Source: Medicago truncatula (Eukaryota > Streptophyta > Magnoliopsida > Fabales > Fabaceae). From it: a stretch of 64,000 nucleotides of DNA. Location of the stretch: positions 43,549,762 through 43,613,761 of the forward strand of contig NC_053042.1 in the NCBI RefSeq assembly GCF_003473485.1. Direction: 5' to 3'. The stretch's first letter is position 1. Each line of letters begins with the position of its first letter. The translations under genes and the position numbers were made by a program. Below are positions 1-64,000 of the stretch, piece after piece. The notes under the pieces were generated by a model. The model worked only from the letters and a program-made list of their open reading frames with translations. It made no database searches and was not told where the DNA came from.

Positions 1-1300
1 TTTGGCGAATGGAGAGAAGATGTTAACTCATAGAAAAGGAAACAGATAAGTAGAAGTATTTTTGGGAGGATAGTCGTCGTACTCCTTTCTCTCTATACCT
101 AGGACCTCCGCACTCCTTTCTTCCTCACCCAAATTTCAAATCCGCCGCCGCCATCGTCATGTAGATAAAATGGATTGTGGTGCAACGAGGGTCTTTGTCC
201 TCCGCACCACCGTACCTTTCCGACGTACGGTTGCTCTCTATCCTTCGGTGGCAGTAGATCCAGGTGTTTAACCCTCTCTCGTCGCCTTTCCTTTCCTTTG
301 GATCGCCATCGTTTACAGTATTGTGGTGGTTTTCGCTGTCTGAGATTCGTTTCCATCCGCACTGGTGGTGAAGGAGCGTGTTGTTGTCGTCGTGAAGGTT
401 GATTTGTATTTTTGGTTTTTTTTTGTTTTGTTTGGTTAGGACGTTGGTGGGTTTTTGTGGTGTGTTGTTAGATGCTTGTCGGTGGTTGTTTGGTTTTCTG
501 GGTCTCGAACTATTTGATTCGTTTTCTCTCTTGGTTGTGGTGGAGGTTATGTTTGCTCGCAATATAGGTGGTGATGGATCGTATCTGGGTTCGCTTAGGA
601 ACTGTTATGGTTTTGATGGATCTTTGGTTGTGTTGGTTTGTGGTGCTTCATGGTGGTGTTGATTTTGGGTCTTTTGTCGTGGGGCTCGTGGTGGTGCTCA
701 TGGTGGTTTTTGGTGGTGTTGCGCACGGTGGCTGATATTTCTTTTTGGTGAGGGTTAATGGTGATTTTTGTGGTGGTTAATGGTAGTTTTCGTGACGGTG
801 GTGGTAGCGATGTTGATTTATGTGGTGGTGACTAGTGGTGGTTAGTGATGGTTATATTTTTTCCTTGATGTATGACGGTACAAGGGTTTTTGGTTGGCTT
901 TTGCAGTTCTTTGTGAGGTGTGTTTTGGGAAAAGGCACTTGGGAGAGCTAATGGTGGTGTTTGGGGCTGTTTTTCAAAAGGTTGTTGGTTATTGTGTAAG
1001 TTTTTAAGTTGGTGTTCGGGGGTTGTGTGCGAGCAGCAGAATGTGGGTGGTGAAAGTTGTTTTTGTGGCAGTTGTGGCGATGTTTGAGGATTTTGGTACA
1101 ACTTTTGTTTTTGTTGTTTCGTTGATCGTGGTGTTAGCTTTGTTTTGGTGTTTCTATTTATTGGTTTCAGGGACAACCCTTTGTTAGGAAGCGTTTCTTT
1201 TAGGTTTTTTGGATTTTTTTTCTTTGATTCACGGGTATATGAGTTTTCCATTTGGGGCTCCTCCATCTATCTTTTGTATGTTGCTACTTTAAGACTCCAA
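1..1300. other. GT-rich tract, no supported gene
   Basis: The plus strand is strongly G/T-biased, with many imperfect 'ggtggt' and 'ttgttgt' runs between about 300 and 1150. Open frames on both strands (for example minus 125-562 and 832-1266) have compositions that simply follow this bias, and I recognise no domain in them. A pyrimidine-rich leader with 'ccgccgccgccatcgtcatg' near 142-161 looks like the 5' part of a transposon or transcript, but I cannot place it in a family. Confidence 0.35.
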
Positions 1301-1469
1301 GCCTAGCACTCCTTGCGTCAGTTAAGATTCATTGCGAAATAAATTCCTTTTTAGCCTTTTAAAAAAAATGATTAGATAAATTTTATTTAATAAAATATCT
1401 CTGTTAATTATACTAGTTATTTTGATTGAGATGGACTCCTCTCTACTTCTGGGACGAGGTATGACTTAA

Positions 1470-1650
1470 ATAGGAGAGGTGTCCTTCCTAGGTAAGACCA
1501 GACCTGGGCCTTGCCAAGGCTGAGGTTGAGGGTTCAAGTCCCTCCTTCCGCTCTTGGCTTCGTCGTTTAGTGGTAACGAGTAGAGTAGGCATCGCCCGAA
1601 AAATTGATATTACGCAATCCTTACTGTCCATCTTTATCCACCAACCCCCG
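1470..1650 (+). other. tRNA-like debris (SINE or organelle insert)
   Basis: A perfect Pol III B box, 'ggttcaagtcc', lies near 1531-1541 inside a T-arm-like stem (gaggg/ccctc). It is followed by a D-arm-like 'tttagtggtaac' near 1566. The two halves are in the wrong order for a single tRNA. This may be a decayed SINE or a piece of organelle DNA; I could not decide. No intact tRNA is claimed. Confidence 0.3.
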
Positions 1651-2215
1651 GCCCCCCAATAGAATAGAGGATATTTAATGCCTCGTGAAAGTCATTGCTG
1701 GCAAAGCCATACTCCGTAATATCAGAAAAAATCTCGGTTAATATTAAACAAATAATTTTTTAAAGATCAATTAAAGATATATCAATGAGAGAAAAAAATA
1801 ATTAATGATCTATTCCTATTTTAATGTGACAAATATTTTGAGATGAGAAAATGTCGTAAATGTGACGTTTTTAAGAGATGAATATAGAGTTTTGTTTTTC
1901 ATTATAATTCTACATGGTTTCAAAATATTTTATGGATGACCATATAAAGTAGCGTCGAAATATGATTTGATTTGATGGTATGTCAGAATATTTAACAACG
2001 TTAGTGTATAAAAAGTAGTATTGTATAAAATATCAATCATAATAGTAATAGAGTTTAATAGTCATGTATCGAATGTGTAAATCAGTTTTATGTTATTTGA
2101 TGGGGGATCTCTACTTTTATGTGATGGTATCAATTTTAAAATAAAGTGTTAAATATGTTTAATATCAATCATAATAGTAATAAGATTATAAACAATTGTG
2201 TGTGATAAAATTAAG

Positions 2216-3100
2216 TGTTAAATATGTTTGTGGTCTCTATAAATATATCAACTTTTCGTTTTAGTCCCTTTGACAAATTTCTTCAACTTTTGGTCCCAAT
2301 AAAATTTTCAATCAATACTTTTGATCTCTCTTTTAAAGTAAACTCATATGTCGAATTCATATTTTTGAATAAAATTTTGCAGAAAAATTCATAATATTAT
2401 AAATCTCTTCCAAAAAATATTAGAATTTTTTAACAAAATTTAATATGAATTTTTATATTTTTTTTTACGGTTAAAAATTCATATTTAATTTGTATTTTGT
2501 TAAAAAATTCTAACTTTTTTTGTGAATTTTTTTTTGCAATATTCAATACATTTCTGTACAATTTCATTAAAAAAAAATACAAAAATTAACTTAAAAATAG
2601 GGACCAAAAGTAGTTATTGAAAATTGGGTAAATACCTCTTTTCGTCTTGTAATATTAGCGAATTCCGGTTTTAGTCCCTGTAAAAAAAAGATTTAGATTT
2701 TGTCCTTGTAATTTCATATTCTTCCACTTTTGGTCCCTCCTTTAATCACGTCAGCAGAATCTGCATAAATTACGTCCTTGTAATTTCATATTCCTCCCGC
2801 TTTTGGTCCCTGTAATTTCGGATTCCTCCACTTTTGGTCCCTCATTTTACGTGCCATGTATGCAAATTCTGCTTACGTGGTGGAATGAGGGACCAAAAGT
2901 GGAAGAATATGAAATTACGGGGACAAAATCTAAATCTTTTTTTTTACAGGGACTAAAACCAGAATTCGCTAATATTACAGGGACGAAAAGAGGTATTTAC
3001 CCTTGAAAATTTTATATGGACTAAAGGTTGAAGGAAAATTTTAAAGGGACTAAAACGAAAAGTTGGTATATTTATAGGGACCAAAAACATATTTAACCCT
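2216..3100. mobile_element. Mutator-like MITE (outer), interrupted by a second MITE
   Basis: The ends are long inverted repeats: 'tgttaaatatgtttgtggtc' on the left and, read on the other strand, 'gggttaaatatgtttttggt' on the right, both continuing into 'ctataaatata'. A candidate target duplication 'aaaattaa' (eight matching bases, last base of nine differing) flanks it at 2207-2215 and 3101-3109. There is no coding capacity. A relative of the same family is at 49024-49480. Bases 2617-3011 are a later insertion. Confidence 0.7.
2626..3002. mobile_element. Nested Mutator-like MITE with 9-bp target duplication
   Basis: The 377-bp element has inverted ends 'gggtaaatacctctttt' and 'aaaagaggtatttaccc'. 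It is flanked by a perfect 9-bp duplication TTGAAAATT at 2617-2625 and 3003-3011, the length expected of Mutator-type insertion. Inside are inverted 'ttttggtccct' subrepeats. Being inserted in the outer MITE (2216-3100), it is the younger of the two. Confidence 0.85.
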
Positions 3101-3109
3101 AAAATTAAT

Positions 3110-5220
3110 CATATATTGTGTTTTTATCATTTCTTTAATTTTTCTTAAAAAAAAAATTATTTAATTAATTAAGCATGCATCTGTTGAGGTTTGGTAGATT
3201 TATTTGTATGTTACACATTCACGATGTTCTTTATTTATTTTGACCAGTTGTACATCCAATTATACTTATGTTACTATACTTTAATAGTATATATGCTTTT
3301 TTTTTTTTTTTTTTAATTTGCAAGATAATTTTTTTGTCTTGACTTTGGTACAAGCTCCACCATTATACACAAACATAAAATTCTAAGATATGATTAAGAG
3401 GACGACATTATTTTAGTTAACCAATGCATCAAAAAATTTAAGACCGACCCTAAACAAATCACGGACAAGTTAAATGTTCTCTTGTGAACCGAAAAATAAT
3501 TGTCTGAATATGGTTGGGTTTTCCCTATTTATTGAATATAGACATAAAAGCGATTTTGGTACGAAAAGGTGAGTATAGATTGGGAAAAGGAAAGAAGGAC
3601 AATGCTTTTGCATTTTCCTAATAATAGTAATAAGAAATGAACAAGTGGTTTAGTTGCTCCTGCAAGTGTGCAATGTATGTATGTTGTGTTTGGCTGTTTT
3701 CGTGTTGTGTGTGAAAGGAACTAAAGTGAATGCATGCAGCCAACCAAACAGTGAGAGAGAGCACAAGAGGAATGCATGCAGCCAAACAGGCAGTAAGTGA
3801 GTGAGCTGAGTGCAAGTTGTACTTTCGTCAAGTCAACCGACGTGAATCTACCATTAATCTAATTAATTAATCAATTTAAATTGCAACCAACCAGTCCCGT
3901 GAATTTAACTCAATTAAAAACATAGTACAGATAAATGATATTTTGACAACCATTTTGTGATAATCTATGTGACAACTTTATCGCTCATATTCACATTATT
4001 TTTTTACTTTCTCTTTCTATTATTTTGATTTCCGTGTCACTATCTACTTTCCTTTGTAAATTAGTGGTTGTCACAAAAGTTATCACTCAAATGGTTGTTC
4101 AAATAACACACTTCCATTGTATAATATATACAAGGAGGGTTTTAACACTGGACCTAACTAGGCCTCCGATTCATTTTCATAATCTAAAACACTCACAAAA
4201 ATATGAATCTTGCTGCATTTTGTCATATTTCAAGTTTAGTTTAGTTGCTGGAATATATCATATTTGAGATGTTTTCAACACTTAAACAGGAGGTTTGTTT
4301 GCATTTATTCAAACATTTTGTGCTTTTTTGCGCTTCTTCTAGGATGCTGATAGCCTAAACACGTGTCAGGGACTATTTTGACAGAGCATTAACGAGACAT
4401 CTTAACATTAGAGACTATTTTGACAGAGCATTAACGAGACATCTTAACATTAGAGACTATTTTGATTAAATAAATTGTACAAACAAGAACTGTTTTAAAA
4501 TTTCACTACATTGAGGGACTATTATAGCTGCTCATTACACTGGGACAAAAAATGGCTATTTTGCCCGTGTGCAGGCAAAGAATTATTCCAAATTTTAGAC
4601 AAATTAAACTCGCCGCATATACAATCCCAATAGTCTTTGAGCCGTTACATGAAAATTGGATTAACTAATTCTAATATCAACAAATTGACTTCACCTATAA
4701 AAACATTTACCTTCCATTGCGGAATTTCCATACTGGAACGCATGAACAATGATTCAAGGGTCTCATTTTCCATATGGCAATAGACATAACGTGCATATGT
4801 ATTAATATGCACACACAATTAATGCATGTAGAGGTTGTTACCTCAAATCACAAATACAATGCCGTACAATCAATTTAAAAATTAACAGAAACAAAAATGA
4901 TTTTATTTTTATTGTAAAAAGAACTAGGTATGTACAATCAGAAAAAAGGGGGAGAATGGGGGGGAAGTATTGGATCATCTGGGGGCCTAAAATAAGCTTT
5001 TATCCCCCCAGTGAAATTGTCATTTCTTCTGAGTATGAAAAAAAAATTGAAAGAGAAAATCCGAAGAAGGTGAGGGTTGGAGAAAGAAAAATGGGAAATT
5101 TTATGCTATGATACAATAGAGAAAGAGCCACTTATGGAATTTCCATGTGGCTGACCTTGTTACACATTTTGAGGTGACAGAAGAATAATAGCCTAAGCAA
5201 GAAATGCTCTACAGAAAGCT
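3110..5220. other. Intergenic, with a 42-bp tandem repeat
   Basis: No gene is supported. At about 4371-4464 a 42-bp unit starting 'gactattttgacagagca' is repeated in tandem (starts at 4371, 4413 and, partial, 4455). This looks like transposon debris. The last few hundred bases up to 5220 would be the 3' UTR and terminator region of the AAA ATPase gene on the minus strand. Confidence 0.5.
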
Positions 5221-15864
<10,644 letters not shown>

Positions 15865-16042
15865 GGTTGATTGAGAGGTTCTTCTTGGTTGGGTCGGTAT
15901 TCGGCGAGATTGATGAGAAAGAGAGAAAGAAACACAACGAAGTTATGTTATGTTTATATTGTTATGATGACTAGGTAAGGTAGAGAATGATTGAGTTCAC
16001 GTAAATTAATGTTATCAAGGTTTGTGTTTGTGTGTCTTTGCT

Positions 16043-16052
16043 CTTTTTATAA
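16043..16052 (-). promoter_or_regulatory. Candidate TATA box of the AAA ATPase gene
   Basis: Read on the minus strand this is 'cttataaaaag', about 180 bases upstream of the ATG at 15864. The position would allow a 5' UTR of roughly 150 bases. No experimental start site is known; the call rests on sequence alone. Confidence 0.45.
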
Positions 16053-16924
16053 GGGGACAATAACCAACCAACGTGACTCAAAATGCAAAATATGTTCATC
16101 ATAATCATAATTTAATAATCGTATTTTTACCCCTAGAAAAAAAAAATTAATCATATTTTTAATCCTAATTTTCCTCTAAAAATATCCTAATCTTTAATTT
16201 TTAACACTAATCTTTATATTTTCCGACTATTATACCATATACTCGTTTATAAGTAAATATCCCATTTTCACATTCATTAAATAATTGTTGTATCTCGGCT
16301 ATATTATAGTTCAAGTACATAAATAATTCAATGAATTTGAAAAAGTAAAATTTGTTCATGAAATTTGTAAAAAAAAAAAAAAAAAAAAAAGGATAATTAG
16401 ACATTGTGGATGTAAATATGTTTTATATTATCGATCAATTATAATCGTCAATTTTTAAAGATATATTATAACATAGATCTTGATTTTTATTCGTGATTTC
16501 GTCGTCTGAGTGTGGCGATGTTTTGTTCAACGTCTTACGCGACATTGTTTGATTTCTCGCCTTGTTGTGATGTGTATTTAGTTCCTATTGATCAGTTATC
16601 CAATCAATAATTTAAGTATCAACGTTGCAGATCCAGAGACACGAGTATTTCAATCACTTTAATTTTATTGTATTTTTTAGGGAAAACAAATTATGTTGTT
16701 AACTAATTTGCCTAAATCGTATGTCAACAAATATAGTTTGACTAACTTTTACTTTTTTATATAATTTGACTAACTTATAATTATAAAAACATGAAGTATG
16801 TCGAAATTAAATATATTTTTTTACTGAAAAATTAATTTAATTTTTAGATATATACAAAGTAACATTTATTTATATATATATAATAGCAAATCTATTTTTT
16901 TAAGGAGGCAATATTTTATAAATA

Positions 16925-18365
16925 TTATTTACAAGGTTCCTAACTCATGATTAAATACAAAATAGTTATTGAATATGCACTTCCGTTATTAGTTTAGTCT
17001 TTGACGTTAAAAACTTTTGTTGACTGATGATGTGGCAAATGTTTTGTGCTGACAAGGTGAATAAGGTGTCGAAGGGACTAAAATGAAAGTAGAAAATGAT
17101 CACTTCAGTCCCTTAACCAAAAAATCAATATCGCATAACTGAATCTCAATCCCTAAATTTCGAATTTAATCCTCAAATCCCTAATTCTCATCTAATTCAC
17201 TTTTTGTTCAAAATGAAATCTTCCATCAAACACCAAAATCGAATCACACGATGATGGGTGGTGGTGTAAACTCGTCCCAATAAAGTGTTGCTCATTCATC
17301 AAGAATTGGATCATCTTTCACAATAAAATTGTCCAAAGCATATAAAATAAACAAACAGAAAACATTAAAATGGTTTTTAAGGTCTCTGACTGTGCAAACT
17401 TACTGCAAGTTAGGTCCCTGATAGTAAACACTTACTCTCACTAAGATCTTTGTCAGAAAACACTTTCAAACACAAAGTGGTAGCATCAAATACACATAAA
17501 AATAAACATTGCTATAAATAGTATGTACCTTTTGCATCATTATTTTGCATTCTTCATCCTTGCATGTAGCTTTGCACTTTGTTTGTCCTTTTTCAACCAC
17601 TTTATACCTCTTCTATGGTGTACAATGCAGTTCCTCACAAATTCTTTGAATATATCCAAAGTTTCAAATTTCATTCGTAGCTCCATGTGAACCTAACAAA
17701 CTTTGCATTTGAATTGAACTGAGGGAAAACCTGTCTTGCATTAGAAAAATCATTCTCAACAACATTCTCTTTAACATTAATACTCATGGTTTGTCATTTA
17801 CCACTAGGGACCTACTTGATAGTATGTGTGTAGAGTCAATGACCTTAAGGACCATTTTAATGTGTTCTGTTCGTGTATTTTATATGCTTTTGGACAACTT
17901 CATCGAGGAAGATGACTCGGTTTTTGGTTAATGAGAAACAATTAGTTGGGACGAGTTTGCACCAAGATCCATCATCATGTTATTTGATTTTAGTGTTTAA
18001 TGGGTGATTTGATTATGAACAAAACTGATAATTAGATGAGATTTAAGGATTTGAGATTTAGATATTTAGGGATTTGGGGATTAATTCGGGATTTAGGGAT
18101 TTGGAATTCAATTTGGTGATATTGATTTTTGGTTCAGGGCTAAAATGACTATTTTCTACTTTCACTTTAGTCTATATGATACCTCGTACACCTTGTCAGC
18201 TCAAAACACTTGTCACCTCATCAATTAACAAAAATTTTCAACGTCAAAGACTAAACTGATAAACGAAATGCACTTTCAGAGACTACTTTATATTTAATCC
18301 TAAGTCAAAGACCTATGTAACAACGAGGTGTACAGTTAAGGACTAAAATGACCACTTACTCAATA
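16925..18365. mobile_element. MULE relic with long terminal inverted repeats
   Basis: Two diverged arms of roughly 500 bp face each other: about 16925-17440 on the left and 17800-18365 on the right. They share 'agtctttgacgtt', 'tgctgacaaggtg', 'aagtagaaaat' and 'cacattaaaatgg' style blocks in opposite orientation. The centre (about 17535-17790, minus strand) carries a short piece of MuDR-type transposase N-terminal sequence. Long inverted repeats plus MuDR sequence point to a Mutator-like element that can no longer move itself. Confidence 0.7.
17535..17790 (-). pseudogene. MuDR transposase N-terminal fragment, broken
   Basis: Minus-strand translation gives LRMKFETLDIFKEFVRN, then HHRRGIKWLKKDKQ and, after a frame change, TCKDEECK. 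This follows the MuDR N-terminal DNA-binding domain (PF03108) pattern of F-x-T, F-K-E-F, H-x-R-x-I-K and the C-x4-C of the following motif. Only about 60 residues remain, there is at least one frameshift, and the catalytic DDE core is absent. It lies between the arms of the MULE relic. Confidence 0.6.
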
Positions 18366-18755
18366 AAAATCGCTTAAAAAAATTATATGACAGTGAATTC
18401 ATCATGGAAATTCCTAGTCTTCACCATTGAAAACATTAATTAGAGGGATTTTGAACAGTACAATAAACCAAAACACTCTTTAAAAATAAAATAAAATAAG
18501 ATAAACAAAAACATAGGTAATTTAAATATATAAATAATAAATTTAATTTCTTTTGAATCTTAATATTAATTATAATATTTTTTAACAAGAAATATTAATT
18601 ATGATATATCTCATCAATTTAAAAAGAGTTAAAATTTCTAATAATTACGTATTGTTACTTCCAACACAAAAGTGTAATAGACACGATAAGAGTATATATA
18701 TGTCCATTTTTTTTTCCTTTATTATTTCAAAAGTGTAACAAACAAGATGAATATA

Positions 18756-19740
18756 TCTTTTTATATATTAAAGTTAACAAGCATATTTTAGCCATAATTT
18801 TAACCTAAACCTATTGCATAAATTTACTATTTTAACACTAATCTCCTATTTTCATGAACAACCCTAATGCTCACACCTAATCTCCTATTTTCATGAACAA
18901 AGCAAATCAGCATCGCTTTATTTCCCCTATTTCTTCAAAACAAATCGCCCTATTTCTTCAACAAAACAAATCACCATATTGGAATAAAAGGGTTTTGAAA
19001 GATTATCTTCTTATCTTCTTATATATTAAAGTTAACACAAAAGCATATTTTAGCCCTAATTTTAACCTAAACCTATTGCATAAATTTACTATTTTAACCC
19101 TAATGCTCACACCTAATCTCCTATTTTCATGAACAACCCTAATGCTCACACCTAATCTTCTATTTTCATGAACAAAGCAAATCGACATCGCTTTATTTCC
19201 CCTATTTCTTCAAAACAAATCGCCCTATTTCTTCAACAAAACAAATCGCCATATTGGAATAAAAGGGTTTTGAAAGATTATATAAACATTTTTTTTGTTA
19301 ATATTACAAACAGGTGGAAGAAACATTTCAACAAACAGTTAAAGTGTATCATTTACGGTAAATGTCAAATATTCGATAAAAGGAAAATTATTTAAATAAA
19401 ACATTTTACATGTTGAGGTTAAGAATGAGCTATTTTTAGGTACATAATATTACATTAACATATAATTTTTACAAAATAATGAAGTAACATTTTGTCAAAA
19501 AAAAAATAAAAAATATGAAGTAACATACCAATAATATAACATTGACATATAATTTTAACAAAAGAATGAAGTAAGACACGATTGATAAAAATTAATATTT
19601 TTAAGGTGAATAAGTGTGGTGTCTGAGGTTCGAATTCCAACATCTGCATATATTTGGGACCACATGTTTTATTCTCTTTGATATGCATTGAGATTTGTTT
19701 TTGTCTACTACATCTACAACCGCACGGGTGGAAAGTCTAG
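18756..19740 (+). mobile_element. Candidate non-autonomous Helitron
   Basis: The left end reads 'tctttttatatattaaag', beginning with TC after an A. The right end reads 'cgcacgggtggaaagtctag' with terminal CTAG before a T. These are the usual Helitron boundaries (A|TC...CTAG|T). The 3' hairpin is weak (accg...cgggt). No Rep/helicase is encoded. The left 275 bp is duplicated in tandem inside the element (see separate entry). Confidence 0.5.
18757..19286 (+). repeat. 275-bp tandem duplication
   Basis: A segment starting at the 'tatatattaaagttaac' end of the Helitron-like element is present twice with an offset of 275 bases. For example, 'atgaacaaagcaaatc' is at 18893 and 19168. The copies differ at few positions, so the duplication is fairly young. 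Open frames across it are repeat by-products. Confidence 0.85.
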
Positions 19741-20644
19741 TATATATATATATTTACTTTTTCAGTTACCCAATTATACCTTTATACAACTTTTTGAGTA
19801 ATAAAGGTTGTTGTTTGTGTCATTAATTTTTTATTTTTTTATATATTTTTTGTTATATTGTTAGTGTCATTGAAATAGATAACCATGGTTATTTTGGTTT
19901 GTTATAACTTGAAAGCAACAAACATTTATATTTTTAGTTTTAATCAAAATCAAAATTTCATAAGTAAAATACTGTTCATAATTTTCAAATGTTATCGCAA
20001 TAAAAAAAAATCGAAAATACGGGCACGCAAGTGTTCGTCTTTTCGATAGTAATAATAATAAAGTGGTTCCTTCAAAATTTATATTTTTGCGTGGCGGCTT
20101 CCGCTTGATCGCATTCTCACGAAGAATAATTTTGTTAGGTGTCGGGTTCTCACTACGAATGATCAACTTTGTACGGGCGCTTGCGGTAAAAATGAGGATT
20201 GAGATAATTTGTCTGTGACTTGTGGACTTTTACGATAAATTGTGGATGATGGTTTCAAGTTGGCTAGGATTCACAACGGTAAATCACGTTATTGGCTCAT
20301 ATCGTTCAGTTTGATCAGTTTTTAGATTACATGGCTTTTTGTTGTTTGAGATATTTGAAAAGAGAGAAACACACGTATATTTGAACCCATTGAAGATCAC
20401 TTACAATCTTTTAGTCAAAAAATTAAGTTTCATTCATTTTGATGGTTGAATTCGAAATATGCAACATTTAATTTTGATTATCATTAAATTGATAGTAAAT
20501 ATGAAAATTTGATTGACACACTCCTACAAAGTAAAGGTCCGGTCAAAATTTAAATTTTGATTATTTTATTTTAGACAAAATTACACCGTTCGTTTCTTAA
20601 CTTAATTTTGGATAACGTTTCCGTATTTATAACATAAAAGACTA

Positions 20645-21754
20645 AGGTACCGTTTGACCAGTCTTTTTTCGGTCTAAAAGCTACTTTAAAACAAAATTAA
20701 AATAAAGCTCTTTAAAGAAAAAGTTAAAGCTGTTTGGTTTCTTTATTTTTTTTAATTCTAAAGTTATTTTTAAGTTAAAAGTTGTTTCACAAAATATTGT
20801 ACAAAACTTTGATATATTTTTTTTTTTTTTTGTGGTGTCCGGGGTCGAACCCGCGACCTTGCATAGATTTATACATTGTCTATATCAACTGAGCTAAGTT
20901 AGAGAATAGTTTGTTTTTTCTTTTCCAATTATATTGTATAACAAATTTTGTTATAAGAATATTATATTTTTGGTGTCATTTAAAAAGATAAGAATTTATA
21001 TTATATGATATTATATTTGTTACGTTGTTGGTGTCATTGAAAAAGATATGTTTAGTTTTTTTAATAAGAAAAAGATGTGCATAGTTTGTTACAATATAAA
21101 TGTGTAAAATATATATAAGTATAATTTTTTTAGGCATCTATACTAGTAATTTTAATTAAAATCAAAATTTTATAAAAGTAATAATTGTATGCATTACGCA
21201 ACACTGAAAAAATTATATGCATTAGCGTAACAAAAAAAAACAGACATACAAACATAAAATATTAATCTAAACGCTAACGTCTGTGTGTGTATATTTGTGA
21301 GGTTGAAGAAAGGGAATAAAAATATTTGGTGTCATTCAATGACAACATGAGTAAAAATATTTGTGAGGTTGTGATAATTAAACGATATTAAAATTAAATA
21401 TATAAGTGATAAAAATATAATAAAGTTCCTTCAAAATAGATGATAAAATTAAATTGATCGTCCTTTAAAAAAAATTATATGGACCGGTTCAAAAAAAATT
21501 AAATGGAAAAAAAAACAAATTGAAATATAATATTAAAAAATAAAAGATAAGTTTGCTTGCGTGAGTTGAAGAGAAGTGCTTCTGAAATAAATTACACAGA
21601 AGTAGTTTTTTGAAATAGCATTTAACAACTTTTGGTTAAAGCTCATTCCATTCAAAAAGTACTTTTTTCGAAGGTACTTTATTGATATTGTGTTTGGCCT
21701 AGCTTCTCATTAAAAATGTTGAAAAGCTGAAAAAAAGCCGGGCCAAACGGTACC
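20645..21754. mobile_element. Inverted-repeat DNA element, copy A
   Basis: The left end is 'ggtaccgtttgaccag' and the right end, on the other strand, 'ggtaccgtttggcccg'. Subterminal 'ttttttc' and 'aaaagct' blocks are also inverted. No coding sequence is recognised. Its right two thirds match 54269-55132, showing a dispersed family. No certain target duplication was found; hAT-like termini are possible. A SINE lies inside it. Confidence 0.6.
20817..20903 (-). mobile_element. Short tRNA-derived SINE
   Basis: On the minus strand: 'cttagctcagttgatatag' (A box), then 'gtcgcgggttcgacccc' (B box), 'ggacaccac', and an A tail. The head is well preserved although the element is only about 87 bp. It sits in the left third of inverted-repeat element copy A and is absent from copy B at 54269-55788, which lacks that part. 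Confidence 0.65.
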
Positions 21755-22400
21755 CAAATTGAAACAAATAATATTAATAAAGTACATGTTTGTTTATGGT
21801 ACTCAGATGTGGTGGTTAAGTCAATAACAGCTAAAAAAACCATGTTTGTTTATGGTACTCAGATGTGGTGGTCAAGTCCCATAACATGTTTAGGAATTGG
21901 CTAACCACTGCTAGATTCTCTTATTGTGGACTTTGTAACACTTTGTATCTTATAGTAGTTTCCTAGGCACACCTTGTGCTTGGAAATTGCTCTTGTTGTG
22001 GTAATATAATCCCAATTTGATTTGTTAAAAAAAGAAAAACAAAAGTATTACTTAAAATTAAGTTAAAAAGACGTAGCGCTGGTTCAAAAAAATAAAAACA
22101 CGTATAGGGTAATTTTGCTTAAAATTTTAAAATGACAAAATCTATTTGAGCAGAAGTGGCGGTGAACGGCAGAGATGCAGACGCTGATCCAAAATTCAAA
22201 CCAAAAAGCGCAATGGCAGTATTGTAATTACAACCACATCTGATTAAATTAGAAATTAAAATAAATGGAGTAATTTAAAGTTTTTTTATAAAGTTTAAAA
22301 TTTAAACGGTTCTCCTCATTTTCGTTTCATTTCATTTCGAAACGTTGGTGTAAAGCTGAACCATCATCTTCATCATCTTCATCATCATTATCAAAATCTC

Positions 22401-24261
22401 ATGGTTAGGGTTTTTTCTCCAAATTTATTTACATCTCATCGTTAATTCCTTTTCATTTCACGATTTCATTCAGGAATCTGCGTATTTATGAAATTAGGGT
22501 TTTCAAAATTTGGGATCTGGTTTCGTTTCCGTTGCATTATCTCATTTTGTTTTCGTTTGTGATTGCAGGATAGCCACGATTCAAACGATCCTAAGCAAAG
22601 CCCCGCTGATATGACCGCATTTGTAAGTTTTTCTTCGATTCTGCTATTTACTATTTCAGATCTTCGATGTCTCTGGTTATTATAATCTTATTAATCTTGC
22701 TATTTTACACTTCGATTCCGATATCATATTTCAATATCTATAATCAGAATAAGGGTAGCATAAAAATGATTTTGAACGAATTGATTCTGGCTAGTAATGA
22801 GTTCAAGGTAAATTGATTTATTTATGTTTGGTACACTAGTGGAAAAGTGAGGCTAAAAATCAATTATAGAATCTAAAAGCTCCAAACTCTAGCTCTAGTT
22901 AGAATCAATTTTGAAGGCAAAATCAATTTACGAGTACCCAAACAGGACTCCTCCAAAAGTGGAACTATACGCATACTAAGAAAATTTAAATTTTCAAATC
23001 TAATTATGTGTCGGTGTCCGGTCGGTGTTCAATTCCAATCAGGTGAACTAATTGAAGTGTCTATGCTGCATAGATCTGAGTGGAATATGCAAACTTTCAT
23101 GTACTTAGTTTCAGGATGATTTTAGTATTGATGTAAATGTCAATCAGTTTCTGACTTTGTCCATGCAACTGTTACTCTTTTCAGGTGCAAAATCTTCTTC
23201 AGCAGATGGTGAGTTGTATTGTCTAGAATCTTTGAGTTGCTTTACCAATTTTCAGAATATGTTTCCCTGCTGCTAACTAGATATTTTTTTTTGTTTGGCC
23301 AGCAAAGTAGGTTCCAGACCATGTCTGACTCCATTGTTACAAAGAATATCCTTTTGGCATTCTTTAATTTAATTAAGCTATTCTTTGAAACCAGCTTGCT
23401 AAGCAAAATAGTTTTTGAGTGGTGATTAATGCTTTTCAACATTTTTTTCTTACTCATGCGATAAGATTTTGTTTAAAGAGGGTAGTCTGCTCAGACGATA
23501 GTAGATCTTAACTGGCTTGCATTTTGTTAACTTATTCTGGGTTTATACCTAACGATATTTCTAATGATGACTTTTGGTATTTTAGTCAAGAATTTAAATG
23601 GAACCTTTGAAGTTTGGTTATTTGATGCCTAAATCATAGTCTATTATGTCTTGGCATCACTTTGCATTGTTTTATTTCTGTTTGCGCTGTTAACTTGCTA
23701 GTGATACAAATTTGTTTCTGTTTGTAATTCTAAGCCAAAGTCTACATTACCCACTAAAATTGTGTATGAACCCAAACCAATAATATGATGCATGTGTATG
23801 AAGGTAGAGATTTAATATACACGTTCACATGTCTGCATTAGTCACCTGATAGACTATGTTGTTGGGATAGTTATTGACATATCAATGGTTCAAACAGTAA
23901 TTAATTACTGCTGTGAACTTTTGTATCTTGTCATTTTTTCTGTAAACCCAATGCAATCGCCAATGAAGTTATGCATGATTTATTTCTCCATTTAGGGAAT
24001 TTTGTATTAGCCAAGTCATGATGGTCAGTGTTACTGATTTTATTATAATATGGGTATTATAGACTTGTCCAATACTCAAACTTTGAAAGTAATGCTTTTC
24101 TTGACACCAATGCACTTGATGATATGGGAAGTCGTATCAATGAGTTGGAGCAGAGCATCAATGACCTGAGAGCTGAGATGGGAGTGGAGAGCTCTCCATC
24201 ACCAGCAGCCCCCGAGAAGCCAAAGGAAGAAGAGTCGAAAAAAGAAGAGGGTTCAGATTAA
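22401..24261 (+). CDS. Heat shock factor-binding protein (HSBP), 89 aa
   Basis: Exons 22401-22403 (the ATG alone), 22569-22622, 23185-23208, 23303-23345 and 24116-24261 encode 89 residues. The protein runs MDSHDSNDPKQSPADMTAF, VQNLLQQMQSRFQTMSD, then a heptad-patterned stretch with RINELEQSINDLRAEMG, and a charged, proline-containing tail. This is the plant HSBP pattern, a small trimeric coiled-coil protein known to bind heat shock factors and damp the heat response. The usual length is 80-100 residues. The first three introns are GT-AG. The fourth, 23346-24115, is AT-AC with U12 signals, and only that choice keeps the family's conserved IVTKIDDMG reading frame. A TATA-like 'tttataaag' lies near 22283. 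The product is confident; partners are family knowledge. Confidence 0.93.
23346..24115 (+). other. U12-type AT-AC intron of HSBP
   Basis: The donor is ATATCCTTTT (23346-23355), matching the minor-spliceosome consensus. The branch-site match TTTTCTTGAC spans 24096-24105 with the branch A at 24104, eleven bases before the terminal AC (24114-24115). The intron is phase 1. No GT-AG pair nearby restores the frame. Confidence 0.9.
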
Positions 24262-27200
24262 GTGACATTTTAATTTCAATTTCTCATTGTTCTTGTCTTG
24301 CATTGTACAATGATTGTTATGGCGCATCAACTATCTCTGTCTATGTAGTGGTTCTGAAAACTAATGTGTTGTGTGGCTGCGTACAGCGGATCATTTGTAG
24401 CTAAATCACCTTGCTCTTTTTATGATTTAGCCATACTACTACAATTTTATATTACAGTCACTTTGTTGCTCTCGTATTGGCTATTCCCCAGCATGCTGCT
24501 ATGTGCTGATGAATGAATGAATGAGTATGTGACCCCAAATCCTGGTGCTGCTGTACTGATATCCATTTTTTTGGTACTCTATTCCATATTTTATTTAAAG
24601 TTTCCAACATCTTGATAAGTGGTTCCATAAATTCAATTATTTTTTTCCTATTCTTTCCTTTTAAACTTTTTTAAGCGTCGGGCATTTCATGAACATGGTA
24701 GATTGTGAAGAATGTTGATATGCTATTGTCATGTATTTAGTTATTATTCTGTACTTGATGGCCATTCCCATACGTAGTTTTGTTTTGTTGTGTGCTTGAT
24801 GATCCAGAAGTTGTGTACATCCCTAAAACATTTTTCTTTGGAAGACCTTCAATACACAATCACGGAGAGATTTTCTTGATGAGTGATGACCTCTTTACTT
24901 GTGCACTCTCAAGTTGTGTTTTTGGTTGGAAATTTTTGATGGGAAGATTTTAATACAATAAAATATTTTCTGATGTTTGGCAGATCCAAATTGACTTCAG
25001 GGTCTATAATGGACCCCCTTGAGAAATTTTATCAGCACATTTTCCTCCCAGTTGTGAAATAAGCACATAGCATTCATAGATATATATTTTTTAATCTAAG
25101 CGTGCAAGTAAATCAAGTTGAGCACTTGAAACTTAAGGCTGTGTGTTTATCTGCTCCCAAAACATTCATTTCACAAAGTATTGATTTCACCGAACATTTT
25201 AGGCGTCCGACCAAGCATTTCTAATTAAGCCACTAGCTTTTAGCAGCCACATTCTAAAAAAAAAAGCTGGTACATTGAACTATGTAGTAGATATTTGAAC
25301 AAACAAAAATTATTTGTAACTATAATGCAAGGGTTTAAAACTTATCGAGCATTAGTAAAAAAGTAAAACTTTATACTATGATTGTTTTATTTACAACAAT
25401 TCAATCAAATTTATTCCATGGATGTTGATATAACCCATAAAATGAAGACGATGAAACTGTGCGTTAATGAATGTAAGCGGATGAGCTAAGAGCTCTGTAA
25501 CGGTGGCAAAACAAAAAATGAAGTGATAATCAGAGTCTGTTCTTCCCAGAACTAAGCTCCTACCAGAGAGACATTCTCTCCTAACCAATTTGTTAACAAA
25601 CTTAATGAATATTCCCTTTCTTACTTCCCCCCTTGTAATCACGTTGCATATGCCCATTGCCACATCAGCAATTCCCTTCCAGCTTTCCTATTCAACCCAT
25701 TTGTTGGGCTGAATTAAATAGAAAAATGGTTTTTGTATACCCCAAACTCAGACATCTTGAAGAGAAGAGAAGGGTATAAAGAGAACCATGTGATAGATGG
25801 GTGATGTTATAAAAAAGAACAGAAAGAAAATGAGTGTTGAATGAGTGTATAAAATGATGGGCGACTTAACAAGAGATGAAGCTAGAAGGGGGACCAACAG
25901 AGGCCACAGTCCCTCCAGTTTTTTATATCTTTGAAATTTATTATTAAATTTTGGATACATATTAACCGTGATATATCATATGATTTCTTAAATTTCTATA
26001 TATATTATGTATATGAAAATTTGTTTTTCCTTTACCAAGTCTCTTAAACTTGGTCCCCCTAAGCTAAATTTCTGGCTTGTCCCTGGGTGACTAAATATAA
26101 TGGTTGAATTAAATATGGACCAAAAGCAAAGTAATTTTGTTATGGTGCATGGTGGTTGAAATCTGCTTCTGGCATTAGCTATTACATATCACGGTGAGAA
26201 GCTGACTGTTGATCGAATCATCTTTTAAAATGGTTTGTTTTATTAATAGGCTGACAGTGTCAACATTTATGGTTTAGTTTGGTAGACTTTTAAACTCGTT
26301 CAGGATCACATTGATCTTAATTTTATTATTATAGCTTTAAATGATGATGAATCTTTTAGTAAATCAGTAAGAATATCTTTGATAATTCATACATTTGGTG
26401 GCCTTTCTCTACATAATTATCTAGTTAAGCTTGTTTCTTAACACCTGAGAACATGTCCAGGTCATGCTATCATTAAAGACTTTTAATACCTTAGCATAGA
26501 ATTGGAGCATGATGCATCTGCAGGTCCAATCAAGAATCAACCAATCCAAGATAACATTCACAAATTAAGGAAAAATATAGTATTGAAATGTAACGTCTGA
26601 AAGGAATATAACATCCAAGACTGGCCCAATCCCAAGGTCGCAAAAGCTAGAGCATTAAACCTCTGTGATTACATTCAATTCTTCACGTATATGTTTTCAC
26701 TCAATTTTAAGCAATACAGAGGCCATGAAGCAAATCCCAAATACATTTGATCTTAAGTACACTTTTGGTCATTGGTGGGACAAAATCTGCATTTGTATTT
26801 GCTTTAGCATGTTTTGGATGAATGCTTTCATATTCTGTCTGCAAGCAATCAAGATACACATTTGGAATTTTTGTAATTAGGCGGATTTGATAAGTGTCCT
26901 ACATTGGATGACAAATGACTTGAAGATATGTTTATAAGCGGGGGGAAATACTCACCTTAACGGTCGGTTTTGTGGAGTTGTGTTCCAACTATAAATTCTA
27001 AGATTGTATCGGAGTCTCCTCAAAGATCTATTAGACCATATGCTATCATGGTTCTGTTATCAAACCGCCCATCATTTATATCCATGCATATATGTTTATA
27101 AGCGAGAGTAATCCTCACCTTGCAAGCTGATTTTAAAGCTTGTGTTAGGCCTAGCCACAAATTGTAAGATGATTTAATGTTTTAGTCCCTCTGACATAAG

Positions 27201-28375
27201 ACGACACCAAAAATTTAATGTTTTAGTCACTTTGATTGCTTGACATTTATAATCATTACACCAATGAGGTCTCCCATGTAATTTTGGATGACCTATGCGA
27301 ATAATCAACTTGATACCCTAATTTTTAAAGTCATGGTATATATTGATTATCTTTAACTTAAAAGATACTTTGACATTTGGTGATTCATATTATAACGATA
27401 CATTGACATTGTATTCATTTAGATTGACTATTTAAAATTATTATTAAGCGTGGATTTTTATTGTAACAACATAAGACATTTAAAAGTCTTGTAAATATAG
27501 TTCAAACAGTAAAACGGTGCAATTTTTTTTATGTTGGAACATGAGTTTGAACCGACAAATTTCTGCTTCTTTGCATTTAATGTGTGTGAATTTCACCATT
27601 AAATCTCATGAAAAAATATATAAATATTTGTACCAAAATAAAATATATATATATATATATATATTAAAATTGACTGCTCTATTTTTGTTTTTACTCATTG
27701 ACCAAAATAAAATAAAATTCAATTATGCATTTTCACGTGACATCATATTCAAATGATGAGAAGCACTAAATCCATTATCCATATGTATGGCAATTCTTAT
27801 TTTACCAACTTTATATGAGACACATTCATGATGAAGGAAAGAGTGTAAGCATATTATATATATGTTTAACACATTCTAATGTAACATGGTATACGTCATA
27901 TGCACCCAAAAATCATAACAAAATGTGGATAGCTCCTTTTCTCTTTAAAGACGACCACAAATACAATTTCCATTTTATAAATGTTTTCATTTCCTTGCAT
28001 GATTCTGTCTTAACGTTACATCCACTAAGATAGTTGAGGACAAGAATGCTAACACATTCATCAATGTACGGTCTGTTTTTGTAATTTCATATTCAAAGTT
28101 GAAACATTGTCAAAGAGAATATTTCTATATGAAGCTTTTGAAGGACCAGTGATGCTAAGCATTGTGCTCAATGAGTCATGGAAAACTGACTCCTTTAAAC
28201 CATATACCACTTTCTCCTACACCATCAATTATATTTCAATGAAATAGAAAAGAAACTCTAGCACCTTATAGTATGATTGTTTGTATAAGATGAGGTGCTC
28301 CATTATTGTATATTTTTCGTCCCACTTATCTTTGACTTTTTTACATTTTTCATCTCACTTTCTCTAACTGGCATC

Positions 28376-28378
<3 letters not shown>
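24262..28378. other. Long intergenic region without a supported gene
   Basis: The first few hundred bases are the HSBP 3' UTR. The rest is AT-rich. Open frames at 25391-25663 (-), 26665-26880 (+), 27517-27756 (+) and 27815-28033 (+) match nothing I recognise and lack gene context. At about 26930-27010 and 27089-27165 there are two diverged copies of a dispersed repeat with 'tttataagcg' and 'cctcacctt' text. A short (AT)n lies at 27643-27664. Confidence 0.5.

Positions 28379-28464
<86 letters not shown>
28379..28464. repeat. (AT)43 microsatellite
   Basis: This is an uninterrupted run of alternating A and T, about 86 bases long. Several similar tracts occur in the window (54409-54464, 58316-58340, 58852-58878, 59523-59573). 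Confidence 0.97.
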
Positions 28465-28467
<3 letters not shown>

Positions 28468-28734
28468 ATGTAAAAATAATATTTTTCTTCATTATTTGGC
28501 CATAATTTTCATGTGGATGATGATCAAAGTACCTTTTTTCCCTTACTCAATGATCACAAACACCTATTCACTCATGCACATATATTGTGTCCAAACCATA
28601 AAGAAAGACTCCGACATGACGTGCAATGAGCGGTACGATACTTTACTTTGCTGATGTCTTGAACGTGACATATGTGGATAAGGAAGGATACATGGCTTGC
28701 AAGAGCATCACAATGGGGGATAAGATCTCACAAC

Positions 28735-29368
28735 TAGGGTTGGGAATACGGTAGGCCGAGTTAGATTTTGCAAGCCCTGAGTCTGGCCTACCAAATTTTT
28801 TAAAGGCCTAAGTCTGGCATGCGGCCTGTCATATGCTTACCTTTTAGGCATGACTCTGGCCTTCTGAAAGCCTGATACGACCTGCTAGTCTGTTTAAAAG
28901 CCTAATATTTCATTTACGTAAGCAATGTAATCTAAGTTTAAATAGACTAACAAACAAATATATCAATTAGATTAAACTCTCTTTTGATAATCAAGATGAC
29001 TTTTTAGATAATTTGATTATATATTATATAATATTTCAATTATAGTATATAATAATACATTAAATATGGAAAAAATTAACGTATACTAATAAGCTTAAAT
29101 TACTGAAAAAGTTAACAAATTTTTATTTTAATTCAAAGTACAAAATATAAGATAATAATAAATAATATTATTAATATTTACGTAATAGATCGGCCTAATA
29201 GGTTTAAGAGGCTTTTTGAATGACATGTGGTCTGACCTTTTTTAAGTTAAATAGGCTTTTAAAAAAGCCTAGGCCTTCTCTATTTAAGAAAAAAGCCTGG
29301 CCTGATCTGACCTATCGTAGGATAGGCCGTAGGCCTCTGTAGTCCGACCTGACCTATTCCCATCCATA
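28735..29368. mobile_element. Non-autonomous hAT element (MITE) with 8-bp duplication
   Basis: The ends are 'tagggttgggaat' and, on the other strand, 'tatggatgggaat', the usual hAT start. An exact 8-bp duplication CTCACAAC flanks the element at 28727-28734 and 29369-29376. The subterminal regions carry many inverted 'aggcct' and 'gcctgg' motifs. The AT-rich core shows no coding sequence. Confidence 0.85.
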
Positions 29369-29689
29369 CTCACAACTCACAAGCAACGATAATTAATATG
29401 TATTTTCATTGGAGACAAAATATAATTGATATTGTTGAATAACAAGAGGTGCTACATAAATCATCCTCTCTCTCTCTGGAGTTCATTAATTTTTAATATT
29501 AAAATAATTTTTGATTGTTGAAATATGATGATGTATAATTATTTGTGGAACCGATTTAGTAATTTTTTAAAAGTGTTGTTAAAAAGATTGAATATTTATT
29601 ATAGACTATTGTTAAAAAATTATAAATGAGTCATACATATATTCATATATATACAGTTAAGTACTCGACAATAAAGAGCTCCAATACTT

Positions 29690-30330
29690 AACTTAATATA
29701 CATATATATCTTCATGGCTTAGCAAATCCCTTAAAAATAAGAGCTGAAGTTGTGTTGATATTAGAGTTTCAGAATGCTCAAAAACAAATTCTAGAGTTTG
29801 GAAAAGTGAGAAAGTCTTGGTGATCACAACTGTTTGAGCTTAATATTCGGGTACACTTGCATATTTTAAAAAAAGGTAAACTGATAATCAGAAGGTAACT
29901 ATCAGTGTAGTTTGATACGGTGATTGTATGATGGTTGAAGCCTCAGTTGTTGACTGGAACGACGAGGTGTGTGTACATGTAAACACATCGTCGCTTAAGT
30001 CATTACTTGAGTCATAATGGGAGTTTAGAGAACAAGAAGATTCTAACCTTGAGGATTACTGAAAGTCCCCTTTATATAGAGAATGAGTGTTGCAGGGCCA
30101 TTGTATGACACACGTAGGGCTCGGAGGTTACAGATTCGCGGGAGCCATGATAAGAACCGTTATTGTTCACTTTGAACAGGTCTCAGTTGCTCCGAGCACC
30201 CCCCTCGTGAGGAGGAGGTGTGTTGCTAGTAAATTTTCCAAATGTAGGATTAGAGCTAGTTTGTATTGAGCCTATGTAAATGGGTCTTTGCCTCTTTGGG
30301 CATTTGCTCAGTCAAGAACAAAAACAAATA
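29690..30330 (-). mobile_element. LTR-like fossil (possible solo LTR)
   Basis: Read on the minus strand there is a TATA box 'ctatataaaggggac' near 30071-30085 in a moderately GC-richer segment, unlike its AT-rich surroundings. This resembles the promoter part of a retrotransposon LTR. No internal coding region is seen, and the exact ends and family are not determined. It contains a near-perfect palindrome (29960-29993). Confidence 0.35.
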
Positions 30331-30644
30331 ACTAATGAATATTTTTAAAATAATTAAATAATAGGTATCTTGATATGCTTGTTCAAATAATGGATCTAAA
30401 TCATTGTGACTATGGATACGTTTGATCTGCTAAAGAACAATGGATATAACTTGTACAATATTTAACGATAAAACCATTCTAAGAACAGAACAAAACTGGG
30501 GCAACAAACAAGACAAAAGCTGAAACTTTTGTCGTTCACTAAACCGCAACACAACTTTTTATTCTAAGTAAAAGTTGTCTATGATACCAAAATTACATTT
30601 TGTCCACTAAACATCATTTGAGACAAAAAATTGTTCAATACCAT

Positions 30645-30858
30645 AAAAATTTATCATGTTAATATTAATATAAAGTATTGCACGTAATTTTGATTTAAAT
30701 ATTAATATGCATTATTTTAATTAATATATAGAAATATAGTAATTAATATATAAAAATTTATCATGTTAATATTAATATGAAGTACTGCGCGTAATTTTGA
30801 TTTAAATATTAATATGCATTATTTTAATTAATATATAGAAATATAGTAAATATAATAA
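30645..30858. repeat. 107-bp tandem duplication
   Basis: Two copies of an AT-rich unit, offset by 107 bases ('atttatcatgttaatatta' at 30649 and 30756), differ at only a few positions. No coding potential. Confidence 0.85.
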
Positions 30859-31029
30859 AACTTAAAAATATATAATACATGATAAATACATAATAAGTAC
30901 AATAAATTAATTTTAATTGAATATCATCATAAGAGTTAAAAACTGACGAGAAGTACATAACTTAGAATAACAATGAGAAATCTGTATGACAAGGAGGAAA
31001 TAATGATATGTGGTTTTGGAGAAATTTTT

Positions 31030-31268
31030 TTATCGCAAATTATATGTCTTTACAATAATGAAATATTAATGCTACTTTTTCTATTATATCCTTAATTATT
31101 TATTACTCTCTCTTTTTTCAATTCTTTAATTTATCTTTTCCATACCATTTATTAAGAACAATTTTGTAAAATAACTTATAAATATCTTTTTCCCACACAA
31201 AATTAATTACATTTCTTAATACGTGTGAAATGTCTATAACGTCATAAAATCTGAAACGGAGGGAGTAT
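31030..31268. mobile_element. Truncated Stowaway-like MITE (right end only)
   Basis: The sequence ends in 'acggagggagta', the Stowaway terminus followed by TA. No matching left terminus was found within the usual 150-350 bases, so the element appears to be truncated on the left; the left limit given is a guess. Confidence 0.4.
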
Positions 31269-31269
31269 G

Positions 31270-34200
31270 AAATACATAACAATGATAAGATCATCTACAA
31301 TGGCAGTCCACTAATATGAACTCATTTAATGAACCCCACATGTACACCTCATTTATTTATAGTTTTTTTTTTAATAAAAGTTCATATTAAGGACCCAATG
31401 ACTCCAATGACAATACACTAACAGAGACTCAAATGAAAAAAGATTAAATAGGTCTCACTAACAAATTGTATATATTTTTGTAACAAAAAAAAATTGTATA
31501 TATTTTATGATTTCTTTTAACATGAGACCTGTTAATTGCGCCTGAGAGAAAGTTCTTATATAGTTGCATGTTATTTAATAGACACTCTTTTTTCTTCCTC
31601 CAACATGGAGTCCTTAACATCGAGTAGTTCTTGTTAAGCAAGGAATCCCATTGAATATGCTCTAAGTATATAAATTAATTTGTGTCAAATTTTGCTAAGC
31701 ATATATAATTAATTATGCTCCACCAAGTTGCTTGAAGTTGACAATTTTGTTTTTAATGAATATATACTCTCCTATACATGCATCTTTCTAACAAGCATCG
31801 AATCTCTCTCCCTCCCTCCTTTCTTCTCTTAAAATCGGAGGCGTAAGAGATGCAACAAAATAAAGACCGTTTTTACAAAATTGGAAGTCCAACTCTCATA
31901 GTAAAAAAATATTTTTAATGTTTGTTTTATTTTATTTTTTAAGAGAATAATTATAATGTTTGTTGTTATAGAGTTTTGTTATTTTATATGATAAGTATGA
32001 GCCAAAAATCACAAAAAGTGCTTTACAAAAAAGAAAAAAAAAGTTAAATTATATTTTTATTTGAAAATATTTAGTCCAATGTGTTGACGAAAGTTGGAGC
32101 GAATTGGAGGGAGAAGAGAGACCCTATAACGTTGAAAAAAATAATAATTAAAGATGAAAAACATAAACCCAAGGTCATGGGAGTTGAATAAATAATTAAA
32201 TACTTTTATATAATTATAAAAGTTCATTGGCACTATTAAATAAACAATTTCAATTTTTTTTTTTAAAATACGAGTACTAAATAATTCTATTATATATGCT
32301 GGATAAGCTAAATAAAGGTATTTTATTTATTATATGTAAATGAAAAAACTACCCTTTTAAGAAAATTATATTTAATTTATTAAAAATATTAAATTAATAT
32401 TCATATTTTAGTAATTTTTATATATATATTTTAAATATTATAATGTTAATAAGTTTTCAGTTTCTTTCGATTATTTAAATTACAACACACTACAAAGTTC
32501 CAAGTCAACATCGTCAGACTAATCCAAGTGGGTTAAATCATATATATTTTTAAAAACTAATTATTAATAATTTTTTTTTAAATTTAATATGAATTTTTTT
32601 ATTATATTGGTTCAAACATATCTCTTATTCATAATAAGTTTTTTAACCAAGTAGACATGATTGGATAAGTTTTACAATTAACTTATCATATTATGTTGTC
32701 TCATCATCAAACATTAGATAAAGACGTGATATGAAGCATTTATTATAATGCGTCTCTTATACATAACATCAAATGAGCCCTAAAGGTCACAAGAATTTGG
32801 ATCAAGAGGTGGTCTGCAAGTCTCTTGGTGATCAAATTTCATTTTATTTCGTCAATAGTGAAATAAAAAAAAGATGTAATTCATATATTTAAGAACTATT
32901 GCAAGATATTAGGTTTTTTTTAGCTTGCAAGCTATCAAGAATAACCTTTTTAATGGAGGCTATAATGATCTTTTGATGCTATTACAATTTATTTGTTTGA
33001 TGATATGATTTTTGGACTAGCAGCTACTAGCTATCAGCAAGTTTGTTTTTGGACAAAAGCTAGCATCAAGTTATATATATACAAGCCGAGCTATTGAAAG
33101 AAATCCTTAAAAAAAAAAATGAAAGAAAAAAAAAAGCAAATTTTAGTGGTTCAATTTGAAAGGCTGAGAACACGAACATATCATTTGAAAGCGTTTTATG
33201 TTCTTTTCCCATTTATTCCCATGCTTTAAGAGAGTGCAGACAAGAATATATAGCCGTGGAGAACTAGAACCACAAACATGTAATTGGTATATGCATATAT
33301 TTCACCATCTTTCATGATATTGAAGAATAGACATAATAACTTCCATCTTCTAACCAACCATCAATCCATTACAAAAATCAAATGGGTATAATATCCATTT
33401 TAGTCTTTTATGTAAATCATCATATTTGAGCGACTAAAATCAATTACAACATCTTGACCAAAAAAAATAAATCAATTACAACATTGTTGTGAATTCAACA
33501 AAAAAAACAAATAACAATGAGAATCAAAACTAAGTAGTCCAAACAAATAAAAATTCAACCTAGAAAGAATCTAGAACCCATGTGAATGGATAATACAAAC
33601 AATCAATCCAAAGGACAATGATAAAGAGAGTAGAGGATTACCACTGTGATTGTTTATGCCGTTCGGCCCATAAATGAGATACGTCTCTTGGAGAGAGCAA
33701 ACTATGCAATTCACTATCTATGAGTCTTCTACAAGAGATAAAAAATAGTTACTAGAAATTAGTTTCAAGAGCTCAACAAGACCAAACCATAATTTCTACC
33801 ATTTCCTTTTCACCGAAGAGAGTTACAAATGTGACCAAAAATTCATCCTCAATTCATCAGCAAGAGCAATCCCTAGTTTATCTAATTTTCTCTCTCAACC
33901 CTTCGACAGTTTTCCCTCAAGAATTCACATTAGAAAACTTGAATCATTCGAGGACAAAATTTCATAGACAAATTTGCAAACATCCATCAAAACTAATGAA
34001 TTGATTGATCTTCTTTAATTTCAGAGACAAACTTACTATTTTTCATAAATTTGAAGGACTAAATTGCTCGATACTTGCAATTTCGAGGATCAATATGATT
34101 ATTTACAACTTGGCCAATTCTATGATGCCCAAGTGAGACAAACCCTGCATCATGTACAAACTAGTTTTTACCCTTAGATCAATAAATCCCACCATTAAAT

Positions 34201-34650
34201 TAAATGAAATATGACATGACTTATTGATCTAACGATAAGAAAGATATTTATGCATGGTACATGACTATATTGTACTTGTGAATGTTGGACAAAACCTTAC
34301 AATTTACTCAAGGATGGTTACAAGGACTACAAACAAAAGACGACACTCCATTCGAAATGAAATATAAGCAAATAGGGTAATTTAAAAGTTGATGAACGTT
34401 GACTAAATTTTTAACCACACATACAATATTGATTTTTCAACTACTACTTTTCTTATTATTTCATTTCGGATGGAATATCTTTAATTAGACCAGAAATATA
34501 TTTAAACTTGGATAATGTTATGTTTTTGTCACAAAATAAAAAAAAATGATGATGATGTTATGTTTTTATTGAAAATCAATAAAAACAATTTACAAGTGCC
34601 ATGTGCCCAAATGACTTTATGTTACAATTCTCCATAATAGCACACATATA
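31270..34650. other. Gene-free region upstream of GH3
   Basis: AT-rich sequence without a recognisable gene or well-bounded transposon. The minus frame at 31444-31641 has no features of a real protein. Two copies of GAGACA (reverse of TGTCTC, the auxin response element core) lie at 34024-34029 and 34135-34140, about 700 and 590 bases upstream of the GH3 start. Confidence 0.4.
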
Positions 34651-34655
34651 CCTAT

Positions 34656-34664
34656 CTATATATA
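34656..34664 (+). promoter_or_regulatory. Candidate GH3 TATA box
   Basis: 'tatatata' lies about 70 bases upstream of the ATG at 34730, in the context 'cctatctatatatacactcc'. This spacing would give a 5' UTR of about 40 bases. Confidence 0.5.
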
Positions 34665-34729
34665 CACTCCATACACCAGTCCAAAGCTATACAATTCAGT
34701 CTTTGGTAGTTCTCTTCTTTTTGGTGGAC

Positions 34730-37700
34730 ATGGACGGAAAGAAATTGGAGTACAAAGGTGAAGAAGCACTCAAGGAGATAGAGAAGCTAACAATGAATGC
34801 TGGTGAGGTTCAAGATAACCTTTTGAAACAGATCTTAACACAGAATAAGGAAACTGAGTATTTAAATCAGTATATGAAGAGAGAAACATTTAAAACAGAT
34901 TTAAAAGAGTTTAAGCGTTGTGTTCCAGTTATTAGTTACGAAGGAATCTTTCCATATATACAGAGAATTGCAAATGGTGAAGTCTCTTCTCTCATCACTG
35001 GTCAACCAATAACAGAAATGTTATGCAGGTAACTATTTTGACTCTGCTGCTAGTGCTGGTATTTAATTTTCTCATTTTACTATAAGTTTATAGTTGTGTT
35101 AATTTTTATTTTTGAAGAATAGTTGTATTAATTATTTTGTTAACAATCTTAATCATATGGTATGTGCATGCAGTTCAGGAACATCAGCTGGAGAGCCTAA
35201 ATTGATGCCATCAATTGCTGAAGATCTTGATCGACGTACCTTTGTGTACAATCTTATCATGCCAATCATGAATCAGTTAATATACTTACAACTACACAAC
35301 TTTTTTATTTAAGGGAACTTTCTTATTCTTATTTGCCATGATTATGTGCATGGTAGACAGAACTATTAGTCACCCCCTCAAAAAAAAAAAAAAAAAAACT
35401 ATTAGTCGTATTCTTTTCCTTGCATTTAAATACCATTCAAATTTTCATAGTCTACTTTAAACATGGTTAATATCAATTGGTTGAACTCAAATAGTTAATG
35501 GACTTTAGTTAAAAAAACCCACAAAAAATATCCGAAATTTTTATTGACTTTTTGACCAAACTCCGAACTACTTGGAGTATGCCTTGCTAGGATTTGATGT
35601 TCAGGGAAAAAAAAATATTCAACACATAAAAATCTTCAAATAAATTAAGAAAAAAAAATCTTAAACCGTTGTTTTTAATATAATTAGTTTCGACTCATGA
35701 TTAACATCCATTTTAAGTAAATATTGATCAAAGAAATAGTGTTTGGTCACACACACACAAGAAGAAGTACTTTTTTAATAATAAGGAGGAAAATGATAAA
35801 AAAAATGATTGACTATTCTGAGAAGAATCTTTTTATATGTGTGTCCAAACATTATTGATTTGGTCTTGTGACCATAGAAGAATACCTCAAGAATGAAAAG
35901 ATACCATGTGAAAAATAGTTGATGAGTGGATGAAGGGCCCCATCACCATGCATTAGTTACGTTTTTGTTTGTTATATATTTGCACTATACAAAAGGATCA
36001 TAATGCATGCTCACTATAGTAGCTAGCAAGTGCGACTTGACAAGTGCTACATGCATTTTGATCACGCATATTCTTACAAACAATTACCAAATCCCTCCAC
36101 TAAAAACTAACCACAATGAATTTACTCAACTATTTCACACCAGTAGTAGTAATAACGGTAGGATTTAATTTTAAAAGTCATTTTTTTACGGTGTGAATCA
36201 ATCATATTCACCGTATCATTAAAAATGTTTGACTTTAATTACGACTGTTTCTATAACATTTTTTCATTTTATTTTTAGGTATGTTCCAGACCTCGATGAA
36301 GGCAAGGTCATGTATCTTTACTTTGTGAAAGCAGAAAAATCCACACCATGTGGCTTACCAGCAAGAAGTGTATTAACAAGTTACTACAAAAGCAAACATT
36401 TCAAATGCAGAACACATGACCCGTGGAATGATTTCACAAGCCCTGACCAAACCATTCTCTGCAATGACATTAACCAAAGCATGCATTGCCAACTCCTAGC
36501 AGGCCTAATTCACCGTCGTCAAGTTCTAAGGCTAGGTGCCGTCTTTGCTTCAGCATTTCTAAGAGCAATTTCATTTCTTGAACGTAATTGGAGAAAACTA
36601 TGTGATGACATAAGAAATGGACAATTAAATTCCTTTATAACAGACCCTTCATGTCGTTCATCGATGTCTACACTACTTTCATCTCCTGATCCTTGTCTTG
36701 CTGATGAAATCAGTAAAATCTGTAGCCAAAAGTGTTGGAAGGGAATTCTGTGTAAGCTTTGGCCAAAAGCAAAGTATATTGAAGCAGTTGTTACAGGGTC
36801 TATGGCTCAATATGTTCCTGCTTTGGAACATTATTGTGAAGGGAAATTGCATTTGGTTTGTACGATGTATGCTTCTTCTGAGTGTTATTTTGGGGTGAAT
36901 TTGAAACCTTTGAGTGACCCTGATGATGTTGCTTTTACACTGTTGCCTAATATGGGCTACTTTGAATTCATTCCTCTTGGACATAATGGGACACTGTTGA
37001 TGGATTTTGATGAAAATGAACAAGTTCCTAATGATAAGCTTGTGGATTTAGTGAATGTCAAGATTGGTTGCTTTTATGAGCTAGTCATCACTACCTTTGC
37101 TGGTAAGTAAGCTCCCAATTAATTGAGGCATATTTGTGTGTCCGGTCAAGATTGGACGGTCCAAATTGCAATACAAATTTTGATTATTTTTTAAATCTAA
37201 AATACCGAACTTGAAATCTGGACCATCTAATCTTCAGGTATGGTTGACCGAGTGCAGAGACGACTTGTGGCCGCACACAACCCATATTCTTATATTAATT
37301 GAGCTGCATTGGGTTTTGAAGTCTAAGTAACATAACCAATTTGTTTAAATCATTATATTCATTTACTAATATATGTATGTATAATATCATCCCAATTAAT
37401 TTACAGGGCTGTATAGATACAGAGTTGGTGATGTACTTCAAGTGGTTGCTTTCCACAACAAAGCCCCACAATTTCGATTCATATGTAGAAGAAACGTAGT
37501 AATAAGCATTGACAGTGAAAAGACAAATGAAGAGGATTTACATAGAAGTGTGACAATGTCCAAAAAGTTATTAGAACCCTATGATGCACTCCTAGTGGAA
37601 TACACTAGCTATGCTGATACTTGTTCAGTACCAGGACACTACGTATTGTACTGGGAAATTCTTCATTATGGTACAAAAGGGGACCCACTTGACCCAAATG

Positions 37701-37975
37701 TGCTACAAGAATGTTGCATTGCAGTTGAAGAGGAATTGGACTACGTATACAGAAGATGTCGTACCAATGATAAATCTGTTGGACCGTTAGAGATACGTGT
37801 GGTGGAGCCAGGAACTTTTGAGGCATTGATGGATTTGTTTATTACTAAAGGGGCTTCAATTAATCAGTACAAAACTCCAAGATGTATTAAGTCTAAGAAA
37901 GCACTTAAGTTGCTTAAGTCTAAAGTTTCGGCTTCTTTTTTTAGTCCTAGAGATCCTAAATGGGGTCCTAATTAA
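34730..37975 (+). CDS. GH3 family acyl-acid-amido synthetase, 597 aa
   Basis: Exons 34730-35028, 35174-35275, 36279-37102 and 37407-37975 give 597 residues, the normal GH3 size (about 600). GH3 enzymes adenylate an acyl acid such as indole-3-acetic acid and join it to an amino acid, which lowers the free hormone pool in the cytosol. The adenylate-forming motifs are present: [14 protein letters not shown] near 100-113, [11 protein letters not shown] in the large third exon, and YRYRVGD at the start of the fourth. [13 protein letters not shown] and [14 protein letters not shown] match auxin-type (group II) GH3 proteins. The C-terminal [10 protein letters not shown] is also typical. In-frame codons upstream (from 34601) precede the likely TATA box, so [12 protein letters not shown] is taken as the start. 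The substrate is inference; a jasmonate or benzoate enzyme is less likely. Confidence 0.94.
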
Positions 37976-38490
37976 TGGACTCTTAAATAATTCACTACTT
38001 TTTAATTTGTGATCACGATGAATTTGATGTTTTGTTCAACTATAAAGTTGGTTGTTGTAAAATAATTTGCCTTTCATCGACCAATTTGTACTCATCCTGA
38101 TTTTATTAAGATAAAATTTGTTTCATGCAGCATGACCCATCTTTTTTGTAAGCTAAAGCAGCAACTTCTATAGCCTGATTGAGTTAATGGAAATGAAAAG
38201 GTAACTAATCAAATCAAGTCTAGATAGTAAAATGATGAATAGAAGGATTATTTAGAGGAATGGAATTAGTCGATAACAACATGTTGGAACACTAGTTGAA
38301 TCTAGTGAGAAAATTGGATAAGAAAAACACAATGTAAGAACTAGTGTGAGTGTGTGACTTAAAAATGTTTCATATTGGTGAGCCACACCAACTAGAAAGT
38401 GTTTATATAAGGGTAGAGTAACCTCCAAGGATGTGCCCTTAAGGTACCCACTTTTGTGAACGAGTGAACGCTTACAAAAAATATATATAT
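37976..38490 (+). other. GH3 3' flank and repeat debris
   Basis: The first part is the GH3 3' UTR. From about 38290 to 38460, text such as 'gtttcatattggtgagcc' and 'gtttatataagggtagag' resembles an LTR or other transposon fragment. I could not define its ends. Confidence 0.35.
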
Positions 38491-38493
38491 ATA

Positions 38494-38921
38494 TGTATCA
38501 CATGCGCGACCGGGCCAGACTTGGGCTTGGGTGGAAAATAATATATATATTTTTCGACCCGATCCAAAACGAGTATCCAGAAGTTTCCGGATATATCCAA
38601 GTCTCTCGTTTTTTTGTTACGAACTCTTCCTATAAAAGGAGAGCTCGCCCCCCTCATTCTTCACACTGAATTTCGCAGTTGATGTTCCTGTGCGATTCCT
38701 CTCTTCTCCCTTCGACTTGTGTTAACGAGTCATTCTTCTGCTACTCCTTTCTGTCCCTTTAGTGATCTGGGCTGTTTTATCCTGGAGACGACGTGGTTGC
38801 TAGTCTACCTTGCACAACTTGGGTAGTGCCGCGAAACGTCTTAAAGAGAGCAACCTGGTCGTGACTCAACCCGATAATTCCTTTGGCACTACTTCTGATT
38901 TTTTAAATTCAAAACTAACAC
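38494..38921 (+). mobile_element. LTR-like fossil, possibly Ty1-copia solo LTR
   Basis: The segment is clearly richer in GC than its surroundings, starts with TGT, and carries a TATA box 'tataaaagga' at 38631-38640 followed by a short leader and a pyrimidine-rich region. This is the usual build of a plant LTR promoter. No internal coding domain or second LTR is visible here. The family and ends are uncertain. Confidence 0.45.
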
Positions 38922-39081
38922 AACATAAACAATTTCATATAACACATGTGAGTATAAAAAAGGCCCAACCTCGTGAATTTTAGAGCATGATCAACATTAT
39001 CATAACTATTTCATGGTGAATTTAGTATGCCAAATTAGATTTAAGAACTCCACTAAGAATTTATTCCAATGATATTATTAA

Positions 39082-39443
39082 GGCTAAAATATGGTTTTGG
39101 TCCTGCAAATACGTCTCGTTTTGGTTTTAGTCCCTGCAAAAAAAATTTGTTGTTTTTGGTCCCTGCAAATATGCCTTATTTTGGTTTTGGTCCCGGGCTC
39201 CACTTTTGTGATGATTTGCACACGTGGCACATGATGACTAAACCCATTTATTAGAGAAATAGTCCCTGCAAAATCTTTTGATTTTGAAAAAGGTCCCTGC
39301 AAAATATTTTGTTTTTGGAAATAGTCCTTAGGACTATTTCCAAAAACAAAATATTTTGCAAGGATCAAAAACAACAAATTTTTTTTACAGGGACTAAAAC
39401 CAAAACGAGACATATTTGCAGGGACCAAAACCATATTTTAGCC
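39082..39443. mobile_element. Mutator-like MITE with perfect 9-bp duplication
   Basis: The inverted ends are 'ggctaaaatatggttttgg' and its reverse. A perfect TATTATTAA duplication flanks it at 39073-39081 and 39444-39452. The 362-bp body is built of repeated 'ggtccctgcaaa' units in both orientations. Open frames on both strands across it are by-products of these repeats. Confidence 0.9.
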
Positions 39444-40225
39444 TATTATTAAATAGGTTTGAATCTCATCCTAAGAGATATAACTTAAATAATAAACTAC
39501 AAACAACTTTGAAACCAACTTCAACCAATATAGCCTCCATAAATTCAAAATAAGTCCAGCAAGTAGTATTTCCTCCTCTTATTGTTGTTGGTTTATAAGT
39601 TTTTAGTGATAAAAACTAGTAGATTCTTGTATAAGAACAATTTTACTACCGACATCCACAATCTCTTTTTAAATAAATATCCACAGCAACTTGGTATAGC
39701 TAGCTGTAGACTTGACGAAGAAATGGTTATTTTCTCTTTGAACCCGATTAAGAACCACCACCCTAGATTCTTAGCAATTTTTGGCCATAACGAGACACTT
39801 TACAAATCCATAATTTATTTTTTGAAATATCCCAATCCCAAATGTTAATTAAACCATTTTACAAACTTTGTATTTGAACTCTGTTTCATGCGGTTACAAG
39901 GCTGAACTCCTTTGAAGTATGGATATAGATACGAACATTAGATATGATATAGACATCGATATGTCGACACTGTATCTGTGTCGGACACGACACATGTCTA
40001 ACACAGAGACCCCTAACACAGGGACCCGTCTAATTCGAGAAGTGTTTGTGCTTGATAACTAAACTCTTACCTTTTAGCTAACATCTAAATTGAAATTACA
40101 TTGGTATTTGAAACTTCGTAAATTTAACTGATACAACAATTATAAAATTTATTCATTTTGAAAATTATCGAATTATCATCAAAAGATAAAATTTACATCG
40201 AAGAATTCAAATTATTTTAAAATAC

Positions 40226-40430
40226 TACTCCCTCAGATCTTATTTATAAGAAATATTTGACTTTTTTAATTCATTGCATAAATGATGTATTTTGTATATA
40301 TTTTTGGGGTTGGATAACTCAACTAGTTTGAACTAAGAGAATAAAGAGAGTAAATAAGCTGGAAAGTTAAAGATTCACGGTTCAAATCCTCAGAAGAAAA
40401 ATAGGAACATGACAATTAACATGCTAATAT
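40226..40430 (+). mobile_element. Stowaway left end followed by a SINE-like head
   Basis: At 40229 'tactccctcagatcttattta' resembles the left end of a Stowaway element, with no partner terminus nearby. From about 40300, 'ggataactcaactagtttgaac' (A-box-like) and a perfect B box 'ggttcaaatcc' near 40379 suggest a tRNA-derived SINE inserted in or next to it. Boundaries are not defined. Confidence 0.4.
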
Positions 40431-40532
40431 ATGTCAATGTTGTAAAAAAATAAATCTTCATTCAAACACAAGACAAAGGAATCACTAATTTTTTCGTAAT
40501 TCCGTGTAATTATATGCGGGCGGGTCAAAATC

Positions 40533-40680
40533 GCACTACTAAAAAAAATAAAATTTAGTGAAGGAAAACATGAAATCCCCCTCAAATTTCGTCACTAAAT
40601 TTTGCGATCAAACAAATTGCGAGAGATTTTTTTTTTTCCGTCACTAATTTCGCTCCTTAATTTTGCTTTTCCTAGTAGTG
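40533..40680. mobile_element. Miniature CACTA-like element
   Basis: The left end 'cactactaaaaaaaat' and right end 'cctagtagtg' are inverted and carry the CACTA signature. ATC flanks it on both sides (40530-40532 and 40681-40683), a 3-bp duplication as expected, with one extra G at the left boundary. The 148-bp body contains inverted 'gtcactaa' motifs and no gene. Confidence 0.55.
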
Positions 40681-41730
40681 ATCTAAGTTGAAGCTTATTA
40701 TATCACACTCACTTTAGAATGTTTGTGCAATCATCGATTGTATTTATCATCTTCTTCACTGTTCAAACTTGATTATGATCATCCTACACAAGTTCTAACA
40801 TGTAATGTAATCAGAGATGAATTCATAAATTAATCAGACAGGAATTTCGGGAAGCTAATTTTTATTTTTAGAATAAACAGTTTATAAATGCATCCCTGCA
40901 TCTGCATGTATTGGAGCTGGTCGAATTATCTGCTTATATATATCAACCTCATACGAGGCACCGACTATCATGCAAGTACCAGAAGTACCACGCAAATGAG
41001 AGCATTAACTCATGCTAGAAGTAGGAGATAGCATGTTCTCAAAGTAATATCACTAAATAATAATCCAAGAGAGAGTGGCGGTCATAACTTTTTCACTAAA
41101 CATTGATGGATATTGTACTGTCCTATTCAAGTCATCCCACCACTCACACTCTTTTTGGTCTTTTTTTCATTACTTAACTATCTTTGCATAATGATAATGC
41201 AATGCGTCATACCCATTTTAATTTCCGTACTAATTGAATTACCAAAATAACATGAAACACACATAGATAAAGAATGCCACACCCTGTGGTCGGTAAGGCA
41301 ATCTAGTCTAGTCACTATAGTGAGGAACATTGCATCTAACATCCCAAAAATGATGCCAAGGGTTTGATTTGATTTAATATGGGCTGGTACTCATTTGTTT
41401 GATACTTAAGTGGGGATACAACTACCAACAATGACTTGATTGGGAAGGGATTTGAATCACCTGTTCAAAGATTTTATATGGAATTCTTTTATAAAAACTT
41501 TGTTTAAAAGGGGATAACCGACTTTATGCGTCTTATTTTTTGTGTGATAGATTTAAACCTAATATCTTAAGGATGAAAAATTCTTAAATAAAAGGTTGAA
41601 CAATGAATTTTTAACTACTAAACGTTTAGGCAAACCGACCACATATATAAGTTACTAGTAGACAGACATGTTTGTTGGAGTAGTATCTAATCTTGTCTAA
41701 ATTTAGTTAAATTTATATTAATTTTTTATA

Positions 41731-42024
41731 CTCCCTCCGTCCCTAATTATAAGACCCTTTTGCTAAAATCACGGGAATTAAGAAAGCGGATATTTGTATT
41801 AAAGTTGTTTGTAATCACTATTGTTTTTACAATTTTATCCTTAAGAGAGAGAGTTAGTTTATGTTTTCCATATGTTACTTATTGCTGATTGAAGAAAAAG
41901 ATGTATAATAAATAGGGGCATGTATGTAAAGAAATAATTAATGTAGTTGGAAATAACAAAGGGGTCTTATAAAAAGGAACAAAAAAAATTCTCAAAAGGG
42001 TCTTATAATTAGGGACAGAGGGAG
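41731..42024. mobile_element. Stowaway MITE (Tc1/mariner type)
   Basis: The ends are 'ctccctccgtccctaatta' and, on the other strand, 'ctccctctgtccctaatta'. TA dinucleotides flank it (41729-41730 and 42025-42026). The 294-bp length and termini match Stowaway closely. It is the best preserved of the Stowaway-like elements in this window. Confidence 0.9.
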
Positions 42025-42353
42025 TAGGAAATAAAATCAACACATCTTACAATTAAAATCAACATTATTAATCATGCTAGTAATTTGAGATGAAAAAAAG
42101 TTTTTGTTTAAGGGCAAACATCTATTTTGGTTCTTGGATGTACACCTCACTGGTAGAGTGGTCTCTGACTCACAGAGAAAAACACAAAAAAAAAAACTCT
42201 GATTCCAAAATTTGTTAGCCACTTTGGTCTAAAATAAAAGAGAATTGTTTTTTTTTTTTTTTTTTCATTTAAAATTATATTTTTTCATGAGTTAAGTCAC
42301 GTAGTACGAGAATGAGAAGAAGAAACGGGAGAGGAGCAATTCTCAAAATAAAA

Positions 42354-42410
42354 AGCCCATGATTTCAGGCCTTTTTTAGCCCGAGCCCACTATCTTGTTG
42401 CCCGGGCCCA
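42354..42410 (+). promoter_or_regulatory. Three TGGGCY (site II) elements upstream of DHDPS
   Basis: AGCCCA at 42354-42359, AGCCCA at 42384-42389 and GGCCCA at 42405-42410 are reverse forms of TGGGCY. Clusters of this motif bind TCP factors and are frequent in promoters of growth-linked housekeeping genes. They lie 145-200 bases upstream of the DHDPS ATG. Confidence 0.5.
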
Positions 42411-42553
42411 ATTCATTTCATTCCTATCAGTTAGGTTTCTCAGTAAACCGCGAAGGGTTTTTTCAGTTAGGCTCTCACATCGCCGCCAACCACCGTCTTC
42501 TCCGTCCGACCTCCGTCTTCTCCACAGCAGCTTGATTTCAAGTTCACTGAGGT

Positions 42554-44561
42554 ATGGATACATTGAAGAGCTATACTGGTGTCTGCTTCAGAGGATCCGG
42601 TTTTCCGGTTCATCCTTCCAATCTTACTACTAACAAAAACAGCAGGTTCATATTTTCCATTTTCTTTATTTTGAAATCTGAATGATTGAAGTGTATTTAT
42701 GAATGTTTATCGGATCTATTTTTGAACATTTTTTAGTTCTGTTTGATTTGTCTATATGCATGTAGATTGCAGCTGAATTTGATTTTGGAAGGAATGAAAA
42801 AAATGTGTCATTTGTGAAAATAATGAATTCGATGAAATAAACGGAGTTTCAAATGCAAATGTATGATTTTAATGATGATCTTCTTTGAGAGTACTATGTT
42901 TTTGCATTAAGAGTATAATTTAATTAAGGTTGATACATATGACTATTCATGTATGTTGTATGGACAAGATTTACATTAGAGTGTTTATCTTAGATTTTGT
43001 TGGCATGTATGAGGCCCGTGATTGATACTGATTGTGCTGGCTGTTGATTTTTTTTTTCTTTTCAATCTCTTACCATCAATCCATATTTTTGTTCGTCTGT
43101 GTTATTATTCAGGAACTCTTACTGGAGGCCTACACAAGCAGCTGTGAAATCCAATTTCCATCTCCCAATGCGAAGTTTTGAGATGAAAAATAGGTAGGTT
43201 GAATAATGAATTTACTGTTACAAATTCATTAGTTTTCATACTACAGCATAAAAAAACTAAGCTTTATTCCACTAAGTGGGGTTGGCATTAGTTTTCATAC
43301 TAAATTATATATTTTCCATTTGTTTTCATTTTACAATCTGATTTGTGATGAAACTTAGAGAGATTTAAACAATAGCTTCTTGCTTATTTCCACTAATTTG
43401 AGATTTTGTTTAGACATACAAGGTTGACCGTATCTTTAATCTGTGAAGTTATTTTACATGGATTTATATTTTCTTTATAAACTGCAACTGTACCGCTGCA
43501 TGTTTTAAAGAGCATATTTAAAAAGAGGTCTCACTTGCTTCTGGCGTCATGGTTGCCTATTTGTGTTGTTGCTTTTGTTTTAATCCTGGACTCACAAATT
43601 TTGGACTAATGAAGCTATATATTGTATTTACAGAACTTGTACTGAGGACATTAAGTGTCTGAGATTGATAACTGCCATTAAAACTCCATACCTACCTGAT
43701 GGTCGATTTGATCTTGAAGCTTACGATGCCTTGGTAAATATGCAGATCGAGAGTGGAGTTGAAGGTGTTATTGTTGGTGGCACAACTGGTGAAGGTCAAT
43801 TAATGAGCTGGGAAGAGCACATAATGCTTATTGCGCACACAGTTAATTGTTTTGGTGGGAAAATCAAGGTTATTGGAAATACTGGAAGTAACTCGACAAG
43901 GGAAGCAATTCATGCCACTGAGCAAGGTTTTGCGGTTGGAATGCATGGTGCCCTTCATATAAACCCTTACTATGGCAAAACCTCCTTGGATGGTATGGTT
44001 GCTCACTTTCAAAGTGTGCTTTCCATGGGACCCACGATCATATATAATGTGCCTTCACGAACTGGTCAAGACATTCCACCGCATGTAATTCAAAACTTAG
44101 CTCAAAATACTTGCTTGGCTGGTGTCAAGGAATGTGTGGGAAATGACCGGATCAAAGAGTATACTGATAATAGAATCGTTGTGTGGAGTGGGAACGATGA
44201 TCAATGCCATGATGCTAGATGGGGTTATGGAGCTACTGGAGTGATATCTGTTGCAAGCAATCTGATTCCTGGGTTAATGCGAGAACTCATGTTTGGGGGC
44301 AAAAATCCTACATTGAATTCTAAGCTCTTGCCTTTGATTGACTGGCTTTTCCACATGCCAAATCCCATTGGTTTGAACACGGCTCTTGCTCAGCTTGGAG
44401 TTGTCAGGCCAGTTTTCAGGCTGCCATTTGTACCTCTCCCTTTAGAGAAAAGAATAGAATTTGCCAATTTGGTGAAGGAAATTGGTCGTCAACATTTTGT
44501 TGGAACTGAAGACGTTCAGGTTCTTGATGACAACGACTTTTTCTTGGTTAGTCGATATTAA
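42554..44561 (+). CDS. 4-hydroxy-tetrahydrodipicolinate synthase (DHDPS), 366 aa
   Basis: Exons 42554-42645, 43113-43193 and 43634-44561 encode 366 residues. The enzyme (DapA type, EC 4.3.3.7) condenses pyruvate with aspartate semialdehyde, the committed step of lysine synthesis, in plastids. About 55 N-terminal residues rich in S, N, R and few acidic groups fit a transit peptide. The TIM-barrel core starts at [23 protein letters not shown] carries the threonine pair, NVPSRTG the active-site tyrosine just before it, and AGVKEC the Schiff-base lysine. [14 protein letters not shown] is the region that binds lysine for feedback inhibition and looks like the normal plant form. Length and splice pattern agree with plant DHDPS. 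Confidence 0.96.
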
Positions 44562-45600
44562 TTTAGGTTGTTAGTTATTATTTAGGTCACCTTGTAGACT
44601 TATTGTATCCTTTCTCAGGTTTTTTGTGAAACTTCAAAGACAATATTATGTATGTTGTTGTGCTTGATTAAGTAAACTCAACTACTAAGATCTTCTTTCT
44701 TGTACTGGTTACTTTGTTTGGAAACTGGATCAAATTTTGTTCGGAATTAAAACTATCTGCATATTGTATTAACCTTGTTTGAGTTATGCCAAACACCCAT
44801 TTGGATTGAGATTTTTGCTTAAAACGCTTAGAGGTGGACATCAAACCAGTGAAACATTATTGCAATGAAGAACAAGTTCTTGATTATTTTCCCTTACATT
44901 TATGCGTGCCAGGTTGTTTTCCTTCCCCTTAGTTTTCTATTTGAATGTTGTCACTTTTTTTTTTTCCCCTTCTTTTCTTCTTTCTATCCCACAAGAATTA
45001 TGCAAATTGGAGATTTGTGTATTGTCCTGTAATGTGTATTCGAGAACCTATTTAGTTCATCGGAGGGGAGATTGTGGACAAGACAAAACCACAAGCTGCA
45101 TAAATAATAAAAAAGAAAAGAAAAGGGAAAGCTCTATCTTGTGGACGAGACATTGGAAGTTCTTAAATCACATACATTCAAGAAAATAGTATAGTATAGA
45201 GAGGAGCCTAATTCAGTCTCAGATGATGACAAGCTTCAGAAAGAGGAGAACAAAGAATAAACTAATTACACTATATATACCGTGATATTATTTAAGCACA
45301 AACATTCATAGGTCCAGCCACATTCAGATGAGGATTTTATTTTATGGTTGCTGGTACATATGTGGTTTTCCATACGAAATTAAATCAGGCTGAGATGAGA
45401 AACACATCAAGCTACAAAAGACCCTTAATATTTTTACATCACCACAACATGTATTAACAGAATACTAATTACTAACTAACTATTTACACAAGAGACTATA
45501 AGAAACTCATTCAATTTTCACCCAATTTTTTTATATAATTATAATTAATAGTAGTTTTATTTATTTTAACACAGATTAAAGGCAAAGGTCCAATGAATAA
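44562..45600. other. Intergenic between DHDPS and a small ORF
   Basis: The first part is the DHDPS 3' UTR. The plus frame 44902-45189 is not supported by any motif. No repeat with clear ends is seen. Confidence 0.4.
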
Positions 45601-45612
45601 CTTATTAGATAG

Positions 45613-45846
45613 TCATGTGTGATTCCAAGACCCCAAGAACATCAAAGTTCTAATTGGGTCTTCAGCACGGTGGCTCCATTTCCGTCTCTCAAATGGTTGA
45701 TACGCCTGAACTCTACCTTGCTTAGAAGCCTCGCAATTGATTGTCATCGTGTCTGCCTCATCAACCCGATGAAGCTTCTCTCCGACAGGTTTTCTGAACT
45801 CATTTCCTGGAGAACTTTCACCGGAAACATGGATGTGGGGTTTCAT
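45613..45846 (-). CDS. Small conserved-looking protein, 77 aa, function unknown
   Basis: The single-exon frame starts with ATG at 45846 (MKPHIHVSGESSPGNEFRK) and ends at 45613. Upstream frame extension has no ATG. The protein is polar and basic in the middle (QPFERRKWSHRAEDP) and ends in IRTLMFLGSWNHT, a hydrophobic tail ending that looks like a short conserved motif of small plant proteins, although I cannot name the family. A TATA box 'ctatataaag' on the minus strand at about 45929-45938 would place the transcript start about 50 bases before the ATG. There is no signal peptide or membrane segment. It could still be a chance frame, but the promoter arrangement argues for a gene. Confidence 0.6.
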   Translation of the reverse strand: MKPHIHVSGESSPGNEFRKPVGEKLHRVDEADTMTINCEASKQGRVQAYQPFERRKWSHRAEDPIRTLMFLGSWNHT

Positions 45847-45928
45847 CCTATATATACTCTTAATTTGTGTGTGACACAATTAATGTGAGAGGCTAAGATA
45901 TTAGAGCTTTAAGTAAAGGAAGTGAGGC

Positions 45929-45938
45929 TTTATATAGA
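45929..45938 (-). promoter_or_regulatory. Candidate TATA box for the 77-aa gene
   Basis: Minus strand 'ctatataaag', about 85 bases upstream of the ATG at 45846. The spacing is normal for a plant gene with a short leader. Confidence 0.5.
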
Positions 45939-46738
45939 AAATGTTTAGAAAAGAGGATGATGTGTATATGTTAAATAAGATTTGATTCCTAAGGTAATCA
46001 ACTTGAAATATTTTAAAGTTATGAGAATGCCAACTAATTAGATTCCCTACAGTAAAATCAACTAGACAAAGATGAAATGCATATAATAGATGTCTCGTTC
46101 TGATCAATGGAATCTAAATAAAAGTGCCTATATTCCTTTGGATAAGATGCAAAATGTTATGAAACAAATTATATGCTGCACTTAAAAAAAAGAAGAACTA
46201 GCTTATTATATTCCACGCACAAAAAGAAACTAGGGCCTGGTGGAAAAGCAAAAAGTTAATTGAGTGAATATATGCTTTGTTGGAAAGATATAGAGCATGG
46301 GATACTTCTGCCAACTTACTTTTCCTTTTCTTCTTCTTCTTGGGATTAATCTGAAAGATTAATGGATATGCACTATAGTGTAAATCTTTACACTGATATT
46401 CAATCACATTTTTTCAATAAATGGTTAATAAATTATTTCAACATATTACATTATCTCTTAATTTTTACGATTTGCGGTACATATAAGAATCTTGCTTGCT
46501 ACTTTGAAAATATGTGTTGCTTGAAACAATATATTTCTCTTAATTAATCTTCTTAACTAGTGTGTTATGGACACCAGTTAGCATTTTCCATATAATAAAG
46601 ATAAAGATATGGAGTAAGTTATTATTAATTTTTTTTAATGGGGAAAATATGGAGAAAGAATGACACTGTACACCTATGTAATTTCTCATTTATTCATATG
46701 ATAATATATTTGAACAGTTTCGAAATTTCACAACACAA

Positions 46739-46809
46739 GCGCATCTGGTGTAGTGGTATCATAGTACCCTCCCACGGTACTGACCAGGGTTCGATTCCCT
46801 GGATGCGCA
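46739..46809 (+). tRNA. tRNA-Gly (CCC)
   Basis: The 71-nt sequence folds as a cloverleaf: acceptor GCGCATC/GATGCGC, D arm with 'tggtgtagtggtatca', anticodon loop CTCCCAC with anticodon CCC, T arm with 'ccagggttcgattccctgg', and discriminator A. There is no intron, and CCA is not encoded. A TTTT terminator follows directly (46810-46813). The internal A and B boxes are intact, so it is likely functional. Confidence 0.96.
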
Positions 46810-47176
46810 TTTTAGTTTTTCTAAACCTGTTTCATGTTTGTTTTTTTTTTAACTGACTTTCCAATCGTGAAGGTTGTATAAATTGTAAAATTTTACGACG
46901 AATGCAATTGATTGAGCTTTTGGCATACCCAGTTTACAGTACACTTGAAAAATGACAATATGAAATAAATAAAAGCTTCTTGAAATATGAAACAACACCA
47001 AACAAATCAATATTACATTCCTTTGAAAGAAATTGGACTAAAATCCCTTAACCATTGTCTTCGATCATCCGTCAGATTCTCGCTGCGATTATTTATTGAT
47101 AAAGTCGTTAAATATTTCATACCAATAACATTATTAAAAAACAACGCCCAACAACAATATGTATCCAAAAACTGTC

Positions 47177-48271
47177 TTAATTAGGTATCATGGCAAGGAC
47201 TTCAGACCAAGCTGGTCTTGCAGTGATATCAGCCACCCAAGCACTAACATGAGGTCTTGATTCAAAAAGCTTCTTGCTTTGTGACTTCATCAAGTAATGA
47301 AGAGAAGGTAAATGATGCAAATCCACCAAGGTGAAAGAGTCACCTCCAAAGTATTTGGACTCAGACAATCTTTTCTCATACACATCAAGAATACTATCCA
47401 ACTTGGCTTCATTCTCTTCAACAATTTTTGGATCCAAAGGAATTCCAAATAAAGTCTTTATCCCCAATTCCCAAACAAGTTTTGATGCTACTTGATCAAA
47501 GTGATGGCTCTCCACTTCAGACCACACCCCCATTATTGCCAACTTCTTGGAGTCACTGCTTGTTAGCTTGGTCCCCTTATCAGCATACTCGTGATTAATA
47601 TATTGTGTTATGGCCCTTGACTCTGCATTTCAATTTATAATCAGTTCAATGCTCCTTAGTTTTGAATAAACTTCATATATGCATCAAATTCTATTCTATA
47701 AAGCACTCATGAACACTCGACATTTAAAAAATAACATTGACATGTCGACACCAATTTTTAATGTAAATGTTTTTATTCAATAAATTGTCCCATTTTATTT
47801 GTTTCAATTGCTTTAAAAAATAAAATATAAAATGTGGCCTAAGGCTATGGCCTTATTGACCTTGCCTTAGCCAGGACACTATGTATTGGTATCATATCGG
47901 ACATTAAACGATCTTCGATATAAAATGTTGAAGTGAATAAATCCACATATCTTACCAAAGAGCTTTAAATCTCCATCTTCAAAAGCTGGAACTTGACCAA
48001 ATGGCTGCATCATAAAGATTTAATGAGTTAGATAAATGTGGTTGGAAGAAGAAGGAAATTAATTTCAATTAATCCAAAATTAAAGTAAACTACTAGAATG
48101 ATATTTTGTGATATTGCTTACATTGAGTGATATGAACGGTTCCTTTTTGTGTTCTCCATTCCTCATGTTAATGTTAAAAAACTCAAACTCAATCTGCTTT
48201 TCATACAGAGTTGCAGTAACCCGCATGGTGGCCGTTGAGTAGGGACTTCCATGGACTTTTATTGTTGCCAT
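47177..48271 (-). CDS. Phi-class glutathione S-transferase, 214 aa (copy 1)
   Basis: Exons 48271-48122, 48004-47956 and 47622-47177 give 214 residues in the three-exon structure typical of plant phi GSTs. The enzyme conjugates glutathione to electrophiles or reduces peroxides in the cytosol. The thioredoxin-fold N domain has Ser12 in GSPYSTATMR as the likely catalytic serine, then PFGQVPAFEDGDLKLF and ESRAITQYI for glutathione binding. The helical C domain includes DSFTLVDLHHLP, the conserved phi-class block. It shares nearly all residues with the gene at 56555-57499, so the two are recent duplicates. An ocs/as-1-like element and a TATA box lie upstream. The substrate cannot be told from sequence. 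Confidence 0.95.
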
Positions 48272-48360
48272 GATTTACAAGATTAATCGATCACAAGATT
48301 AATTTATTGTTCTTAATTAACTTTGGTAAGTTGTAGAATTAAATGATAATAGCTTTGATG

Positions 48361-48410
48361 GTTATATAGTAAGATGGATAGATTGGAAAGTGCGTAAGAG
48401 CTGACGTGAA
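48361..48410 (-). promoter_or_regulatory. ocs/as-1-like element and TATA box of GST copy 1
   Basis: TGCGTAAGAGCTGACGTGA at 48391-48409 resembles the ocs/as-1 class (two TGACG-like half sites), which is known to drive stress-induced plant GST genes through TGA bZIP factors. A TATA box ('ctatataac' on the minus strand) lies at about 48361-48369, 90 bases upstream of the ATG. Confidence 0.6.
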
Positions 48411-49023
48411 AGAAGATTAGTATTAAACAATTGGAAGCTGGTAGCCCAATTCCATAAATGCTGAACAAAAAAATTAAAATACTACATTAGTACATTCACT
48501 CAGAACCAGGAAATCTCAAAAATCCTATGACGCATAGAAATACATCAGCAAAAATAAAGTGCTCCCACAGTTGGAGAACTAGCACATGTTTGTGGTGGGG
48601 TTTAGTTCAATTTTGTGTCGAAAACTATTTAATTCCAATAATAAAATATTGATTTTTTTCTAGTTATACCTTTAAAACATCAGGTTACATCCGAATTTGG
48701 ATAATATTTTATCACGGTACTAAAATAGTCCTTGATTCCATAATAATTTAATTTTCACCTCTTTCTCACACAAACATCAATATTGAAAAAGAAATGATAT
48801 TTGAACAACTATTTTATGATAATTTTTAGATAATTTTCTTCCTATACTTAAATTATGTACTTATATTCTCTTTGCCTCTTTCTTCAAATATCATTACTCT
48901 TATTGAAATGAAGACAAAAGTTCCTTTTAAAAAATTATTTAAGATGAACAAAGGAACATTATGTAAGGTTTCTAATTAAGTATAATTTTTTTCTCTCAAA
49001 AAAAAAATTAAGTACAATTTTTT
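48411..49023. other. Intergenic, no gene seen
   Basis: AT-rich sequence upstream of GST copy 1. Nothing recognisable beyond the promoter element described separately. Confidence 0.4.
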
Positions 49024-49480
49024 AGGGTTAAATATGTTTTAGGTCCCTATAAATATATCAAGTTTTTGTTTTCGTCCCTCTAAAATTTTCCTTCAACTTT
49101 TAATCCCTATAAAATTTTCAATCACTACTTTAGACCCTAGTTTTAAGTTAATTTTGTATTTTTCTTAATGAAATTGTGCACAAATGTGTAGAATATTGTA
49201 AAAAAAAATTCCAAAAAAATTAGAATTTTTTAACAAAACACAAATTAAATATAAATTTTTAACCGTCAAAGATATAAAAATTCATATTAAATTTTTGTTT
49301 TTTTTTTAAATTTTAATTTTTTTTGGGTGAGATTCTTATAATATTATGAATGTTTCAAAAGTATGAATTCTACATATGAGTTTACTTAAAAGGAGGGACC
49401 AAAAGTGAAGATGGAAATTGTTTTAGAGACTAGAACAAAAAGTTGACATATTTATAGGGACCAAAAACATATTTAACCTT
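49024..49480. mobile_element. Mutator-like MITE (same family as 2216-3100)
   Basis: The inverted ends 'agggttaaatatgttttagg' and, on the other strand, 'aaggttaaatatgtttttgg' are followed by 'ccctataaatata'. A partial duplication 'aattttt' lies at both sides. The length is 457 bp, close to the size of the outer MITE at 2216-3100 without its insert. Confidence 0.8.
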
Positions 49481-49499
49481 AATTTTTATTTTATTTTAT

Positions 49500-50980
49500 C
49501 GATATTCAAATGAATAAGCAATTAAAAGAATAAAAGTGAATTTTTGAGTGATTTTCTGTTTTTCATGTCATCAATATTCAATTAAAAGAATATGTATTGA
49601 ATTGAGATTTCAAAGGATTTTGATATACTTTTTATGATAAAAAAATCTTGTCGTATTGAATCAAGACTTTTATTAAATCTATATAAATCTTGTGGTATTC
49701 AATTAAGACTTTTTTTTTTAAGGCAGCCAAATCTGTTGGTATTCAATTAAGATTTCTAAGAACTTATAAAATGTCTTTTGGTATTGAAAATATGCAGATT
49801 TTAATGGATTCATTTGGGGAATGGATTGTGTGAGACTTTTTAGTTGAAATACACTCATCCAACAATCTCACACAAACTCTTGAGATTGTGTGATACTCTT
49901 CCAAATTCAATTTTTTTTTTGACGTTTCTTCAAAATTCTTTTCTGTTCTATACTATGACGATGGCAGGTTATATATTTTGTTTGGCAAACTTGCTTGTCG
50001 AAATCATCATGCCTCTGACTTGCACTTTTCTTAACAGAACTAGTTGCATTTTTCTACTTTATGTTCATTGACATTATAATAATTTTTCTACTTGCTTTTT
50101 TCTTCCTATAATAACATGCATTTTTCAATCAAATTATTATAATGAATAGACTTAACATAACTTATTTTAATGCATGTCTATTTATTTTGATATCATATGC
50201 CCATAATTTTTTTAAGATGAGGCAACCTGCTAGTAGTACTATATCATCTCATAGTCTATACGTTCATTGATTCATTGTTTTTTTCGGTCGATTTATATAT
50301 GTACTTTTGTTTTTGAGTTTTTTTGGCAATGATATATACATCTAATAGTATTATACCATACTGTATCTTTACATTTATTGATCCCTTTAAAATCTAAAAA
50401 ATTCATAAAGTCCTTTAAAATCTATATTATAAATCCATTAAAATTTTGCATTGAGAATCTTGATTGTAAAAAGTCTTTTAAAATCCCACAAAATCAATAC
50501 AATCCAACAAAGTCTTTTAAAATCTGCAAGATTTTTTCTATCAAAATAGTTTTTTAAAAGGTTTAAATGTATCATTGGTCTCTACACTTTCATCAGATTT
50601 TGGCATTGGTCCCTGCACTTTTTTTTGTTTGGCATTGGTCCCTGCACTTTGTAAAAATATTGGTATTGGTCCCTCTGTTAACTTTCGGTTAAAAAAAAAA
50701 CACAAAACTATTGGTATTGATCCCTGCACTTTGTAAAAATATTGATATTGGTGCCACGTGGCGTGAAATGATTGGGCCACGTGGCACTCCGTTGGTTTTA
50801 TGTTTTTTTTTTAACAGAAAGTTAACAGAGGGACCAATACCAATATTTTTACAAAGTGCAGGGATCAATGCCAAACAAAAAAAAGTGCAGGGACCAATGC
50901 CAAATCTGATGAAAGTGCAGGGACCAATGACACATTTAAACCTTTTTTAAAATACCAATCAAATACACCCGCCTAAAAGT
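49500..50980. repeat. Subrepeat-rich inverted-repeat region with nested MITE
   Basis: Left and right parts carry related units ('attgaattgagatttcaaa' versus 'cttttaaaatc' and 'attgatttt' in reverse) separated by an AT-rich core. This looks like an older inverted-repeat transposon split by the MITE at 50560-50942. Its outer limits are not certain. Confidence 0.4.
50560..50942. mobile_element. Mutator-like MITE with 10-bp direct flanks
   Basis: The inverted ends 'ggtttaaatgtatcattggt' and, on the other strand, 'ggtttaaatgtgtcattggt' enclose repeated 'ggtccctgcac' units. Direct repeats TTTTTTAAAA flank it at 50550-50559 and 50943-50952 (9-bp duplication plus one chance match, or 10 bp). The body has an inner palindrome around 'gccacgtggc'. 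Confidence 0.85.
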
Positions 50981-50999
50981 GAATTTTACATGAAATTAT

Positions 51000-52060
51000 T
51001 TGTCAAATCAAATTTTATCCATTCACGTATGGCATCTTATGAGTGTTGAAATATGGGTTTCGATTCACGTATGCATACGATTGCCATTTACGCTGTTAAT
51101 TTGCCATTGAATTCACTATTCAATTGGCAATTGAATTCAATACGAATTGGTATCACGAAGCAATTCATGTTTCTTCTTACAAGGGAAAAACATGATCAAA
51201 TTGATCTAATGTAAATTGCACTAAAATTGGATCGAATTTAATTTTTTTTATAAACACGAATTTTTTCTCTCCTGGTGTTGTAAGTGATTTGTTTTTTCAA
51301 ATGGTAGTTTCACATAAATCTATAACAAATTCTTTCGGTAGAAGACATAATCTTTTTTGGTACAAAGTAGAAGGCAAAATATATGATAAAATTCACTGAC
51401 CACAATTTATGCAAGTCTATTTAAAGAGAAGACTCTTGGTTGTATAACATATATATATATGTATGGAATTTAAATAAGCCCCATACATACTTTTTTTTTT
51501 TACAATAGCCCGATACATAGATAATAGCATACTAAAATAAATAAGCATTTAGATTGAATATATGCAATTGAAAGAGTTACATTTCTTGTCTCTATGTAAA
51601 GCTTTTCATGTCCCTTGGTGATATATATTAGTGGTTACATTTGCCAATTTAACTTTCATTTAATTTACTAGTTACAAATAATTCTTCGAAAGAAGATATG
51701 TTAAAACGACGGAATATTGTGATTCATCATAAAATATGTATGGGCTGGTTTCAAAGCATTATAAAGATTTGCTGTAGAAAAAGAGCATGTTCTATTTTGT
51801 TCAAGAGATTAGAAAAACAACATTATAATTAACATGATACTAATTTGAACCAATGAAGAAACCAACAATGTGCAGATTAACGTTACATACTAGTTAGGTT
51901 TATAAAAGAGACTCCAAGTGTCAAAGACTAACTAAAAAGAGACTTTTGCCAATATTTACATTAGACAAAATGAAAAGAACAAATGACATCCCAAAGTTAA
52001 GATAGTTTACGATTACAGTCCAAAGCGATACGTCAAAATAGTAGAAGTTCAAATAGTTCA
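51000..52060. other. Intergenic, no gene seen
   Basis: AT-rich; no coding sequence, RNA gene or bounded transposon was recognised. Confidence 0.4.
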
Positions 52061-52071
52061 GCAGCAAATAT

Positions 52072-53856
52072 CTACTTTAGAACAACTCGAACGTGCAAGT
52101 TCTTCGGTGACTTTTCGAGACCAAATATGAGCTTACCACCTTCTATCATTACACGTTCTCTGCAGAAATTGATCCATAGCCCACCCAAGTATTTTTCATA
52201 GCTTACTCTTTTGGCGATAATGAGGCAACACTTATACTTTCTCTGTATGCGAATATAGTTGCGTATAATTTATAAAATAAAGGTAGCTTAACTGATTTAA
52301 GCTAAAGAAAATGTATCATGACTTCTAATTTATCTTCCTATAAAGTCTAGATAAATACATGTATGTGCATTATATGAACCCGGTTGACCAATTAACATTG
52401 TTGAAACAAATGGAAATTAAGCATCACTCCCGCATGTGCATCTATAGCTAGCACCATTTGACATTGATGTATTCGAACATTTGGTGTAACTCTTATAATA
52501 CCATCCAAACTGGTTAGGATTGAATTTAGTTGTTTTTCAAATAGTGATGAAATATGTATCCTAACCCAAATTATGCACATGAAATAAAGAATAATGCAAT
52601 ATGTATTTTTAACTTGTGCATCAAAAAACTCAAAGCATGTTCGTGCATAAAAAAAACAGACCATGACTAAGTTTATAAATTCAGCAATTGGTCTAACCTG
52701 AGGCAGATTGAAAAAATCGTTGTACAAAGTACGTTGGGAAGAAACCGAACTCTAACTTAAGTTCTGACTGATACTTTGACTCTGAGCTTGAGAAGTGTTA
52801 AGGTCACGACAACAATTCAAGAAACATGGTCAAAAAACAATCAAATCAGATTGTGAAATAATAAGTTACTCTAATACTATATTTTGAAATCATAATGCAA
52901 ACTTACTAAGTCTTAAACTTCTCAACAACCGGATAATGTAGGTTGATGAGCAGCCTCGAACCTGATCAATTGTTACATATATTTAGGTTGCCAATGACTA
53001 CAAAATGGAAGCAAAGAACTCAAGGTAAATAGATGGTAAATGATCAAGCTACGAAGTATTTTTCTCATAGTGTTACATCAACTATATTCCCACTGCATAA
53101 GGAAAGACATCTTTCAGGTCATTATCAAACTTATACAAAATTCTATCATCTGATGTTGACAAATTAGAAAATAATATCTTTTATCTTTCAACACAATGTT
53201 CGTACACGGTTTCTTTCCAGTCCCAATTGGTGTTGTCTTGACAATCTCATGAAGATGTCCGATGATTTCTTAAAAAAATATTACATCTATAATAATATTA
53301 TAATCGGAGAAAACCATGAAATAAATTAAAGCACATAACTATATCATATAAAATGTCAGTTTTGAATTTTCCATCTTGAATTTCCTTAAATGACTTAAAA
53401 CGAAATTCATGAGTAAGAACGTTAGTTAACTTGTCATACTTCTGCACCTTTGTATCAGAACCAAAAACAATCTTAAAGAGATTAAATGCAATGTCATTAT
53501 CAAACACATGACAATTATACAAAGTATAAGTCTTGTTTTCCTCGATCAAAGCCTTCCAATGCTCCAATTCTCTATACCGAGTTATTACATGAACTCGATC
53601 ACCCTAAATTCGAGAAAGAAACCAAAAAATGTAAATAAATCAAAATGTACACTAATAAGTAACATTGATAAATCATAAAAGAAAATTACAACAAATCTTA
53701 ACTAACTCATCTAATTTTTGCATCACAAATAATGAGCTTCATATGTTGATTCTCATTACTACCATTTACAATCCAAGAATCCAGCACTCCAAATCCTATT
53801 TTCCAAATGTCCAAATCATTTTTTAGATCCTTAATGTAGTCATAATCCCTTGACAT
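52072..53856 (-). pseudogene. Broken RPA1-like / B3-like gene
   Basis: From the 5' end (53856): MSRDYDYIKDLKNDLDIWKI and MKLIICDAK; then from 53603 GDRVHVITRYRELEHWKALI, ENKTYTLYNCHVFDND and FRFKSFKEIQDGKFKTDILY; then EIIGHLHEIVKTTPIGTGKK near 53270-53190. These follow the OB folds of plant RPA70-like proteins (DUF223 type). Further down the same strand, 52550-52390 (LTSLDGIIRVTPNVRIHQ) and 52255-52072 (GGLWINFCRERVMIEGGK, LIFGLEKSP) resemble the two halves of a B3 domain. A codon in the RPA part expected to be Trp reads TGA (near 53063), and the donor after the first exon is not GT. It may be a decayed host gene or an RPA gene once carried by a Helitron. Confidence 0.55.
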
Positions 53857-54268
53857 CGAAAGTCCTATATAAAGATACAATAATACATCATTTAATTTTA
53901 TTCCCTTTGTTCATTCTGATATCGAAAGAAGCTAACATATTTCTATGTGATCAGTTTTTGTATCATCAAATCAACCTGATCTTAAATGCACAAATTTCTG
54001 AATCATCAACTTTTTGGACCTCAATGATATGACCAAAACAAATTTCATCAATCAACTTTTGTACGGCTCAATCATATAGGAAAGAATAAACTAAATATGA
54101 AAATTGTTATGGCTTTATGATTACTCACAAAAACTAAAATAACTCACATACATCAATTTTTTTTAACTATAGTACCAGAAGCTAAAATAACAACTTTGTC
54201 AAAACCTTATCATGAGCTAAAATTCAATCATCATGATTTATCAATGTTACTTATTAGTGTACATTTTG
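53641..54268. repeat. 36-bp perfect inverted repeat, arms 628 bp apart end to end
   Basis: The arm at 53641-53676 ('caaaatgtacactaataagt' and onward) is exactly the reverse complement of 54233-54268. The 556-bp spacer contains the first exon of the broken RPA-like gene. No inverted sequence extends beyond the arms. It could be the ends of a small transposon or the trace of an inverted duplication. Confidence 0.9.
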
Positions 54269-54399
54269 GTGTCTTTCAAAAAGATAAGAATTTATATTAT
54301 ATGATATTATATTTGTTACATTATTGGTGCCATGGAAACATATATGTTTAGTTTTTTCGAATAAGAAAAAGATATGCATAGTTTGTTACAATATAAGGG

Positions 54400-54466
<67 letters not shown>

Positions 54467-55132
54467 TATAATATTTCTAGGCATCTAGACCTTTTTTGAA
54501 GATAAGACATCTACAATTTTACTTTTAATTAAAATCAAAATTTTATAAAAACAATCATATGCATTATGCAACGTCAAAAAAAATTATACGCAGTAGCGTA
54601 ACAAAAAAACAGACACATAAAGTATTACTCTAAGCGCTAATATGTGTGTTCGTATATATTTGCGAGGTTGAAGAAAGAAAATAAAAATATTTGATATCAT
54701 TAAATGACAGTGTGAATAAAAATATTTGTGAGGTTGTGATGATTAAACGATATTGAATTTAAATGTATAAGTGATAAAAAGATAATAAAATTCCTTTGAA
54801 AAAAAGGTAATAAAATTAAATGGAACCTCCTTACAAAAAATTAAATGGAACGATTCCAAAAAAAAATTAAATGGAAGAAAAAATCATATTGAAATATAAT
54901 ATTAAAAATAAAAGAAAAGGTTCCCAGTGTGAGTTGAAAAGATGTGCTTTTGAAATAAATTGTCGAGAATTAACATTCAACAACTTTTGGCTAAAGCTCA
55001 TTCCATTCAATTTTATGCATTAAAAAAAATTACTTTTTGTAGTAAGTACTTAATTGATATTGTGTTTGTGTTTGACCTAACTTCTCCTTAAAAATGTACA
55101 AAAGTTGGAAGAAAGTCGGGTCAAGCGATACC
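54269..55132. mobile_element. Inverted-repeat DNA element, copy B (left-truncated)
   Basis: This segment matches 20971-21754 of copy A through 'aaaagataagaatttatat', 'gtttgttacaatataa', 'gtagcgtaac' and 'cattccattcaa' blocks. The right end 'gggtcaagcgatacc' corresponds to 'gggccaaacggtacc'. The left third is missing. An (AT)28 tract has expanded inside at 54409-54464. Confidence 0.6.
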
Positions 55133-55199
55133 TTATTCTCCTACAACGGCAATGTAGAAGCAACTGAATTTGGGAGAAAAAATTAAAAAATAATTAAAA

Positions 55200-55855
55200 A
55201 CATAAAAATTGGAAATAAAATATTTGGTATCATTTAATGACAGCGTGAATAAAAATATTTGTGGAGTTGTGATGATTAAACAATATTGAAATTAAATATA
55301 TAATCGATAAAAAGATAATAAAATTAAATGGAACATCCTTAAAAAATTAAATGAAATGGTTCAAAAAAAAAGTTAAATGGAAGAAAAAAAACATATTGAA
55401 ATATAATATTAAACAATAAATGAAAAGGTTTCCAGCGTGAGTTAAAAAGAGGTGCTTGTGAAATAAATTGTCGAGAAGTAGTTTTTTAAAGTAACATTCA
55501 ACAACTTTTGGCCAAAGCTCATTCCATTCAATTTTATGCATTCAAAAAAATTACTTTTTTTTAGTAAGTAAACGGCGTGAGTTAAAAAGAGGTGCTTGTG
55601 AAATAAATTGTCGAGAAGTAGTTTTTTAAAGTAACATTCAACAATTTTTGGCCAAAGCTCATTCCATTCAATTTTATGCATTCAAAAAAATTACTTTTTT
55701 TTAGTAAGTAATTAATTGATACTATGTTTGACCTAACTTCTCCTTAAAAATGTAGAAAAGTTGGAAAAAAACCGGGTCAAGCGATACCTTAATCTTCTAC
55801 AACGGCAATGTAGAAGCAACTGAATTTGGGATAAAAAATTGAAGAATAGTTAAAG
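55200..55855. repeat. Tandem re-duplication of copy B, with inner 140-bp tandem repeat
   Basis: The second half of copy B plus its right flank ('ctacaacggcaatgtagaag') is repeated directly downstream, ending again in 'gggtcaagcgatacc' at 55788. Inside it, a 140-bp unit starting 'gcgtgagttaaaaagaggtg' occurs twice in tandem (55435 and 55575). Frames of 64 and 79 codons on the minus strand are by-products. Confidence 0.8.
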
Positions 55856-56554
55856 TTATCAAAAATAAAAAAATTATAAAATAATTAAAAAAAAGTGAGG
55901 GGCAAAATGGGAAATGCACCCATATAATGATGAGGTGGCAACAACACAATTCCACCAATTAGAAAATTACAAAAATACCCCTCCTAAGGGCAAAATGGAA
56001 AATTTATAGGGCATCAACTTTAATAGTAGTATATAGATTGTAAAACTTTCTTCCTCCTAGAGATGCCACATCATCATAATTCTAGCTTAACATACAACCA
56101 AAGTTAGTTTACAAAGATGTTAATCTAGAGATGCCACATCATCAAGTTTGCTTTATAATGATCAACCAACAATTATGTGTGGGCAGGGGATCAACAATTA
56201 TGTGTTGGGATTCAAATGGTAGTTTCACATGAGCTAAATAAATTATATGTATACGAGAGGTAATTAATCCATATACTCATTGTCTTATATAGTTTTGGAT
56301 GGAGAATTATGTTGAAGCTCCCAACACTCTTCTATATACTTTTACTTGTAATAATTTTAGAAATAAAATCCTATAACAAATTGAGTTTGCCATATATTAA
56401 AACAAACAAAAACACTAGTTATTATTTCCTCCATTAAAAAAAAAGTTATTATTTCCATTGCAACATACATGGAAAATGAAAAATTAGGAGATAGCACACA
56501 CAAAAAAGTTGCTTAAACCATAAAACAACACCCAAATATCCCAAAAAAAAGGTC
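55856..56554. other. Intergenic, transposon debris
   Basis: AT-rich debris ending in 'ttaatagtagtatatagat' near 56019-56037, a sequence style seen at transposon ends. No gene. The last part is the 3' UTR side of GST copy 2. Confidence 0.35.
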
Positions 56555-57499
56555 TTAATTAGGTATCATGGCAAGGACTTTAGACCAAGCTGGTCTTGCA
56601 GTGATATCAGCCACCCAAGCACTAACATAAGGTCTTGATTCAAACAATTTCTTGCTCTGTGACTTCATCAAGTAATAAAGGGAGGGTAAGTGATGCAGAT
56701 CCACCAAGGTGAAAGAGTCACCTCCCAAGTATTTAGATTTAGACAATCTTTTCTCATACACATCAAGAATGATATCCAACTTGGCTTCATTCTCTTCCAC
56801 AACATTTGAATCCAAAGGAATTCCAAATAAAGTCTTTATCCCCAATTCCCAAACAAGTATTGATGCTACTTGATCGTAGTGTAGGCTTTCCACTTCAGAC
56901 CACACACTCATTATTGCCATCTTCTTGGAGTCACTGCTTGTTAACTTAGTCCCCTTATCAGCATACTCATGATCAATATATTGTGTTATCGCCCTTGACT
57001 CTGCATTTCAATTTTTAATTAGTTTATATATACAACAAATTCTATGAAGTACTCGCACAAATATTAGACATCAAATAAAAATAATTGAATATAACCACAT
57101 GTGTTTGATATCGTGTCAGACATCAAATACATCTTTAATCTAAAGTGTCAAGTGCTACATATATCATATTCAAATAAATTTTACCAAAGAGTTTTAAATC
57201 TCCATCTTCAAAAGCTGGAACTTGACCAAATGGCTGAAACATAAAGATTTAATTAATTAGTTGGATCAATGTAATTGGAACAAGAAGGAAAATTTCAATT
57301 CATAATTAAAGTAAACTAGCAGAATGATCTATATTTTTATGTTGCTTACATTGAGTGATATGAAGGGTTCCTTTTTGTGTTCACCATTCCTCATGTTAAT
57401 GCTTACAAACTCAAATTCAAGCTCCTTTTCATACAAAGTTGCAGTAACCCGCATGGTGGCCGTTGAGATAGGGCTTCCGTGCACTTTTATTGTTGCCAT
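56555..57499 (-). CDS. Phi-class glutathione S-transferase, 214 aa (copy 2)
   Basis: Exons 57499-57350, 57233-57185 and 57000-56555 give 214 residues with exon lengths identical to copy 1 (150, 49 and 446). Ser12 lies in GSPISTATMR; PFGQVPAFEDGDLKLF and DSFTLVDLHHLP are kept. Differences from copy 1 are scattered substitutions, for example EKELEFEFVSINM against EKQIEFEFFNINM, with no gap. Introns are shorter than or similar to those of copy 1 and also related. The gene is intact. It lies about 8.3 kb from copy 1 on the same strand, with repeats and a broken RPA-like gene between them. Confidence 0.95.
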
Positions 57500-57593
57500 G
57501 ATTTTGCAGATATGTATGTAGTATGGTGTATAGCTCTTAATTTACTATGGTATTTTGTAGAATTAAATGACAATAGGTAGATGGTTATATAGC

Positions 57594-57641
57594 ATGTAGA
57601 GGGTGGTTATATTGAAAAAAATGCGTAAGAGCTGACGTGAA
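57594..57641 (-). promoter_or_regulatory. ocs/as-1-like element and TATA box of GST copy 2
   Basis: TGCGTAAGAGCTGACGTGA at 57622-57640 is identical to the element upstream of copy 1, at almost the same distance from the ATG (about 123 against 120 bases). A TATA box ('ctatataac' on the minus strand) lies near 57594-57602. Confidence 0.6.
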
Positions 57642-57934
57642 AGATATGTTAAAGCTGGTAGTCCCATGCCACAAATAATGCTCTTTGACCAAGGTTGACA
57701 AATTGATCGTTAGGTATTCAATTTAACTTGAGTGATACATCAAAAAGTGAAATTTGTCACAAAATAAATGAAAAATTCAAATATTAATGTAATGAAAAAA
57801 TATATTAAACTCTAAAATTCAAAATAAATAAAAAATGTTATACCATGGGTGATATAATTTATTTTTTTCTTTTTAATATATATATATATATATATATTTT
57901 AATATTACATTCATCGCTCTAAATTCATATATTC

Positions 57935-58018
57935 AACTTTTTTTTGTGAGGATGTATTCAAATTTGTACTAATTTCAACTTTTTTTTGTGAGGATGTATT
58001 CAAATTTGTACTAATAGC
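57935..58018. repeat. 42-bp tandem duplication
   Basis: The unit 'ttcaacttttttttgtgagg' plus 22 further bases occurs twice in a row. In the minus frame it gives a repeated 14-residue block, which is not taken as a gene. Confidence 0.85.
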
Positions 58019-58079
58019 AATAATGAATATATCAATAGAATAATTTTGTATTATATCTAATTTGGCATTTATATATATA

Positions 58080-58851
58080 GAGGAGGGATATTTTGACTCC
58101 AAGAGTAACTCAAAAGAGTTACTCCACATCCCCACCATTAGTTTTATCTTAATCTAATGGACTATATTTATGTCTTATTAATAATCATGTGCATCATCAT
58201 ACTTGATCATTCTAACAATATTTAATTTTCCTTTTTCATACTCAATCAACATTTATGTTTTATTAACACAATTTTTTTTGGTCAAGATATTGAGACGATC
58301 AGTTATTGTTTTGAAGTATATATATATATATATATATATATTTGAAGGAAATATTTTTAAAGATATAAATTGATAAAAAATAATTAATACAAATATATCG
58401 ATACTTTTTTCTTTAAAAAAAGTAAATATTTTTAAAATTTTTATTTTATCAGTGTATTAAAAAAGTTGTATTTAAATATAAGTGTAATGTTTTGTCCAAA
58501 AAAAAAAGTGTGATGTTTTTTACCAGCATGAGTTTTTTTTTTAGGAACGTTAATCATAGTTTAATATTTTTTTTTGACAAATCATAGTTTAATATTTGAA
58601 ATTTGTTAATAAAAACATTTGATGAAACATAAAAATAATTTCTTGTTACCAATTATTAATTGTGTTAATGAAACATAAATGTTGATTGAAAGCAAAAAAA
58701 GGAAACCTATTATTGTTAAAATGATCAAGAATGGTGAGACACATGATTATTGATAAGACTTAAATGTAATCCATTAGATTAAAATAAAATTAAAGGTGGA
58801 GATGTGGAGTAACTCCTTAGAGCTACTCTTGGAGTCAATATATCCCTCCCC
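58080..58851. mobile_element. Inverted-repeat element inside an (AT)n array, copy 1
   Basis: The ends 'gaggagggatattttgactc' and, on the other strand, 'ggggagggatatattgactc' begin inverted repeats of roughly 150-200 bp ('gttgattgagtatgaaa'-type text on both sides). The element is bordered by TA repeats: short on the left, about 27 bp on the right. Its interior is AT-rich and non-coding. The embedding in TA repeats recalls the rice Micron elements, which lie in (TA)n microsatellites. Confidence 0.7.
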
Positions 58852-58878
58852 TATATATATATATATATATATATATAT

Positions 58879-59521
58879 GAGGGGAGATATATTTTGACTC
58901 CAAGAGTAAGTTTGTCTCCTTACTCCAAATCTTAGCCTTTAATTCTATAATTAGCTAATGATTTAGATTGATTAATAATAAGTGATACAATAAGCTTTAA
59001 TTTTCTTTTCTATTGAAGTTAACACTCATCATTTCAAAATGGAAAAACAATTAATGCAATTTAATTGGTTGTTTTTTTTAAGGATAATTGGTTGTTTTTT
59101 TTATTCTTGTTCCTTTTTTTTTATACACAAAAAATAAACACGGCAAGGAAAAATATAATATAGTTAAATTTTTAAATAATTGTTTTTTTTGGTTGGTAAT
59201 TCAATAGTAAAAGATTGAGTGCTTGTAAGAGAAAAGAAAGTCATGACAAACATAGAAAAAGCATATGTGTAAAAGAAAAAAAAAACATAATTGAATAACA
59301 ATTTTTAAGTCCCATATGCCAAGGAGGTGAATGAAAAAAAAATAATCAATTAAAATCATTAATTATTTTATGGTGATGAGTGTTTAACTACAATAGAGAA
59401 TAAAATTAAAGTCCATCACATCAATTATTATGAATCAATCTAAATCATTAATTAATATTAGAGTTAAAGGTCAAGATTTGGAGTAAGTTAATAGACTTAC
59501 TCTTGGAGTCAAAATATCCCA

Positions 59522-59523
<2 letters not shown>
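58879..59523. mobile_element. Inverted-repeat element inside an (AT)n array, copy 2
   Basis: The ends 'gaggggagatatattttgac' and, on the other strand, 'ggtgggatattttgactcc' are closely related to copy 1. Inverted 'ccaagagtaag' and 'gatttagattgat' blocks follow. The left border is the TA array shared with copy 1 and the right border is a 50-bp TA array (59523-59573). The internal sequence differs from copy 1 apart from the ends. Confidence 0.7.
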
Positions 59524-59573
<50 letters not shown>

Positions 59574-59589
<16 letters not shown>

Positions 59590-61030
59590 ATTATGAGTAA
59601 AATGGTTAATACATTATCCATTGTGTAGTGGAGGAAGTGCCTCACACCCTAAAAAAGTAGTTAAACTCATTTAGTTTTCTTAAAGTAATAACCAATTTGG
59701 TCCATGAGAGGTTAAATCACTAATTTGGTCCATGAAATTATAAGTTCGAGTTATCTTGATTCCTAGAATTTGTCAATTAACAGCAAAAAGAAAAGGTGGA
59801 CTTAAATTGCTTGACGTCATTCAGTTTGAATATTTTTTTAACAGCAAAATTTATTAATAATCAAATCTTTCTCAACACAAGACAAACAAAAACTAGGAGA
59901 CAGTAACTATAAAAAACAGACACATATATAAACGAAACATCCAAAAGAAAATCATAACACCACCAATAGAAAGACCATATAAATTTAGGGCTATCACCGG
60001 AAATCTAACCACAAAAATCAAAGTGAACACTTGAATCAAAGTCAAACCTTCACACTTGTCGCTAATGACCATGTAAACAAAAGCCAATCACTTATCTACG
60101 GCTATTAACCATTATCCCTAAAAAAAATCAAAATATTTTGTAAGGGTGGTATGACAAGTTCACATATATTCAAACTCAATGTCATGTCTTAGGAACTACT
60201 AAAAATAAAATTATTGAGATTGTCTTGTGATTTTTAAGGATAAAGACTTCAATGGTTATTTTTTTCCTCAACATATTTGTATTTAGTCTCAAAATTAAAC
60301 TTCCAAATTTTTAGTGGTGGTGAATCTGTAGTCCTGTAAATTTTAAGAAAGGATATGATTAGAGGGAGGTCTTCATTTGTAAAGGATAGACAAATTATTA
60401 ACTTTTCTATGAATTGTAATTTTTTCCGGACACATGATTAGAGGGTGGTAAACACAGTCTATTTATTTTGAAATAAAACAATTGAGTGAAATTAAGATAT
60501 CCTATTTCAAAGGAAAGTTTATGCTCTGAAAGTTGTGTTTGACTGGACCACATCGGTGATAGTTTATTGGATTTTTCTCTGTATTCTGCTTTGTCATGTG
60601 AATCTATAATTTTATTTGATCTATACACTTATAAAATCATGACTTTATTTTTCCAATGCCATAAAAATATACTCTACTAGTCACTACACTAATTTTAACT
60701 TTTCGATGCAAGGTTGGAGCTGGATATAGGTTTGGTTGGAAAAAATAATAATAATTCAACTGACATCATTCATAACACGTTGCCCATTTTCTAAAGTGTT
60801 TATTACATTCTAATCTTGGTGAGTATAAAATGTAATGCATGTACTGTTTTATTGCAGTGGCAGGGAAATCAAATGCGACACACAGTTTTTACCTTGATTT
60901 CATGCAAATAATATAGTATAGGTTAAAATTTTGGCATGGCATAGATATACGACAAATTCAAGTCTTTACACAGTCAAATTTCAAGTTTAGTGTCCAAGAT
61001 CTCTTCATAAATGCTAGCTTCACTCACTCT
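59574..61030. other. Intergenic, no gene seen
   Basis: The minus frames at 59893-60087 and 60407-60628 show no recognisable motif. The segment 59820-60110 may be the end of a dispersed repeat. The region close to 61067 is the promoter of GST copy 3; no ocs/as-1-like element like that of copies 1 and 2 was found there. Confidence 0.4.
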
Positions 61031-61067
61031 CTTACTCACAGTTTTGTTGTAGAAAACTAATATCACT

Positions 61068-62169
61068 ATGGCACTCAAGATTTATGGTCTGGCCATGTCC
61101 ACAAACACTACTCGTGCCATGATCTGTCTACATGAAAAAGAAGTAGATTTTGAGCTTATTCCAGTCAATGTGTTTACTTCTGAGCATAAACAACCTCCTT
61201 TTCTCAACAAGAACGTAAGTAAAAAAGCACTTCTAGCTAGCTTATATATATATATCTTCAGCACTATACTTTTCTTTTCTTAATCACATACTACTTTTTC
61301 TTTGTTCATGCAGCCCTTTGGTTTGATTCCAGTACTTGAAGATGATGATCTCACCCTCTTTGGTATGCTTTCTTTTTTTCTTTTTCAGTTGATACATTTT
61401 TTCACTCTGCATCACCCTTTAAGTTTATTCGAAAAATATACTTTGATGCGCGCTTTCATATTTATAATCAAGCAAATACTACTAGGAAAAAAATATTTAT
61501 TTTATGTAATTTCTGCGCGCGAAGTGACTCTGAAATTTGAGAATTTTTGTCCTCTAACTTTTGTTACTAATTCAAAATTTTCCAATCTAGACCACTAATC
61601 ATGCATGCATCATGTCAGATAAGTTGATATTGTTCTGTTTCATTTTTTTAACCTGTAATGATATATAACCTTTTTTATGTGACTATGGACTATACAAAAA
61701 AGAGTCAAGAGCCATAACCTCATATGTAGCTGAAAAATACAAGGAAGTTGGACCTGATTTGATTAGGCACAATGACACAAAAGAAGCTTCATTGGTCAAA
61801 ATGTGGACAGAGGTAGAGTCTCACTACTATGACCCTGCAGTCACACCGATTATCTATGAATACTTTGTGGCTCCATTTCAAGGCCAAGAACCAAACAAGT
61901 CAGTGATTGAAAGTAACATTGAGAAGCTGAAGATTGTGCTTGATGTGTATGAAACCAAGCTAAGCACAACAAAGTACCTTGCAGGGGATTTTTATAGTCT
62001 TGCTGATCTTAGCCATATATCTTCAACTCACTATTTTATGCAAACCCCTTGTGCTTCAATGATCAATGAAAGGATTCATGTTAAGGCTTGGTGGGAAGAT
62101 ATATCTTCTAGGACTGCTTTCCAAAAAGTTGTGGGAGGTATGACTTTTGGTCAGAGTGATCAAAAATGA
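61068..62169 (+). CDS. Phi-class glutathione S-transferase, 220 aa (copy 3)
   Basis: Exons 61068-61214, 61314-61362 and 61703-62169 give 220 residues in the same three-exon arrangement as copies 1 and 2, including the 49-nt middle exon. The likely catalytic serine is Ser11 in GLAMSTNTTRA. PFGLIPVLEDDDLTLF and ESRAITSYV form the glutathione site, and DFYSLADLSHIS replaces the DSFTLVDLHHLP block. The sequence is much more diverged from copies 1 and 2 than they are from each other. The third exon uses an acceptor after 'tacaaaaaag', which keeps the ESRAIT frame. The gene looks intact. It converges with the ATG18-like gene; the stop codons are about 215 bases apart. Confidence 0.94.
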
Positions 62170-62384
62170 AAATGTTGTGAGATTTAATTCAATTGTAGTA
62201 TCTAGCTAGTACTATAATCCTAGCTGTATTGGATGTTCTTGAAATTTGTTTCATTTCAATTACTAGTATAAGGAAATCATGTCAATCGTTAAATGTTATG
62301 AGATTCATCTATGAAATCATATCAATCTATAAAATAATGTTTCTACTTACATTCTTATAAAGATTCATCTAAAATAGTGTCTCA

Positions 62385-63312
62385 CTATGCTACTTCAAGT
62401 TTTAGAAAATTATGAGATTCAAGTTGAGTCATTTGTCCACCATGCACCGGGTCAAACTCGCATCGATAGAAGCTGCATAGAACAATCAACTCCAGATTAT
62501 TAACATGAACATTTTGAATATGAAAGCATACAAAGAAAGCGTGCGTACAGAACCATTCATTGGTCATAACAAATATGATAAATAAAATAGCTGTAAATTA
62601 CACATATCAGGAAATTACATTTAGGATTTTTCTAAAATATTACCTTCCATCCATGCCAAGAATTGTGAGTGTATTCTTTTGGTCACCAAATGCAACAGTG
62701 TAACGACAGTGTTCATGCAAGTGAAACTGAGCAAATGACCACTCTGAATTGAAATACTTTGGCAACACTCCTGTAGCATAGTATTTCAAACTAAGCTAAA
62801 TATCATGAAATAAATACATATATTGTTAAATTGAAACCATAAAATACTTCACAGACCTTCAACATTGATTCTGGAACAATTAAACCAAGAACCTAAAACA
62901 CATTGTAAAAAAAATATAATGAGCTACATAGGTGGCTCCCAAAATTAATTGCATTAAATTACACGAAAGTAGGTTTGTGTATTACAGACAAGCAAGACAT
63001 TGATCAAATTACGCCATTGTGTTCTATCATAAACCATATTTCGATCCAACTCATTAATCTCAGTAAAAAATTAGAACATTAAGAGAAATTACCTTTAATT
63101 TTAATGAATGGGAGAGATGAGCTGAATGATGATGTAATGGAAGCAACAGAAGAATTTGATGAACTCTGTGACTTCTCATGCTCCGTGTTGCTAATATTAA
63201 CCTTAAGGCAGAAAACATGAACGGTGCCCTTATCACTAGAGACTGCTAACCACTGAGCCGTAGATGAGAACGCCAAACTGTAAATCTCTGCCGCATTTGC
63301 ACCCCTTCTTAC
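62385..63312 (-). CDS. ATG18-type WD40 (PROPPIN) protein, 3' part
   Basis: Exons 63312-63093, 62770-62644 and 62472-62385 encode the C-terminal end. The first begins [20 protein letters not shown], which holds the RRG of the PI3P-binding FRRG motif, then [18 protein letters not shown] and a serine-rich loop. [31 protein letters not shown] and [19 protein letters not shown] match the end of plant ATG18 proteins. Such beta-propellers bind phosphoinositides on autophagic membranes with ATG2. No upstream exon was recognised in 63313-64000, so the rest must lie beyond the window. It could be a fragment, but the three exons are intact and in phase. Confidence 0.9.
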
Positions 63313-64000
63313 CTAAATTTGATCCCAAGAAACTATATCAGTTAAGAAAAATAACGAGGCTCGAATTATCCATAAGACAAGAACTTTTATACACTAATAG
63401 TGCTAATAAACAAAATTATAAATAAAAAACTAGCATATTCCTATTTCATATATTTAAAGTCTCTCCCAAACTACTAAATTATGGATTCGGATGTGGATAC
63501 TTGAGAGCATACCATTTACCAAGTAGCACAGACTCGTAAATCATAACCTGCTAAATATCAATTAAAATCAGTAATTGTCAGACACACATTCTGATTCCCA
63601 TATAATACTATCAGTTTATCATATAAGGGCTTATAGCATAAGTACTAATCATGAAAGTGTGTTATTGTATATACTATTTCTATAACAAAAGATAGAATAA
63701 AGTCAAACTGCTTTCATACAAGCTATATGATGTTTTCTTAAGTTATAATGAAGAGCTTAAGGAAATAAGCTAAAAACATCTTATGGACATGTTATAAATT
63801 GTATCTTATAATTAAGCTTGTATAAACAGTGTCGCCACAACTTTCAATAGATAAGTATAAATAATCAATCCAAACAGACCCTATAAAACATTATGCATTT
63901 TAAGTCATCCAGCCAATCAACACTATCACTTGTCAATTTTATTTCCCTCAACCATTGTCCTCATTATACTAAAACTAAATAAATTCTAAGTTGCTAACTT
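63313..64000 (-). other. Probable intron of the ATG18-like gene
   Basis: AT-rich and without a recognisable ATG18 coding block. It is read as the intron preceding the VRRG exon, running off the window edge. Confidence 0.5.

Follow-up and report, generated by a model that had tools for sequence, protein, structure and literature searches.

Evidence for a minor-class (U12-type) AT-AC intron in a Medicago truncatula HSBP gene

Introduction

Introns of the U12 type are a rare class that makes up less than 0.5% of all introns (PMC2831892, PMC10639083), and about 230 Arabidopsis genes have been counted as carrying one (PMC5853960). The share of U12-type introns with AT-AC ends is given as 22-26% in soybean, Arabidopsis, and rice and as 13% in maize (PMC7367187). 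In a comparison of human and Arabidopsis, the positions of U12-type introns were conserved more often than those of U2-type introns (PMC2426677). The published donor consensus of the class is ATATCCTT, and the branch-site motif given in the same source is TCCTTAAC (PMC2831892). In human cells, splicing of minor introns with AT-AN ends is reportedly promoted by the factor CENATAC (PMC8280824). Among the proteins related to the one described here, Arabidopsis HSBP has been reported to bind heat shock factors and to dampen them (PMC12582567).

Here we describe the intron at 23346-24115 on the plus strand of a 64,000-nucleotide stretch of the Medicago truncatula genome, hereafter the window. We conclude, with a probability of roughly 0.94, that it truly belongs to the minor class as a U12-type AT-AC intron in phase 1, the last of four in an HSBP gene. 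As in known A-type U12 introns, the donor consensus ATATCCTT(T) is matched by ATATCCTTTT in both HSBP gene copies of this genome, and a branch site near TCCTTRAC, a short distance from branch to intron end, and a terminal AC are all common to the class and to the window intron. Nothing qualitative sets the window intron apart from these introns, although its branch site has one mismatch and its predicted pairing with U12 is weak. Introns of the U12-type AT-AC kind are well known, and the HSBP intron adds a member to them. HSBP was not named as a host of a U12-type intron in the papers that we searched, and PMC2426677, PMC7367187, PMC10639083, PMC2831892, PMC8280824, PMC4892727, PMC5853960, and PMC6717393 contain the term "HSBP" 0 times in their main texts. 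The HSBP AT-AC intron may well be present already in U12 catalogues.

The HSBP gene and its product

The HSBP gene spans 22401-24261 on the plus strand of the window and has five exons, which when joined yield 270 nt encoding 89 residues and a stop. The coding part of exon 1 (22401..22403) consists of the start codon ATG alone. It is followed by intron 1 (22404-22568, GT-AG), exon 2 (22569..22622, DSHDSNDPKQSPADMTAF), intron 2 (22623-23184, GT-AG), exon 3 (23185..23208, VQNLLQQM), intron 3 (23209-23302, GT-AG), and exon 4 (23303..23345), which contains QSRFQTMSDSIVTK and opens the next codon with a single base. Intron 4, the AT-AC intron, is 770 nt long (23346..24115), and exon 5 (24116..24261), whose first codon takes its initial base from the end of exon 4, reads IDDMGSRINELEQSINDLRAEMGVE... 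to the stop TAA.

The encoded protein matches the Pfam HSBP1 family (PF06825) with an E value of 3.6e-24 and a score of 84.8 bits (cut-off 28.6), and the match covers profile positions 2-49 of 51. It also matches the solved core of human HSBP1 (chain 3ci9) with an E value of 5.8e-12. The HSBP1 coiled-coil domain is thus common to the window protein and to the family members human HSBP1, Arabidopsis HSBP (At4g15802), and rice OsHSBP1. The description of OsHSBP1 includes a coding exon 5 (PMC12922113), which agrees with the five exons of the window gene. We also looked for HSBP relatives in viral contigs and in prokaryotic genome contigs. N-terminal patterns, which were poorly chosen, gave 27 viral and 11 prokaryotic matches, and core patterns gave 411 and 138, respectively, none of which was confirmed as a relative.

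Splice signals of the last intron

The initial annotation had proposed a U12-type donor, a branch-site match, and a distance of 11 nt from the branch A to the terminal AC, and the coordinates of all three are exact in the window sequence. The 5′ splice site (23346..23355, plus strand) reads ATATCCTTTT and the branch site (24096..24105, plus strand) reads TTTTCTTGAC, with the branch A at 24104. The 3′ end of the intron reads ...TTTTCTTGACACCAATGCAC, and its terminal AC, read from the sequence, occupies 24114..24115 of the plus strand, so that the 11 nt run from 24104 to 24115. U12 branch sites have the consensus TTCCTTRAC, and their branch A lies some 9-15 nt before the intron end; the 9-mer of the window intron, TTTCTTGAC, has one mismatch to it.

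At the donor, 6 nt are complementary to the 5′ end of U11, and the 7 nt from +4 to +10 (TCCTTTT) are exactly complementary to AAAAGGA in the U6atac of this genome. The predicted duplex between donor and U11 is -7.5 kcal/mol, as compared with -3.2, -0.8, and -2.0 for introns 1-3; among 3000 16-mers that start with AT, 85 match the energy of the donor. For the last 30 nt of the intron, the predicted duplex with U12 is -5.7 kcal/mol, and since 550 of 3000 random AC-ending 30-mers equal or better this value, the U12 pairing of the window copy is not significant. The same duplex computed for the GT-AG introns 1-3 of the gene gave -5.5, -7.2, and -3.9, that of intron 2 being stronger than that of intron 4.

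AT-AC ends alone do not settle the class of an intron (PMC2831892), and the intron could in principle be removed by the major (U2) spliceosome, like some sodium-channel introns. We find this extremely improbable. The U2-type AT-AC introns of sodium channels are described as carrying a G at +5 (PMC2831892), whereas the donor here has C at both +5 and +6, and it is on this difference that a U2-type AT-AC intron was rejected. The donor and the branch site also fit the U12 consensus in both HSBP paralogues. Of the 12 bases preceding the terminal dinucleotide, 6 are pyrimidines, versus 7, 10, and 9 in introns 1-3, so that the lack of a polypyrimidine tract is a weak contrast.

The conserved protein and the choice of junction

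We examined how often such motifs occur. Genome-wide, the donor ATATCCTTTT is found 4150 times on both strands, versus 3748 times for a reversed control pattern. Over the two strands of the window taken together, RTATCC[TC]T has 9 occurrences, 25 ends in AC or AG are preceded at 9-15 nt by a branch-like 9-mer, and a loose scan for donor, branch, and terminus yielded 4 pairs, two of them with the donor at 23346. Taken by themselves, with no junction set by the protein, these motifs carry little weight. At the junction that the protein does fix, the product of the donor and acceptor rates is ~1.4e-8, using the rates of the window and taking the factors as independent.

The junction was assessed by joining every donor from 23303 to 23419 to every acceptor from 23420 to 24199, whatever the termini. 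K-[IVL]D[DE]M is obtained with three pairs. The family residue I results only from the AT-AC pair 23346/24115, in which joining 23345 to 24116 makes the codon A/TT (Ile; the slash marks the junction), and the remaining two pairs (GA-GC and AA-CA) give L. Among all the pairs tried, the AT-AC pair alone rebuilds the conserved VTK-IDDM. The initial annotation had stated that the reading frame is kept only with this choice. This wording is too strong, because an open frame is also kept by 34 GT-AG and 21 GC-AG pairs (donors to 23459, introns of ~60 nt or more); what stands is that the conserved protein is obtained only from 23346/24115.

These open-frame pairs could speak for splicing of HSBP at GT-AG or GC-AG sites in this region to produce a different protein. 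In seven of them both SIVT and DMGSR survive, but the protein grows by 19 to 42 residues (108-131 versus 89); the others lose SIVT, DMGSR, or both. Each alters the coiled-coil region. The alternatives were rejected as the conserved VTK-IDDM is never rebuilt, and we assign them a probability close to nil given also that the paralogue described below retains AT-AC ends and that its retrocopy fixes that junction.

A diverged paralogue with the same intron

A protein search of the 430-Mb genome found two further HSBP places besides the window copy. The first, near C7:51.26 Mb, is a five-exon gene encoding 88 residues that has a dN of 0.08 and a dS of 0.70 relative to the window HSBP. Its exon 1 has the same ATG/GT layout, its exon 3 is identical to that of the window gene at 24 of 24 nt, and its intron 4 is a 667-nt AT-AC intron located at the same codon and in the same phase, with junctions that read AAAGA/ATATCCTTTT...TTCTCCTTGACTCCATTGCAC/TTGACG. 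The expectation that the intron position is conserved between homologues is therefore borne out within this genome.

Similarity between the two introns is concentrated at their ends. The donors are identical at 10 of 10 nt and the last 25 nt at 20 of 25, versus 8/30 and 11/30 identities (ungapped) in the adjoining 30-nt stretches. Random pairs of 25-mers drawn from both introns have a mean of 7.2 identities, and none of 20000 pairs reaches 20. Using blastn between the introns, we found only matches of at most 28 nt with E values of 0.06 or worse, and the interior is not alignable. The kept ends together with the unalignable interior indicate that the interior diverged while the U12 signals were retained.

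The two copies differ in their branch sites, TTTCTTGAC in the window and CTCCTTGAC in C7. The predicted U12 pairing of the C7 copy is -10.8 kcal/mol, which 21 of 3000 random AC-ending 30-mers equal or better, as compared with the -5.7 kcal/mol of the window copy. Such a difference would be expected if the branch site of the window copy were weakened, with its intron mostly retained or poorly spliced and the C7 copy supplying most HSBP. We consider this unlikely. The coding sequence of the window copy is intact and the pair is under constraint, as seen from the dN and dS values; moreover, each of the branch sites has a single mismatch to TTCCTTRAC, and the duplex energies are crude.

As for the origin of the pair, the two window neighbors that were tried, the DHDPS-like ORF and the ORF of the AAA-ATPase region, have no match near C7:51.26 Mb. 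An origin of the HSBP pair by whole-genome duplication is thus not supported.

An intronless retrocopy of the paralogue

The other HSBP place, at C1:7152630-7152876 on the minus strand, lacks all four introns and has an in-frame stop. It aligns to the spliced C7 mRNA from the 5′ UTR to the 3′ UTR with 383 of 479 columns identical (80%) and to the spliced window mRNA with 78% identity over 254 columns, and resembles the C7 gene more closely than it does the window gene. It looks like a processed pseudogene, a fossil cDNA of the C7 copy; no target-site duplication of at least 7 nt flanks it in the stretch searched. At the junction of intron 4, the retrocopy reads AAAGA/TAGACGAAATG and the spliced C7 copy AAAGA/TTGACGAAATG. 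The sequences around this junction, AAAGATAGACGAAATG in the retrocopy and AAAGATTGACGAAATG in the spliced C7 mRNA, are of equal length and differ by one substitution, which sits two bases past the junction. Since the retrocopy keeps the spliced junction, transcripts of the C7 copy were apparently spliced at the AT-AC site in the germline. This points to use of the AT-AC junction from evidence at the DNA level, which is indirect for the window copy.

The motif alone leaves room for a chance match, which the pinned junction rules out together with the paralogue and its retrocopy. The initial identification of the HSBP intron as a U12-type AT-AC intron therefore holds, and membership in the U12 class is well supported by the sequence signals, the uniquely pinned junction, the intron shared with the diverged paralogue, and the intronless retrocopy of that paralogue. 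The best-supported reading is that of an ordinary U12-type AT-AC intron that would be taken out by the minor spliceosome.

Minor-spliceosome components in the genome

We searched the genome for the RNA components of the minor spliceosome using Rfam models. For U11, all 8 of the matches listed are over the gathering score (40 of 49028 candidates scored), as are both matches for U12 (44 of 36544 candidates scored) and 7 of 8 for U6atac (46 of 25768 candidates scored). For U4atac there were 0 matches among the 49 of 27282 candidates scored, a result in which the controls were silent too and which does not imply absence. The upstream element TCCCACATCG, which we take to be the plant snRNA promoter element, was found in the 90-100 bases upstream of one of the five U11 copies whose upstream side was examined (L022), of the one U12 copy examined (L031), and of three of the six U6atac copies examined (L032, L033, and L034).

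CENATAC-like matches (PF14968) were found at 7 loci, including L052-L055 and L057 at C2:19844250-19886608 and L056 at C3:48937381-48939491. Five of the loci form a tandem array with a 4.9-kb period and 99.2-99.7% identity, one further locus lies ~20 kb before the array, and stretches of 3.8-4.3 kb in the C3 copy show ~97-98% identity. The array is either a recent amplification of this AT-AN-linked factor or an effect of the assembly.

Potential consequences for HSBP expression

On the basis of known minor-spliceosome biology, U11 would recognize the donor ATATCCTTTT and U12 would recognize the branch site TTTTCTTGAC. U6atac would then displace U11, with TCCTTTT pairing with AAAAGGA, and ligation of the ends would create the Ile codon A/TT within the coiled coil. 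CENATAC-type factors would be expected to assist this AT-AC splicing. If the intron were retained, translation would reach the first in-frame stop, a TGA at 23423..23425 (plus strand), after 26 non-native residues following VTK (read by eye), and HSBP would lose the second half of its coiled coil. Because retention would truncate the coiled coil, HSBP can be expected to depend to some degree on the minor spliceosome. We infer that HSBP output would depend on minor-spliceosome efficiency, as the initial annotation had suggested, from the general need of such introns for that machinery.

If HSBP needs the removal of this intron, attenuation of the heat shock response in the plant would hang on a second, rarer splicing machine. 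Heat tolerance would then be tied to minor-spliceosome mutants in a concrete way that can be measured, and the paralogue pair, with the same intron and differing branch sites, offers a natural comparison within one plant.

A further idea is that the AT-AC intron acts within the feedback loop of the heat shock response as an inbuilt delay or sensor, with the window copy, which has the weaker branch site, as the more sensitive paralogue. Heat or stress would alter minor-spliceosome activity and thereby set the speed at which HSBP returns and heat shock factors are shut off. The abundance of U6atac has been described as stress-regulated and limiting for genes with minor introns, its level being tied to the stress kinase p38MAPK in cells (PMC3728624). 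The window HSBP resembles the genes of this U6atac switch model in having one minor intron among major ones and in being stress-related (PMC3728624); however, the p38MAPK link comes from cells, whereas the HSBP gene is known here from its sequence. No link between heat stress and minor splicing in plants was found in the literature searched, and we regard a delay or sensor role as very unlikely.

Other features of the window

A second, probable U12-type intron, of the GT-AG subtype, was observed at 13269-13081 on the minus strand of the window. It is 189 nt long and reads HAY/GTATCCTTCA...TTCCTTAGCATGAAACTCAG/IFQLL, and it lies directly upstream of an ORF at 12388-13026 (minus strand) that has no Pfam match. 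An AAA+ lid domain is located further along the same strand, at 6568-6975. Two paralogues, L041 (C1, ~18 kb away) and L042 (C3), have GTATCCTTTA and GTATCCTTTT, respectively, after a matching Tyr codon.

Downstream of HSBP, a DHDPS-family ORF at 43665-44561 on the plus strand has a 95% identical copy at C7:34.88 Mb, a much higher similarity than that within the HSBP pair. Four copies with 65-73% identity lie on C8. Finally, the region 47177-62169 contains three ORFs that resemble GST C-terminal domains, two by Pfam and the one at 56555-56920 because it resembles the first. Together they suggest a cluster of glutathione S-transferase genes.
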